Notes under the pieces: model-generated | The model's input: only the letters and a program-made list of their open reading frames with translations | What the model was told of the DNA's origin: nothing | Databases searched by the model: none | In this document: piece by piece, positions 1-64,000 of the stretch | How the letters are laid out: each line of letters starts with the position of its first letter | Position numbering within the stretch: position 1 is the first letter of the stretch | From: Marinoscillum sp. | GTDB lineage: Bacteria; Bacteroidota; Bacteroidia; Cytophagales; Cyclobacteriaceae | NCBI GenBank assembly: GCA_024305105.1 | Contig: JAMWZA010000011.1 | Span: forward strand, 1 to 64,000 | DNA: 64,000 nt | Direction of reading: 5' to 3' | Program-made: the position numbers and the translations under genes

Positions 1-642
1 TAAATTAGCTGCTTCCCGCGAATCTTTTAATACTTTTTTCATTTCAATAATGGGCTCCTGATCTGGGGTCACATTTAAGTCTCCACTCAAAACAACCGGA
101 TAGCCAGCATCGTTCTTTTCCTGTATCTGACTCAGAATCAATTTCATGGATTCTACTCGTGCTTGCTTACCAACATGATCAAAGTGGGTGTTGAAAAACC
201 AAAATCGCTGCCCATCAGATTTTTCTAAAAGTACATAGGTGCAGACTCTTGGCAAAGCCGCATCCCAACCTTTGGAAACCTCCCCAGGTGTGGGAGACAA
301 CCAAAAAGTGCTGCCATCAATGATTTTGAATAAATCCTTTTTGTAGAAAACAGCACTGAACTCTCCGGCACGCTTCCCATCATCTCTACCTACACCGATG
401 TAAGCATATTCCGCGAGTGTTGAATCCAGATGATCCATTTGCTGAGGCAATGCCTCCTGCACCCCAAAAACATCCGGTTCATAAAACTGAATTTGTTTGA
501 CCAGCTCATCTTTTCGGTGATGCCAGTTGTTTTCATTATCACCTGCATGATCCAAACGGATGTTGTAAGTCATGACCTTCAGGTCTTGAGACTCTAAAGA
601 CAGGGAAAATGCAAAAAGAACTATCGCTATAAGGTGCTTCAT
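1..642 (-). CDS. Endonuclease/exonuclease/phosphatase family protein (3' end truncated by window edge)
   Basis: Reverse-strand reading from ATG at 642: MKHLIAIVLFAFSLSLESQDLKVMTYNIRLDHAGDNENNWHHRKDELVKQIQFYEPDVFGVQEALPQQ...; TYNIR and DVFGVQE motifs plus signal peptide. Confidence 0.85.
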   Translation of the reverse strand, partial: MKHLIAIVLFAFSLSLESQDLKVMTYNIRLDHAGDNENNWHHRKDELVKQIQFYEPDVFGVQEALPQQMDHLDSTLAEYAYIGVGRDDGKRAGEFSAVFYKKDLFKIIDGSTFWLSPTPGEVSKGWDAALPRVCTYVLLEKSDGQRFWFFNTHFDHVGKQARVESMKLILSQIQEKNDAGYPVVLSGDLNVTPDQEPIIEMKKVLKDSREAANL

Positions 643-743
643 GATCATTAAATTTGGGTAATACAAATATGCTTTAAAGCATACAGAAAATTAGAGCTCT
701 TAATGATGTATGTCTTAGTTTGTTGATTCCAATTCTCCAAAAC

Positions 744-848
744 TGTCACTTCGGCGCTAGGAGAAGTCTTCCTTTAGAAACAGAAGTATTTCATTAACGA
801 CACATTCGCTTTTGAGATGGATATCTCCACTTCGTTGCGATATGACAT
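744..848. repeat. Intergenic imperfect inverted-repeat (REP-like) element
   Basis: tgtcacttcggcgctaggagaagtc ... gatatctccacttcgttgcgatatgaca form imperfect inverted arms with no ORF inside. Confidence 0.45.
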
Positions 849-869
849 TTTGGTGGGTTTATTTGCAGC

Positions 870-1331
870 ATGTTTAGTCGGGAAGAAGCATCACGAATTA
901 AGGAAGAGTTCTGGACTACTTTTGGTCAGTACATGAAACCCGTGCCGTCGGCTGACTTTATGCCTATAAACTGGATCAACTACAATACGGGCTTGAAGGA
1001 TGTTTTCTTCCGAATGTATACCAAAAGAAAATCAGCGGTAATAGCCATCTCCATGGAGCATCGAGATCCGGAAATACAGGAGTTGTTCTTTGAGCAGTTT
1101 CTCCAGTTGAAAACATTGTTGCATAATGGACTTGAAGAAGAGTGGAAGTGGGAACTCAACTTTCCCGACGAAAATGGAAAAATCATCAGCCAGATTTACA
1201 AAGAACTACCCGGTAAATCTGTTTTGAATAAAGACGACTGGCCTGACTTGATTTCCTTTTTCAAACCTCGAATCATCGTACTGGATGCTTTCTGGGAGAA
1301 TGCGCAGTATTCGTTTGATGGGTTGAGGTGA
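870..1331 (+). CDS. Conserved hypothetical protein (DUF4268-like)
   Basis: 153 aa ORF, MFSREEASRIKEEFWTTFGQYMKPVPSA; family assignment tentative. Confidence 0.6.
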   Translation: MFSREEASRIKEEFWTTFGQYMKPVPSADFMPINWINYNTGLKDVFFRMYTKRKSAVIAISMEHRDPEIQELFFEQFLQLKTLLHNGLEEEWKWELNFPDENGKIISQIYKELPGKSVLNKDDWPDLISFFKPRIIVLDAFWENAQYSFDGLR

Positions 1332-1599
1332 TTATTCATAGTGCGTCCACATTCTAAGTACTTTAACTACCTTCTCTTCTTCCAGAACTTGATAAATTAA
1401 ACGGTATTGGACATTTATTCTCCTCGAAAAAACTCCTGTTAAGTTTCCCTTTTAAACTTTCGAATGGGGGATAATCCTGAAAAGGATTTTGTTCTATTAT
1501 ACCGATCTGTGTTTCTGTCTTGAGCCTAAGTCCTAACGAAGCAACTTTCTTAGCCTCTTTTTGGGGTTGTTTGGTAAAAGCAATCTTGTATTCACTCAC
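1332..1599 (-). pseudogene. Txe/YoeB-family (RelE superfamily) toxin, frame-disrupted
   Basis: N-terminal frame MSEYKIAFTKQPQKEAKKVASLGLRLKTETQIGIIEQNPFQDYPPFESLKG; the Txe-like C-terminus NLTGVFSRRINVQYRLIYQVLEEEKVVKVLRMWTHYE* is in another frame, joined by removing one G at tta-aaa-ggg. Confidence 0.7.
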
Positions 1600-1829
1600 C
1601 AGTCTAATTCATCGGAAGTTTCAGAAAGAGGTGTCTTCATTCCTTCAATAATCGATTCTCTCATGCCTGGAATTGATGTTAAATAAAGTGTCTCCTGTAA
1701 TCCTCGCCACCATGATTCACTGATTAGGACGGCATTTTGCTGTTCACCTTTTATCAAAATAGGTTTTTTAACATTATCAATTAGTTCGTCAAAATTTTCC
1801 ATAACCTGTTTTGAAGTCAATGTAATCAT
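1596..1829 (-). CDS. Phd/YefM family type II antitoxin
   Basis: 77 aa, MITLTSKQVMENFDELIDNVKKPILIKGEQQNAVLISESWW; 4-nt overlap with the downstream toxin. Confidence 0.8.
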   Translation of the reverse strand: MITLTSKQVMENFDELIDNVKKPILIKGEQQNAVLISESWWRGLQETLYLTSIPGMRESIIEGMKTPLSETSDELDW

Positions 1830-1843
1830 AGCTAATCCACCTT

Positions 1844-3859
1844 TTACTGCTTCTCCAATACCAATACGACTCTACTCGGCAAGTAGACACTCAAAAAGTG
1901 CTCGCCAAACAGCGTCACTGTTGGGTAGATCATCTCATCGTCAATTCGATCAAAGCCACCATACTCAGCGCTATCGCTATTGAGTATAATCTTGTATTTC
2001 CCAGATCCAGGCACCTTAAATCGGTAATCCGGTACCGAGTTTGTCGGTGAGAAATTAAACGCAAAGATCAGGTTGTTGCGCTCAAAGATGATGGCTTTAT
2101 TGTCCTCATCCATGTTCATTTGCTTCGCTGGAAGTGCTGCCACGATCTCATGGTCATTGGCCATCTTCACCATATCCGCACCGAAGTTGTACAAAAACTT
2201 ATACTTCAGGTCTGGATGTTCCTGCAAACTCCACTGACGCCTTGCATATTTATAGCTCCAGTCATTACCCTCTCGTGGAAAGTCTACCCACTCAGGATGT
2301 CCGAACTCATTGCCAATAAAATTGAGCCAACCTTCCCCACCTAGAGCCAAAGTGAACAAACGAATTAGCTTGTGCAAGGCAATACCCCGGTCAATGATAA
2401 GACTATCATAGTCTACATGCATGTGGGTATACATCTCCTTATCCATTAGCCAGAAGGCAATGCTTTTGTCACCTACAAGTGCCTGATCATGCGATTCTGC
2501 ATAAGCAATCGTGCGCTCTCCATATCGTCGATTAGACAGGACATCCCACATTTCATGGATGCTCCATTCCTCATCGGTTTTATGTTTGAGTACTTTGATC
2601 CAGTAATCGGGGATACCCATGGCGAGCCGAAAATCAAACCCCATACCACCTTCCTTTACCGGTCGACAAAGACCAGGCATCCCACTCATGTCTTCGGCGA
2701 TTACTATCGCATCCTCTTTAATGTCTTTGATCAGCGTATTGGCCAATTGGAAATAAGTCAGCACATCCCAGTCGGTATCTCTGAAGTACTTTTCATAGTG
2801 GTCAAAACTGATGTCTCCATGGTGAAAATACAGCATGGAAGTGACCCCATCATACCTAAACCCATCCATGTGAAATTCTTCCAGCCAGTATTTTACGTTA
2901 CTCAACAAAAAGCGTAAAACCTCCTCTTTCCCATAGTTGAAGAGTTTAGAATCCCACTGGCTATGGAAGCCTCGGCCTCCAGGATGAAAATAATGATCAT
3001 CAGATCCATCGTACTCATTAAGCCCTTCGGCAAGATTTTTAACAGCATGTGAATGAACGATGTCCATGATCACCGCGATGCCCATACTATGTGCCTGATC
3101 CACCAGATACTTCAGGTCGTAAGGTGTACCAAAGCGACTACTCGGTGCGAAGAAATTGCTGACATGATACCCAAATGAACCATAATACGGATGCTCCTGG
3201 ATTGCCATTACCTGAATGGCATTGTATCCTTGCTCCTTTATTTTTGGCAGCAGCGTATCGGCAAACTCTCTATAGGTACCAACCCCTTCCTTTTCCTGGG
3301 CCATACCTACATGACACTCATAGATGTATGGGTTCTTGTAAGAATCCGCACTTGTATATTTCTTATCGGTCCATTTGTATGGTTTTTCTGGATCCCAAAG
3401 TCTGGCAGTAAAATCATACGTTTGCTCATCCTGAGTCACGTATTTGGCATAGGCTGGAATTCGATCATTGGTTCCATTAGCTCCCGTGATTTGAACTTTC
3501 ACAGCACCTTCATGTACCAGCTTGCCTTTATAGTCTTTGTCTGAAAGAAAAACTTCCCAAATCCCATCATCACCCTTTGTTAAGGGACACGTTTCTCTAT
3601 TCCAGTCATTGAAATCGCCAATCAGATACAGCGAGTCAGCCGCAGGTGCCCATTCACGGTACCACCATCCTTTTTGCTTCTTGTCATAATTGAACCCCAG
3701 GTATTCATATCCCCTCGCAAAATCATCTAGAGAACCGTACTTTTTCTCCAATTCCTTTTTGCGATCCTTGAAACGTTTTATTCGGTCATTGATTTCACCA
3801 GTATAAGGTTCCAACCATGGATCATTCTTCACAAGAATAGGAATGCTACTTGTTGCCAT
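1844..3859 (-). CDS. 1,4-alpha-glucan branching enzyme (eukaryotic-type GH13_8-like)
   Basis: DIVHSHAVKN, GFRYDGVTSMLY, IAEDMSGMPGLC, YAESHDQALVGDKS motifs; closely resembles eukaryotic GBE1 from memory. Confidence 0.9.
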   Translation of the reverse strand: MATSSIPILVKNDPWLEPYTGEINDRIKRFKDRKKELEKKYGSLDDFARGYEYLGFNYDKKQKGWWYREWAPAADSLYLIGDFNDWNRETCPLTKGDDGIWEVFLSDKDYKGKLVHEGAVKVQITGANGTNDRIPAYAKYVTQDEQTYDFTARLWDPEKPYKWTDKKYTSADSYKNPYIYECHVGMAQEKEGVGTYREFADTLLPKIKEQGYNAIQVMAIQEHPYYGSFGYHVSNFFAPSSRFGTPYDLKYLVDQAHSMGIAVIMDIVHSHAVKNLAEGLNEYDGSDDHYFHPGGRGFHSQWDSKLFNYGKEEVLRFLLSNVKYWLEEFHMDGFRYDGVTSMLYFHHGDISFDHYEKYFRDTDWDVLTYFQLANTLIKDIKEDAIVIAEDMSGMPGLCRPVKEGGMGFDFRLAMGIPDYWIKVLKHKTDEEWSIHEMWDVLSNRRYGERTIAYAESHDQALVGDKSIAFWLMDKEMYTHMHVDYDSLIIDRGIALHKLIRLFTLALGGEGWLNFIGNEFGHPEWVDFPREGNDWSYKYARRQWSLQEHPDLKYKFLYNFGADMVKMANDHEIVAALPAKQMNMDEDNKAIIFERNNLIFAFNFSPTNSVPDYRFKVPGSGKYKIILNSDSAEYGGFDRIDDEMIYPTVTLFGEHFLSVYLPSRVVLVLEKQ

Positions 3860-4256
3860 ACTTCTTCATTCTTCGATGTATCATGTAAGTTAATCACTGG
3901 TCTATCACTGAACAAATATTTTAAATGAAAGCGTAGTTTTGTTACGATATTTTCAATATTTATATAGTTCTATAATTCTATTTGCATTGATTAGGAATTA
4001 CAACTCAAATAATACCATTTTACTCAGCACATCCTGATCAAAGAATTTTTTAAATTCAGTGTAACCTCTCACAAAAGGTTCAGTTTCCCTGAATGATGAC
4101 GGCACAGAATTACGAATAATGAATGGCAACATGACCCTGTGACAAGAAGTCTAAAATCTCAACTTCACCACTTTTCACACATAATTCTTCTTTCAAATGC
4201 AACCTTTCGTTTAAGGGAAAGTACTTTATTCGATTGTTTACCAACTAACCCTCACC

Positions 4257-6620
4257 ATGATTAAGAACTTCATCAAGGTTGCTCTCCGCACCATTCGCAG
4301 AAATAAGGTGTATAGCGTCATCAATATTTTGGGATTAGCTATTGGCCTGGCTTGTGCCATTCTGATCTTACTCTGGGTGCAAGACGAAATCAATTTTAAT
4401 ACCTACCATGAAAAAATTGACGACATCTACCAGGTGATGGAAAACCAAAATTATGAAGACCGGATCGGTACAACTTTCTCGACACCTGGACCTCTAGGCC
4501 CGCACCTCAAAGAAGCCTACCCGGAAGTGGTTCATTCGTCACGACTTACCTGGGAATCCGAAAACTTATTCACCGTAGATGACCGATCCTTCTATGAACA
4601 AGGACGCTATGTTGATGCGGATTTTTTCAAGATTTTCACTTTCGATTTTATTCATGGAAATCCAGAAGAACCCTACACCACGAAAAATTCGCTGGTTCTG
4701 ACAGAAAAACTGGCACAGAAATACTTCAAAGATGAGAACCCTGTTGGCAAGACAATTAAACTAAACAATGAAGATCTTTTCACTGTATCTGGAGTGATCA
4801 AAGAGTGGCCAGAAAATACCTCCTATGGCGATTTTGACTACCTGGTAAACTTCGAATTCTTCTGGGAGGACAATGCTCAATGGCTACATCAGTGGGGAAA
4901 CAATAATGTACGATGTTTGATAGAACTTGCTCCTGGAGTAAACTGGGAAGGATTTTCGCAGAAGATCACCAACCTTCTTGAAGAAAAAAATAATGACAAT
5001 GCCATTCAGCTCTTTCTGCATCCACTGAGTCGATTGCACCTGTACTCCAACTGGGACAATGGAGTAGCAGATGGTGGCAGAATCCGATACGTTCGAATCT
5101 TCACCATCATTGCTTTTTTCATCTTGCTAATTGCTTGTATCAATTTCATGAATCTGGCAACTGCCCAAGCGGTGAAACGGGCGAAAGAAGTCGGACTCAG
5201 AAAAGTAGTTGGCGCCTATAAATCCAACCTAATTGCTCAGTTTCTAAGCGAGTCAGTCATTTTCGCCTCCTTCTCTGGACTCATCGCGATGATTATTGTT
5301 TTCATCCTCATTGAACCCTTCAATGCGCTAACCGACAAATCCATCGCTTTTAATTTGGATAGTGATATGGCGCTGCTCCTTATTGGACTTGTGCTCATCA
5401 CAGGCCTGGCATCTGGCAGCTATCCGGCCTTTTATATCTCCAAATTTCAACCCGCCAGTGTATTAAAAGGACAGATAAAGAGTGGTCGAGGTGCTTCTCG
5501 TTTTAGAAAAGCACTTGTTACCACCCAGTTCATTCTGTCTATCATCATGATTTTCTGTACAATCGTGGTTTATGAGCAATTGGTATTTGTTCAAAACCAG
5601 GAAACTGGATTTAATAAGGAAGGCTTGATCTATGTGGAAATGCATGAGAACATGAATGACAAATATGAGATCATCAAAGACCAGCTCTCCAAAAATCCAG
5701 ACATCAAAATGGTGACAGCCATGAGTCAGCCTCCGCTTGGGTTTGGCAACTCCACGTGGGGTTTTGACTGGCCGGGAAAAGATCCGCAATCAAAAATTTT
5801 ATTCAGCAACTTATCTATCGACAATACCTGGACAGAGACGTTTGATATTCCGTTGGCTGCAGGCCGTAGCTTTGACAAGAAATATACTAGTGACACGCTG
5901 CACTTTATGGTGAACGTAGCTGGGGCCAGAGCGATGGGTTTCTCACCTGAAGAGGTGGTGGATCAGAGTGTAACACTATGGGGTGAGCGCAACGGAAAAG
6001 TAATTGGGGTTTTTGAAGACTTTAATTTTACCAGCTCCAGGAGCAAAATTCATCCATTGCTCATGCTGCATGATACAGACTGGTTCAATTACCTTGTAAT
6101 AAGAGCACAGCCAGGAAAAAACAGGGAAGGAATCACCATTCTCCAATCAATCTATCAGGAGTTCGCGCCTGCTTACCCATTTGAATACAAATTTGTAGAT
6201 GACCGATGGAAGGAGTTTTATGAAAGTGAAGCTCAAACCGCCCGCCTCTTTAACACTTTTGCCATAGTAGCCATATTCATTTCCTGTCTGGGACTATTTG
6301 GACTTGCTGCCTTCACCATACAGCAGCGCACCAAAGAAATTGGCGTGCGTAAGGTATTAGGTGCTTCCGTCTTCTCTATCATCCGAATAACTACGCGAGA
6401 GTTTACCATACTGGTAATGTTGGCAGCTATTATTGGCTCTCCAGTGGCATGGTACCTCATGGATCTATGGCTGGATGATTTCGCTTTCAGAATAGACGTT
6501 ACAGTCATCATTCCCATAGTTACAACCATCATTGCCATCATGGTCGCTGTGTTGACAGTAGCCTATCATGCACTGCGTGCGAGTAGGACCAACCCGGTCA
6601 ATGCGTTAAAATATGAGTGA
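4257..6620 (+). CDS. ABC transporter permease, FtsX/MacB-like
   Basis: MIKNFIKVALRTIRRNKVYSVINILGLAIGLACAILILLWVQDE; two FtsX-like blocks (RAKEVGLRKVVGA, RTKEIGVRKVLGAS). Confidence 0.92.
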   Translation: MIKNFIKVALRTIRRNKVYSVINILGLAIGLACAILILLWVQDEINFNTYHEKIDDIYQVMENQNYEDRIGTTFSTPGPLGPHLKEAYPEVVHSSRLTWESENLFTVDDRSFYEQGRYVDADFFKIFTFDFIHGNPEEPYTTKNSLVLTEKLAQKYFKDENPVGKTIKLNNEDLFTVSGVIKEWPENTSYGDFDYLVNFEFFWEDNAQWLHQWGNNNVRCLIELAPGVNWEGFSQKITNLLEEKNNDNAIQLFLHPLSRLHLYSNWDNGVADGGRIRYVRIFTIIAFFILLIACINFMNLATAQAVKRAKEVGLRKVVGAYKSNLIAQFLSESVIFASFSGLIAMIIVFILIEPFNALTDKSIAFNLDSDMALLLIGLVLITGLASGSYPAFYISKFQPASVLKGQIKSGRGASRFRKALVTTQFILSIIMIFCTIVVYEQLVFVQNQETGFNKEGLIYVEMHENMNDKYEIIKDQLSKNPDIKMVTAMSQPPLGFGNSTWGFDWPGKDPQSKILFSNLSIDNTWTETFDIPLAAGRSFDKKYTSDTLHFMVNVAGARAMGFSPEEVVDQSVTLWGERNGKVIGVFEDFNFTSSRSKIHPLLMLHDTDWFNYLVIRAQPGKNREGITILQSIYQEFAPAYPFEYKFVDDRWKEFYESEAQTARLFNTFAIVAIFISCLGLFGLAAFTIQQRTKEIGVRKVLGASVFSIIRITTREFTILVMLAAIIGSPVAWYLMDLWLDDFAFRIDVTVIIPIVTTIIAIMVAVLTVAYHALRASRTNPVNALKYE

Positions 6621-6928
6621 TATTCTAGGGCGCCCGCACTTCGCGATTTTATGATGATCTAATGCTCAAGGTGGTCCAATTTCTTCAAAAAATACTATTA
6701 GAGGTAATAAACCCAATGCACGTTTAATCCATGTTAAAGAAGTGGATTACCAGTTTCGGTGAGAATATTTCTTCGTAAAATGAGTCAAAAACTCAAGCAT
6801 ATCCCTTCCAAAATCGCCGTTTTAGGCACGTCTAGAGCTAAGAGACTTTTCTCCAAAGCCATAATCGGATTGTAGGTGATGCTAAGAAATTTTACGATAA
6901 AAAAAAAGAAGCGCTCGATTACCTCACA

Positions 6929-7627
6929 TCATAGATAGCGATCAACATACTTGAGCACCTGTGTGCGATTTACTGGCTTACCATGTCCCAGATAGAATTT
7001 ATTAATATCTAATGACAGAACCTTATCAAAACTCTTCTTTAATGCTGATAAATTATCATGAAAAGCAGGATGCTTCACTCGCGAATGGAACAAAACGCCG
7101 CCAAGCCCTATTCCTGCTGCCATCATATCCATGATGATTGCTTCTCCGTTATCAAGAACTATAGATAATGAGCCAGGAGTATGCCCAGGCGTATGAATCA
7201 CCTGAGTACCTCCTATCCAATCAGCCAAAGAATAACTTCCCTCTTTCATTACAATATCCGGAGTAAATGGATGTGTTTTTAAATCTTTTACCATCTTTTT
7301 AAAGAGTCTGGCCCAAGCTATTGTGGGTTTCATGGAAGCTACATTGGCCATCCCCTTTTGATAAAACGGTGTGTCTTCGGCATGAGCCAATACTGGAATC
7401 TTTAGCCTTTTCTTCAGTGCTGCCACACTTCCAAAATGATCAATATGGCTATGTGTTACAATTATCAATTTGATATCATGAGGATCAAGGCCGGCATTGT
7501 GAATGGCTTCCATAATTTTGTCTGCACTACCTGGTATACCCGTATCGACTAAAATGTGCCCATTATCTCCCTTGATTAAAAAACAATTCATCATATGTGC
7601 TGGCCAAATGCTAATTGGAATAATCAT
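6929..7627 (-). CDS. MBL-fold metallohydrolase
   Basis: THSHIDHFG metal-binding motif; HTPGHTPGS. Confidence 0.92.
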   Translation of the reverse strand: MIIPISIWPAHMMNCFLIKGDNGHILVDTGIPGSADKIMEAIHNAGLDPHDIKLIIVTHSHIDHFGSVAALKKRLKIPVLAHAEDTPFYQKGMANVASMKPTIAWARLFKKMVKDLKTHPFTPDIVMKEGSYSLADWIGGTQVIHTPGHTPGSLSIVLDNGEAIIMDMMAAGIGLGGVLFHSRVKHPAFHDNLSALKKSFDKVLSLDINKFYLGHGKPVNRTQVLKYVDRYL

Positions 7628-7686
7628 AGTTATTTTATTTTTTCAGCTAAACTAGATGAGAGGATGCGCTGAAAAAATCACCTATG

Positions 7687-8289
7687 TTATTTTCGTTGAG
7701 CTCTGATTCTGCTTAGAGATTGTGGTTGTACGCCAATATATGAGGCCAAATACTTTACAGGTATGTTCATGGCTAAATCGGGGTTCTTTCTAACCAGTTT
7801 TTCGTACCGGTCTCTGGCACTTAAACGCTGCATGTCCAAAAGTCGCTCACCCGATGATAGAATTATCTCTTCATAAAAACTATTGCAGAACTCCGGCCAG
7901 GACTTGATCCGCTCATACAATGCGTCATAGTCTCGTTTCGAGATTTGTATCAACTCACACGCACTAAGAGCCTGGATGGACTCAGGTGCTTTTACACCTT
8001 TTTGAAAGCCTTCGTATGATGAAACCATTTTGCCCGGCGGTATGAGCGAAATAGTATACTCTTCTCCTGTATTCATACCAATGTGAAATGCTCGCAGATA
8101 CCCGGAGTTAACAAAGTAGAGGTGGTTAACAAGCTCTCCCTGTCTTATCAGCAGTTCGTTCTTACTTACCTCCACTCGATTAAAACTACATTTGATCAGC
8201 TCTTCCTCCTCTTCAGAAAGAGATTTGAAGGTGGCAAGCTCCCGAATCAGCAATTGATAGTCATCAGCTAATGTCATACCAGCAGTCAT
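7687..8289 (-). CDS. Crp/Fnr family transcriptional regulator
   Basis: Cyclic-nucleotide-binding-like N-terminus; C-terminal HTH VKYLASYIGVQPQSLSRIRAQ. Confidence 0.88.
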   Translation of the reverse strand: MTAGMTLADDYQLLIRELATFKSLSEEEEELIKCSFNRVEVSKNELLIRQGELVNHLYFVNSGYLRAFHIGMNTGEEYTISLIPPGKMVSSYEGFQKGVKAPESIQALSACELIQISKRDYDALYERIKSWPEFCNSFYEEIILSSGERLLDMQRLSARDRYEKLVRKNPDLAMNIPVKYLASYIGVQPQSLSRIRAQRK

Positions 8290-8375
8290 CTATTTAGATG
8301 ATTAATAATATTTCAATATAGCAAGAATTCATTTTTCGAATTGACAATAATTTATCATTCACATTGAAATAATGA

Positions 8376-9731
8376 ATGTCTAACTCCTTATTTTTAGAAA
8401 TAAAAGCCAGTATGTCTGACACTTCCAATTCTTCCGCGCTTAAGAAAACACTCGGTCCGTTAATGCTATGGGGCCTTGGAGTTGGTTACGTCATCTCCGG
8501 CATGTACTTTGGGTGGAACCTCGGCCTTGCTGAAGGTGGTACGCTGGGGCTGGCGATCGCTACATTTTTCATCATCATCATGTACATCACTTTCACCTTT
8601 AGCTACACGGAGATGGCTTGCGCCATACCGAAGGCTGGAGGTGCATTTGATTATGCAGATCGAGCATTGGGAAAGAACCTTGGGTTTCTGGCCGGCATGG
8701 CCCAAAACGTAGAGTTCATCTTTGCTCCTCCTGCCATTGCTGCTGCCATTGGCGCTTATTTTCATATTTTCATTCCAGAAATAGATACCATCTACATTGC
8801 AGTTTTCGCCTACTTGATCTTTACCGGATTAAATATTGTAGGAGTAAAAGCTGCTGCGATATTTGAGCTAGTCATTACCATTTTGGCTGTGGCAGAACTC
8901 CTCATTTTCGCAGGAGTCTGTCTCCCCAACGTAGAATGGCAGAACCTTAAAATGAATGCGTTGCCCAATGGTTATCTAGGTGCGTTTGCAGCGATCCCAT
9001 TTGCTATCTGGTTTTTCCTGGCCATTGAGGGAGTTGCCAATGTCGCAGAGGAAGCACGAAATCCACAGCGTAGTGTATTGATTGGGTTTGGATCCGCCAT
9101 TGTAACACTGGTCGTTCTATGTTTACTCACCTTCGTATCGGCAGTCGGAGTGGATGGATGGGAATCGGTCGTTTATCCTCCGGGAAGCACAGAAGCATCG
9201 GACAGCCCACTACCATTGGCTTTAGCCAAGTTGGTAGGCAATGGACATTTCTTATATCACCTGTTAATTACGGTTGGGTTGTTTGGGTTAGTCGCTTCTT
9301 TTCATGGGATCATTTTAGCGGCCGGACGGTCTACATTTGAGTTCGGACGAGTTGGGTACATCCCCAAATCATTGGGCAAAGTGCACCCGAAAACCAGCAC
9401 CCCAGCCAATGCGCTCATCATCAATATGATCATAGGAATCATCGCGCTAATGTCCGGTAAAACCGGAGAAATTATCACCATTGCCTGCTTTGGGGCGCTG
9501 ACACTGTACATCATCTCCATGATTGCGTTTTTTCAATTACGAAAGAATGAACCTGACATGGAGCGCCCTTTCAAAGTACCACTTTACCCGCTATTTCCTG
9601 CAACCGCTCTGGTCATCGCTACGCTGGCCTTAATAGCGATGACTGTATACAATCTGAAGCTTGCTGGAATCTATGTTTTGATCATGCTAGCCACCTATTT
9701 GTGGTTTCTGTTTACCAATAAAAACGCCTAA
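8376..9731 (+). CDS. Ethanolamine permease-like APC-superfamily transporter
   Basis: LGPLMLWGLGVGYVISGMYFGWNLGLAEGGTLGLAIAT resembles Eat-type permeases; likely true start at Met13 (8412). Confidence 0.85.
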   Translation: MSNSLFLEIKASMSDTSNSSALKKTLGPLMLWGLGVGYVISGMYFGWNLGLAEGGTLGLAIATFFIIIMYITFTFSYTEMACAIPKAGGAFDYADRALGKNLGFLAGMAQNVEFIFAPPAIAAAIGAYFHIFIPEIDTIYIAVFAYLIFTGLNIVGVKAAAIFELVITILAVAELLIFAGVCLPNVEWQNLKMNALPNGYLGAFAAIPFAIWFFLAIEGVANVAEEARNPQRSVLIGFGSAIVTLVVLCLLTFVSAVGVDGWESVVYPPGSTEASDSPLPLALAKLVGNGHFLYHLLITVGLFGLVASFHGIILAAGRSTFEFGRVGYIPKSLGKVHPKTSTPANALIINMIIGIIALMSGKTGEIITIACFGALTLYIISMIAFFQLRKNEPDMERPFKVPLYPLFPATALVIATLALIAMTVYNLKLAGIYVLIMLATYLWFLFTNKNA

Positions 9732-9755
9732 CTTAACTCGATACAATTTTGTGCT

Positions 9756-10904
9756 ATGGACATGCCAAATCGACTTAATTTCAACTTTCCTTGCCCCATC
9801 AGATTTGGTGCCGGAGTTATTGATGAACTGGCCGTTCACCTGACTAGTCAGGGACTAAGACATCCATTGCTGGTTACGGACCCAGTGGTGTCTGAGCTAG
9901 ACTTTTTCAAAGAGATTGTGAGCTCACTGGCAGCCAATAACCTGGCAGCAGATGTATATGCGGACATGCATAAAAACCCAGTCAAATCTGATGTGCTGGC
10001 AGGGGGACAGTTTTACCACGAATCAGGTTGCGATTGTGTTGTTGGTATAGGAGGTGGAGTAGCGCTGGATGTTGCACGAGCGATCGTTCTTCGAATCAAC
10101 CATCATCGGGACCTCTTCGACTATGATGATCTGATCGGGGGCGACCAATACGTGACGGAAGCAGTTCCCTATTTTGTAACAGTTCCAACTACTGCCGGTA
10201 CTGGCAGTGAAGTGGGCCGAAGTGCAATCATTTCTGAAGATGAAAGTAAAAAGAAACGTATTCTCTTTGCTCCTAAACTTATGGCCAGACAGGTATTTGC
10301 TGATCCGGAATTGACCATGGAGTTGCCACCACATGTCACTGCAGCTACAGGAATGGATGCGCTGACACACAACATGGAAGCGTATCTGGCAAAGAACTAC
10401 CATCCGATGTGCGATGGCATTGCGCTGGAGGGAATGGCTCTAATTGCCCGGTCCATTGAAAAAGCGACAAATCATCCAGACATTCAATCACGATCAGATA
10501 TGCTCATGGGGTCCATGATGGGCGCTATTGCCTTTCAGAAAGGGCTGGGTGTGGTGCATAGCATGGCACATCCTTTATCCAGTTTGCTAGACACGCATCA
10601 TGGCTTGGCCAATGCCGTAAACCTTCCCTATGGAATGGCTTTTAACTACTCTGGGTTTGAAGCACGATTTGATAAAATGGCTGAATTTCTCGGAGTAATA
10701 GATGGAGATGGAGAACGAGTCGTCGACTTTCTGTTTGAATTAAATCAACGCCTACAAATCCCTACTCAACTCAGAGACATTGCGGTGAAAGAAGAACACC
10801 TTGAGCCCTTAGCGCAGTTAGCCATCGCCGACTTTGCACACCCAAACAACCCAAAACCAGTAAAGCTGGAAGATTTCAAGTCACTATATCAAAAAGCATA
10901 TTAA
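9756..10904 (+). CDS. Iron-containing alcohol dehydrogenase
   Basis: GIGGGVALDVARAI, TVPTTAGTGSEVGRSAI, GVVHSMAHPLSSLLDTHHGLANA. Confidence 0.93.
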   Translation: MDMPNRLNFNFPCPIRFGAGVIDELAVHLTSQGLRHPLLVTDPVVSELDFFKEIVSSLAANNLAADVYADMHKNPVKSDVLAGGQFYHESGCDCVVGIGGGVALDVARAIVLRINHHRDLFDYDDLIGGDQYVTEAVPYFVTVPTTAGTGSEVGRSAIISEDESKKKRILFAPKLMARQVFADPELTMELPPHVTAATGMDALTHNMEAYLAKNYHPMCDGIALEGMALIARSIEKATNHPDIQSRSDMLMGSMMGAIAFQKGLGVVHSMAHPLSSLLDTHHGLANAVNLPYGMAFNYSGFEARFDKMAEFLGVIDGDGERVVDFLFELNQRLQIPTQLRDIAVKEEHLEPLAQLAIADFAHPNNPKPVKLEDFKSLYQKAY

Positions 10905-10906
10905 CA

Positions 10907-11665
10907 ATGCTCAAAATCGGCATCTCTGCTTGTTTCATGTATCCTGATCAGGAGCGTCCGGTTTTCGGACCAAAAACACTGACCTATCTGGAAAACGATA
11001 TGGCTCGTTACTTAACCAAGATCGGTGTTTTACCAGTGTTAATACCAGATATTGAGGATAGTCTATTGCATCCTCTCATTGATGAAATGGACGGATTTGT
11101 ATTTCAGGGTGGTACCGATCTAGCACCTGAAGCCTACAACGAAAAACCCATTGGTCGATGGAAAGGAGATCCGATCAGAGACAAATACGAACTCAAGTTG
11201 TTTGACCTTGCATTGGCTAGCAAAAAACCAATTCTAGCCATCTGTCGTGGCATGCAATTGATGAATGTTTACTTTGGCGGAACGCTTTATCAAGATACGG
11301 ACACCCAACTGGAAGAGGTCCTCACACACCGCGATGCAGATGCATATGACTTTTTATACCACGACATTCAATTTACTGCTGATAAAATCTTAGAAAAAAT
11401 TTACAAGGATGACCCCAATCATCGGATAAACAGTGTTCACCACCAATCGGTTAAGGCATTGGGAAAAGGCTTGGAAATATTGGCCGAAAGCCCAAATGAT
11501 GGGATCATTGAAGCGATTGGCTATACCAAAGCTCCTGAAGGGTGGGTGATGGGTGTCCAATGGCATCCTGAGTTTTCCGACACACTCAAAGAAACCGTGA
11601 TCAATGCGGACACCCTTTACGAATTCTTTTTATCACAAGTACGATCATTAAAATCGGATCAATAA
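10907..11665 (+). CDS. Gamma-glutamyl-gamma-aminobutyrate hydrolase family (class I glutamine amidotransferase-like)
   Basis: FQGGTDLAPEAY, ILAICRGMQLMNVYFGGTLYQD, VQWHPEF. Confidence 0.92.
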   Translation: MLKIGISACFMYPDQERPVFGPKTLTYLENDMARYLTKIGVLPVLIPDIEDSLLHPLIDEMDGFVFQGGTDLAPEAYNEKPIGRWKGDPIRDKYELKLFDLALASKKPILAICRGMQLMNVYFGGTLYQDTDTQLEEVLTHRDADAYDFLYHDIQFTADKILEKIYKDDPNHRINSVHHQSVKALGKGLEILAESPNDGIIEAIGYTKAPEGWVMGVQWHPEFSDTLKETVINADTLYEFFLSQVRSLKSDQ

Positions 11666-13029
11666 TGCAAGTAATTAATCCAGCTACAGAAGAAATCATT
11701 AAAGACCTAACGGAAGACACCCAGACGTCTATAGCACAGAAATTAAACCAGCTGAAAAAGGGACAAGCACTTTGGTCTCAAAAAACCATCGATGAACGCC
11801 TTGAAATCATTATACGATTTGGTGGCCTGGTTAAAGCCAATGCAGATGAACTGGCTGAGATACTGACAAAAGAAACTGGGAAACCCATCACCCAGTCGAA
11901 GGGAGAAGTGACCGGATCACTCAATCGAATCGAACACTTAAAGAGCAACGCAAAGAAATGGCTAAGCTCTGAAAAGATCGCTTCAGGAGAAGTCATTGAA
12001 TCGATCACCTATGAACCTCTGGGAGTTATTGCCAATATCTCTGCCTGGAATTTCCCTTACAATGTGGGTTACAATGTATTTCTCTATGCCCTGGTTGCTG
12101 GGAATGCGGTGCTCTACAAGCCTTCCGAATATGCCAGCCTCACGGGGTTAAAATTCAAGGAGTTGCTTCATCAAGCTGGAGTACCAAAAGATGTTTTTGA
12201 AACAGTAATCGGTGCGGGATCTGTAGGGCAGCATCTTTTGGAAGCAGATCTGGATGGCTACTATTTTACAGGCTCTCATAAAACTGGCGTTCACATCGCT
12301 ACTACTGTTGCGCATAGGCTTGTTCCGGTTCAGTTGGAGCTCGGAGGAAAAGACCCACTGTATGTCATGGACGATGTTCAGGACATTAACCAAGCGGCTA
12401 TCAATGCCGCAGAAGGCGCCTTTTACAACAATGGACAGAGCTGCTGTGCAGTGGAGCGCATCTACGTAGACGAGAGGATTTACGATGAGTTTGTGGCGCA
12501 CTTTGTCGCTGAGGTGAAAACGTACAAAATAGGAGACCCTATGGATGAATCGACTTTCACAGGTCCGCTTACTCGTGCGCAACAAATAGACATCATTCTC
12601 AACCAGATAAATGAGGCAAAAAGCAAAGGAGCCGAGGTGATTCTTGGTGGTGACCGACCAGATTCTAAAGGCTATTACCTGAACCCCACGGTGCTCACAC
12701 AAGTCACTCACAACATGGGTCTGATGAAAGAGGAATCGTTCGGTCCAATAATCGGGATTCAAAAAGTAAGCACGGATAAGGAGGCGCTGACCTTAATGAA
12801 TGATACTCCTTATGGCCTGACAGCAGCTGTTTATTCTTCTGATGAAAACAGAGCCCGAAAACTTCTGGATCAGTTAAATGTCGGAACGGTCTATTGGAAC
12901 TGCTGTGATCGGGTAAGCCCCAATACACCCTGGTCTGGCAGGAAAAACTCAGGTCTCGGGTCTACTTTATCCTACCAGGGAATTCGTTCATTCACTCAAC
13001 CAAAGAGTTATCAGATGAGGGGCTTATAA
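11665..13029 (+). CDS. NAD(P)-dependent aldehyde dehydrogenase
   Basis: ISAWNFPYNV, LELGGKDPLYV, NNGQSCCAVERIYV, EESFGPI. Confidence 0.93.
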   Translation: MQVINPATEEIIKDLTEDTQTSIAQKLNQLKKGQALWSQKTIDERLEIIIRFGGLVKANADELAEILTKETGKPITQSKGEVTGSLNRIEHLKSNAKKWLSSEKIASGEVIESITYEPLGVIANISAWNFPYNVGYNVFLYALVAGNAVLYKPSEYASLTGLKFKELLHQAGVPKDVFETVIGAGSVGQHLLEADLDGYYFTGSHKTGVHIATTVAHRLVPVQLELGGKDPLYVMDDVQDINQAAINAAEGAFYNNGQSCCAVERIYVDERIYDEFVAHFVAEVKTYKIGDPMDESTFTGPLTRAQQIDIILNQINEAKSKGAEVILGGDRPDSKGYYLNPTVLTQVTHNMGLMKEESFGPIIGIQKVSTDKEALTLMNDTPYGLTAAVYSSDENRARKLLDQLNVGTVYWNCCDRVSPNTPWSGRKNSGLGSTLSYQGIRSFTQPKSYQMRGL

Positions 13030-13078
13030 AACGATTCGTAGGTTAGCTTCGTTTATGTTTAACTAAATTAACTGGACT

Positions 13079-13258
13079 ATGAGTGACACCATTAAAGAAC
13101 TAATTAAACGCTTTGATAAGCACAAAAACGTATCTGAAGCTAAATTCCAATTTATGCTAGATCGACAAAAAAGCATGGAAAATACCTTAATGGAAATGCA
13201 AGAGGAGTCTTCGGGTTTTTATACTAACGCTAAATCTTTTCTAACCGATTTAGATTGA
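13079..13258 (+). CDS. Small hypothetical protein (59 aa)
   Basis: MSDTIKELIKRFDKHKNVSEAKFQFMLDRQKSMENTLMEMQEESSGFYTNAKSFLTDLD*; not in the ORF track because it is under 60 aa. Confidence 0.4.
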   Translation: MSDTIKELIKRFDKHKNVSEAKFQFMLDRQKSMENTLMEMQEESSGFYTNAKSFLTDLD

Positions 13259-13267
13259 TGGGTAATA

Positions 13268-14041
13268 TTATTCTTTAGTTTTTCTTCTCTTAACAACTTC
13301 CTCTGTGTACCCTGAAGCAAGAATTCCCGACGGAAGGGCTATTAAACCAATGCCAAGTAAGGTTACTATTCCATTAAGTATTTTACCCCCTACAGTAACT
13401 GGATATACGTCACCATATCCAACAGTAGTTAAGGTTACAACTCCCCACCAAAGTGACTTAGCTATACTTGAAAACTGTTCAGGTTGTGCTTCTCTCTCAA
13501 AATAGAACATTAAGGTAGAAATAACGACAAGTGCAATAAGTATAAAGATCATAGTAATTATCAATTCTTCTTTTTTGTTTACCAACACTTTCTTAATCAT
13601 TTCAAAAGCACTAGTATATCTGGCCATTTTGAATAATCGAAAAACCCTAAACAGCCTCAATGATCTCAACATTCTTAAATCCACACCGATGAATGGAAGG
13701 TAAAAAGGGGCAATCGCCAATAAATCAATTAATGCCATGAATGAGGTCATGTACCTTAACCTTCCCAAAATCCCAGAATATTTGGGGTCTTCAACACAAG
13801 TCCATAATCTTAGTAAATACTCAACAGAAAATACGATCACAGTACAAATCTCAAATACTGTAAAATAAACACCAAACTCTGTCTTAATAGCCTCCTCAGA
13901 TTCAAGAATTATATCAATTACACTTAGCACTATTAAAATCATAATCGTCAAATCCACATAATAACTAGCATCACGCTTTTTTGACGGCTGGAGTAATCTA
14001 AAAACCCTTTCCCGTAATTTCATAAACTTATTTTTCCGCAA
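13268..14041 (-). CDS. Voltage-gated potassium channel (6TM Kv-type)
   Basis: S4-like LRMLRSLRLFRVFRLFKMARY and selectivity filter TLTTVGYGDVYP. Confidence 0.93.
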   Translation of the reverse strand: MRKNKFMKLRERVFRLLQPSKKRDASYYVDLTIMILIVLSVIDIILESEEAIKTEFGVYFTVFEICTVIVFSVEYLLRLWTCVEDPKYSGILGRLRYMTSFMALIDLLAIAPFYLPFIGVDLRMLRSLRLFRVFRLFKMARYTSAFEMIKKVLVNKKEELIITMIFILIALVVISTLMFYFEREAQPEQFSSIAKSLWWGVVTLTTVGYGDVYPVTVGGKILNGIVTLLGIGLIALPSGILASGYTEEVVKRRKTKE

Positions 14042-16325
14042 ACTGCTTCAACTTATCCATCAAATCCTCAGGACTAAATGGTTTCGGTAGCATACCGTCC
14101 AAATGCTTTTCTTTCAGTTCTTTAGGAGTGACTGAAGCGGCAGTCAGGGCAATGATCGGTTTGTCAAATCCCATTTCACGGAGCTTTAGTGTAGCTTCAA
14201 ACCCATCCATCACCGGCATCTGCAAATCCATTAAAATCAAATCAAAAGACTCTTTACCGACCTGAGCCAACGCCTCAGCTCCACTAGATGCCACCACCAC
14301 TTGAATGCCTCGCTTTTCTAGCTGTCTTTTAGCAATCAGCACGTTCATTTCATTGTCTTCTACCAAAAGCACTTTTAAGGAAGACAAATCCACCGGCTCC
14401 TTTGATTGAACATGCAATTTCACTTCATCCATTTTTTGACAGGTTAGGACAAACGAAAATTTGGAGCCAATTCCGGGTTCACTCTTAATTTCAATAGTTG
14501 ACCCCATGAGTTCAATTAGCTTTTTACTAATCGCCAGTCCGAGACCAACACCCCCATACTCTCTGGTTAGGCTATTGTTCGATTGCTCAAACGCACCAAA
14601 AATCTTTTGAATATCCTTCGCTGCAATCCCACTGCCCGTATCTTCCACTTCCAATCGCATGTCAATATCAACATCACTTTCACGAAGAAGAGCTACTCTC
14701 AAAATTACATGCCCTTCAATGGTAAACTTGATGGCGTTTCCTATCAGATTGGTAAGCACCTGACCTACTCGGATACGATCAATACAAACCTGCTCAGGTA
14801 AGTCCTGATCGCACATCAGTTTAAGCACAATTCCTTTCTGATCCGCAAGTGGCTGCAGGAGCGAAACCTGTGTCTCGCAGTAAGATTTCAATGAAACAAA
14901 TGACTGGTCCAGTTCGATCTTTCCAGACTCGATCTTGTTGTAATCAAGGACATTGTTGATCAGAGAAAGCAAGTTTTCGCTTGAGTTTCTGAGGCGTTTA
15001 AGGTCATCCACCTGATCCGGTTTTGGGTCACTCTCCATGAGGTGATAAGCCGTACCGATCACCGCATTCAATGGAGTCCTGATCTCATGGCTCATCACCG
15101 AAAGGAAATCCGACTTGGCCACTGCCAGTTGCTCGGCCTCCAGCTTAGCTTGTCGCCAATTTTCTGTGAAAATTCGCGATAGTATCAATGCCTGAAAAAT
15201 GAAAAAAATCAACTCTCCCGCAATGGAAACGAGTCTGTTTTCTTCTACTACGTGTAAGTAGTTTAGTGATTTGAATATAAAAACTGCCAAAACACCCATG
15301 ACACTATAAAGCGAATACCTGGCACCCGGGCGTTTATTCAGAACAGCCTTGATCAAAATACCAACCATGAGAAATATCCCCACTAATAAAATGTAGAGAT
15401 ACGGAATGTTAAATTGGGTCAAGATCTGAACAGGAAGAAGCGTAGAAAATGTCCAGGCGATAGACAAATAAGCAAAAATACGGGTAAGTACTTTTGGTGC
15501 TTCATGCGGAAATAATTTCTCCAAATACATCGCGAAAAAGGCCCCGCTGAGATAAAACGTACTGTATTCAAATATGAGCCCTAGCCGGTAAGGGATGTTG
15601 ATCATGTCATGAAGCACGTAGTTGTGCCAGCCAACAATACGATAGGCATATACCAGAGTGAAAAGCGCAAAATAAAGTATGGCATAATCCTGCCTGCCAT
15701 TAAAGAAGAGGCCTAAAAAGAAAAAGGTGGCCAAAATCAGGAATCCGGTCAGAAACATGTCGTAGGAATCATCCAAAAACTTCTGATGAAGCACGGCCTT
15801 TTCTAACCCTAAAAGAACCTTACCACCTACTCCTCGCTTATGATGCGAAAAATTGGATATCGCAATGGCCAAACGCACCGTGTCGCTGGATAAATCATGT
15901 AGCGGTAAATACAACATTTGACGCCCAGGCGTGGTGCTTTCCTTATCGGGTCCTGAGACTCCAACATTCCCGATCAGCTCACCATTTACATAGACCTCAT
16001 AAGCACTAAATTGATCAAAAACCTTAAGCATTAAAGGGAGTTCATGGTCTACAATAAACTCCAGGTAAAAAGTCCCATATCCAAAGCTCGGGAACCCCAT
16101 TTCGTCCAACCGAACATTGGGCACATCAACTGAGATGGTTGGATTACACTCCGAGGGATACAAGCAGGAGTCTGCATAAGACCACTGACCATCAAGGCTT
16201 ATGATTTGATCAGTGTCAAAATCATGATTTCTTAAATCCATCGGATCATCAATGGCACTGGACTGGCTGGAGAGGTCTATGCTAAGAGATAAGACCAATA
16301 GATATAAAAATAAGTGTGTTCGCAT
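14028..16325 (-). CDS. Hybrid sensor histidine kinase/response regulator with 7TMR-DISM-like sensor
   Basis: SHEIRTPLNAVIG H-box, GVGLGLAISKKLIELMG, REC domain VLLVEDNEMN...LILMDLQMPVMDG; seven N-terminal TM stretches. Confidence 0.93.
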   Translation of the reverse strand: MRTHLFLYLLVLSLSIDLSSQSSAIDDPMDLRNHDFDTDQIISLDGQWSYADSCLYPSECNPTISVDVPNVRLDEMGFPSFGYGTFYLEFIVDHELPLMLKVFDQFSAYEVYVNGELIGNVGVSGPDKESTTPGRQMLYLPLHDLSSDTVRLAIAISNFSHHKRGVGGKVLLGLEKAVLHQKFLDDSYDMFLTGFLILATFFFLGLFFNGRQDYAILYFALFTLVYAYRIVGWHNYVLHDMINIPYRLGLIFEYSTFYLSGAFFAMYLEKLFPHEAPKVLTRIFAYLSIAWTFSTLLPVQILTQFNIPYLYILLVGIFLMVGILIKAVLNKRPGARYSLYSVMGVLAVFIFKSLNYLHVVEENRLVSIAGELIFFIFQALILSRIFTENWRQAKLEAEQLAVAKSDFLSVMSHEIRTPLNAVIGTAYHLMESDPKPDQVDDLKRLRNSSENLLSLINNVLDYNKIESGKIELDQSFVSLKSYCETQVSLLQPLADQKGIVLKLMCDQDLPEQVCIDRIRVGQVLTNLIGNAIKFTIEGHVILRVALLRESDVDIDMRLEVEDTGSGIAAKDIQKIFGAFEQSNNSLTREYGGVGLGLAISKKLIELMGSTIEIKSEPGIGSKFSFVLTCQKMDEVKLHVQSKEPVDLSSLKVLLVEDNEMNVLIAKRQLEKRGIQVVVASSGAEALAQVGKESFDLILMDLQMPVMDGFEATLKLREMGFDKPIIALTAASVTPKELKEKHLDGMLPKPFSPEDLMDKLKQFAEK

Positions 16326-16430
16326 GATTGACCTGCTAAATATAACACCTCTAAGAGTCTAAATAGTTGATTCCTATCATAATGAGCTTCCAGCTAATCT
16401 AATCATCGGATTTGATCAGAAAATTTTATA

Positions 16431-17357
16431 TTGCAAGGTTTAGTAATGGAATCGATAGATAACATAAGCCTCAATTTTTCAGAACAGAACATCCTCATTC
16501 TGAATATTAGTTTGGGAATCATCATGTTTGGTGTAGCCCTAAAACTAACTATTGAGGATTTCAAATTGGTCCTTTCCAATCCACTAGGAACTTTTGTGGG
16601 TGTACTTTCCCAATTTGTCGTACTGCCCTTCCTAACCTTTGTGGTCATCTGGCTATTGGAGCCACGGCCAAGTTTTGCGCTGGGAATGATGATGGTGGCA
16701 GCATGCCCAGGAGGAAACATTTCTAATTTCTTCTCTGCTCTGGCTAAAGGTAACATTGCTTTGTCTGTAAGTCTTACAGCCATTTCCAGTGTGCTGGCCA
16801 TCTTCATGACGCCTATAAATTTAGCTTTCTGGGCAAGTATGTATGAACCCACATCGCAGTTATTGACTGAAGTGAGTCTTAATTTTTGGGACGTACTACA
16901 AACCATCATTATCATCTTAGGGATACCGATTATTTTGGGTATGGCCTTCCGCCATAAATTTCCTAAAGCTGCGCAAACACTTCACCCCTACATGCACTAT
17001 GGATCAATCCTGATCTTTGCAGCCATCGTTATTCTGGCCTTTACGGCCAATATCGACATCTTCCTGGATTACATCCATATGGTAATTTTGCTGGTATTGC
17101 TACACAATGCCATCGCACTTACCACCGGATACCAGCTTGGTCGATTATTCAAGCTTAGCGAACCTGACAGAAGGTCATTGGCCATAGAAACTGGCATCCA
17201 AAATTCAGGACTCGGATTACTCCTTATATTTGCCTTTTTTCAGGGGCTCGGTGGCATGGCTATCGTGGCGGCATGGTGGGGCATTTGGCACATCATATCA
17301 GGCATGTCTCTGGCCTATTGGTGGAATTATAGAGTTTCGACAGTTATAGCAAAATGA
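16431..17357 (+). CDS. Bile acid:sodium symporter (SBF/BASS) family protein
   Basis: ACPGGNISNFFSALAKGNIALSVSLTAISS; GIQNSGLGLLL. Confidence 0.88.
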   Translation: MQGLVMESIDNISLNFSEQNILILNISLGIIMFGVALKLTIEDFKLVLSNPLGTFVGVLSQFVVLPFLTFVVIWLLEPRPSFALGMMMVAACPGGNISNFFSALAKGNIALSVSLTAISSVLAIFMTPINLAFWASMYEPTSQLLTEVSLNFWDVLQTIIIILGIPIILGMAFRHKFPKAAQTLHPYMHYGSILIFAAIVILAFTANIDIFLDYIHMVILLVLLHNAIALTTGYQLGRLFKLSEPDRRSLAIETGIQNSGLGLLLIFAFFQGLGGMAIVAAWWGIWHIISGMSLAYWWNYRVSTVIAK

Positions 17358-18400
17358 ACGCACACTGGTTTTACTACCTCGTTAAGATAACAGGTTGGAT
17401 AGGATTGAAGATCTTCTTTGGAGGAGTCAAGATCATTGGGAAAGAAAAGTTTCCAAAAGATGGGGCTGTTTTGTTAGCCCCTAATCATCAAGGCGCTTTT
17501 ATGGACGCCGTGGTGGCAGGTGTGTATACGAAAAAGCCAGTTTCATTTCTCACAAGAGCTGATGTATTTAATAAATGGACCAATCCCATCCTGAAATCTC
17601 TAAACATGATGCCGATCTACCGGATCAGGGACGGGATTCAAAGCCTTTCGCAAAACGATGCGGTATTTGATACCTGCTTCAAGATGCTTTCTGAAGAGAA
17701 AGTAATCCTAATATTTCCAGAAGGGAATCATGGCAAAGAGCATTTCCTAAGACCTTTATCCAAAGGTACTGCACGCCTGGCCCTAGATGCCAGAGATCAG
17801 ATCGATCCTGAGAAGAAAATCTACATTGTACCCGTGGGAATCAATTACCTGTCTCACAGCCGACCGCTAGCAAGATTATTTCTCAACTATGGAGATCCTA
17901 TTGCGCTGAACGAATACATGGAATTGTATCGAGAGCACAAGCAGAAAGGCTACAATAAATTGAAGCAGGACCTGTCTGAGGCTATGAAGGATACACTCAT
18001 TCTTCCTGAAAAAGACGAATTCTATGAGCAGAAAAAGGAATGGATTTTTCAGCCCAAGCACGAATCCTTGTCCTTTGATGAACTCAAAAAAATGGGCCGT
18101 GGAGATCACTTTGAAGTGGTAAAACCCCGAACGAAGAACTTCTTCACAAAAATGCTGATTGCTTTTTTCTCGATCTTTAATTTGCCGGCGTTGCTCGGCG
18201 TGAAAAAGTTATTGAAACTGGTAAAAGACCCTGTTTTCAAGGTATCGCTAAAATACCTTGGCGGAGGATTATTTCATTTAATCTGGTGGACGATTATTTA
18301 CACTATTGGTGCTCTTTGGATAGGATGGGAAGCTGGTTTACTATTCGTTGCCACAGCGATCATTTGCATGTTTGCCCGACAATCGCTGATTAAATTCTAA
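17354..18400 (+). CDS. 1-acyl-sn-glycerol-3-phosphate acyltransferase-like (PlsC family)
   Basis: NHQGAFMDAVV (HX4D-like) and FPEGNHG motifs; 4-nt overlap with upstream gene. Confidence 0.88.
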   Translation: MNAHWFYYLVKITGWIGLKIFFGGVKIIGKEKFPKDGAVLLAPNHQGAFMDAVVAGVYTKKPVSFLTRADVFNKWTNPILKSLNMMPIYRIRDGIQSLSQNDAVFDTCFKMLSEEKVILIFPEGNHGKEHFLRPLSKGTARLALDARDQIDPEKKIYIVPVGINYLSHSRPLARLFLNYGDPIALNEYMELYREHKQKGYNKLKQDLSEAMKDTLILPEKDEFYEQKKEWIFQPKHESLSFDELKKMGRGDHFEVVKPRTKNFFTKMLIAFFSIFNLPALLGVKKLLKLVKDPVFKVSLKYLGGGLFHLIWWTIIYTIGALWIGWEAGLLFVATAIICMFARQSLIKF

Positions 18401-19266
18401 TTCACCCGGGCATTGTATCGTTTGCGATCATAGATGATGTGACCTTCCTTGTCCCATTCCTTGCTGATGTAAGGTGGAGTTTCATCGAATGGCTCCAGTG
18501 GATAAACCACTTCACGCTTGACTCGTCGATTGTCATAGTACTCGCGCCAGATGCCCACCCTATTATCAAACTGGTAATGCCCAACCACTGCCAGGTTTCC
18601 GTTCTCATGGTATGCAAAGTACTCGCCTTGTCGCTCACCAAAGTGGACAGGAATCATTTCTTTCAGTTTTTCTCGATCAAAATCATAGTATGCCAAACGT
18701 GATTCTTTTGGCCAACCTTTCCAATAAATCTCCTTATCCATCAAGATATCTGAGCGATTGTATCTGACCCACCGGCCATGCTTCATGCCGTAGTAGAAAT
18801 GCCCTTCCTCCAGCGTCTGATCTCCCATTTTCTTTTCATAATGACCATGAAGCACTCCAGCATAATCTTTTTTGACATTGAGTGAATTGACAATTTTCTT
18901 TTTCTTGAAATCATACCAGTAAAAATCACGCGCATACTCATCCGGCCCCACGTAATCTTTGTCTTTCAAATAATGAAAAAGCTCCACTGTTGTCCGGTTT
19001 CCAAAACCCGTTTTAGCAAACCCACGTTTGGTTTTGATCCCGTAGTAGATTTTCGGATTAACTTTTTTCTCTTTCTTCTTCTTTTTGGAATCGTCATCAT
19101 CCTTGTCTGTCCGCTCCAGATCCTGTTCGGCATCTATCGAAAGAGGAGTCTCGTATTTGGTCTGAAACAACTCATCTACAGAAGTGATCTCCTGAGCTTG
19201 GGGCACACATGTTATGACCATCAATACAATGGTTAGCAGTATAGGCGAATGTCTATGTTGCATCAT
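18397..19266 (-). CDS. MORN/YwqK-like repeat protein with signal peptide
   Basis: Repeated G.W..Y..... units: HGHYEKK, MKHGRWVRYN, RQGEYFAYHENGNLAVVGHYQFDNRVGIWREYYDN. Confidence 0.7.
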   Translation of the reverse strand: MMQHRHSPILLTIVLMVITCVPQAQEITSVDELFQTKYETPLSIDAEQDLERTDKDDDDSKKKKKEKKVNPKIYYGIKTKRGFAKTGFGNRTTVELFHYLKDKDYVGPDEYARDFYWYDFKKKKIVNSLNVKKDYAGVLHGHYEKKMGDQTLEEGHFYYGMKHGRWVRYNRSDILMDKEIYWKGWPKESRLAYYDFDREKLKEMIPVHFGERQGEYFAYHENGNLAVVGHYQFDNRVGIWREYYDNRRVKREVVYPLEPFDETPPYISKEWDKEGHIIYDRKRYNARVN

Positions 19267-19300
19267 ATCCAGTTAACGCAAATCCGTTAAGAAAATTTCA

Positions 19301-21883
19301 TTACTCCGCCGCTCCTGAGCTTATGGTTTGCCCAAAGAAAAGGGCGTTCATAAAAAGCTTGTTGGTGCCGTACCAAAAGGCTCTGAAGTTCGGATTATCC
19401 GTAAAGTTAATGACTCTTCCCCGACCCATTTGAGAAATGGTTATCGCTGGAGTAGATTTCAATTCTGCCAGCTTCTCTTCAGACACATAGCCACTCAATA
19501 ACGGGGCGTCGGTGTACACGATTGGGTTAGCGTATTGGTTAGTTGACTTCTCCATCATCAACGAATGATTTCTAAAAAGAGGAATTGTTTCACTTACTAG
19601 TCCATAGGTTATCGGGTGACCCAAATCCAGTTTTGCTTCGAAAATGGTTCCGCCAATGACTTGAGCACCTCTTGTCTGACTTAAGTCAACGTAGCGCTTG
19701 TATCCCTCTTTATCCTCTTCTGGAGACACGTATTTAGCTCCTGAAATCTCATTATCGGCCAACCATTTTCCGCCATTTTTCCAGGTGACAATAACACCGC
19801 CAGATGACACCCATTTTTTCAGGTTATCAATGCCTCTAGCCGAAATGTCTCGATAGGACCCATTCGGAAAGATCAATTTGTTGTATCTGGATATATCCCG
19901 ATTTACGGAAGCAACAGGCAGCAACGTAACTTGCATGCCATAGCGCTGATCCAACAGATGCCACACTTCTCCAGCTTCATAGCTGCTGACACCATCTCCC
20001 ACCAGAACCGCTACTTCAGGTTTTTCTAAAACTTCAAATTCTCTACTTCCCAGGTCAGAGCCTGCTGTCGATAGGCCTGTATTTAAGGCATACACGTCAA
20101 TGCCATCTTCTTCTGCAATCACTTTTACCAGATTGTCAATCTTCTCCTTTTTTTCACGCTGAATCCCTACCGGAATCACAATGGATCCACGAGCAAAAGT
20201 CTGAGTCGACGTTCCATGTGGTGCATGAGAAACCTCAACAACTACTTCTTCCTCCACAAGCCGCATGATGGCGCGCTGTGTATAGTATCCATAGGGTTCG
20301 AAGATGTACGCATAATCAGAATTACCAGAAACCGTTCCCTTTGGGGTAGTTGGAGATTCCGAAATAAGTTCTCCCAAATTAGAACTGCTGTAATCCTTAG
20401 CGCTAAGTTCTGCATAGTCCAGATTAAAAGCCAGAGGCAAGGTCCAGGTAGATACGTCATAAAATAAACTGTCCTGAAATGCTGTCCGCTTCTCAAACAT
20501 GGATTTAATCAATCGATACTGAGGTTGATTTAGCGGCACGATGTAGCTGCCCTCTGCGAAGGATTTGCCGTTCTTTTTAATAGATCCTTTGACGGGATGA
20601 ATAGCAATGTCGTGCTGGTTGATTAAATCCATTAAGTGAAATGAGCGCATTGGGTCTTTCTCCGATCCAAATACAATGGCTTTCACCGCATCATTACCTG
20701 CCATTCGAAGCGATTCTTTGTAAAAGTCATTTTGCATGGAGAGTAACTCTCCGCGCATTTGATGAACAGCCCGAAGTGTAGAAAGCGATGTGGTGAAATG
20801 ATTTAGAATCGCCTGAGGAAATGAGATGGTTCCAAACTGGTTTTCCTGCAAATGACCTCTTGCGCTTCCTTGTTCGAATAAAATTCCTACGCCTCCATTG
20901 AGGTCTGGATAAGTAGATCCCTTACCGACATAGTAATCATCAAAACTTTCTTCAGAGTAATACAAAGAACCAATACTGTCCAGCATGCTGGCATGATACT
21001 CCGCTATTTTTTCAGTCATTCGCACATTTGCCATTGGGGTCAATGGGTTCTTGCGAGACAATATCCCTGGTTGAAAAAAGAACGTACTGTTTGTCCCCAT
21101 TTCATGATGATCTGTCAGCACATTGGGCTTCCAATTGTGAAACTGTGCAATTCTTCCTTTCGACTCTGGAAGCTGTACAGGCATCCAATCCCGGTTCATG
21201 TCAAACCAGTAATGGTTTGTACGACCACCAGGCCACATTTCATCAAATTCTCTGGCCGCAGGATCTGGAACCAGATTGGACGACTTGTGCATATTCACCC
21301 AGGTACTGAAGCGCTGCAATCCATCCGGGTTATAAGAGGGATCGAATACAATCACTGTATTTTCAAGAACATCGTTGATCATAGGGCTTTGTGCCGCAGC
21401 GAGATAATAGGCAGCGACAAGGGCCGCATTCGATCCACTAGCTTCATTTCCATGAATGCTATACCCCATCCAATGCACGAGCTTGACTTCCTCAGGGCTC
21501 ACACCAGAGCTGGGATCTGTCAGCGCAACGTGTTGTTGGCGTATTTCCTCCAGATTCGAATGATTCTCTGGTGCCGTAATGATCAAATGCATCAACGGTC
21601 GATCTTCATAGGTTTTAGCAAATTCCTGAAGCACAATTCGCTCAGACGACTTTGACAATGTTCGCATGTAATAAATCAGCTGATCATGACTTACATGCCA
21701 TTCGCCCACTTCGTATCCCAAAACCTCTTTCGGAGTAGGAATCGATTGATCATACGATACATCTGTAGGTAAATAATAGGCAAGGTCTACCTGACCAAAG
21801 GCGTTGAAGGTGAGCACCAACAACAGAAAGGTCAAAACGGGTATGTTTCTCATTCGAATTCTGGTTTTTTTAGTGAAGTTCAA
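19301..21883 (-). CDS. M14 family zinc carboxypeptidase
   Basis: MGYSIHGNEASGSNAAL (HxxE), PDGLQRFSTWVNMH, DHHEMGTN; signal peptide. Confidence 0.9.
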   Translation of the reverse strand: MNFTKKTRIRMRNIPVLTFLLLVLTFNAFGQVDLAYYLPTDVSYDQSIPTPKEVLGYEVGEWHVSHDQLIYYMRTLSKSSERIVLQEFAKTYEDRPLMHLIITAPENHSNLEEIRQQHVALTDPSSGVSPEEVKLVHWMGYSIHGNEASGSNAALVAAYYLAAAQSPMINDVLENTVIVFDPSYNPDGLQRFSTWVNMHKSSNLVPDPAAREFDEMWPGGRTNHYWFDMNRDWMPVQLPESKGRIAQFHNWKPNVLTDHHEMGTNSTFFFQPGILSRKNPLTPMANVRMTEKIAEYHASMLDSIGSLYYSEESFDDYYVGKGSTYPDLNGGVGILFEQGSARGHLQENQFGTISFPQAILNHFTTSLSTLRAVHQMRGELLSMQNDFYKESLRMAGNDAVKAIVFGSEKDPMRSFHLMDLINQHDIAIHPVKGSIKKNGKSFAEGSYIVPLNQPQYRLIKSMFEKRTAFQDSLFYDVSTWTLPLAFNLDYAELSAKDYSSSNLGELISESPTTPKGTVSGNSDYAYIFEPYGYYTQRAIMRLVEEEVVVEVSHAPHGTSTQTFARGSIVIPVGIQREKKEKIDNLVKVIAEEDGIDVYALNTGLSTAGSDLGSREFEVLEKPEVAVLVGDGVSSYEAGEVWHLLDQRYGMQVTLLPVASVNRDISRYNKLIFPNGSYRDISARGIDNLKKWVSSGGVIVTWKNGGKWLADNEISGAKYVSPEEDKEGYKRYVDLSQTRGAQVIGGTIFEAKLDLGHPITYGLVSETIPLFRNHSLMMEKSTNQYANPIVYTDAPLLSGYVSEEKLAELKSTPAITISQMGRGRVINFTDNPNFRAFWYGTNKLFMNALFFGQTISSGAAE

Positions 21884-22727
21884 CGATGTAATGACAAGTA
21901 AACGACTCCTTTTGTTTGAGAGGCATGATCCCCTCTTTGGTAGTTAGTTCCTGATCATGATTGGTACTGTCTGCATGTCCATACCATGGCTCAATACAGA
22001 CAAATGGCGACTCTTGATCCTTGGACCAAATACCCAGGTATGGAAATCCTTCTAGGTGAAATGTTAACCACTTTCCCTTGGCGCTGGCCAGGCTAACGAA
22101 TCTTGATTTAAAGTCTTTGATAACCAAAGCATCTTTATCGAATAGTTCTGTTCTAATGGGAAGCTTATTTTCCAATAAGTTGACCTTTTCGGTTTGATCT
22201 GATAGTAACCCTCCATCAATTAGATGTGTTTCCAGGTTCTCCGCATATTCAAACTCAAGCCAATAATCAGAGCGTGTCTCCTCATCAGTCATCGGGCACT
22301 TGAATGCTGGATGACCGCCAATAGAAAACCACATGGTGTCTTTCCCATGATTTGCAACCGAATAAGTTGTCTTGAGGCTTGAACCTATCAGTTCATACGT
22401 AATGACCAGAGAAAATTTAAAGGGGTATACTTTCAGGGTTTCGGGGCTACTGTGCAGCTTAAACGAAACCGTATCTGAGTCATGCGATACAATTTCGAAT
22501 TCCATATCACGAGCAAAGCCGTGTTGGCCCAGTGTATAACTTAGTCCCTGATACTTAAATTGATCCTTTTTGAGTTTCCCGACAAATGGAAAAAGGACAG
22601 GTGCATGTCGGCCCCAGTGTTTTGGATTTGCCTGCCAGATATATTCCCGACCCTCCATGGTCAGGCTTGTCAGTTCCGCACCTTTGCTCTTAAATGAAGC
22701 TGTAATATTCTTATTGGCAATCTTCAT
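21870..22727 (-). CDS. Aldose 1-epimerase family protein
   Basis: KGAELTSLTMEGREYIWQANPKHWGRHAPVLFPFVGKL; ISIGGHPAFKCP-like region. Confidence 0.88.
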   Translation of the reverse strand: MKIANKNITASFKSKGAELTSLTMEGREYIWQANPKHWGRHAPVLFPFVGKLKKDQFKYQGLSYTLGQHGFARDMEFEIVSHDSDTVSFKLHSSPETLKVYPFKFSLVITYELIGSSLKTTYSVANHGKDTMWFSIGGHPAFKCPMTDEETRSDYWLEFEYAENLETHLIDGGLLSDQTEKVNLLENKLPIRTELFDKDALVIKDFKSRFVSLASAKGKWLTFHLEGFPYLGIWSKDQESPFVCIEPWYGHADSTNHDQELTTKEGIMPLKQKESFTCHYIVELH

Positions 22728-22820
22728 AAGCTAAAAATAAGGAAAGCACGTTTGCTAAATCCCATGAAAGTGAATAATTACACTGACGGGCGCTCCTTTT
22801 AAAAAATAACGACCATAGAA

Positions 22821-22849
22821 AAAGGAGCGTAAGAACGCTCCTTTAACAT
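22821..22849 (-). terminator. Rho-independent terminator downstream of the M57-like peptidase
   Basis: Perfect 10-bp stem AAAGGAGCGT-aaga-ACGCTCCTTT at 22821-22844; on the minus strand it is followed by a T-rich tract. Confidence 0.7.
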
Positions 22850-22877
22850 AAGATTAGTCGGAAAATAGGCTATCTAA

Positions 22878-23711
22878 TTAGTATAGGTAATCTAAAGCAG
22901 TTTTATCATCGTTGTTGAACGGTCTGTCACTTCCATCAGTACATGCCAACATCCATGACTTGTCAGATAAAGATGCTCCAGCGTCAGTTCCAGGAATGTA
23001 GTTCGCACCTACTCCACCGTCGCCTTCGTTAGCAGTACCACCTCCACATGAGATGCTTCTGTCGAAGAAATCGGTGTGACGGAAACCAATGCAATGTCCC
23101 ATTTCGTGACCAATAATGGTAGCGATACCTCCGGTACTCAATCCGTATGAAGATTCAAGAATGCCACTCATTTTGATCTCCCCATAAGGATCTCCAGAAG
23201 ATGTTGGGAAACCGGCGGAGCCAAGTACTCCTCTTCTCTCATCTCTTTTGCTAAGTCGAGTCATGACAATGTCAGCGGAATTAGATGAAGAAACTCTCTG
23301 GAATGAAACCTCAAGGTTTTCAGCATTGTATCTTGCAATAGCTAAGTCAAGACCAGCGATCATTCCGGCGCTATACCCTTTTCTTCCCGTAGGGGCATAA
23401 ATGGTAATCACTCGACTACCGGTGGTTGAAACAAGGTTGTCGGTGCTGTACTGCTCTTCAACAGGTAGTCTGTTCCCTACTCTGAGTGACGCAATGTCAG
23501 CATCTGTTAGGTAAATGTCACCTTCTACGAGGTAACCGTTTTCAAATTTGAGAGGTGCTTGGTTAACAACATCGAATCCGGCATTGGTCAACGCTGATAA
23601 TACAGCATCAGAAACCTCATCTTGGTTAACTACATCAGTCTCATTTGAACATGAAGCGAATAACATGCATGCTGCCACAGCAAGCGATGCTAAATAGCTT
23701 GTTTTTCTCAT
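22878..23711 (-). CDS. M57-like (dual-action HEIGH) zinc metallopeptidase lipoprotein
   Basis: IIGHEMGHCIGFRHTD metzincin-type motif; lipobox LFASC after MRKTSYLASLAVAACM (Met27 of the 303-aa ORF). Confidence 0.85.
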   Translation of the reverse strand: MRKTSYLASLAVAACMLFASCSNETDVVNQDEVSDAVLSALTNAGFDVVNQAPLKFENGYLVEGDIYLTDADIASLRVGNRLPVEEQYSTDNLVSTTGSRVITIYAPTGRKGYSAGMIAGLDLAIARYNAENLEVSFQRVSSSNSADIVMTRLSKRDERRGVLGSAGFPTSSGDPYGEIKMSGILESSYGLSTGGIATIIGHEMGHCIGFRHTDFFDRSISCGGGTANEGDGGVGANYIPGTDAGASLSDKSWMLACTDGSDRPFNNDDKTALDYLY

Positions 23712-24017
23712 TTTACAGTCGTTTGAATTAGGTTTAACATTTCCTCGAATTTCTTCGAGAATATTCCTAAAGTATTTGAAATAATTCAATTCTGCAATAG
23801 AATATTTGGATTCAATATTAATTCAATAAATTCATTGCTTTCGAGATATTTTATTTGGCTAAAACACCCATTCAGTTCCTTCCATTTCTCGATGAATCAG
23901 AATTCTTGCAGGATCAACCGAAACCTATTATCGACGAATGTTTACAAATCATGAACTTTCCATTACCTGGCACCTATTGGAAGCAATGACGTTGCTTAAG
24001 TTGTTTATATTCGCTTT

Positions 24018-26564
24018 ATGCGTTTAGTGATTTGGGCGATCATATGGCTAATGAGCTACGGCCAGCTTTTTGGACAACTGACAAGTTCTCCAAACTTTGA
24101 TGCCATTAGAGAGACCCGACTGGACCCAAATGAACTGGATACGTTTGTCGTATCACTCAATAAAATTCCTGAACTCAGGGATGACATCAAGATTCTCTAC
24201 AGCGATGAAAGTCATCTTGCCTATACCATCGTTACTTCCTGGCAATCAGCTCTAGAGTTATCCGGCTCTTCACAGACAAAATTCATAGACATGTACCGCG
24301 CTCCCAAGGAAGAATCCGTGCTGGATGACCCAAACTTTGCTTTCAATCGTATAAGAAAAGCACAATGTCTCTACCCTGAACTGGCTGGGAATGGTCTGGT
24401 GGTATGCATTAAAGAAAGGCGTTTTGACATAGACGACATTGACTTATTAGGGAAATCAATTGAGTTGAAGCTTGGGGCTGATAGCGAATCTCAACATGCC
24501 ACTGATATGGCAACCATCATATCCGGAATGGGAAACACATCTCCTTTCAACCTCGGCGTAGTTCCTGCTGCCACCATCAGTACATCTGACTTCAATAACC
24601 TACTTCCTGATGATCCGACCTTACTCCAATCAAATGGCGTTTTTACTCAAAATCACTCGTATGGAGTAGGTATAGAAAACTACTATGGAGTAGAGGCTGC
24701 TGCATACGATCAGCTAGCCAATGACTTCCCAACATTGATTCACGTATTCTCCATTGGCAATGCCGGCACGCAAACACCCCTTACTGGCACCTATGCCGGA
24801 TTACCCTTTGCAAACCTGTCTGGCACATTTAAGCAAGCCAAAAACATCATCACCGTAAGTGCTGTGGATACGACGCTTACAGCCAGTGCTTTAAACTCCA
24901 GAGGACCCGCCTACGATGGTCGAATCAAACCTGAACTTACAGCCTACGGCGGTCGAGGCACCTCAGATGCCGCCGCACTTGTGAGCGGGATAACAACAAT
25001 GCTACAAGATGCCTATCGCCAAAAAGAATCCGTTTTTCCAGAATCCAGCCTTATTAAAAGCATACTGATAGCCAGTGCTGAGGATATTGGAACACCTGGT
25101 CCGGATTACATCACGGGATACGGCAAAGTAAATACCGTTAAAGCATTAGAGGTTATTCAGAATGACTGGTTTAGATCCGTAGACTTAATTCATGGAGACA
25201 CCCTCCAGATTCCAATTGATATCCCTGCCAACATTAACCAACTTCGAATCAACATTGCGTGGACAGACCCGGCTGCCAATGAAGGTGCAGACAGTGCGCT
25301 TGTGAATAACATCAATAGCAGGCTACTCCGAAATGATGGCGAATGGCTCCCATGGGTACTTAACCGTGAAGCTTCCGAAGAGGCTCTTTCCGCACCAGCA
25401 GTGAAAGGAATCGATCATCTCAACACCGTAGAATTGATCAGTGCAGACACACTCGCAGAAGACGCCTACACCTTAGAACTAATTGCCGATCTATATGCAG
25501 ATTCGCAAAGAGTCCATGTCGCATGGCACTACGACTATCTCAATGAATTTACCTGGGATTACCCCTCAAGCCGCGATCTTTTGATCGCAGGCACTCAGAA
25601 TCAGATTTACTGGACAGAAACCTTTGGAAAAAAAACAGCAGAGCTTGCTTATGAATTTGACGGAGTCTGGACTACAATTTCGAACAACCTAAACTTAGAT
25701 CGAGGATATTATAAATGGAATACACCAGATAGTGTGGGACAATTTCGATTAAGTGCCACTATTGATGATGAGATTTACACCTCTGATCCATTTTTGGTCT
25801 CTCCAAGACCTGATGTAATCGTAGCCTACAACTGCGACAGCACCTTTGGACTCCAATGGCACCAAATAGCTGGAGCCAAGGAATATCAGGTATATGAAAT
25901 GCAAGCGGATAGTTTGAGAATAATCGGAACAACTGCGGACACCTCCTACATCATTGATAAAAACAGCTATAACTTCTATGCAGTTGCTCCTGTATTTGAT
26001 GAAGGTATTGGCCTCAGAAACCAGGCATTCAATTATCAGTTTCAGGGCAGTTTTTGCTATTTCAATTTTTTCTCAGCCCAAAAAACGAGAGATCAAATCA
26101 AAATCACATTGGAATTGAGTAGTTCATTAAATGTATCAAGCATTGTTTTTGTCAAAGAATCCGAAGAAGAACAGGAAATACTGCAAGAATTGATTCCGTC
26201 GAGTCAAACCTCATTCACACTGATCGACACTGTGCTAACACCAGGAAGTATTGACTATTATGCGGTACTCAACCTGGCTGATGGAAGTAGTCTTCAGTCA
26301 AATATCAGTACCGTATTGATTGACTCGCCAGATAATATTACGTTTTTCCCAAACCCTACAAATGATGCTTATATCAACACCCTCTCTAACGGTGAGTCCT
26401 ATGTCCTGGAAGTCACTGACCGATCAGGCAAACCAATTCTACGACAAGAATTATTTGATCGCATTAATAGTATCTATGTGGAGCATCTCGATGCGGGTGT
26501 TTATCTCTATCGGATATTTCAGGATGACAAACAGGTCTACTCCGGCCGGTTTATCAAACTATAA
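24018..26564 (+). CDS. S8 (subtilisin-like) family serine peptidase with T9SS C-terminal sorting domain
   Basis: SQHATDMATIISG, TQNHSYGVG, GTSDAAALVSG; C-terminal FFPNPTNDAYINT...YLYRIFQDDKQVYSGRFIKL. Confidence 0.85.
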   Translation: MRLVIWAIIWLMSYGQLFGQLTSSPNFDAIRETRLDPNELDTFVVSLNKIPELRDDIKILYSDESHLAYTIVTSWQSALELSGSSQTKFIDMYRAPKEESVLDDPNFAFNRIRKAQCLYPELAGNGLVVCIKERRFDIDDIDLLGKSIELKLGADSESQHATDMATIISGMGNTSPFNLGVVPAATISTSDFNNLLPDDPTLLQSNGVFTQNHSYGVGIENYYGVEAAAYDQLANDFPTLIHVFSIGNAGTQTPLTGTYAGLPFANLSGTFKQAKNIITVSAVDTTLTASALNSRGPAYDGRIKPELTAYGGRGTSDAAALVSGITTMLQDAYRQKESVFPESSLIKSILIASAEDIGTPGPDYITGYGKVNTVKALEVIQNDWFRSVDLIHGDTLQIPIDIPANINQLRINIAWTDPAANEGADSALVNNINSRLLRNDGEWLPWVLNREASEEALSAPAVKGIDHLNTVELISADTLAEDAYTLELIADLYADSQRVHVAWHYDYLNEFTWDYPSSRDLLIAGTQNQIYWTETFGKKTAELAYEFDGVWTTISNNLNLDRGYYKWNTPDSVGQFRLSATIDDEIYTSDPFLVSPRPDVIVAYNCDSTFGLQWHQIAGAKEYQVYEMQADSLRIIGTTADTSYIIDKNSYNFYAVAPVFDEGIGLRNQAFNYQFQGSFCYFNFFSAQKTRDQIKITLELSSSLNVSSIVFVKESEEEQEILQELIPSSQTSFTLIDTVLTPGSIDYYAVLNLADGSSLQSNISTVLIDSPDNITFFPNPTNDAYINTLSNGESYVLEVTDRSGKPILRQELFDRINSIYVEHLDAGVYLYRIFQDDKQVYSGRFIKL

Positions 26565-26620
26565 TTCGCAATTAAATTCGTACTGATTATTTTTAGACTG
26601 TAAAGTCACCGAAACAGCCC

Positions 26621-27988
26621 ATGTCAAATCAGGAAATGAACAAACCCAACTGGCTCTCAGAGCTACAGCAAAAAAGCTGGGAACCAGAAATACTTCTATC
26701 CGGAATTGTCCTATATGGACTTTTTCAAATTCCCTCCATTCTGGATTCGATACTGCTGTATGGCAATGACAACTTATTTGGTGACACTACCGATCTGGAC
26801 AATCTGGTAAATTCATTGAAAGTAGCGCTCTATTGGCTCACTTGTGGATTGATACTACATCTGGTTAGCAGGGGAATTTGGGTCGGCATGGTTGGCCTCA
26901 GCTTTACATTCCCAAATGGATTGAATAAAGACCGCCTGAAAGTTTCCGGTAAGTTTGAAAAGGTGTTGGACAAAATCCCTCCAATCGAACAAATCATCAT
27001 CAATCTTGAAAAAGTGAGTAGCGCACTTTTCTCAGTCTCATTTATGCTGTTCATGGTGATGATGGGTGCTTACCTATTCATTCTGGTATTTCTAGTCACT
27101 CCTTTAGTCGGTTTTGATCTCTTAATCGATTTTGACACTCTGGGTGAGGTGGGGGAAGCCATCGTAGCTATCTATGCCATGACGGTTATTATTATAGGTT
27201 TACTGTCTCTCATAGATTTCATCACACTTGGGTTCTTTCGGAGGTTCAAGTGGGTTAGTAAGATCTACTATCCATTTTACTGGGTGGTTAGTGTTGTTAC
27301 TCTTTCACGTTTTTACCGACCGATATACTACACAATCATCAGTAACTATGGGAAGTGGAAAATCGGAGTGTTTTTAATCTTTTTCGCGGTAACCAGCCTT
27401 TTCGGTGTGGGAGGATTGCAGGATAGTGTATTTCCCGGCGAGTCACTCACACAACTTGAGTTTTGGAACAACTCCAGAAGTACCAGTTCCTTTAGCGGGT
27501 ACTACGACGACCAAAACGACGATTTTCACTCGGTTCAGGCACAAATTCAGTCGGACATTATTTCGGAAAATACCGTTCGGCTATTCGTCGTGCTAAAAGT
27601 GACTAGAGAAGACTCCATTCGCAAACACTGCAATTACGATTCTCTGGCTACTGAAACCGAAATGACCAGTAGTGCAATTGAACTGCAGTGTGCCTCATCA
27701 TTTTATCAGGTATATCTTGATGACAGCTTAATCAATGATCAAAAGTGGTTATTTCACTATAAACAACGCACAGAACAGCGTGGACTTCTAACGTATATCG
27801 ACATTCGAGATTTGGAACCTGGAATGCACACTGTATCGGTAACCGGCCCCAAGGAAATGTATGGATATCCTTTTGCGAGCATTCCATTCTATAGAGAATT
27901 AAGTCAATCTGGCTATTATGTACCCAAACAACCAGAAAAGAAAGATGAAGACACCTTCCTGAAGTTGAAAGGGGTGCTGCCAAAATAA
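26621..27988 (+). CDS. Hypothetical multi-pass membrane protein
   Basis: 455 aa with several hydrophobic segments. Confidence 0.65.
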   Translation: MSNQEMNKPNWLSELQQKSWEPEILLSGIVLYGLFQIPSILDSILLYGNDNLFGDTTDLDNLVNSLKVALYWLTCGLILHLVSRGIWVGMVGLSFTFPNGLNKDRLKVSGKFEKVLDKIPPIEQIIINLEKVSSALFSVSFMLFMVMMGAYLFILVFLVTPLVGFDLLIDFDTLGEVGEAIVAIYAMTVIIIGLLSLIDFITLGFFRRFKWVSKIYYPFYWVVSVVTLSRFYRPIYYTIISNYGKWKIGVFLIFFAVTSLFGVGGLQDSVFPGESLTQLEFWNNSRSTSSFSGYYDDQNDDFHSVQAQIQSDIISENTVRLFVVLKVTREDSIRKHCNYDSLATETEMTSSAIELQCASSFYQVYLDDSLINDQKWLFHYKQRTEQRGLLTYIDIRDLEPGMHTVSVTGPKEMYGYPFASIPFYRELSQSGYYVPKQPEKKDEDTFLKLKGVLPK

Positions 27989-28087
27989 GTGGATAAACCA
28001 TTGTTTCCTAAATGGAAACTTATCATCTTTACAAAAAGATCTATACCCCACATATTCTAAAAGAAGAACTTATGAACCAATATATAA

Positions 28088-28390
28088 ATGAGAATTCTTG
28101 CAGAAGCAACACTCAAGAAGTTTTACGTACTACACCCTGAAACAGAAACAGGAATAAAAATCTGGTTACGAAAAGTAAAGAAAGCTGATTGGAAGCAACC
28201 TGCTGATATAAACGAAGAATTTACTCATGCAAGACCAATAGGAAATGGAAGAGTGATTTTCAATATCAACAAAAATGATTATCGTCTAGTGGTACAGGTA
28301 AATTATGACAGTGGTCAAGTCTTCGTTTGCTTTATTGGCACCCACAGTCAATATGACAAAATAGACCCTACCACTATTTGGGACTATTAA
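28088..28390 (+). CDS. higB: HigB-type mRNA interferase toxin
   Basis: NEEFTHARPIGNGRVIFNINKNDYRLVVQVNYDSGQVFVCFIGTHSQYDKID. Confidence 0.88.
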   Translation: MRILAEATLKKFYVLHPETETGIKIWLRKVKKADWKQPADINEEFTHARPIGNGRVIFNINKNDYRLVVQVNYDSGQVFVCFIGTHSQYDKIDPTTIWDY

Positions 28391-28397
28391 TAAGCTT

Positions 28398-28787
28398 ATG
28401 AATAAGACAGCAACAGATATAGTAATCAAACCAATAAGAACAGAGGTAGAGTATCGAAATGCACTCGATAGTCTTAGAGATATATTTAATGCACCGAAAG
28501 GAACTCCCGAATTTGATCAGGCAATAGTCCTGGGATTGCTTATCGAAGAATATGAAAAGAAACATTATCCAATAGAATCTCCAGACCCGATTGACGCCAT
28601 TAAATACCTCATGGAAGAAGAAGGGTTAAATCAGACAGATCTTGGAGAAATTATTGGGGATAAGTCAAAAGCGTCTCTTATACTGAACCGTAAACGAAAA
28701 CTAAGTCTATCCATGATTCGCAAACTACAGCATCGATTTAACCTACCCGCTGAAGTTCTGATTCAAGATTACCCATTAGCAGATTAG
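28398..28787 (+). CDS. higA: HigA-type antitoxin (HTH)
   Basis: HTH region LMEEEGLNQTDLGEIIGDKSKASLILNRKRKLSLSMIRKLQHRFNLPAEVLI, 7 nt after higB. Confidence 0.88.
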   Translation: MNKTATDIVIKPIRTEVEYRNALDSLRDIFNAPKGTPEFDQAIVLGLLIEEYEKKHYPIESPDPIDAIKYLMEEEGLNQTDLGEIIGDKSKASLILNRKRKLSLSMIRKLQHRFNLPAEVLIQDYPLAD

Positions 28788-28791
28788 AATA

Positions 28792-28820
28792 AAACCACAG
28801 ACCTTTTAGCCTGTGGCTTT
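28792..28820 (+). terminator. Putative terminator after higA
   Basis: aaaCCACAGaccttttagcCTGTGGcttt. Confidence 0.45.
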
Positions 28821-28847
28821 ACTATGTTAAAAAACCAGTAAGTCAAT

Positions 28848-29594
28848 TTACACCAAGCTCAAACCACCATCTACTTCCAAATTCACTCCGTTGATAAAGG
28901 TGGCATCTGTAGCCAGGAATAATACGGTATTAGCCAACTCTTCTGGTGTACCAAATCTCCCCAAAGGTACCTGCTGCGCAAAACCAGCACCCATTTCCTT
29001 TATGGCCTCCTCCGGCATTCCCATCTTGTCATAGATTGGTGTTGCGATTGGCCCTGGCGCTACACTCACGGCCCGGATACCTCTAGACTTCAGCTCACTA
29101 GCCAGTACTCTGGTCAGTGACCTCAGTGCTCCTTTGGTGGCCGAATAAACTCCAGATCCATCAAAGCCTTTCTGTGCTACAATCGACGTATTACTGATAA
29201 TCACCCCACCATCATTGAGATGTGCCACTGCTTCTTTAATCAGGAAGAAAGGACCTTTCACATTGGTATCAAAGTGACTATCAAAATGCTCTTCCGTAAT
29301 TTCAGAAATGGGTGCGAAGTGTGCGATCCCAGCATTTAAGAAGAGTACATCAATTTTCCCAAAAGTATTCACCGTTTCTTCCACGACTGATTTTGCCTTG
29401 TGGATGTCCGAGGCATTCGCCAAAATGGTCTTTACATTTGATCCAAGTTCTTTTTCTGCTTCATCAAGTGCCTCCTGCCTTCTACCAGTGATCACCACCT
29501 TGGCACCTTCCTGTATAAAAAGCTTCGCTGTAGCTAAGCCTATTCCGCTATTACCACCAGTTATCAGTGCTACTTTTCCGTCTAATTTTCCCAT
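28848..29594 (-). CDS. SDR family oxidoreductase
   Basis: ALITGGNSGIGLATA, LNAGI, SGVYSATKGALRSLTR (YxxxK). Confidence 0.95.
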   Translation of the reverse strand: MGKLDGKVALITGGNSGIGLATAKLFIQEGAKVVITGRRQEALDEAEKELGSNVKTILANASDIHKAKSVVEETVNTFGKIDVLFLNAGIAHFAPISEITEEHFDSHFDTNVKGPFFLIKEAVAHLNDGGVIISNTSIVAQKGFDGSGVYSATKGALRSLTRVLASELKSRGIRAVSVAPGPIATPIYDKMGMPEEAIKEMGAGFAQQVPLGRFGTPEELANTVLFLATDATFINGVNLEVDGGLSLV

Positions 29595-29614
29595 TATTAG
29601 TTATTTATAGTTTT

Positions 29615-29636
29615 ATTTGAAATGATCAGTTCAAAT
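29615..29636. promoter_or_regulatory. Candidate operator palindrome upstream of the SDR gene
   Basis: ATTTGAAatgatcagTTCAAAT. Confidence 0.4.
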
Positions 29637-29647
29637 AAACGGTAATA

Positions 29648-29665
29648 TTGAAACGAACGTTTCAA
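29648..29665. promoter_or_regulatory. Candidate TetR-family operator
   Basis: TTGAAACGAACGTTTCAA palindrome between the SDR and TetR genes. Confidence 0.55.
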
Positions 29666-29680
29666 ATAAACCGAAAAAAA

Positions 29681-30247
29681 TTAGATTACCGTTAGAATTT
29701 CTTTGACAACCAGCTCTACTTCTTCGTCAATCATGGACAAAACGCGCAGCCCTTGTAGACTGGAAAAGAGATACAGAGCTAGTGAATGGGCATTTCTCTG
29801 TTTGTCGATTTCCCCAGCTTCCTGAGCATCTTTGATTAAGATTTCAAACATGTCAACAACGTGCTTTTTGTTCTCAACTAGAAAGTTTTTCACCCGATCG
29901 TCATTACTCGCCATTTCGGTAGTGCAGCTGGTGATCATGCAGCCTTTATGGTTCCCTGCACTGATATCCCCGGCAATTCCTTCAAACAAAGAAATAATGG
30001 CCTTCCGTGGAGAATGCGCTCCTTTGGTAAAAGATCGAATGGTCTGGTCCTGCTGGGTTTGATAATGCTTCAATGCTTCCTGAAACAAAGAGAATTTATC
30101 GCCGAACGAATTGTAAAAGCTCGATCGATTCAAACCGGTCGCATCGACGAGATCTTGCATAGAAGTGCCGTTGTAGCCTTTTTTCCAAAAAAGCTCCATG
30201 ACATTCATCATGACCTGTTCTCTATCGAATGTGACTGATTTCGGCAT
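29681..30247 (-). CDS. TetR/AcrR family transcriptional regulator
   Basis: LFWKKGYNGTSMQDLVDATGLNRSSFYNSFGDKFSLFQEAL. Confidence 0.93.
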   Translation of the reverse strand: MPKSVTFDREQVMMNVMELFWKKGYNGTSMQDLVDATGLNRSSFYNSFGDKFSLFQEALKHYQTQQDQTIRSFTKGAHSPRKAIISLFEGIAGDISAGNHKGCMITSCTTEMASNDDRVKNFLVENKKHVVDMFEILIKDAQEAGEIDKQRNAHSLALYLFSSLQGLRVLSMIDEEVELVVKEILTVI

Positions 30248-30248
30248 A

Positions 30249-30266
30249 TTGAAACAAACGTTTCAT
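30249..30266. promoter_or_regulatory. Candidate TetR autoregulatory operator at the tetR start codon
   Basis: TTGAAACAAACGTTTCAT, one nt upstream of the ATG; shares GAAACRAACGTTTC with 29648-29665. Confidence 0.55.
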
Positions 30267-30301
30267 TGCAAAGATAGTTTTTAAGCGCCTTTATTAATAG
30301 A

Positions 30302-30335
30302 AAAACCATACAGACGATATTGTCTGTATGGTTTT
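30302..30335. terminator. Terminator hairpin downstream of htpG
   Basis: 14-bp perfect stem AAAACCATACAGAC-gatatt-GTCTGTATGGTTTT. Confidence 0.75.
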
Positions 30336-30406
30336 CGTTAGTGAGTGTCCCAGACCTTAAGCGTCTGGGGATCTATATAAATTCCGACCTCTGGCCGGGA
30401 CTGAAC

Positions 30407-32299
30407 TTACTTAGAGGCTAGCTCAACACTTCTATTGATGAAATCTGTCAATCGTTTACCACTCAGCATGCCCTGAGACAACATCGCCCAGTCGTATGCT
30501 TGCTTAGCCAGCTCCATTTGCTCCTCTTCGCTACTCGCCTCCACGATTTTCTTCGTGTATGCATGGTTGGCATTAACCGCCACAGAAAGGGTCATCGGCA
30601 TTTCACCAAACATCATTGGTCCTCCTCCACCCGCAGCTTGCATGTCCTTCATCCGTCGGATAAACTCTGGTAAAGTGATTGTCACCGGCATATCATCAGT
30701 AGCCATTGGCTCTACAACTACAGAGTTCTTATCATCATTGATCGCCTTTTTGTATGCCTCTTCTACTTTGGTTTTATCATCATCAGATAGTACCGACTCC
30801 TTTTTCTCATCCTTGTCGATCAGCTTGTCAATCACATCAGAGTCTACACGTTTCAGCGTAATGCCTTCATATTTCTGCTCGATGTGGTTAATGTAGTGGC
30901 TATCCACAGGCCCATCCAGAATCAACACATCATAGCTACGCTTCTTAGCTGTTTCGATGTATCCGTGCTGTTGGTCTTCATTTGTGGTATACAAGAACAC
31001 CACGTTCTTATCCTTGTTGGTTTGTGTGCCCTCTACTTGCTTTTTGTACTCATCAATATTAAAGAACTTACCATCGATGTTTTTGACCAAAGTGAAGTCT
31101 TTCGCCTTCTCTTCAAACTTCTCTTCTGAGATTACTCCATATTTGACAAATAGGCCAATATCTCCCCATTTCTGCTCGTAAGCAGGACGATCTTTTTTGA
31201 AGAGTTCACTCAATTTATCGGCTACTTTTTTGGTGATGTAGCCATTGATTTTCCGCACATTACCATCCGCCTGCAAGTAGCTTCTTGACACGTTTAGTGG
31301 AATATCTGGCGAGTCGATGACGCCATGTAGCAGCTGCAAAAAGTCCGGAACAATGTCCTTCACCTCATCGGTAATGAATACCTGGCGAGAGTATAGCTGA
31401 ATCTTATTTCGCTGAATCTCGATATCCTTTTTCAATTTTGGGAAATATAAAATTCCCGTCAGGTTGAAGGGATAATCCACATTCAAGTGAATCCAAAATA
31501 ATGGCTCCTCAGCAAACGGATATAGCTCTTTGTAAAATTCCTTGTAATCTTCGTCTGTCAGATCGCTTGGCGACTTGGTCCAAAGTGGTGCAGTGTTGTT
31601 AACAATGTTGTCTTTCTTAACTGTTTTCCACTTCTTCTTACCTTCTTCATCCTCGCCATCCTCTTCTTGTTGTTCTTTTTCTCCAAATCGAATAGGAATA
31701 GGTAAAAACTTAGAATATTTATCCAGAATTCCCTGAATGCGTTGTTCTTCCAAAAACTCTTCAGAGTCGTCAGCGATGTGCAGAACAATGTCCGTACCAC
31801 GCTCCTTCTTCTTACCTTTTTTGATTTCGAACTCTGTGTTGCCATCACAAATCCATACCGCCGGCTCTGCACCTTCTTCTCTCGATAGTGTATGAATCTC
31901 TACTTGTTTAGCAACCATAAAAGCAGAATAGAATCCAAGTCCGAAGTGACCAATGATCTGCTGATCATCCCCCTTATCCTTATACTTCTCTATGAATTCG
32001 GTAGCTCCTGAGAACGCAATTTGATTGATGTATTTTTTGATCTCATCGGCGGTCATACCGATACCTCGATCAGAAACGGTTATCGTTTTCTTTTCCTTAT
32101 CAACTTTTACATCCACGATCAAATCACCTAGCTCGCCGCTATATTCTCCTAGCTGTGCCAGTCGTTTGATTTTCTGTGAAGCATCCACCGCATTGGATAC
32201 CAACTCCCGTAGGAATATCTCATGATCGGAGTACAAAAACTTCTTGATGATCGGGAAGATGTTCTCCGTGTGGATTGAAATAGTACCTTTTTCTGCCAT
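30407..32299 (-). CDS. htpG: Molecular chaperone HtpG (Hsp90)
   Basis: FLRELVSNAVDASQKI, TVSDRGIGMTADEI, GHFGLGFYSAFMV. Confidence 0.97.
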   Translation of the reverse strand: MAEKGTISIHTENIFPIIKKFLYSDHEIFLRELVSNAVDASQKIKRLAQLGEYSGELGDLIVDVKVDKEKKTITVSDRGIGMTADEIKKYINQIAFSGATEFIEKYKDKGDDQQIIGHFGLGFYSAFMVAKQVEIHTLSREEGAEPAVWICDGNTEFEIKKGKKKERGTDIVLHIADDSEEFLEEQRIQGILDKYSKFLPIPIRFGEKEQQEEDGEDEEGKKKWKTVKKDNIVNNTAPLWTKSPSDLTDEDYKEFYKELYPFAEEPLFWIHLNVDYPFNLTGILYFPKLKKDIEIQRNKIQLYSRQVFITDEVKDIVPDFLQLLHGVIDSPDIPLNVSRSYLQADGNVRKINGYITKKVADKLSELFKKDRPAYEQKWGDIGLFVKYGVISEEKFEEKAKDFTLVKNIDGKFFNIDEYKKQVEGTQTNKDKNVVFLYTTNEDQQHGYIETAKKRSYDVLILDGPVDSHYINHIEQKYEGITLKRVDSDVIDKLIDKDEKKESVLSDDDKTKVEEAYKKAINDDKNSVVVEPMATDDMPVTITLPEFIRRMKDMQAAGGGGPMMFGEMPMTLSVAVNANHAYTKKIVEASSEEEQMELAKQAYDWAMLSQGMLSGKRLTDFINRSVELASK

Positions 32300-32466
32300 T
32301 GCTTTATATTCAGTTTTTTGATTTCAACGAATAGCACATGACCAAATACTATTCCAGAGCAGAAAAACTGTCAAAGTGTCACGGTATAGGACTTGTTGGT
32401 CAAGGGGAGACTGACAAAAAGGTTTTTTTGGCGCGAATGTGGTCTTAAAAAGCCGTAATAATAGAT

Positions 32467-32490
32467 GTCATCCTGAGGAAAGAATGATCC
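32467..32490. repeat. REP-like intergenic repeat fragment
   Basis: gtcatcctgaggaaagaatgatcc. Confidence 0.3.
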
Positions 32491-32576
32491 ATCCTAAAAT
32501 GGTAATGCCTTCTTTGAAATTTACTGACTTCTGCTTGGCTCTACCATGGAATGGCGAAAAAAGAATGACGGCTTTA

Positions 32577-33065
32577 TTACCTTATCCGATCCGCACTGCG
32601 CACCAACTTCTCGTCCTTGCGGATATAGCGATTACCCAGTGAATTGAATAGCAGACCTACAGCAATGATGTAGAAGCCAATCTGGAAATTACCTACCGTA
32701 TCGGGGTTCAGCATCTGGTCTCCTTTGGTAGAGTAATAATAAACGAAGCCCAGACAGCCGGCCATCAGCAGGGAGTTCAATGTATTCAGCTGCATTTGGC
32801 GTAACCTGTTTTTGTAAGTAAAAATAGAAATCAATGCTACGGCTGCCGCCAGGATAGCCAACACAGATATCCAATAGGTATCTACGGTAGCCATTGGCGT
32901 AAACTCTCCTGCCTCATCAAAGGAGGAGTAGACCAATTCGAAGGCATTCAACTCCACCACTTCCTGCGCATTGACATCAACTTTGTTCCACATGGGTAAA
33001 AACAAGATACTCACCATGATGATGGCCACTACCAACAAAAAGACAGACTGGATTCGCTGTAACAT
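32577..33065 (-). CDS. DUF4293-like membrane protein
   Basis: MLQRIQSVFLLVVAIIMVSILFLPMW; four TM stretches. Confidence 0.75.
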   Translation of the reverse strand: MLQRIQSVFLLVVAIIMVSILFLPMWNKVDVNAQEVVELNAFELVYSSFDEAGEFTPMATVDTYWISVLAILAAAVALISIFTYKNRLRQMQLNTLNSLLMAGCLGFVYYYSTKGDQMLNPDTVGNFQIGFYIIAVGLLFNSLGNRYIRKDEKLVRSADRIR

Positions 33066-33138
33066 AACTTTTTAGATTTAGGACGCAAAATTGGTCATCC
33101 CTGATCAATTCTACAACTGAACCATAAGTTAACCGATA

Positions 33139-33167
33139 GTCATCCTGAATTTATTTCAGAATCTATC
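33139..33167. repeat. REP-like intergenic repeat
   Basis: gtcatcctgaatttatttcagaatctatc, imperfect palindrome. Confidence 0.35.
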
Positions 33168-33244
33168 AGTAAAGATGCTTTAAGCTTGTCTCAATTAATA
33201 AAATACCTACAAGAGAAAGACATTGGTTCACTACTTTTGCGCCC

Positions 33245-33991
33245 GTGAGGTATTTTTTGGACATAGCTTATAGAGGAACAGCCTTTCATGGATGGCAAAT
33301 TCAACCCAACGCCATCACGGTACAAGAGGAAATAAATCGTGCACTTTCCACCTTGCTTCAGGTAAATACCGAATGCCTTGGAAGTGGCCGAACGGATGCA
33401 GGAGTGCATGCCAGCCAGCAGATAGCTCATTTTGATGTGAAGCAAAAATTGGATTCGGATCAGTTTCAATACAAGCTCAATGCACTCCTGCCTCATGACA
33501 TCAGCATTCAGAGAATTCGGCTGGTAAAAGATGAAGCACATGCGCGATTCGATGCAGTGAGCCGCTCCTATCAATACCACATGCACAAGCATAAGAACCC
33601 ATTTAAAACCGGACTTTCATACCTGTTCTCCAGACCAGTTGATGTTGAGAGAATCCGTGAAGCCACAGAACTAATCAAAAGCTGGGAAAACTTTCAGGCT
33701 TTCAGTAAGGTTCATACCGATGTGAAAACGTTCAACTGCACCATTCATCATATTGACTGGTCAGAATCGAACGACAGCCATGTGTTTTCCGTAAGTGCCA
33801 ATAGGTTTTTGAGAGGCATGGTGCGTGCGATGGTGGGAACACTGTTGGAAATTGGTCAAAACAAGATGAGTTTGACAGATCTTGAGCTCGTTCTTAAAAG
33901 TGGCGTTCGGTCCAATGCTGGTCGTTCTGCACCTCCAGAAGGCTTGTTTTTATCAGCCGTGGAGTACCCAAAAGACATATATTTAGATTAG
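33245..33991 (+). CDS. truA: tRNA pseudouridine(38-40) synthase TruA
   Basis: RGTAFHGWQIQPNAITVQEEINRAL, GSGRTDAGVHASQQIAHFD. Confidence 0.96.
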   Translation: MRYFLDIAYRGTAFHGWQIQPNAITVQEEINRALSTLLQVNTECLGSGRTDAGVHASQQIAHFDVKQKLDSDQFQYKLNALLPHDISIQRIRLVKDEAHARFDAVSRSYQYHMHKHKNPFKTGLSYLFSRPVDVERIREATELIKSWENFQAFSKVHTDVKTFNCTIHHIDWSESNDSHVFSVSANRFLRGMVRAMVGTLLEIGQNKMSLTDLELVLKSGVRSNAGRSAPPEGLFLSAVEYPKDIYLD

Positions 33992-33997
33992 TTAGAC

Positions 33998-35767
33998 TTG
34001 GAAAACGAAAAGAAGATTAGTGGGAATATCCTGGACGTACAAATCCTGAAAAGGCTCTTTGTATTTGCCCGACCATACATGAAGCAATTCTACCTGGTCA
34101 CCTTTCTGACCATTGCCCTGGCACTACTTACGCCATTGCGACCTAAGTTAATCCAAATGACCATCGACGATCATGTAGCCTACAATGATTATCAGGGGTT
34201 GGTGAAGTGGGTGATTATTTTGATCGTGCTGTTGGTGGTTCAAGCCATCGTCCAGTACTACCATACCTTCATGTCCAACTGGCTCGGACAATACATCATC
34301 AAAGACATTCGGATCAAGCTATTCAAACATATCCAGGCTCTGCGGTTAAAGTTTTTTGACAATACGCCAATCGGGAGACTTGTAACGAGGAATGTTTCAG
34401 ATATCGAAACGTTATCAGAAGTATTTAGTACAGGTGTAGCAGGTATTATCGCTGATATTCTTCAGCTCGTAGTAATACTATCCTTTATGTTTTACGAGAG
34501 CTGGCAATTATCACTGGTTAGCCTTTCGCTCTTGCCAATCTTGCTTTTTGCAACTTATATTTTCAAAGAAAAAGTGAAGGTTTCGTTCAATGAAGTTCGA
34601 ACGGCTGTATCCAATCTGAATGCGTTCGTACAGGAGCACATCACAGGAATGAACATCGTTCAAATCTTCAACGCTGAACGGCGGGAACATGAAAAGTTTA
34701 AAGAAATCAATCGCGAACATCGCCGGGCGAATATTCGGGCAGTTTTTTACTATGCCACCTATTTTCCAGTAGCTGAAATCATTCAGGCTGCTGGTATCGG
34801 TCTGGTCATTTGGTACGGAGCTGGTGGAGTGATTCGAGAGGAATTGACACTTGGAGTGCTGATTGCCTTCATCATGTACATTCAGATGTTTTTCCGTCCG
34901 ATTCGCATGATCGCCGACCGCTTTAACACCTTACAGATGGGCATAGTGGCCTCCAACAGGATCCTCGATCTCATGGATAGTGATGAGCACATTCCTGACA
35001 ATGGTGATTTCGCACCAGAGCAAATACAAGGTGCCGTAAAATTTGATAAAGTCTGGTTTGCCTACAACGAAGAAGACTGGGTACTCAAAGACATCAATTT
35101 CCAAGTACAAAAAGGGCAGGCACTTGCGCTGGTAGGTGCCACCGGGGCAGGAAAGTCTTCGGTGATCAACTTACTCACCCGGTCCTATGAAATCAATAAA
35201 GGATCGATCAGCATCGATGATCGTGATGTGAAGGAATATGAATTGTCTAACCTGAGAAAACATGTTTCGGTGGTTCTACAGGACGTTTTCCTTTTTTCAG
35301 ATACTATTTACAACAACATCACCCTTCGCAATCCAGACATCAGCAAAGAGAAAGTGGTAGAAGCTGCTGATATGGTTGGTGCTAAGACGTTCATAGAAAA
35401 ACTACCCGGCGGATTTGATTACAATGTCATGGAGCGTGGATCCACCCTTTCTGTAGGGCAGCGGCAATTGATCTCCTTCGTTCGTGCCATGGTCTACGAT
35501 CCGAAAATCATCGTTCTGGATGAAGCAACGAGTTCAGTGGATACGGAAACCGAAGAGTTGATTCAGGATGCGATCCAAAAACTGATGAAGGGTCGTACGT
35601 CCATCGTGATCGCTCATAGGCTGTCAACTATTCAAAATGCCGATAAGATCCTAGTACTTGACAAAGGAGAAATTGTAGAAGAAGGCACTCACGACAGCCT
35701 ACTTGATTTAGAAGGCTATTATGCCCAACTTCACCAAATGCAATACAAAGAAGTAGCAACCTCATGA
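33998..35767 (+). CDS. ABC exporter (ATP-binding/permease half-transporter)
   Basis: Walker A GATGAGKSS, signature STLSVGQRQL, Walker B IIVLDEATSSVD; 6TM domain. Confidence 0.95.
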   Translation: MENEKKISGNILDVQILKRLFVFARPYMKQFYLVTFLTIALALLTPLRPKLIQMTIDDHVAYNDYQGLVKWVIILIVLLVVQAIVQYYHTFMSNWLGQYIIKDIRIKLFKHIQALRLKFFDNTPIGRLVTRNVSDIETLSEVFSTGVAGIIADILQLVVILSFMFYESWQLSLVSLSLLPILLFATYIFKEKVKVSFNEVRTAVSNLNAFVQEHITGMNIVQIFNAERREHEKFKEINREHRRANIRAVFYYATYFPVAEIIQAAGIGLVIWYGAGGVIREELTLGVLIAFIMYIQMFFRPIRMIADRFNTLQMGIVASNRILDLMDSDEHIPDNGDFAPEQIQGAVKFDKVWFAYNEEDWVLKDINFQVQKGQALALVGATGAGKSSVINLLTRSYEINKGSISIDDRDVKEYELSNLRKHVSVVLQDVFLFSDTIYNNITLRNPDISKEKVVEAADMVGAKTFIEKLPGGFDYNVMERGSTLSVGQRQLISFVRAMVYDPKIIVLDEATSSVDTETEELIQDAIQKLMKGRTSIVIAHRLSTIQNADKILVLDKGEIVEEGTHDSLLDLEGYYAQLHQMQYKEVATS

Positions 35768-36309
35768 AAATAAAGTGGCAACGCATCGCTTATTTGATGC
35801 TGATTATTGTATTTCTTGGAGCCATTTTCACCTCTGTTTACTACCTACTCGGAGGCTTTGAGCCAATTGAAATCTATCGAATAGTCGATGGGAAGCGAAT
35901 CGTGGTTGGAAAACAATTCAACACCATGGTCAGCAACGACGAACCTAGAGTCTTTTTCGAAAAATGCCAGGACATGCTGGAAGCAGACAATATCGATGGG
36001 AAACTCACTGTCATCTCTTACGCCAATGACACCCTACAGCGGGGTGAAATTGCACAGTTCATTGGGATCGAATTAAACGGTGACATGGCTGAAATCCCCA
36101 GAAAATTTGAAGTACTGGAACTAAACTCCGCTGTTTATTACAAGATGTTTTTAACCATGCACCCATTGGTTCATCCACGCACTATAAATCACCTGACCAT
36201 GCTACAGGAAGAGGCCAATAAAAACAATGAAAAGCTAATAGGACATTTACTTACGACATTCTATCCTGATAACTCCAAAGTAGCTGAGAGTTGGGTGGCT
36301 GATTACTGA
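35764..36309 (+). CDS. Hypothetical membrane-anchored protein
   Basis: 181 aa with N-terminal TM; 4-nt overlap with upstream ABC gene. Confidence 0.7.
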   Translation: MKIKWQRIAYLMLIIVFLGAIFTSVYYLLGGFEPIEIYRIVDGKRIVVGKQFNTMVSNDEPRVFFEKCQDMLEADNIDGKLTVISYANDTLQRGEIAQFIGIELNGDMAEIPRKFEVLELNSAVYYKMFLTMHPLVHPRTINHLTMLQEEANKNNEKLIGHLLTTFYPDNSKVAESWVADY

Positions 36310-36346
36310 ATAGTTCGTAACGCCCAAAAATGAGTATGCCGTTTAT

Positions 36347-38287
36347 TTATTTGGGTATGTTTTTTAGGCTATGATTTTCTTTGGTATAGAATTCACCAAC
36401 TACCATATCAGAAGAATTGAGTTCTTCTGTTATATAGGATGTTGTGTAAAGCATTTGATAACTAGACCTATCATAAGCACCTACTCTATCAATTAGTAGT
36501 TTTTGTAGATTTTGAGCTCTTTTCATTTCAATACCTTTATCTTCCATATTGTCGGCAAAAATGAATCTTGGAAACCTCATATTGTCAATATGTAGGGATG
36601 CCAAGAAAACAGAAAATCGAGCTGATACTTTTAGGTAGAAATTAGAACTCGCCGAATATTTTGAGAATTTATTCGAAAGAAAAGTCAAGTTATTGGAATA
36701 GTCAATGAAAAAGTCACTGGCGTTTTTAAACTCATCTTGTCGATCTAGATCATGATTTAGGAGATAAACTCCTTCTTCTCGAACCTTTGCATTTATGTCA
36801 GCTTTAAGCTTCAATTGGGCTTGTTCGGTTCTATACACGTAGCTATTTAAGTATTCTACCTCTCGTTTTAGTTGATCCCTTTTTTCCAATAGTCTATTGT
36901 AAAGTTCTGCCTTCTCCAACATTGTTCGATACTGAAGAATCTCCCCCTCTATAAATCCTTTCTGGATATTTAATTCATCAATCTTTTCTTCATTGAATGA
37001 TTTCACATCTTCAAGAGCTTGATTGACTTTATTCTGGATGTCGTGCAACTTACCTACCTCGGCACTATACTTAGATTCTACTTCAATCAATTGTCTTTTA
37101 TTGATTTCCATTAGTTTTTGTGACTCTGCTATCTGGAATCCGATTTCAAGTTCCATTCGTTTGGCCTGAACTACTCCAAAAGATTCATCAATTGGTTCTT
37201 TACATAGTTTGCAATTAGCTCCAGATTCGGCAGAATTTATTTTTGTTAAACACTCAGGACAGTAATCTAAAGGAAGATTACCTAGAAATTCCCTAGTTTG
37301 AACTGAATTCCTAAGTGCCTTAATTTTGCGATTAATTGCATCAATAAAGTATTGTGAATCATTAATTTCATGATTTAATCGTGCAATCTCTTCATTTAAA
37401 ATCGTAACCTTTTTCCTCTGTTGAATAGAATCATCATTCAGCTTTTGAAATAGCAGTTGAGAATCCTCTTTATATTCATTTGCTCTTTCTTTAGATCTTA
37501 AAACGACAATTGCCTCTTGAATTTTTTGCAATTCTTTTTCTCTATTATCAATTGTTGTAATAAGATGGGAAGGATTAAGGGATAGTGGGTCTGTGAAAAA
37601 CTGAGATGTGGCCTTTATCTCGCTTTTTACTGAATCAAGTTCTTTTTGGGCAGAGATCAATCGCTTTTTATTCTCATATAGCTCCTCATTATAAACTCCT
37701 AACAATAAATCAGAAACCGTTTCTCTTGTCAATTGACTGTCAAAATGCTCATAGTAGAATAGTGAGTTCGTAGGAGATTCTTGGTCGATGTATAGCAACC
37801 TCAAAATCTGATGAAATGTAATGTTGTTATCTCCCTTAACGATTGGCAAATTTAAATTGTCAAACAGTACATTAGAGAAACTCTTCCTATTTTCTGTTGT
37901 TTTATATCCGAACCTTTGCCAAGATTTTCCTTCTGGGGGTTTGAAACTTTCGTCCATTGAGCCCCAAAATATATTTAATGGAGCCTGGGTGCTGATATTG
38001 CCCTCATCATCTTTTTGGAGTTCTCGCCTAATAGTGAAAAGTGTACCACTCATTTCTACTTCAGCAGATACCTCAGAGCATTTCCTAGCCTCTGGTACAA
38101 AATCGTTAAATGCACCCCCAAGTACAAAAAAGATGAAATGTGTTATGGTTGATTTTCCACTGCTGTTTTCTCCGCGAATGATATTCACCCCTCTATGAAA
38201 TAGTTCATCAAAAGCTGTTTTACCATCCTCAGTTAGTATAAAAAGTCGATTTAGAAAAAGTTGGTTACGCATCGTATTTACTTTCAA
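36347..38287 (-). CDS. SMC/Rad50-like ABC ATPase, candidate ABC-3C system ATPase
   Basis: Walker A GENSSGKSTI; coiled coil with CPEC...CKLC; degenerate signature SASSNFYLKVSA; Walker B-like RFPRFIFADNMEDKG. Confidence 0.8.
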   Translation of the reverse strand: MKVNTMRNQLFLNRLFILTEDGKTAFDELFHRGVNIIRGENSSGKSTITHFIFFVLGGAFNDFVPEARKCSEVSAEVEMSGTLFTIRRELQKDDEGNISTQAPLNIFWGSMDESFKPPEGKSWQRFGYKTTENRKSFSNVLFDNLNLPIVKGDNNITFHQILRLLYIDQESPTNSLFYYEHFDSQLTRETVSDLLLGVYNEELYENKKRLISAQKELDSVKSEIKATSQFFTDPLSLNPSHLITTIDNREKELQKIQEAIVVLRSKERANEYKEDSQLLFQKLNDDSIQQRKKVTILNEEIARLNHEINDSQYFIDAINRKIKALRNSVQTREFLGNLPLDYCPECLTKINSAESGANCKLCKEPIDESFGVVQAKRMELEIGFQIAESQKLMEINKRQLIEVESKYSAEVGKLHDIQNKVNQALEDVKSFNEEKIDELNIQKGFIEGEILQYRTMLEKAELYNRLLEKRDQLKREVEYLNSYVYRTEQAQLKLKADINAKVREEGVYLLNHDLDRQDEFKNASDFFIDYSNNLTFLSNKFSKYSASSNFYLKVSARFSVFLASLHIDNMRFPRFIFADNMEDKGIEMKRAQNLQKLLIDRVGAYDRSSYQMLYTTSYITEELNSSDMVVGEFYTKENHSLKNIPK

Positions 38288-38783
38288 CTAGGTCTGTTCT
38301 GTTTTTTAGTCCCTCAGTCCCAAAAAGAGACATCATATAGAAATGAGATGTCATCAATGCGACCGTGTTTCTTTCTTTGGGAGTTAATTCTTCGAAGTTT
38401 TCTACAAATTGATTTAAAATTGATTTGTTTATAATTTTTACTTGTTGCTCGGACAATGACAGCTTGTCGATTATGCCATATGATGCCAAACAATTTAATG
38501 CAGCCAATTGATAAGGTCTTATCTTTTCAAAAATCTTTCTGTTCTCGGTAATCAGTTCATACGGATTGTTTGAGTCTTTGATAAATTGTTTTCTTAGCTT
38601 TCGTATATCGGCCTCATCTCGTTTAAGACGGATCTCTTTTATTTTGTTTGGGAATAAAAAATAGAAATCCCAAATTCTGATTCTTTCTGTTTCAATTGTA
38701 CTTCCGTCATCAAACTTTTTCAATAGATGAATTATTCTAAATATCGAATGGTATAAATCGAATGCTTGATTATATACTATCAT
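38265..38783 (-). CDS. Candidate ABC-3C middle-component-like protein
   Basis: AFDLYHSIFRIIHLLKK....IETERIRIWDFYFLFPNKIKEIRL...KIFEKIRPYQLAALNCLASYGIID; overlaps the ATPase gene by 23 nt. Confidence 0.65.
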   Translation of the reverse strand: MIVYNQAFDLYHSIFRIIHLLKKFDDGSTIETERIRIWDFYFLFPNKIKEIRLKRDEADIRKLRKQFIKDSNNPYELITENRKIFEKIRPYQLAALNCLASYGIIDKLSLSEQQVKIINKSILNQFVENFEELTPKERNTVALMTSHFYMMSLFGTEGLKNRTDLVESKYDA

Positions 38784-39348
38784 AGTTTTTCCAATTTATG
38801 TGACACTTACCGGTTAAGAAGTAGATCATTCCATATATATCTTCAGTTGAGTAGTTGAGATAAGTATCATGTTCTCCTTCCTCATTAATCAAATTGAGGG
38901 TCGGTCCAATTACTTTCTCTAATACGTTTTTAAAAATTTCACCTTTTTTTGAACCGATATTTATTAATGGCTCAATATGTGTTTCGAAATCAATAATAAG
39001 TTTTGCGAAAATTTCACTATCAATTACTTGGGCTGATTCATAAAATCTATTTAACTCTAGTTGCTTTGCATATTTCTCTTTTCTTCGAAGTGCTCTGATA
39101 ATTTCTCTTTCAGTTAACCCTCCATCTGATAGCTTTACCTCTACTTCAACTCCATCTAGCTTTGTCAAATAATACTTCAGAGCTTCCATGACGCCCTCAT
39201 ATCTTTCATTTGAGGCAACCTCTTGTTTTAGTTTTTCAAATCTTGCTGAAAGCCTTGACCTATTTTGTAAATAGATTGCGCCGGAATTATCCTGAACAAC
39301 GACTTGCCTATCTATTTTTCCTTCATTTGTAATTTTTTGAGCCATCAC
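38770..39348 (-). CDS. Candidate ABC-3C CTD-like protein with N-terminal repeat motif
   Basis: C-terminal SEIFAKLIIDFETHIEPLINIGSKKGEIFKNVLEKVIGPTLNLI...YSTEDIYGMIYFLTGKCHINWKNY; N-terminal KITNEGKIDRQVVVQDNSGAIYLQN. Confidence 0.65.
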   Translation of the reverse strand: MMAQKITNEGKIDRQVVVQDNSGAIYLQNRSRLSARFEKLKQEVASNERYEGVMEALKYYLTKLDGVEVEVKLSDGGLTEREIIRALRRKEKYAKQLELNRFYESAQVIDSEIFAKLIIDFETHIEPLINIGSKKGEIFKNVLEKVIGPTLNLINEEGEHDTYLNYSTEDIYGMIYFLTGKCHINWKNYDSI

Positions 39349-39626
39349 ATTTCAATTTTTCCACTATTGTTTTGAACGTTGACTTGTTTCTTGATTTTTC
39401 CATTATTGGTAATATTCTGCTCGTTCTTAACCTCAGTATTCAAGTCATCAGATTCTCTAGATGATACAGCTTTTATAACCAAATACCCAATTACTTCAAT
39501 CAACGAGACAGTCGTTAATATTATAGGTTCTTCTTCCCAGTTAGAATTTACAGCCCAAATTGAGCCACCCACAACCCCAATTAGAGCTATAATGAAAGTC
39601 TTAATATTTGTGATGAGTGATTTCAT
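39345..39626 (-). CDS. Small 2-TM protein with C-terminal repeat motif (candidate membrane effector)
   Basis: TM stretches IKTFIIALIGVVGGSIWAV and IILTTVSLIEVIGYLVIKAV; C-terminal NITNNGKIKKQVNVQNNSGKIEM; 4-nt overlap with next gene. Confidence 0.7.
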   Translation of the reverse strand: MKSLITNIKTFIIALIGVVGGSIWAVNSNWEEEPIILTTVSLIEVIGYLVIKAVSSRESDDLNTEVKNEQNITNNGKIKKQVNVQNNSGKIEM

Positions 39627-39763
39627 CTTTAATTACGTTATGGCATACAGCGTTCATATAAAATGAGTATGCGTCCAAGTTGCTAAGAGCATTGAGTCTC
39701 CTGGTTTGTAATGTCTTATCAAATGGCTCAGAACGCATATTCATTTGAGTTTGTTGGCAATAG

Positions 39764-40744
39764 TTATTTCGTTAATATCTCTTTCAAGAATTCAGCTGTC
39801 AGTTTAAGTGTGTTTTGTTGTTCTGGATCTAAATTATCAGAAGAAAAATGCATGACATCATTTCTTATACCCCTCACTTCAACCAGTTTTTTCGTAAACT
39901 CATCTTTATCTAGAGGAATTTTGATTTTGGACCAATTATCTCCTTTTCTCATAAGTTCTATGTACTCATTGAAAGTTAAATCAGAAACCGAATCAATTGG
40001 TCTATCGTCATCACCATGTTTAATCTCTTTCAGTTCTTCCGCAGTAAATTTATCTTCTAGTAAGACCCTGATGCTTGTTTCAATCTGTCCGATTAGTAAG
40101 AATGGCTCAGCAAGTTCAAAAAATTCGTCAGCAATATCTGTAACTGTTAAAAGACCTGAAATTGATTGATTAATTTTTTGAACTAATACAACTTCATTTT
40201 CTTTGATAATGTGAATTGCCTCTAAAATCGGTGTGTCGTATGATATGATTGTACAATCTTTTTTCATGCAATCCTGAACTCTTTCAACGTTCTTTCCCTT
40301 CGCAGTTGTCCAACCGATTGAATGCCAGCTTATCATTCCGTCAACACGTTTAGAGTTGGGGTCATTCATTACAGGTAATTGAGAAAAATCATTAGACATC
40401 ATTAAAGTCATTGCTTTCTCAATTGAATCATTTTTAGATACCGACTTAGGAACTCTATTCGCTGCATCAAGAAGCCTGACTCTCTGAACAAAATCTTCCT
40501 GCTCCGTGGCATCTTTTTCTCTTTTTAGTGATATCTCGCCATACAAATACGCTGTTTTGTAATCAGGTTCGGTTTTTATTTTGAGTTCACGAAGACCTTT
40601 GTCAATCCACCATTTTACATGAGTTTTTCTTCTACTTGTTCCAAAATGTTCAAGCAGCTTCTTTGGACTTATCTTTATCGCTTTTCCGTCCTTATTTATT
40701 TGTTTGGCGAGTTGCGTTATTTCATTGTCTGGTAAATATGCCAT
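39764..40744 (-). CDS. CBS-domain-pair protein with C-terminal HEPN-like (Swt1-like) domain
   Basis: Two CBS-like units (RVPKSVSKNDSIEKAMTLMMSNDFSQLPVMND...; CTIISYDTPILEAIHIIKENEVVLVQ...GLLTVTDIADEF) and C-terminal VEVRGIRNDVMHFSSDNLDPEQQNTLKLTAEFLKEI with an RNxxxH motif. Confidence 0.75.
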   Translation of the reverse strand: MAYLPDNEITQLAKQINKDGKAIKISPKKLLEHFGTSRRKTHVKWWIDKGLRELKIKTEPDYKTAYLYGEISLKREKDATEQEDFVQRVRLLDAANRVPKSVSKNDSIEKAMTLMMSNDFSQLPVMNDPNSKRVDGMISWHSIGWTTAKGKNVERVQDCMKKDCTIISYDTPILEAIHIIKENEVVLVQKINQSISGLLTVTDIADEFFELAEPFLLIGQIETSIRVLLEDKFTAEELKEIKHGDDDRPIDSVSDLTFNEYIELMRKGDNWSKIKIPLDKDEFTKKLVEVRGIRNDVMHFSSDNLDPEQQNTLKLTAEFLKEILTK

Positions 40745-40958
40745 TCAGTATTTCTAATTATTGCCAACAACAGTGCAACAGGCACTGCCATCCTAATCTA
40801 CGAAAAATCGCATTAAACGAACAGAACACCAAACTGAAGCCCATAAAAACACATTTTTATAAGTACTTATAGTCGGCTGTAAGCACTTATAGCTTGTTAA
40901 GTTCTAGGTTCGCTGCTTATACTTCTGGCGTGTGCCACTGATTTCTGGAGAATCTTCT

Positions 40959-42752
40959 CTAATAAACTTCTTCTTCGCTCTCGCTCTGTAGCTGTTTGTC
41001 GTGGAGTTCTTTATAAGCGCCATTTCTAGTTATCAAATCATCGTGCGTTCCAGCTTCTAATACGTATCCATCATCCAGCATGATGACTTTATCCGCCAAC
41101 TTGGCTGAGGAGACTCGATGTGAAATGATCACCGACGTTCGGCCTTTCATTATGCGAGCCATGGCATTCAGGATGGCATTCTCTGTTTTGGTATCTACCG
41201 CAGACAAGGCATCGTCCAAAATAAGGATCTTGGGTTCTCTGGCAATGGCTCTGGCGATAGAGACTCGCTGCTTCTGACCACCAGACAAGGTAATGCCTCG
41301 TTCACCTACTCGGGTGTCAAATCCATTCGGAAAACGATCTATGTTCTCCAACAGGTCCGCATCAGCTGCCGCCTTCTTGATCTCCTCGAAGGTCATCTCA
41401 TCTCTACCAAAAGCAATGTTGCCCTTGACCGTATCAGAGAAAAGGAACACATCCTGAGGCACATAGCCAATCTGACTTCTCACCGTGCTCAGGTTGTATT
41501 TTTTAATATCGTTCGCATCGATTTGAAGAGATCCTGCGCTCACATCATACATGCGACAAATCAGATTAGCGATAGTACTCTTTCCCGAACCAGTTGTTCC
41601 GATGATGGCAATTGATTCTCCAGGCTTGACTTCAAAGGTCACATTCTTCAATGCCTGAATTCCAGAATCGGGATAAGTAAACGAAACATCATTGAATTCT
41701 ATATGGCCCTGAATATCAGCCGTAATATTTTCTTCTGAGACAATCTCGCTTTTAGTGTTCAGGAATTCGTTGATACGCTTTTGAGAAGCCGCTGCGCGCT
41801 GAATGATACTGGTAATCCATCCGAGAGATGTCACCGGCCAGGTAAGCATGTTGACATAGATGATAAACTCCGCAATCACACCCGTACTAATCGCTCCTTC
41901 AAATACCTCTACCGAACCGATATAGACTGTAAAAATGACACTAAGACCTATCAAACCCATGATAAGCGGAAAAAAGAGTGCCTGCACGAACGCCAACCCA
42001 AGCGATTTATGCTTATAGTCTTCGCTGGCCTTATCAAAATGGTTCTCCATATCTTCCTCTCGTACAAAGGATTTGATGACACGAATTCCTGAAAACGCCT
42101 CTTGCACGAAAGTTGACAATCCGGAAAGGCTTTGTTGTATCTCCTCCGACCGCTTATTGATAATGTTATTGACGAAATAAATGCTGATGGAAAGCAAAGG
42201 CAGCGGAATCAATGAATAAAGAGTCAGCCGAGGGTTAATGGAAAACATGAAAGGAATCACCATGAAAAACAAAGTGAAAAGGTTGATGCCGTACATGATG
42301 GCTGGCCCCACATACATCCTGACTTTGCTCACATCCTCCGAGATTCTGGCCATTAAGTCTCCCGTATTGTTCTTCCGGTAAAAACTCAGTGGCAGGGATT
42401 GGTAATGCTCATAGACCTCATTCTTCAAGTCATACTCCACTCTTCTGGACATCACAATGATGGTCTGTCTCATAAAAAACATGAACACTCCTTTGAGTAA
42501 TGCGGACACCAAAATCATCAATCCAAGGATCAAAATACTCTGGGCGAACACCGAATAGGTCGACTCCTGAAGGTCAAATCCACTAAAAGCCTGAAATATA
42601 TCGTAGCTGCGCTGCAGAAGATCAAAAGAATATCTTACAACCACAGCTGGCACAATGCCAAAGAAATTGGAGATGATGATGAAAATCGTCCCAAGAATCA
42701 AATGCCATTTATATTTCCGGAAGTATTTATTGAGATGAGCTAAGTCTTTCAC
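40959..42752 (-). CDS. ABC exporter (ATP-binding/permease half-transporter)
   Basis: Walker A GTTGSGKST, signature ITLSGGQKQRVSIARAIAREPKILILDDALSAVD. Confidence 0.95.
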   Translation of the reverse strand: MKDLAHLNKYFRKYKWHLILGTIFIIISNFFGIVPAVVVRYSFDLLQRSYDIFQAFSGFDLQESTYSVFAQSILILGLMILVSALLKGVFMFFMRQTIIVMSRRVEYDLKNEVYEHYQSLPLSFYRKNNTGDLMARISEDVSKVRMYVGPAIMYGINLFTLFFMVIPFMFSINPRLTLYSLIPLPLLSISIYFVNNIINKRSEEIQQSLSGLSTFVQEAFSGIRVIKSFVREEDMENHFDKASEDYKHKSLGLAFVQALFFPLIMGLIGLSVIFTVYIGSVEVFEGAISTGVIAEFIIYVNMLTWPVTSLGWITSIIQRAAASQKRINEFLNTKSEIVSEENITADIQGHIEFNDVSFTYPDSGIQALKNVTFEVKPGESIAIIGTTGSGKSTIANLICRMYDVSAGSLQIDANDIKKYNLSTVRSQIGYVPQDVFLFSDTVKGNIAFGRDEMTFEEIKKAAADADLLENIDRFPNGFDTRVGERGITLSGGQKQRVSIARAIAREPKILILDDALSAVDTKTENAILNAMARIMKGRTSVIISHRVSSAKLADKVIMLDDGYVLEAGTHDDLITRNGAYKELHDKQLQSESEEEVY

Positions 42753-42878
42753 AAGGTATAAAACGCTGAGATTGTCAAATGGTTATTTGATAGAAAACGA
42801 CTAATTTTGAGGCCCTTTTGGTTAGTGGGAAACCCACCTTCGGAACCAAAGGCAGCAAAAGTAGTAATAACAACAACA

Positions 42879-43970
42879 ATGATAGATACCCAACCCAAAG
42901 TAAAAAACAGCGAGATCTTCAGTGCCATGGCTGACCTGGAGCATGAGCAGGTGGTCTTTTGCCATGACCAGGCGCTTGGCTTAAAAGCAATCATCGCAGT
43001 ACACAATACCGTACTTGGCCCGGCTATGGGTGGTACACGAATGTGGAACTACCAGAGTGAAGAAGAAGCAGTAAGAGACGTTTTAAGATTATCCAGAGGG
43101 ATGACCTTTAAAAACGCCATTGCTGGTTTAAATATTGGAGGTGGTAAAGCGGTCATCATTGGTGATGTGAAGAAAATTAAAACGGAGGCGCTGATGCGTC
43201 GTTTTGGCAAGTTTGTCAACAGCCTGAACGGAAAGTACTGGACTGCTGAGGATGTGAACATGACCACTCGCGACATGGAATATGTTCGGATGGAAACACC
43301 ATATGTAACCGGACTGCCAGGTAAATCTGGTGACCCTAGCCCGGTAACTGCTTATGGCGTCTACGTGGGCATGAAAGCCAGTGCTAAAAAGGTCTATGGC
43401 TCGGATGAACTCAAAGGGAAAAAAGTGATCGTGCAAGGGGCCGGTCATGTTGGAACTTACCTGATCGAATACCTTGTTAAGGAGGGCGCAGAAGTTTATG
43501 TGTCTGACATTTTCGAAGATAAAATCGCTGCTGTTACCAGCAAATTTAATGACGTGAAAGTAGCAGATCCTAATGAGCTTTACAGCATGGATATGGACAT
43601 CTATGCGCCATGTGCTCTGGGAGCCACTTTAAATGACGAAACCATTCCTCAGCTCAATTGTGCGATAGTAGCAGGCGCTGCTAACAATCAGCTGGATGAT
43701 GAAATAGTGCACGGTCAGGCACTGAAGGACAGAGGCATTATTTACGCCCCTGACTTCCTGATCAATTCTGGTGGAATCACCAATGTGTATTACGAGCAGC
43801 AAGGCAATTACAATAGAGATCGCGTGTACGAACAAACCGAGCGAATCTATGGTGTATGTGCCGAGGTGCTGGAATATGCAGACAACAATGAGACCACTAC
43901 ACACAAAGCGGCTTTGCAGTTGGCAATGAATCGTATCAGTGATGTAGGTAAGGTCAAATTAGCTTACTAG
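42879..43970 (+). CDS. Leucine dehydrogenase (Glu/Leu/Phe/Val dehydrogenase family)
   Basis: GPAMGGTRMW, GMTFKNAIAGLNIGGGKAVI, VQGAGHVG; likely start Met25 of the 387-aa ORF. Confidence 0.9.
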   Translation: MIDTQPKVKNSEIFSAMADLEHEQVVFCHDQALGLKAIIAVHNTVLGPAMGGTRMWNYQSEEEAVRDVLRLSRGMTFKNAIAGLNIGGGKAVIIGDVKKIKTEALMRRFGKFVNSLNGKYWTAEDVNMTTRDMEYVRMETPYVTGLPGKSGDPSPVTAYGVYVGMKASAKKVYGSDELKGKKVIVQGAGHVGTYLIEYLVKEGAEVYVSDIFEDKIAAVTSKFNDVKVADPNELYSMDMDIYAPCALGATLNDETIPQLNCAIVAGAANNQLDDEIVHGQALKDRGIIYAPDFLINSGGITNVYYEQQGNYNRDRVYEQTERIYGVCAEVLEYADNNETTTHKAALQLAMNRISDVGKVKLAY

Positions 43971-44090
43971 TGCCTCATGGCACAAATATTCAATAGTACA
44001 GATTGACTATGAAGCATAGCTAGACGAGCTTGTTATTAGTCTCTGAGACTTTTTCAATTGATAAGGAAAAGAAAGTTAAAAATATAATTT

Positions 44091-45269
44091 ATGCTCAATC
44101 GTAGGATTCTTCGTGTCAAAGCCATGCAGGCACTTTACAGCTATTTCACGACACAGGAATCGTTGAAGGTAGTGATTCGTGAAAAGTTGGAAAGTCAGTT
44201 CTATCCAGATCCGGCCAAAGACGACTTTTCCGAATCGGACAAATTTGCAGCACGTCGAAAAGAAGCAGCTAACCTGTTTATTGAAAACCTTGCAGATCGC
44301 AAAGTACAGATTGCCGGTGAAGTGGATGAAGACATCATCGACGCTGTAAACTCCGCAATTGAAGACTACTACAGAGAGTTAAACAAGGAGCGTCGTGGCA
44401 TCAAGCAATCCATGCTCTCAGATATTGATGATATCAATAAACTGTACCTCCGACTGTTGACGCTCCCGATAGAGCTGGCTCATATTGAAAAGCTGGAGCA
44501 GGAAAAAAAGCAGAAGGCACACATCCATAAAGAAAGTCCGTGGAAATGGCACTTTATGAACAACCCATTGATCGACCAGCTAACCAAGTTTGAGGAGCTG
44601 AACACATTACTTATTGATCAAAAAATCTCTTGGAATACGGATCAGATAGATCAGTTGAAGACGTGGTACAAGGACATTCTAAGAAAGGATGAAGTAATTA
44701 ATGAATATCAGACGAAAGAGCAGCCTTCTGACGAAGATCACAAGGAGATCATTCTTCATATTTTCAAGAAGATCATCTTCAAAAACGAGTCGATCGGGGA
44801 GTACTTGTCAGAAACCGACCTTCACTGGAGTGAAAACAAACCCATACTTCGAAGTTTAATCACGAAAACATTCCAGGATTTTGAAGAAGAGTTGGATATC
44901 CCTTACGAACTTAAGTCAGTGAGTAAAAATGAAGAAGAAGACATGGAGTTTTTCAACGTCATGTTTGACGAAACACTAGTCAAAAACTCCGAACTCGATA
45001 ACCTGATTGAAAAGAAGATTAAGAACTGGGATATTTCTCGCGTTGCATTAACCGATAGGATTATCTTGAAAATGGCGCTGACGGAGATGATGCAGTTTCA
45101 TGGAATCCCTACCAAAGTCACCATTAATGAGTTCATCGAGATTTCAAAACAATACAGCACACCTAAGAGTAAACAATTTGTTAATGGGATTTTGGATGTA
45201 CTGGCAAACGAACTAACTTCGGATGGTGTTATAAGGAAAAGTGGCCGTGGGCTAATCGACAACAAATAA
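44091..45269 (+). CDS. nusB: Transcription antitermination factor NusB (long Bacteroidota form)
   Basis: MLNRRILRVKAMQALYSY; C-terminal NWDISRVALTDRIILKMALTEMMQFHGIPTKVTINEFIEISKQYSTPKSKQFVNGILD. Confidence 0.93.
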   Translation: MLNRRILRVKAMQALYSYFTTQESLKVVIREKLESQFYPDPAKDDFSESDKFAARRKEAANLFIENLADRKVQIAGEVDEDIIDAVNSAIEDYYRELNKERRGIKQSMLSDIDDINKLYLRLLTLPIELAHIEKLEQEKKQKAHIHKESPWKWHFMNNPLIDQLTKFEELNTLLIDQKISWNTDQIDQLKTWYKDILRKDEVINEYQTKEQPSDEDHKEIILHIFKKIIFKNESIGEYLSETDLHWSENKPILRSLITKTFQDFEEELDIPYELKSVSKNEEEDMEFFNVMFDETLVKNSELDNLIEKKIKNWDISRVALTDRIILKMALTEMMQFHGIPTKVTINEFIEISKQYSTPKSKQFVNGILDVLANELTSDGVIRKSGRGLIDNK

Positions 45270-45279
45270 AGAAAGAACT

Positions 45280-45576
45280 ATGAGCAGTCGTGGAAATTCG
45301 TTTTTTGCATTCCTTTTTGGAGCCATTACAGGTGGTGTTCTGGGGATATTATTTGCACCAGACAAAGGCACCAATACACGTGATAAGCTGACCTATCGTT
45401 TGGATAAGTATAAAAACCGACTTGAGGATATCATTGAAGATTTGGTAGAAGGTGCTGAGTTGGCAGATAACAAAGCCAAAACTGATGGTGAAAAAATCGT
45501 CAAAGACGCCAAAGTGAAAGCAGAAAAGCTTTTGGATGATGTCAATGGGTTGATAGATCAGATCAAAACCAAATAA
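45280..45576 (+). CDS. YtxH domain-containing protein
   Basis: FLFGAITGGVLGILFAPDKGTNTRDKL. Confidence 0.85.
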   Translation: MSSRGNSFFAFLFGAITGGVLGILFAPDKGTNTRDKLTYRLDKYKNRLEDIIEDLVEGAELADNKAKTDGEKIVKDAKVKAEKLLDDVNGLIDQIKTK

Positions 45577-45635
45577 CCTTCCGTCATTAACATATCATTA
45601 GGATATATTCCAAGGTGTATAACCTCATTCTTATT

Positions 45636-45643
45636 TAAGTTTG
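45636..45643 (+). promoter_or_regulatory. Candidate Bacteroidota -7 promoter element
   Basis: TAAGTTTG matches TAnnTTTG, 32 nt upstream of the DUF1573 start. Confidence 0.35.
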
Positions 45644-45674
45644 CGGAGTATTTGAAATCAAAACGATATACAAC

Positions 45675-46196
45675 ATGAAAAGAAATACACTCAATTTATT
45701 CGTAGTTGCTCTTGCAGGATTCGTGGCATTTGGCTGCTCCAACAAAGAGCTTGAGTCAAGAATTGCCAAATTGGAAGGAAAAGTAGCCGAATTGGAGTCT
45801 GGTGGCGGACCTACCATTACACCAGCTGCAAAGCCTGCTGCTGAGCCAGAAGTAAAACCAGATGGTCCACTTCCGTCATTCGAATTTGCAGAAGAAAGCC
45901 ATGATTTTGGTTCGATTACCGAAGGTGAAGTAGTAGAAAAGGTATTCAAATTTACAAATACGGGTGATGCTCCATTGATCATCTCTTCAGCAACAGCTTC
46001 TTGCGGTTGCACTGTGCCAGTTTGGCCTAAAGATCCAATTCCTGTTGGTGAAGAAGGCGAAATTCAGGTGAGATTCAATAGTGCTAAAAAACCTGGAATT
46101 CAAAACAAGACCATTACCATTACGGCTAATACCTATCCTAAGATCAATAGACTTAGAATCAAAGCCAACGTACAAAAAGGAGACAATCCATCATAA
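45675..46196 (+). CDS. DUF1573 domain-containing lipoprotein
   Basis: Lipobox AFGCSN; HDFGSITEGEVVEKVFKFTNTGDAPLIISSATASCGCTVP. Confidence 0.9.
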   Translation: MKRNTLNLFVVALAGFVAFGCSNKELESRIAKLEGKVAELESGGGPTITPAAKPAAEPEVKPDGPLPSFEFAEESHDFGSITEGEVVEKVFKFTNTGDAPLIISSATASCGCTVPVWPKDPIPVGEEGEIQVRFNSAKKPGIQNKTITITANTYPKINRLRIKANVQKGDNPS

Positions 46197-46212
46197 TTTA
46201 TAATTCTCTAAA

Positions 46213-46527
46213 ATGATCAAAACATTGTTATTGCAAGCCAGCACAGGAGGTACTAATTACACTCAATTCATCATGCTGGCTGGTATGATTGCTATTTTCT
46301 ATTTCTTCTTCATCCGTCCGCAGCAAAAAAAGCAGAAAGATCAGAAGAAATTCATTGAGGCAGTCCAAAAAGGTGATCAAGTAGTCACTCTTGGTGGTAT
46401 TCACGGCAAAGTGGTATCAGTAGATGAAACTACCATTACACTGGATATTGATAGAGGAAATAAACTCCTTGTGGAGAAGTCTTCTATCTCATTAGAATCC
46501 AGCAAACGTGTTTCCGGAGAAAAATAA
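46213..46527 (+). CDS. yajC: Preprotein translocase subunit YajC
   Basis: FYFFFIRPQQKKQKDQKKFIEAVQKGDQVVTLGGIHGKV. Confidence 0.94.
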   Translation: MIKTLLLQASTGGTNYTQFIMLAGMIAIFYFFFIRPQQKKQKDQKKFIEAVQKGDQVVTLGGIHGKVVSVDETTITLDIDRGNKLLVEKSSISLESSKRVSGEK

Positions 46528-46542
46528 TAATGAATACAATAC

Positions 46543-47484
46543 GTGTCTAAAGCATTTAACAACTGGAAGGTAGTCTTACTTTCGCTTCTCGGAGCGACTA
46601 CCTTCTGGTTTTTCAATGCTCTGAACAAAAGCTATGATGCTCGCATCAGTTATCCAATCGAATTTGTATTCGAAAGAGATAGTGTGGTGATCATGAAACC
46701 ACTGGCTAGTACGATATCTATCGATGTGTCTAGTGGCGGATGGAACTTGCTCAGAAAAATTACAGTCAACACAAATCCAGTCCAGGTCGAGCTGGATAAC
46801 CCTACAGAGATAGGCTTCTATACACGAAGCTCACTTCAACCAATCGTATCCGATCAACTCAGCGAGCTCAAAATCAACTACCTGGTAACGGATACGGTCT
46901 TCATCAATATTGAAGAAAAGAAAACCAAAACCGTTCGGTTAATAGTGGATTCATTGAAGGTGGATCTTGCGGAAAATCATCGGATGGTGAGTCCTGTAAC
47001 TATCGACCCAGACACTATTCAAATTATTGGTCCAAAAAGCTTTATTGACACCATAGGCAGCACCTATACTTTGGGTATTCCTACCAGAGGTATCTCCAGC
47101 AACTTTGACAGGGAAGTAGAGGTGAAACTGGAGGGTGGAAAGTTAACCTCCAGCATTCCACTGGAAGTAAACGCGAAGTTTCGTGTGGACAAATTCGAAA
47201 GACAAAGTATTGAAATCCCTGTAGAAGTGCAGAACGTTCCTCGGGATACGGCCTATTATATTGATCGGGAAAGTGTACAGGTTTTTTATACCGTCAGGTC
47301 CTCCCAAAAAGAGGATTACTCTCCAGGTGATTTTGCGATTACTACGGATCTTTTCCTCATGGACAAAGAAGACTCAACCGTCATGGCCATATTGGTTTAT
47401 CACCCGGAAGAAATAATCGAAATTGATGTCATCCCAGAATTTTTGAAAGTAGTACCAAAAACAAGCCAAAATGCCCTCCAATAG
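46543..47484 (+). CDS. YbbR-like domain protein
   Basis: WKVVLLSLLGATTFWFFNALNKSYDARISYPIEF; GTG start. Confidence 0.85.
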   Translation: MSKAFNNWKVVLLSLLGATTFWFFNALNKSYDARISYPIEFVFERDSVVIMKPLASTISIDVSSGGWNLLRKITVNTNPVQVELDNPTEIGFYTRSSLQPIVSDQLSELKINYLVTDTVFINIEEKKTKTVRLIVDSLKVDLAENHRMVSPVTIDPDTIQIIGPKSFIDTIGSTYTLGIPTRGISSNFDREVEVKLEGGKLTSSIPLEVNAKFRVDKFERQSIEIPVEVQNVPRDTAYYIDRESVQVFYTVRSSQKEDYSPGDFAITTDLFLMDKEDSTVMAILVYHPEEIIEIDVIPEFLKVVPKTSQNALQ

Positions 47485-48076
47485 ACCTCTGTTGGTAGGG
47501 ATTACTGGTGGCATAGGAGCTGGAAAAAGTATCGTGTCCAAAGTATTTCAAATCCTTGGCATCCCTAAATATGACGCGGATTCACGTGCCAAAGTTTTAA
47601 TGAATTCCAGTCCGGAACTCGTGAAATCCATCTCTCTGTTATTTGGTCCAGAAGCCTATAAAAATGATCATCTCAACAGACAATACATAGCTGCAAAAGC
47701 TTTTGAGAATAAGGGCTTACTCACTCAACTAAATGAATTAGTGCACCCCGCTGTTGCAAATGATTTCAACGAATGGGTAGACCAGCAAACAGCACCTTAC
47801 GTACTAAAAGAAGCTGCATTACTCTTCGAGTCAGGATCCTTCAAATCACTGGATCAAATGATCACCGTGACTGCTCCTGAAAGCATCCGCATAAAACGTG
47901 TAATGGCAAGAGATGGTCGCTCTGAGGATCAGGTTAAAAAGATTATTAGCAATCAATTGAGTGAAGAAGAAAAGGCTAGCCGATCGGATTACGTCATCGA
48001 GAATGATGATGAAAACATGGTCATTCCTCAGGTTCTGGAAATTCACTCGACACTAATGCAAAATATCTCCGGGTAA
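47471..48076 (+). CDS. coaE: Dephospho-CoA kinase
   Basis: VGITGGIGAGKSIVSKVFQILGIPKYDADSRAK. Confidence 0.96.
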   Translation: MPSNRPLLVGITGGIGAGKSIVSKVFQILGIPKYDADSRAKVLMNSSPELVKSISLLFGPEAYKNDHLNRQYIAAKAFENKGLLTQLNELVHPAVANDFNEWVDQQTAPYVLKEAALLFESGSFKSLDQMITVTAPESIRIKRVMARDGRSEDQVKKIISNQLSEEEKASRSDYVIENDDENMVIPQVLEIHSTLMQNISG

Positions 48077-48307
48077 TTTGATTTGGTCGGCATAGAAATT
48101 CATTCGCTTAGACGACTTATCCAACAACTCGATCTGGTCCACCATGTCTTTTTGGTGGTTGTAAAAGACTTCCACATAGACCCTACCCAGTAAATAGAGA
48201 TTTACCTTATGACGATAGTACCTGATAGAGGTAACCAGCTGTCCGTTAAAGTACAGCCATTTAGCTCTTTCGGGCAAAGTAAGGGCTAAAAATCGGTCTC
48301 TGGTCAT
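48053..48307 (-). CDS. Hypothetical protein
   Basis: 84 aa, MTRDRFLALTLPERAKWLYFNGQLVTSIRYYRHKVNLYLL. Confidence 0.6.
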   Translation of the reverse strand: MTRDRFLALTLPERAKWLYFNGQLVTSIRYYRHKVNLYLLGRVYVEVFYNHQKDMVDQIELLDKSSKRMNFYADQIKLPGDILH

Positions 48308-48328
48308 TTCATTAATTTACAAATTATT

Positions 48329-50923
48329 TCACTTATCACAGTAAACCAGATCGTATTCTTCCGGTCTGAATGCTCTCGACTTAAGGGACTTCCCATTTGC
48401 ATCAAAATAAGTGACCACAAAGAAGTCCGCTTCTTTCAGGTGCTGCTCGGCAAAAAACACTGGAGAATCGACACTGCCTACATTAATGATTTCATTGAAT
48501 TTAATCGGCAATATTTCTCCACGAACATTTCCATATAGGCCATAGCCATCTTTATTGGAAACAATTGCCAGTTGTTCCTCTGCTACGATTAGCCAGGGAC
48601 GAACACTTTGTATTTTGTCTACAATGATTTCTTCTTCCAGATTGATCAGAGCCCAATCCAGACCCTTTCGCACCCATAGCGACGTATCATTCCAGTCAAT
48701 CATTTCATCGTACTCAAAAGAAATGACCGATTTGTTAAAAGGATTGACCAGTCCATGTTTTTCATTTTTAACCACTTCATAATTCCCACGAATACGTTTG
48801 ATCCGAGCTTTGTACTCTGTAGGTATCAAGGCTCCATTACTCAGATCATAACAGCCTATTTTTCCCTCTTTTAGCAGAAACAATAACCCACCTTGCTCAT
48901 CAATTACGTCATATTCTGAAGAAAGCAAGTTGGACCCATCCGTCCTCTTGACTCCCGTTTTTCCGCGGTATTTGAATTTGAAAAGTGAATCTGACATAAG
49001 CACCAGTTCGTCAAAATCTCCTAAAAACAGTAGCTCCGCATTTTGATCTATCAGCTTGTACTCATTGCCATCCCGTATGCTTACATAGCTAGTGGCACTC
49101 CCCGGCTTTGTGAAGACACTGAGTTTATTATTAGGCGTCAATGGCACGAGTTCGCTATTTTGGAAGAGTAGGCTCAGCGTATCTCCATGCTTTATAAAAG
49201 CTGCAAAGTCATTCAATAATTTGAGGGAGTCTATATTGTTTTTCGGCATTAAGCCATCTGGTTTTCGCGAAAGCAGTATCCACTCCTCTTTTTTCAGGGC
49301 GAGCCACCCATCATTTACATCGATTTCAGTAAAATCCTGATTAACCACTTTAGACTTCTCTTCCTTGATCATCTTGTATTGATCGCCTTTCACCAGGTAC
49401 CAAAATGACCCATTGATATAGACTTCATGGTCATCAATTGGAACAACAAACTCAAGGTTCTGATCAAGTACGCCTTCCCGATCTTCATTGAAAACTTGTA
49501 ACAACGAATCCTGTAGCAACTCATAGTCATCAAACTGAAAAGGAACGGTACTTCTCGAAGTGGCTAACCTCTCTAAAGTAGATACAGACAACTCCTCATC
49601 TTCTTCTAATATCACGAACGGACCTTCCTGACGAATGACATTGTACTTCGCAGGTAGTATAACCGAGCCATTCGGCGCACAGATACCCCAACTGTATTCT
49701 TGTTTGAATGCTATCCAGCCATTACTCAATAATTGAGCATCTTCGACTGACTGATCCAGCACCTTAAATCCTGAAGCATGATAAAGGTGAGAACCATATG
49801 CATTGACCACCACTTTAAACTGACTCCCAATGCTTCTGTAATCCGAGACGTTATTCAGTAGCTGTACTCCATTTCTTGTGACAAGCTGATTTACTCCAGA
49901 GCTAGTTACCTGGAGCCAGTTGTCGGTAATGGCACCACACAAATAGCTCTCATCAATTTGCTCATAGGCCTCTTTCAATATTACGGCTCCTTTAGTGTCC
50001 ATAAACCCGAAACTATTGTTTTCATAGATCGGGAAAAGGACCTTATGGTTTCGTTCGTGTAGCTTCTGTAGAGAGTCGATAGCTGGATGTAATCGATAAA
50101 CATCCTGAGTTATTTGTTGTGATTTGTCTACTTCCATAAAATAAAGGATGTCCGTAGCCTTCTTTAGCAAATGGCTTTGTGGGTATCTACGAATAAAGTC
50201 AAGATAGTCCTGTGAGCTGTTGGCCAGGGTAAGTCTTTCGAAAATAATCTCCTCGGCCTCCTTCCTGAAAGGTGTTTGCGGATGCTCGTCAAGGAAACGA
50301 ATAAAGCTCGACGTTTGATTGTCTCTGGTGTAGTCTTTAAATAACAAAACCTGATATCTTTTTCTGGCATCTTCTACAAAAGGCGCATCCGGATAAGTCT
50401 CAAAGTATTCCTTATATGACTCCCAGGAATCCGCCTGTTTTGTTTGTTCAAATGCCAGACTGTCTCTATAAAAGGTTGCACGTTCAAATAGATCAGAGTA
50501 GGCAAAGCGAGACCTAAAGTCTTCGAGATCTGGTAATGCATTTTTCGAAACAGCTCTTTTGAATGCTGATTTTGCTACAGCATTACGCTGAGAAATAAGT
50601 ACATCCATTGAGATCGACACATCTTGCAAGTCGTCAAGAATGTCAGCGTCTGCACGATGGAAATCTTCCAGTGCCCATTCTATAAAGATACTGGAAGAAT
50701 CAATGTCGTATCTGATAAAAGAAGAATCCAGAAAGAGACGCGAATAATAGTACTTCGCCCCTGGGTTCAATGAATCTTTCTCCATAGACTTGAGAATCAA
50801 CTTCTCCGCTTTCTTAAAATCCCGCTGCGTGAAGGCCTTTTGAATTCGATCAAGAATACCTGCCTGTACAGTGATTACCAACACAAAAAATAGGAAGCAA
50901 TACCCGGCTGTTCTTTTATTCAT
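48329..50923 (-). CDS. WG-repeat-containing secreted protein
   Basis: Repeated [GF]..D..G..v....Y units, e.g. NNSFGFMDTKGAVILKEAYEQID, KYRGKTGVKRTDGSNLLSSEYDVIDEQ; signal peptide. Confidence 0.75.
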   Translation of the reverse strand: MNKRTAGYCFLFFVLVITVQAGILDRIQKAFTQRDFKKAEKLILKSMEKDSLNPGAKYYYSRLFLDSSFIRYDIDSSSIFIEWALEDFHRADADILDDLQDVSISMDVLISQRNAVAKSAFKRAVSKNALPDLEDFRSRFAYSDLFERATFYRDSLAFEQTKQADSWESYKEYFETYPDAPFVEDARKRYQVLLFKDYTRDNQTSSFIRFLDEHPQTPFRKEAEEIIFERLTLANSSQDYLDFIRRYPQSHLLKKATDILYFMEVDKSQQITQDVYRLHPAIDSLQKLHERNHKVLFPIYENNSFGFMDTKGAVILKEAYEQIDESYLCGAITDNWLQVTSSGVNQLVTRNGVQLLNNVSDYRSIGSQFKVVVNAYGSHLYHASGFKVLDQSVEDAQLLSNGWIAFKQEYSWGICAPNGSVILPAKYNVIRQEGPFVILEEDEELSVSTLERLATSRSTVPFQFDDYELLQDSLLQVFNEDREGVLDQNLEFVVPIDDHEVYINGSFWYLVKGDQYKMIKEEKSKVVNQDFTEIDVNDGWLALKKEEWILLSRKPDGLMPKNNIDSLKLLNDFAAFIKHGDTLSLLFQNSELVPLTPNNKLSVFTKPGSATSYVSIRDGNEYKLIDQNAELLFLGDFDELVLMSDSLFKFKYRGKTGVKRTDGSNLLSSEYDVIDEQGGLLFLLKEGKIGCYDLSNGALIPTEYKARIKRIRGNYEVVKNEKHGLVNPFNKSVISFEYDEMIDWNDTSLWVRKGLDWALINLEEEIIVDKIQSVRPWLIVAEEQLAIVSNKDGYGLYGNVRGEILPIKFNEIINVGSVDSPVFFAEQHLKEADFFVVTYFDANGKSLKSRAFRPEEYDLVYCDK

Positions 50924-51084
50924 AGCTGATTTTTACACCTTTGCAAAATAAAAACATTCTAACGCAAAGGTTGTTATGATTTGCGCTTTTGGTTGAGCGC
51001 CAATTATTCCGGCTCATACCTAATTATTCCGGCCAGACCTTTGGAGACTTTCAGTTGTCAGACGGCTGTATATCTTTACATAAT

Positions 51085-51217
51085 TAATTCGCAAAGGCGA
51101 GTAAATTTTAGGCGGTGATTTGGTCTAGTCCTTGCGACTAGATCACAAAGATTCGAACCCAACCAGTTGTGGGTCGATCTTAAAAAGGGGTAAACGCTAG
51201 TTTACCCCTTTCTTTTT
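51085..51217 (+). ncRNA. Candidate structured small RNA / 5' leader with three hairpins and intrinsic terminator
   Basis: Stems TGGTCTAGTC/GACTAGATCA (51121-51145), AAGATTCGAACCCA/TGGGTCGATCTT (51148-51181), terminator AAAGGGGTAAA/TTTACCCCTTT plus T-tract (51184-51219); upstream TATCTTTA -7-like element. Confidence 0.5.
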
Positions 51218-51219
51218 TT
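51184..51219 (+). terminator. Rho-independent terminator
   Basis: AAAGGGGTAAA-cgctag-TTTACCCCTTT-cttttttt. Confidence 0.85.
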
Positions 51220-51329
51220 CCACCCTTTCATCACAGCCAAAATCAAGGATCAAGCGATTTCTCATGTTAAATACCTAGCACAGCCAAAGAGTTTGGAAAG
51301 GTTTCGGCTTATTTAACTAATTTCATCCT

Positions 51330-52094
51330 ATGAGACAGATGCTGAAAGATCAGGAAGTAGGGCTGGATCCACACTTTCGCTACAGAGGTAAGAACCAGAC
51401 ACGGCTGGAAGCCTTTACAGATGCGGCTTTCGCTCTGGGTATTACATTAATTGTGTTATCCTCCTCTGTCCCGAACACTTTCGATGAGCTGTGGATGTCC
51501 CTCAAAGAAGTATTGCCTTTTGGTCTATGTGTGGTGCTGGTGATGGTCATTTGGTACCAACATTATGTATTCTTTCTAAGATATGGTCTGCAAGACATTC
51601 GAACGATCACCTACAACACCTTTTTGATATTTCTTATTCTGATTTATGTCTACCCGCTCAAGTTTCTTTTTGTTGTCTTGTTTGGTCTTTACGCAGGGCT
51701 ACTAACTGGTAATCGGGAAATGATCACCTATACCTTTACAGAGGTTATTGACATGGGGGACACCAGATACTTGATGATGATTTATGGAATTGGCGCTACA
51801 CTGATTTTTGGCACTTTTTGCTTAATGTATCTGCATGCGCTAAAAAAGAAAGTAGACCTAGAGTTGGATGAGTATGAAATCTTCGAGACTGTAACCACAC
51901 TAAAAGTTAATTTCTTACTCGCCTTTATTCCGTTGATCTCTTCCTTAATCGCCATAACCGGACTTTTTGGCAACTGGAACTTCCTCGCTGCTGGTCTCAC
52001 TTATATGCTCTATCCACCTGTGATGATTCTCTATGGAAAATCACGTGAAAAAAAACGTCGCATTCTTATCATTAAACTGGGCTTAGTAAAATGA
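51330..52094 (+). CDS. TMEM175-family (DUF1211) potassium channel-like protein
   Basis: RLEAFTDAAFALGITLIVLSSSVP resembles the RxxAFSD..FAIaiTLlvL signature. Confidence 0.8.
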   Translation: MRQMLKDQEVGLDPHFRYRGKNQTRLEAFTDAAFALGITLIVLSSSVPNTFDELWMSLKEVLPFGLCVVLVMVIWYQHYVFFLRYGLQDIRTITYNTFLIFLILIYVYPLKFLFVVLFGLYAGLLTGNREMITYTFTEVIDMGDTRYLMMIYGIGATLIFGTFCLMYLHALKKKVDLELDEYEIFETVTTLKVNFLLAFIPLISSLIAITGLFGNWNFLAAGLTYMLYPPVMILYGKSREKKRRILIIKLGLVK

Positions 52095-52453
52095 AGAAAG
52101 TCAGTCAATACATTCTTGGCCTATTCTTTGTCACAGCAGGATTGAATCATTTCATCAACCCTGACTTCTACCTTCCATTAATTCCCAATTTTCTCCCGTT
52201 CCATCAGGCCATCAATATCGCAAGTGGCATTTTTGAAATTCTATTAGGAGTAGGAGTGCTCCTCCCTAAATACACAAAACTTAGTTCGAAAGGAATCATC
52301 TGCCTTTTGATTATCTTCATTCCAAGTCACATATTCTTTATCCAACAAGGACATTGTCTCGGAGAATTGTGTGTATCGCCATGGATTGGATGGATTCGGC
52401 TACTTCTTATTCATCCACTATTGATTCTTTGGGCTTTTTGGCACACCAAATAA
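52091..52453 (+). CDS. DoxX-like membrane protein
   Basis: ILGLFFVTAGLNHFINPDFYLPLIPNFLP; four TM stretches; 4-nt overlap with upstream gene. Confidence 0.75.
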   Translation: MKKVSQYILGLFFVTAGLNHFINPDFYLPLIPNFLPFHQAINIASGIFEILLGVGVLLPKYTKLSSKGIICLLIIFIPSHIFFIQQGHCLGELCVSPWIGWIRLLLIHPLLILWAFWHTK

Positions 52454-52469
52454 GAGAATAATTTTTTCC

Positions 52470-53939
52470 TTATTTGTATAGCTCCAAGCCAGCTTCGTAG
52501 TATTTATCCCCTTCTTTCCAGAAAGGCGTTTCCTTCATATTGCCAATCATCCGTCCGGCTAGCACATAGGCTCTATAAAAGGTGTACATGTAGTCCATGT
52601 CCAGTGATTCAAATTCATCTGATGGCTGATGGTAATACTTGAATATTTCATCATCAAATGCATCCATGCCAGGAGTAAAGGTAGGAGCAGGTATCCCCTG
52701 GCTGGCAAAGTTGACATTATCTGACCGATCAAATAAGCCTTGCTCTTTGTAATTTTCATCATCCCCAGCACTTAGACCATAAGCTTCAATCGCTTCAATC
52801 AACAAATCCTCTGCAGTAGTTCTTTTCAATCCAATCACTGTGGCTAAAGACGTATTGTTATAGCCACCACCATCACTGTTAAAGCAATAAACGATTTCAT
52901 TCAGAGGGACCGGGCTATGATCTACATACCATTCACTCCCCAGCAACCCTTTTTCTTCTCCTGTGAAAAAGACGAATAAGCTTGAGCGTTTGGTTGGATA
53001 CTTTCCTAAATTTTTAGCAGCCTCTAAGACAGTAACTGTACCAACAGCATTGTCTCTTGCTCCATTGTAAATCACATCCCCTGTACTGTCTGGCTGGCCA
53101 ATTCCTACATGGTCATAATGTGCAGAGAATACGACATGTTCCTTTTTAAGCTCTGCGTCTGTACCCTCTACATACCCCACCACATTATAAACTTCAAACG
53201 GTGTGATCTCACTTCCAGAAGTTTTTACGTCGACAGAATCGGAAGATACGAATAACTCGCTTCGCTCCTGGTTTGGGTTGTTTATCCAGATAACAGGAAA
53301 TGAATCTTCTGAATCCCCCTGGTCAAGGCCTACCCGCTCACCAGAGAAGTACCTCACCAACAAACTCCAGGGTAACTGTGCTGAATTGTATAACTCAACT
53401 AAAGCTAAAGCCCCAGCCTCTTTAGCGGCAGATTGTTTGTTTCGCATCATCCCAAACCAAGCCCTTGCGTTTTCTGTCTCACCATCACCCGCATTGGTTA
53501 CAACAATTTTACCTTTCACGTCCGCCGATTTGATGTCATCGGAGCTCGCATCTTGTAGAAATACCATGCTGGAAGAGAGGTCCAGATCACCTCCATTTAG
53601 TAACAAAAAGTCTTCCTCAATTGAGAAAAGTATTGAATCCAACCTGATGGTACCAGCAGAAGGTTTCACCACTTTTTCCATACTTACAGGTTGGTAATAA
53701 TCAGGGTACTCATCAAATGCTTGAACTCCATAGCGTTCAAGCTGAGTCCGCAAGTACTCTGCCGCAACGAGTTGGCCTTTGGAAGGTGTGTCGCGTCCTT
53801 CGAGTACATCTGAAGAAAGAAACTTCAGGTGTGCTGCAATACTCGCTTTTTCTACGGTTTTGTCAGTTAGTTTTTTATCCTTCTGCGCATCAACAAAAAG
53901 TGCGGTTAGGAGCATTGTGACAAACAATAAATGCTTCAT
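52470..53939 (-). CDS. M28 family zinc peptidase with PA-like insertion
   Basis: VFSAHYDHVGIG, NGARDNAVGTVTVLEAAKNL, FVFFTGEEKGLLGSEWYV. Confidence 0.92.
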   Translation of the reverse strand: MKHLLFVTMLLTALFVDAQKDKKLTDKTVEKASIAAHLKFLSSDVLEGRDTPSKGQLVAAEYLRTQLERYGVQAFDEYPDYYQPVSMEKVVKPSAGTIRLDSILFSIEEDFLLLNGGDLDLSSSMVFLQDASSDDIKSADVKGKIVVTNAGDGETENARAWFGMMRNKQSAAKEAGALALVELYNSAQLPWSLLVRYFSGERVGLDQGDSEDSFPVIWINNPNQERSELFVSSDSVDVKTSGSEITPFEVYNVVGYVEGTDAELKKEHVVFSAHYDHVGIGQPDSTGDVIYNGARDNAVGTVTVLEAAKNLGKYPTKRSSLFVFFTGEEKGLLGSEWYVDHSPVPLNEIVYCFNSDGGGYNNTSLATVIGLKRTTAEDLLIEAIEAYGLSAGDDENYKEQGLFDRSDNVNFASQGIPAPTFTPGMDAFDDEIFKYYHQPSDEFESLDMDYMYTFYRAYVLAGRMIGNMKETPFWKEGDKYYEAGLELYK

Positions 53940-53994
53940 AAGTTCGAATTTGATTTAAGACTCAACGCAAGATACATCGTGTGATAAAAAGACT

Positions 53995-55602
53995 TTAGTC
54001 TTCGACTTTGTATTTGACATCATTTGCTGATCGTGTGCTGTCTGGGTTTTTATAAAATGGAACAACGATATCCATTATTCCCGTTCGGATACTATTCCAA
54101 AGCAAGTTGAAAAATCCCTTGTTTTGATAACGAACGAAGTAGATTTCACCCTCCTTATAGCTTAGTTTGTCATCTTCATGATTGTTGTTTCGGAGGATTA
54201 GATTTCCAAACATGCTTTTAAACCACTCCTTATCTCGCCCATCATCATAAATGGTAATTTTCAAATCGGAGTACTCACTCGTTAAGGTTCCTTTGGAAGC
54301 ATAATTATCTCCATTAAAATCAAAAGCCATGTATTCTACCTTTCCTTCAGCTGTCACACCAACCAGTGGAGTCATCACCTGATTGACATAGGTAACGGGC
54401 AATTCACCTAACCGACCCGATACGGAAAATGCATCCTTATCGGACATGAGATTCATTTTGATTTGGGTTTGTAATTCACCCTCACTCATAAACATGCATT
54501 GAATGTCAGCTATTAGTTCAGGGTTCTCCCTCAGGCGTGAGCTGTCATTTGTCAGGTTATAAATGGACGCATATAAGTCGTCAAAAAACACCTTTCCACT
54601 CCTGGGAAAGAGTACCGGAAACTGTTCGTATTCAATATAGCTTTTGCTGAGTGTCAATGTGTCCAGATAAATATCAAATGGAATGTTTCGAATGAGAGAA
54701 GCAAGTAGTGGTTTAACCCTCAAAGGCTGAGGCGGCGGCCTTTTGTCCTTATAAACTTTTAATGACGCGTTCTTTATGGAAGTTCTGGTCGACTTTATGC
54801 CCAGTCCATCTTCCAGAGTCCAAATAAGATCATTGGCCACTATTTCACCAATTTCTAAACCTATTTGGACTTTTTCATGGGGCAGGCGCCTCATGAACTC
54901 ATCCCTGTCATATATTGAAGCAACCTGTACATTGTGCACCTTTACAGAAGTATCAGCAATAAGTAAACGCTCACCTGACAAAGTATACATATCACCTGCC
55001 TTCATCTCGAAACTAGCAGCACGTATGTGGGACCATCCAAAATCTAACGGGAAAACATGATGAACTGTGGCCGTATCAATTACAATATCTCTGGTCATCA
55101 AACCAAAGCCTCTTACCTTCAGAATGGTATCCAGTTCTGTGCCTTTGACAATATCCAAATTGGCACAATCGAAATTAAACTCTTCTACACGAATCCGATT
55201 GAAAATTTCTCGTACAAATAAATTAATCTCTCGCTTTCCTCCCGTACCTAGACTATCTGGTAGGATTAGGTGTATGTTGGTGGAATCTACTGTTAACTGT
55301 GCTACATCGATCTCCTTACTCAGTAAAAGATCTACGAAACTGAAATTCTCAATAGCAATGGATTTTGCTGTCGCTCTTATTTTTAAATCTGGCTGATCGC
55401 TAATGCTGTCTTTTTGGAAGCTAGGAGACTTAAAAATCACTTTTCTTCCCCATAAATCGATTTCTACAGCCTCTACATCTACTCGCTCACCAATAAGCTG
55501 TGGAAGCCTCTCGGTAGTGAGAAAGTTTATGTACCCATATCCAGCGACAATGACTGAAAGAAGTATTAATAAGAAAATGAAAAATCGAGTACTTTTCTTC
55601 AC
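53995..55602 (-). CDS. Hypothetical AsmA/DUF748-like protein
   Basis: N-terminal TM then VDVEAVEIDLWGRKVIFKSPSF-type beta-rich repeats; family call tentative. Confidence 0.55.
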   Translation of the reverse strand: MKKSTRFFIFLLILLSVIVAGYGYINFLTTERLPQLIGERVDVEAVEIDLWGRKVIFKSPSFQKDSISDQPDLKIRATAKSIAIENFSFVDLLLSKEIDVAQLTVDSTNIHLILPDSLGTGGKREINLFVREIFNRIRVEEFNFDCANLDIVKGTELDTILKVRGFGLMTRDIVIDTATVHHVFPLDFGWSHIRAASFEMKAGDMYTLSGERLLIADTSVKVHNVQVASIYDRDEFMRRLPHEKVQIGLEIGEIVANDLIWTLEDGLGIKSTRTSIKNASLKVYKDKRPPPQPLRVKPLLASLIRNIPFDIYLDTLTLSKSYIEYEQFPVLFPRSGKVFFDDLYASIYNLTNDSSRLRENPELIADIQCMFMSEGELQTQIKMNLMSDKDAFSVSGRLGELPVTYVNQVMTPLVGVTAEGKVEYMAFDFNGDNYASKGTLTSEYSDLKITIYDDGRDKEWFKSMFGNLILRNNNHEDDKLSYKEGEIYFVRYQNKGFFNLLWNSIRTGIMDIVVPFYKNPDSTRSANDVKYKVED

Positions 55603-55779
55603 AAGTGCAATTTTAATCTGTGGTCTATCTCAAAAGCTACACTTAATTGTTCATTTCGAAGTAACTCGACCAAAAAAATTTGAGCAGGATTACTCCAAGG
55701 CTATTTTATCGGCAGAAAGGTCGAAATGCCTTTATCGATTACTACACTAATTTAGGACCATTTTATCCATGAATTTCTT

Positions 55780-56784
55780 TTATCGCTCATCTGCAAATAT
55801 TTTAACGACAGCTGTTTCACCTTCCCTCTTGTAACCTCTATACATCCCGCTGGTGTTAAAAGGCATCGCTACATTTCCTTTATTGTCCAGAGCGATCATT
55901 CCACCAGCTGCGTTCATTGCAGACAGCTTATCCATTACGGCTTGAGTTGCTTCATGCACCGATAGTTCCTTATACTCCATCAAGGCAGACACATCATGCC
56001 CTGCTGCTGCACGGATGTAATATTCACCATGTCCTGTTCCTGAAAAGCCACAAGTTTTATTGTTGGCATAAGTGCCAGCTCCGATGATTGGAGAATCTCC
56101 AATGCGGCCCCATTTCTTATTGGTCATCCCGCCTGTGGATGTCGCCGCGCAAATGTTGCCCTGCTGATCTACAGCTACTGCACCTACTGTACCATATTCC
56201 TTTTTGATAATTCGTGTGAGTTGCTCCTCTCGGCGGTCTGTTTTGAAGTAGTTTGGGTCTACCATTTGAAGCCCCTGCTCTTCGGCAAATTGTTCTGCCC
56301 CTTCTCTAGCCAGCATGACGTGTGGTGAGTTGGTCATTACCTGATAAGCAGCAAGAATCGGATTCCTCACCGTCTTCACTCCAGCAACCGCTCCAGCATT
56401 CAGATCACTACCGCTCATAATACTCGCATCAAGTTCATTTTCCCCAGTAGCCGTAAAAACGGCTCCTTTCCCAGCGTTGAACAAAGGAGAGTTTTCCATT
56501 AACGTGATGGCAGCCATGATGGCATCACAACTTGCTCCGCCAGACTCCAATATGGAGTAAGCGGTGTCCAATGCGGTGTTGAGCTGCTGGCGGTAAGCAG
56601 TCTCCAGGAGTGAATCCATATTTTCTCGCTTGATGGTTCCAGCACCTCCATGAATAACAATGGCTATTTTACCCGCGGGTGCTTCCGCTACCTTTTGTTT
56701 TTCAACCGTCTGTTGGCACGAAAACAAAACGGTAAGAAAGAATAGAGATAAGTAGCCTGGTTGGAATTTAATTGGATGATTCAT
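55780..56784 (-). CDS. Isoaspartyl peptidase/L-asparaginase (Ntn hydrolase)
   Basis: IHGGAGTIKRENMD; nucleophile region YGTVGAVAVDQQGNICAATSTGGMTNKKWGRIGDSPIIGAGTYA. Confidence 0.95.
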   Translation of the reverse strand: MNHPIKFQPGYLSLFFLTVLFSCQQTVEKQKVAEAPAGKIAIVIHGGAGTIKRENMDSLLETAYRQQLNTALDTAYSILESGGASCDAIMAAITLMENSPLFNAGKGAVFTATGENELDASIMSGSDLNAGAVAGVKTVRNPILAAYQVMTNSPHVMLAREGAEQFAEEQGLQMVDPNYFKTDRREEQLTRIIKKEYGTVGAVAVDQQGNICAATSTGGMTNKKWGRIGDSPIIGAGTYANNKTCGFSGTGHGEYYIRAAAGHDVSALMEYKELSVHEATQAVMDKLSAMNAAGGMIALDNKGNVAMPFNTSGMYRGYKREGETAVVKIFADER

Positions 56785-56855
56785 AGTTTTTTATGTAATC
56801 TGGTTGTATTACTTTAGCGCTTATTTTACCGCTCTAATATATAAATTATAAACCT

Positions 56856-57236
56856 ATGGCTGAGAAAACAAGATATTCGGAAGATGAGTTACAGGAATTC
56901 GAAGCTCTAATCAATCAAAAGTTAGAAAAAGCGAGAGATGAGCTAAACATCCTTAAGGGGTCTCTCACTCGAAATACGGATGAGGGAACCGATTCTAACT
57001 ACAGTTCAGTTAAAACGCTAGAGGATGGTGCTGATACAGCTGAGAAAGAACAACTCAGCACTCTTGCTGGCCGTCAGCAGAAGTTCATCAACAATCTTGA
57101 GAAAGCCTTAATTCGAATTAAAAACGGCACCTACGGCATTTGTGTGGATACAGGTAAACTGATCAGTAAAGAACGATTGAGAGCGGTTCCTCATACCATG
57201 CATTCGATAGAGGCAAAGCTGAACACCAAGAAGTAA
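56856..57236 (+). CDS. TraR/DksA-family protein with degenerate zinc finger
   Basis: RIKNGTYGICVDTGKLISKERLRAVPHTMHSIEAK; single Cys. Confidence 0.85.
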   Translation: MAEKTRYSEDELQEFEALINQKLEKARDELNILKGSLTRNTDEGTDSNYSSVKTLEDGADTAEKEQLSTLAGRQQKFINNLEKALIRIKNGTYGICVDTGKLISKERLRAVPHTMHSIEAKLNTKK

Positions 57237-57237
57237 T

Positions 57238-57798
57238 TTGGATTACTTAGCAAACCATATTGAAGCATTAATTTTCTGCTCACCCAAACCCATCACTGGA
57301 GAAGAAATTCAATCCTGCCTGAAGGAGATGTTTGAAGCGGATGTCCCATTAAATGACATTATAGAGGGGCTTGTTGCTCTGGAGAAAAAATACGAAGCGG
57401 ACGAATTCAGCTTCGGACTGGTACAGAGTGGTGGGGGTTTTCAGTTTTTGACCAAACCGGCCTATCAGGCAAGTATCGGTATTTTGCTAAAGCAACAATC
57501 CAAGAGACGCCTCTCCAACTCAGCCATGGAGACTCTGGCAATTATTGCATATAAACAACCTGTCACTAAGACGGAAATAGAGCAGATCAGAGGCGTTAAT
57601 TGTGATTATGCGGTTAACAAACTTCTGGAAAAGGAGCTCGTAGAAATAAAGGGTAAGTCCGATTCCATTGGGAGACCTATGCTATACGGTACGAACGAAA
57701 AATTCATGGATTACTTCGGGATTAATACCCTGAAGGATCTACCTACTCCAAAGGACTTTGTACAAGAGGAGAATACAATCGGGAAAGAAGACGAATGA
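57238..57798 (+). CDS. scpB: Segregation and condensation protein ScpB
   Basis: HIEALIFCSPKPITGEEIQ; LSNSAMETLAIIAYKQPVTKTEIEQIRGVNCDYAVNKLLEKELVEIKGKSDSIGRPMLYGTNEKFMDYFGI; TTG start. Confidence 0.94.
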   Translation: MDYLANHIEALIFCSPKPITGEEIQSCLKEMFEADVPLNDIIEGLVALEKKYEADEFSFGLVQSGGGFQFLTKPAYQASIGILLKQQSKRRLSNSAMETLAIIAYKQPVTKTEIEQIRGVNCDYAVNKLLEKELVEIKGKSDSIGRPMLYGTNEKFMDYFGINTLKDLPTPKDFVQEENTIGKEDE

Positions 57799-58589
57799 TG
57801 AAAGGGAAAAAACCCTCAAAGCCTCAAGGCGACAAAGGAACCAACAAATTTAGCGAGCCTAAACCTCAGGAAACTCGCTTGAATAAGTATATCGCAAATG
57901 CCGGAGTCTGCTCACGCCGTGAAGCAGACCAGCTGATTGCCGATGGTGAGATAAAAATAAACGGTGAAGTGGTCCGCGAAATGGGCTACAAGGTGAACCG
58001 AACTGATAAGGTGGAGTACAAAGGCAAAGTACTTCAAACAGAAAAGCTTCAGTACGTTCTTTTGAACAAGCCAAACGACTTTATCACCACCTCTTCCGAC
58101 CCACAGGGTAGAAATACAGTGATGAGTTTGATTAAAACAGCCTGTGAAGAGCGTATATATCCAGTAGGCCGGCTAGATCGAGCTACTACAGGTTTGTTGC
58201 TTTTTACCAATGATGGAGAACTGGCAAAGCGTCTAACGCATCCATCGTACAATATCAAGAAGATTTATCAGGTAACACTTGATCGGCCGATCGAAAACAA
58301 AGACTTTGATAAAATTTTAAAAGGAGTGAAACTCGAAGATGGGATTGCCACTCCAGATGAAATGGCGATTGTTACGGATGACAACATGGTTCTTGGGATT
58401 GAAATCCACATAGGCAAAAACCGCATTGTCAGAAGAATTTTTGAGCACTTTGGATATAAAGTGGTAAAGCTGGATCGGGTAATGTTTGGGCCACTCACTA
58501 AAAAGAACCTTAGCAGAGGAAAATTCAGACACCTCTCACCTAAAGAAGTCATCTCATTGAAGAGCATGACTGGAAATAAGAAAAAGTAA
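57795..58589 (+). CDS. RluB-family rRNA pseudouridine synthase
   Basis: S4 domain RLNKYIANAGVCSRREADQLI; YPVGRLDRATTGLLLFTNDG. Confidence 0.94.
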   Translation: MMKGKKPSKPQGDKGTNKFSEPKPQETRLNKYIANAGVCSRREADQLIADGEIKINGEVVREMGYKVNRTDKVEYKGKVLQTEKLQYVLLNKPNDFITTSSDPQGRNTVMSLIKTACEERIYPVGRLDRATTGLLLFTNDGELAKRLTHPSYNIKKIYQVTLDRPIENKDFDKILKGVKLEDGIATPDEMAIVTDDNMVLGIEIHIGKNRIVRRIFEHFGYKVVKLDRVMFGPLTKKNLSRGKFRHLSPKEVISLKSMTGNKKK

Positions 58590-58596
58590 TAAGCCA

Positions 58597-58626
58597 TCTC
58601 AAAAGACGTCAATTCGCCTTTTGAGA
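58597..58626. terminator. Bidirectional terminator-like hairpin between convergent genes
   Basis: TCTCAAAAG-acgtcaattcgc-CTTTTGAGA. Confidence 0.5.
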
Positions 58627-58640
58627 CAACACCTTTTGTT

Positions 58641-60884
58641 TTATTTCATTGAATTGGCAAGTACCTCCAGATCACTATTAATAATCAGGTGAACCGCACT
58701 ACCAGGTTCATCATCTACTCTTACGCTTCTAGTATATGAACCATTGGAACCAAACACGTTGATGCAATCATCACTAACCTTGTAGACTTTATTGGTAAAA
58801 TAAGGCCGGCTGTTGTTGAAGGTTTTCATATCCGTAACCTCACCTGATAGATCGACTTTCAACGCAAACGAACGCGTGTCCAGATTCGAACCCGAAACTC
58901 TACTGATTTTTCCATCGAGCATTTTAAGTTCGTTGTAGTTACCAAGCAACATGTACCCATCATCGAGGTTAACCACATTGTTGATATCTCCCTTATAACT
59001 CATCCGTTGCTGCCAGAGTAAATCACCATAGATGCTATAATTAGCCAAAATTAGCTCTGATTGTTGCAAGATATCATCCAGGTAATCCTCGCCCTTGTAA
59101 GTTACCATTAGCGTATTGGTGCGCTCATTATAATTAATGGTGCGCGGGTATTGGTTGAGCAACAACCTTCGACTCAAGGTCACATCACCCTTTTCATCAA
59201 AAATGTACAAATGGTTGTGTCTTACCATATTGGTATCCACACCATTTAGAATGACTGCCAAGCCACCAGGAACGGTTTTAATAGCTCCTACCCGGGTGTG
59301 GGAATCTGGCCCAATCGCACTATCGAATTGCAGCAAATACTCATTATACCAACCTACTTTTTTATCTGGAGTAACTCCACATACAAATGCCTGAGTTTTG
59401 TCTTCCTTTTCATTTCGAAATATCCCACCCAAAAACAAGGACCCATCGAAGTTTTCAACTCTGTGTGTCGTTATTGGATCTGTTCCCAGCATGTCATTAT
59501 CCGCAGACAGTTGCTCTTGTAAAGCAATATTCTTGCGGTTATGAGTAACCGTCTCTGCGGTGCTGTCTGATGCCAACATCTCATATAAGCGATCTCGTAT
59601 GGTCGATACATACTGAGCGGCGTCTTCTCTATTCGCGCTACGTTCTGTGGTGATCAAACTTGAAATGCCAGACATCCCTTGATAATGCGTATTGATGAAC
59701 TCTGGGTATTTATTGAGTGACGCCTCTGTATTTCGTCTGCGAATGTCACTAAGCACTGTGTCCGCCTCTTTAATCCGATTGACCATTTGGCCGTAGAGGT
59801 AAAGTTTGCGTTCGACATCCAGTGAAGTAGCTGTGTCCAACTGTCGACTCAACAGCTGTTGGTAAATCAAATCGTGTTTTTTCTCCTTGTAGATAAATAT
59901 TGGTTCCACCACAGAATTGAGATCGTATTTTCGAAGTTTAAACAGCACCTCTTTCGAGACTTTAAGCGGCTCAAATTCATCACGAATAAAATCAGGCTGG
60001 GCCTGCTCCACTTCTCTATCCAATCGCAGTTTTTCTTTGGCCAAATCCAATCGTAATTGGTCGATTTCAGCATGAATGATTTCACGGGTTTCATCTACCC
60101 AGGAAGCATAATCCCAAACCGCTATTTCAGACTTCAGGAAATTAATTTTGGACTCCAAACCATCCAAACGGTAGACCTTAATTGGCCGAACACTCATGTT
60201 CTGGTCATAGCCAACATCGAATGTATCAGATGCAGATTTGTACTCCTCCCAGTATTTCAAACTCTCGAGATAGTCACTCTTGATTTGCTCAAATCGATCA
60301 TCCACTGACTGATCATATAGCAAGTACAAATCTTTAAATGTAGGATAGTCACCTAAAATGGATGTGAACCCTTTATGTGCCTTGTCGTAGCTACTAAAGC
60401 TCTTTGTAAACTTATCATAAATGGTAGGCACGTTGGCTATGTAGTTATTCATCTCAGCCATCATCTGGTCAATGTGCTGACGGATGGTATCATATTCCAC
60501 CTCTACTCTACCTTTTTCGTCTATTCTACCAAAATTGAAATAAAGCTCTTCATTCCTGCGTACATGCTTATCATCCAAATACCTGTTGGTCACTTCAAAT
60601 GCTTTCACAGCTTCCCGCGCGTTACCTACTTTGTAAGCATAGTCCTTAATAGGATCACTGTTTTTATAGCGAGTTTCATAGATGACAGCCATCTGAAAAT
60701 ACAAGGCAGGGTTCTGAGCCTCTTCCTGGAAATACCGCTTTAGTTGAGCTAATGCACCACTTGGTGGTAATGCCAACATCCTTGGCAGTTGGTCTTCAAA
60801 CTTCTCCAGCTTCTGACTAAAGGCAGGCTGAAAACATGCCACAAATAGTATAAGTATTGATAATTTCTTCATAACAACTCGCAT
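58641..60884 (-). CDS. Secreted hypothetical protein with coiled N-terminus and propeller-like C-terminus
   Basis: 747 aa; signal peptide MKKLSILILFVACFQPAFSQ; C-terminal SLFLGGIFRNEKEDKTQAFVCGVTPDKKVGWYNEYLL-type repeats. Confidence 0.65.
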   Translation of the reverse strand: MRVVMKKLSILILFVACFQPAFSQKLEKFEDQLPRMLALPPSGALAQLKRYFQEEAQNPALYFQMAVIYETRYKNSDPIKDYAYKVGNAREAVKAFEVTNRYLDDKHVRRNEELYFNFGRIDEKGRVEVEYDTIRQHIDQMMAEMNNYIANVPTIYDKFTKSFSSYDKAHKGFTSILGDYPTFKDLYLLYDQSVDDRFEQIKSDYLESLKYWEEYKSASDTFDVGYDQNMSVRPIKVYRLDGLESKINFLKSEIAVWDYASWVDETREIIHAEIDQLRLDLAKEKLRLDREVEQAQPDFIRDEFEPLKVSKEVLFKLRKYDLNSVVEPIFIYKEKKHDLIYQQLLSRQLDTATSLDVERKLYLYGQMVNRIKEADTVLSDIRRRNTEASLNKYPEFINTHYQGMSGISSLITTERSANREDAAQYVSTIRDRLYEMLASDSTAETVTHNRKNIALQEQLSADNDMLGTDPITTHRVENFDGSLFLGGIFRNEKEDKTQAFVCGVTPDKKVGWYNEYLLQFDSAIGPDSHTRVGAIKTVPGGLAVILNGVDTNMVRHNHLYIFDEKGDVTLSRRLLLNQYPRTINYNERTNTLMVTYKGEDYLDDILQQSELILANYSIYGDLLWQQRMSYKGDINNVVNLDDGYMLLGNYNELKMLDGKISRVSGSNLDTRSFALKVDLSGEVTDMKTFNNSRPYFTNKVYKVSDDCINVFGSNGSYTRSVRVDDEPGSAVHLIINSDLEVLANSMK

Positions 60885-63005
60885 TTAGACACCTAGAATT
60901 TTAAGTACTACACGCCTGTTTTTGGCCTTATTCTCTTCTGAATCATTCGGCACTATGGGTTGACTTTCGCCATACCCTTTGGCCGTAAATCGATCCTGAG
61001 AGATCTTATTCTCTATCATAAACTTCACCACACTTTGCGCTCTTCTATTGGAAAGGGCCGCGTTGTAAGCTGCCGAGCCTACGTCATCAGTATGCGCCGC
61101 AATCTCCACGCGCATATTTGGGTTTTGCTCCATTAGCTCTACCACTCGCTGAAGTTCGCCATACGAAACCTCATTCAGTTGATCGGAATTGGATTCGAAC
61201 AAAATATCCTTTAAAGTAAGATTAGCACCAGGTAGTAACGGCTGAAGCTTTAATTCCAGATTCGGCATTTCCCCATTGGAAGCGACCGTAACTCCACCTG
61301 TGGGGTCGTCGGCATCACCAGATGATATCTTGGTCCCTTCGGGATCTACATCTATCACCGTACTGTTGAAGGCATAGCCCTGATCACTGGTGGCTTCTAT
61401 TTCGTAGCGGTCACCTACACGCAAGGCAACTGTTTCATTACCGTTTACCTCAATGACCTCATCTCGATTTCTATTTCGTATTCTCACCCGAGACCGAATC
61501 TTTCCATTGTTTACCAAATCCGCTACATTGATTTGAAGATCTCGCTTGTGTGGAAGCATTTCCACATCGCGAATGAACTCTGGGTAAATTACCAGATCAG
61601 ATACATCCAGGGTGAAAAACTTACTGTCAAAGTTCTCCTTATCTACGATAATCTCATAAATCTTTCCTAGTGGTAAATCCAGCGTAATTCTACCACTTGG
61701 ATTGTTCTCAATGTCCTGCAAGAACCCTGCACCTCCTTGTTCTTTCACCTTAATATTGGCCTGTATGGGCTCGAAAAGGTCACCATCGTAGATGTTCAAG
61801 TTGAGACTAGCTGATTTGTACAACTGAATGTCCTGATCAATCTCCTTGTACTCATCCTCCTCTGTCAAATCAAAAAACAATGATTTGGATGTGTAGCCAT
61901 CCTGCTTGATTTCGATGTTATAGTTTCCTCCTACAGCCAGAACCACGGTATACCGACCATCATTCGGGTTGTTGGCCAGTGTCATGATCTCTCCAGAAGT
62001 AAATGCATCCGACACCACGATATCAGCTGCCACTCCTTCACCAGAGCTGCCATCGGTGATGTAACCCTGGATAATAATATTTTTGAACTGACGTAATTGA
62101 TACGGAATCTCCACTGAGTAAATATCGCTGGCATCATGGACGTAATACAGTAAATCACCTTGCGCCGAAATGGAGGAAAACTGATCGGGCAGCGCCGAGT
62201 TAACAAATTCCAGTGCCACTGGAGAAACCCAATCACCAATTGGTGTAAGGTGCGTTTGATACAAATCGAAATTACCTTTTCCGCCCAGCCGATTGGATGC
62301 AAAGATCAACGTCTTGTTATCCGCCATAATTCTTGGCGCTTTCTCACAATCCTGATTGATGGGATATGGCAGGAGTTCTGGGGAACCCCAGGTTCCATCG
62401 GGCTGTTTCTTAGATAGATAAAGGCTAAAACAAGCTTTATTTTCCCAAAGTTTAGCCAGGTCTTTATCCTGGATAGGATTAAAGTTTTGTCTTACGAAGT
62501 ACAGCGTTTTACCATCGGCAGAGATCGATGGGAATCCTTCATATCCGCTGGAGTTGATTGGCTCTCCAATATTCACTGGATCGGTCCATGACTCTCCATC
62601 CCTTACTGAATAATAAATATCCTCGCTTCCGAAACCACTCCGGAAGGAAGCGAAAAAGAACAACACGTTACCATCAAAAGAGATGCTTGGCCCACCAATT
62701 AAATCCGTGGTGTCTCCAAAATCATTGATCGCATTGATCGGAGCTGGCTCTGTCCATTCTCCATCTACATACCTGGAATCGAAAAGCTCATACCTTCCTC
62801 TTCTGTTGGACTCCAGGATCATGGTTCTGCCATCAGCAGAAATCGAAGGAGCATATTCGATCCGATTGCTATTAAAGGCATCAATAGGCCCAGCTGTTGA
62901 CTTAAAGTAATTCAGCGAATCAGCATAGGTTCTCAACGAATCAGGAACCTGGCCTTGCGCCCAATATCCCATCAAGAGAATAAGAACTGTTATGACATGT
63001 TTCAT
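60885..63005 (-). CDS. OmpA-family protein with PD40-like repeats
   Basis: PSISADGRTMILESNRRG, PSISFDGNVLFFFASFRSG, PRIMADNKTLIFASNRLGGKGNFDLY; C-terminal OmpA MRVEIAAHTDDVGSAAYNAALSNRRAQSVVKFMI. Confidence 0.92.
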   Translation of the reverse strand: MKHVITVLILLMGYWAQGQVPDSLRTYADSLNYFKSTAGPIDAFNSNRIEYAPSISADGRTMILESNRRGRYELFDSRYVDGEWTEPAPINAINDFGDTTDLIGGPSISFDGNVLFFFASFRSGFGSEDIYYSVRDGESWTDPVNIGEPINSSGYEGFPSISADGKTLYFVRQNFNPIQDKDLAKLWENKACFSLYLSKKQPDGTWGSPELLPYPINQDCEKAPRIMADNKTLIFASNRLGGKGNFDLYQTHLTPIGDWVSPVALEFVNSALPDQFSSISAQGDLLYYVHDASDIYSVEIPYQLRQFKNIIIQGYITDGSSGEGVAADIVVSDAFTSGEIMTLANNPNDGRYTVVLAVGGNYNIEIKQDGYTSKSLFFDLTEEDEYKEIDQDIQLYKSASLNLNIYDGDLFEPIQANIKVKEQGGAGFLQDIENNPSGRITLDLPLGKIYEIIVDKENFDSKFFTLDVSDLVIYPEFIRDVEMLPHKRDLQINVADLVNNGKIRSRVRIRNRNRDEVIEVNGNETVALRVGDRYEIEATSDQGYAFNSTVIDVDPEGTKISSGDADDPTGGVTVASNGEMPNLELKLQPLLPGANLTLKDILFESNSDQLNEVSYGELQRVVELMEQNPNMRVEIAAHTDDVGSAAYNAALSNRRAQSVVKFMIENKISQDRFTAKGYGESQPIVPNDSEENKAKNRRVVLKILGV

Positions 63006-63027
63006 ATTTACTTAATTAATTTCAATG

Positions 63028-64000
63028 TTATTTACCAAGCATGACAAACGCTCCCCAGTAATAAGGATCCTTAAATTCCTTTCTCACTGAAGCGATGGCA
63101 TTATTAAAGGCCTCCAACCGCGATTGACCACCAAACCAGTTTTTATAAAAACCACTCATCAGCATCTGCGTGGTTTGATCATTTACCTTCCAAAGACTCA
63201 TCACCAGATTGTCAGCTCCTGCCACTATAAATGACCGCTGCAAACCATAAACTCCTTCACCATTTTTCACCTCCCCAAGACCAGTTTCACAAGCTGACAT
63301 TACGACTAGCTGGGTGTTGTCTAGATTCAGGTTCATCACTTCATATGCTGTAAGTATTCCATCCTCCTCACCCTTCAGGTCCTCATTCCTTACCGTGTTT
63401 TGAGCTCCCGCTAATAACAAACCCGACCGCAGCAATGGATTGAATTTGGCATTACGACTTGTGAGACCCTCTTCAGACTTTGTTTTAATATCTTCCAAAA
63501 AGAAACCATGTGTAGCAATATGCAATATTTTAGGGCTGGCTATGGCTTTTACCTGCTCCTCTGTAGCTGCAGCTTCAAGGTACGTTTTTACCTGCCACTG
63601 ACCACCAGAAATCACCTTCTCTATCTCCTGTATTTCTTTTAGCGTTCCAGGAAGTTCAGCAATTTCACTTCCAAAACTTCGCTCCATATCAGCTGAAGCC
63701 AACAAGCTACCACCTGTTGATTGCTCCAATTCAGACAGGTAGTATTTCGGATAACCAAACATGATCGCATCTTCACTTACTGATTTAACTTCCTGTGTCT
63801 CGATTAGCTCTCTGGTATTACTCAACAGCCTGATTCGATATCTGTCTAGCAAGTACTCCTCTTTATCGGCATTGAATAGCGTGGATATATTCACCTTATT
63901 AAGCACACCATCGGCTGAGAGGTATATCGACTTAACAGAATTAGGAATTACCTCATCAAACTGTTTCCAAAAGATCTCATAAGAGCGGTTATCCTCAACT
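63028..64000 (-). CDS. CHAT-domain (caspase-like) protein, 5' end beyond window
   Basis: Catalytic-type ILHIATHGFFL and VVMSACETGLGE; frame stays open upstream of listed Met (VEDNRSYEIFWKQFDEVIPNSVKSIYLSADGVLNKVNIS) to position 64000. Confidence 0.9.
   Translation of the reverse strand, partial: VEDNRSYEIFWKQFDEVIPNSVKSIYLSADGVLNKVNISTLFNADKEEYLLDRYRIRLLSNTRELIETQEVKSVSEDAIMFGYPKYYLSELEQSTGGSLLASADMERSFGSEIAELPGTLKEIQEIEKVISGGQWQVKTYLEAAATEEQVKAIASPKILHIATHGFFLEDIKTKSEEGLTSRNAKFNPLLRSGLLLAGAQNTVRNEDLKGEEDGILTAYEVMNLNLDNTQLVVMSACETGLGEVKNGEGVYGLQRSFIVAGADNLVMSLWKVNDQTTQMLMSGFYKNWFGGQSRLEAFNNAIASVRKEFKDPYYWGAFVMLGK

Follow-up and report, generated by a model that had tools for sequence, protein, structure and literature searches.

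In 2026, the DefensePredictor paper described DS-11, a system of one protein that combines CBS and HEPN domains and protects E. coli against phage (PMC13092281). AlphaFold3 placed ATP against Y157 of this protein, and defence was abolished by the substitution Y157A as well as by mutations of the HEPN catalytic residues (PMC13092281). The parts of the DS-11 description available to us contained no RNase assay (PMC13092281).

In the present study, we analysed a stretch of 64,000 nucleotides (the window) from Marinoscillum sp., which corresponds to positions 1-64,000 of the forward strand of contig JAMWZA010000011.1 in assembly GCA_024305105.1. An intact open reading frame (ORF) on the minus strand at 39764-40744 encodes a protein of 326 amino acid residues, referred to below as the CBS-HEPN protein. 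We found that its gene is an ordinary member of the recently described defence family DS-11. The family itself is already known, and our analysis extends it to a Bacteroidota genome.

The protein gave 336.2 bits against the NCBIfam model NF053863 (DS11_antiphage; cut-off 260, E 1.5e-100), and the match covered residues 28-320 and positions 1-305 of the model, which is its whole length. All 82 aligned relatives also matched the model. Because the match is of full length with this E-value and the R/H motif described below is invariant across at least ten phyla, the similarity to DS-11 is not due to chance. The homologous ORF from E. coli (L032:9953-11050) is carried by 127 of 5426 complete E. 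coli genomes at 99% or more, and its product is about 36% identical to the Marinoscillum protein. Residue 157 of this product is Y and aligns with F120. The residue number and the family model, not an accession, lead us to infer that it represents DS-11 itself or an almost identical allele.

The CBS-HEPN protein was modelled with AlphaFold2 on an alignment of 79 sequences (pLDDT 94). In the model, a winged helix-turn-helix (wHTH)-like part is followed by the CBS pair and then, from residue 201, exclusively by helices, in agreement with the domains named in the original prediction. The N-terminal domain (residues about 7-75; 40520-40726, minus strand) shows the order of a winged helix (H7-19, E23-25, H27-33, H41-53, E56-59, E71-75), which bears out the expected wHTH-like N-terminus, and profiles of HTH families gave no match to it. 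A role for this domain in the protein is presumed. R39, which lies in the domain, is kept in 85 of 89 sequences, and the remaining sequences have gaps there. The two expected CBS-like repeats (residues about 96-208; 40121-40459, minus strand) were recovered as two stretches by the Pfam CBS profile, with 50.7 bits against a cut-off of 24. Foldseek against the PDB found the CBS fold significantly (E 3.4e-8), and the matches included DarB and OpuCA with c-di-AMP and MtCorB with ATP. A viral fold library gave CBS matches and nothing else. The second CBS domain (CBS2) contains G197-L-L-T200-V-T-D203; G-x-x-T-x-x-D is the pattern by which CBS domains bind ribose and phosphate. The C-terminal, HEPN-like helical domain (residues about 209-326; 39767-40120, minus strand) carries RNDVMH at residues 294-299, the putative catalytic Rx4H motif of HEPN domains (R294 and H299), at exactly the predicted position (39848-39865, minus strand).

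In the alignment of 89 sequences, R294, N295, M298, H299, F300, T200, D203, and E222 are invariant (89/89), and G197 is kept in 88. The column of F120 contains F in 50 sequences, Y in 38, and L in one; thus, F or Y occupies it in 88 of the 89. Poor conservation of R294 and H299 among homologs, which would have spoken against the original prediction, was not observed. The value of 89/89 for the motif is biased, because the HEPN motif itself, as the pattern [IV]RNDVMHF, served to retrieve most of the loci. R-N-x-x-M-H-F is kept at each of the 19 loci matching a CBS pattern, and four of them have forms outside the HEPN pattern (RNEVMHF, RNDIMHF, RNNVMHF, and RNNIMHF). Three relatives from a plasmid collection, found by tblastn alone, also keep R-N-x-x-M-H-F, and in the shorter relatives from haloarchaea and Streptomyces R-N-x-x-x-H is preserved. 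This alignment of about 90 relatives points to F/Y at 120, T200, D203, E222, R294, and H299 as the residues of interest.

The HEPN/Swt1-like context proposed for the C-terminus was recovered in part: the Pfam profile HEPN_Swt1 (PF18731) matched residues 248-308, but the score was under the cut-off (15.4 vs 27.5 bits, E 0.023). Among the relatives, 35 of 79 matched this profile at E<0.1, with a best value of 2.1e-5. The C-terminal domain alone had no significant Foldseek match; among the matches listed, the highest probabilities were those of AbiA (0.38) and HepS (0.35), both at E>1. We take AbiA and HepS to be HEPN-containing proteins. The AlphaFold2 model of the C-terminus is an all-helical bundle and does not contradict the original prediction. 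Because the Rx4H motif is invariant and HEPN mutants of DS-11 have been published, the C-terminus is likely a HEPN domain, an assignment based on the motif, the weak profile matches, and the published mutants.

The order of elements at the N-terminus and the conservation of R39 would also suit a DNA-binding regulator, in which the wHTH-like domain is controlled by the CBS pair and the C-terminal domain is purely dimerising and has no nuclease activity. However, conservation in the protein is highest at the R/H motif, Rx4H is kept in shorter relatives without the N-terminus, and the NCBIfam model starts only at residue 28. In addition, HEPN mutants of DS-11 lose defence (PMC13092281). We give hardly any credence to such a regulator and favour a nuclease of the DS-11 type.

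The CBS-HEPN gene lies in an acquired insert of 4.65 kb (36310-40958) between two convergent core genes. Five congeneric genomes have no such insert at the corresponding position. In four of them, the ends of the flanking genes (35764-36309, encoding 181 amino acid residues, and 40959-42752, encoding an ABC transporter) are no more than about 20 bp apart. In the fifth (L139:2616-3090), the site is occupied by a 0.6-kb pair of genes for a toxin of the BrnT type and an antitoxin of the CopG type; on the basis of this pair, the insertion site is an integration hot spot. The GC content is 0.32-0.37 within the insert vs 0.42-0.46 in the flanks. No clean target-site duplication was seen at the insert, and no Rfam match was found within it.

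The remainder of the insert is a second defence-like operon on the minus strand, and the original description of the gene as the neighbour of an ABC-3C-like operon proved correct. The first gene (39345-39626) encodes a membrane protein of 93 amino acid residues with no match over the cut-off in profile searches. It is followed by genes for an ABC-3C CTD9 protein (38770-39348; Pfam CTD9, E 2.5e-28), an ABC-3C middle component, MC5 (38265-38783; Pfam MC5, E 1.4e-42), and an ABC-3C/LmuB-like SMC-type ATPase (36347-38287; AAA_23, E 5.6e-7; LmuB, E 5.2e-38). The membrane protein and the CTD9 protein have a common segment (NITNNGKIKKQVNVQNNSGKI / KITNEGKIDRQVVVQDNSGAI, 68% over 22 residues), which may couple a membrane effector to the ABC-3C complex. 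A motif, (G/C)GCATACTCATTTT, is found on the minus strand directly 3' of the ABC-3C ATPase gene (36327-36340) and 3' of the CBS-HEPN gene (39660-39673). The two ends align better than 200 of 200 shuffles, but elsewhere in the genome the motif occurs in only a small number of dispersed copies.

The arrangement raises the question of whether the CBS-HEPN protein belongs to the ABC-3C operon as a component or regulates it, so that the two form one joint system. The genes share the strand and the insert, the CBS-HEPN gene lies 137 bp upstream of the gene for the 93-residue protein, no terminator-like site was found between the gene and the operon, and the short motif is common to the ends of both units. 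Yet relatives of the four ABC-3C proteins are absent near all the related CBS-HEPN loci, and no neighbour family recurs in at least four of 87 loci (886 neighbouring ORFs), which agrees with the stand-alone, single-gene character of DS-11; the E. coli homologue functions as one protein (PMC13092281). As the linkage is not recurrent among related loci, we rejected a part in the ABC-3C system, and a joint system is very improbable. The operon is most likely an incidental neighbour of the CBS-HEPN gene, not its partner.

The nearest relative, from Pleomorphovibrio marinus of the same bacterial family, is 53-54% identical and lies at a different site, 2 kb from a CBASS pair that consists of a TIR-STING effector and a CD-NTase. 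Because the neighbours are an ABC-3C operon in Marinoscillum and a CBASS pair in P. marinus, the DS-11 gene accompanies defence genes that differ from locus to locus. In the Pleomorphovibrio region (L140:11392-16408), the DS-11 gene also adjoins a gene for a protein of 258 amino acid residues with a weak HEPN match, next to the TIR-STING effector and CD-NTase genes.

The CBS-HEPN protein is sparsely and unevenly distributed: within the class, 2 of 395 genomes encode it, and within the phylum 1 of 396, with its own genome counted in both cases. Relatives were found in at least ten phyla. In genome contigs, a single-protein scan found none, and the relatives were obtained by an alignment-based scan. 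A phage collection contained no relative, and viral contigs contained six. In the maximum-likelihood tree, the Marinoscillum protein groups with that of Pleomorphovibrio (100/100), and both fall in a clade composed mostly of Bacteroidota (100/100); several phyla are split. The split phyla would be compatible with horizontal transfer, a reading limited by bins and paralogues.

Some more distant relatives were also observed. CBS-HEPN proteins of haloarchaeal and Streptomyces plasmids (L035, L192, L193, L194, and L195) are about 27% identical and keep RNxxxH; they are possibly a sister family, whose annotated archaeal cases apparently have no N-terminal domain. Proteins of 254-273 amino acid residues from the same bacterial family as Marinoscillum (L004:1465-1938, minus strand, and weak matches in genomes G024, G025, G030, and G035) match the part of the DS-11 model from CBS2 to HEPN below the cut-off, and the L004 protein has LRDALAH (Rx4H). 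In a Rhodocyclaceae genome (L048:7989-8996), the DS-11 gene is broken by a frameshift or an assembly error, and the motif is found downstream in another frame.

Defence genes are carried by integrons, according to literature cited in PMC12444791; the literature that we searched did not mention DS-11 as one of these genes. At 6 of 90 loci (L042, L043, L046, L054, L058, and L071:7857-9070), GTTRRRY precedes the start and RYYYAAC follows the stop, compared with 0.28 loci expected from shuffles. In the case of Luteimonas arsenica (L054:1953-3070), seven attC-like sites form an array in 7.1 kb, and in Comamonas (L058:5681-7130) a 64-nt attC-like repeat occurs in eight copies. The genomes of L043, L046, L054, L058, and L071 encode an integron integrase that scores 437-484 bits and passes the TIGR02249 cut-off, and one over the cut-off is also present in that of L049, which has cassette-like flanks; for these six, the integrase was scored at the level of the genome, not of the contig with the DS-11 gene. 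In the case of the flavobacterium Winogradskyella (L042:7780-9070), the DS-11 gene has a copy of a 125-bp attC-like repeat on each side, and the genome has no recognised integron integrase; this locus is possibly a non-canonical Bacteroidota integron. Three other loci (L084, L064, and L059) were rejected as cassettes: the direct repeats that flank them do not clearly represent attC, and no integron integrase is present in the respective genomes. The DS-11 family spreads by several routes, integron arrays included.

For the Marinoscillum copy, an integron cassette is not supported: it has no GTTRRRY/RYYYAAC pair, no attC-like site, and no direct repeat upstream and downstream, and no integron integrase above the cut-off was found in the genome. 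A 16-nt inverted repeat, TTGTTGGCAATAATTA, directly flanks the ORF (39751-39766 and 40755-40770), and an equally good one was obtained in 2 of 300 shuffles. The motif GGCATACTCATTTT was rejected as a cassette end; the genome contains a handful of scattered copies, near the control count. It is unlikely that DS-11 genes are cassette-borne defence genes of which the Marinoscillum copy, with its inverted repeat, is a decayed cassette captured by an unrecognised Bacteroidota integron-like system.

Taken as a whole, the CBS-HEPN gene is very probably a DS-11-type, one-gene anti-phage system with a putative nucleotide-gated nuclease, and the Marinoscillum copy is presumably active. The CBS pair would bind an adenine nucleotide, with F120 stacking on the base and the G-x-x-T-x-x-D motif of CBS2 holding the ribose and phosphate. 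The ligand state of the pair would be coupled to the C-terminal HEPN dimer; the bound nucleotide would keep the dimer off (or turn it on). Phage infection would alter the ligand, the R294/H299 site would then cleave RNA, and phage growth would be halted, probably at the expense of the infected cell.

CBS pairs commonly read AMP or ATP, and HEPN toxins also occur outside phage defence; the same domains could therefore make up a general stress or dormancy RNase that tracks the energy state of the cell and is not phage-specific. The patchy distribution and the location in an acquired insert speak against such a function, as does the defence of DS-11 against phage (PMC13092281), and we consider it quite improbable. 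For the anti-phage reading that we prefer, gating and defence rest on the work with E. coli DS-11 (PMC13092281). The idea of a nucleotide-gated RNase acting as an anti-phage effector, already put forward in the original prediction, is sound but no longer new, since it has been proposed in print for DS-11 (PMC13092281), whose family cut-off the Marinoscillum protein passes. Our contributions are the alignment, the empty-site evidence, the rejected linkage with ABC-3C, and the observation of cassettes in relatives. The identity of the ligand would reveal which phage-induced signal a CBS module can read.

Compared with known systems, the neighbouring operon resembles ABC-3C and Lamassu-like systems in its MC5, CTD9, and LmuB-like ATPase, whereas the CBS-HEPN gene is not among their recurrent parts. 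The protein shares a helical domain with an R-x4-H motif with HEPN_Swt1 (PF18731), RnlA, Cas13, Csx1/Csm6, AbiA, and HepS, but gives only sub-threshold profile and structure matches to HEPN RNases. To our knowledge, no CBS regulator is known in HEPN RNases besides DS-11. It has the CBS-pair fold and the G-x-x-T-x-x-D motif in CBS2 in common with the nucleotide sensors DarB/CbpB, OpuCA, MtCorB, and AMPK gamma, which, however, act on enzymes or transporters and not on a HEPN domain of their own chain. From E. coli DS-11 it differs in having F120 in place of Y, a match by chemistry rather than identity, in a two-residue insertion in CBS1 (128-129), and in adjoining ABC-3C, which is not the E. coli setting. 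Both are single proteins in which a CBS pair is followed by a HEPN-like domain, with the RNDVMH motif and an aromatic residue at the position of Y157.
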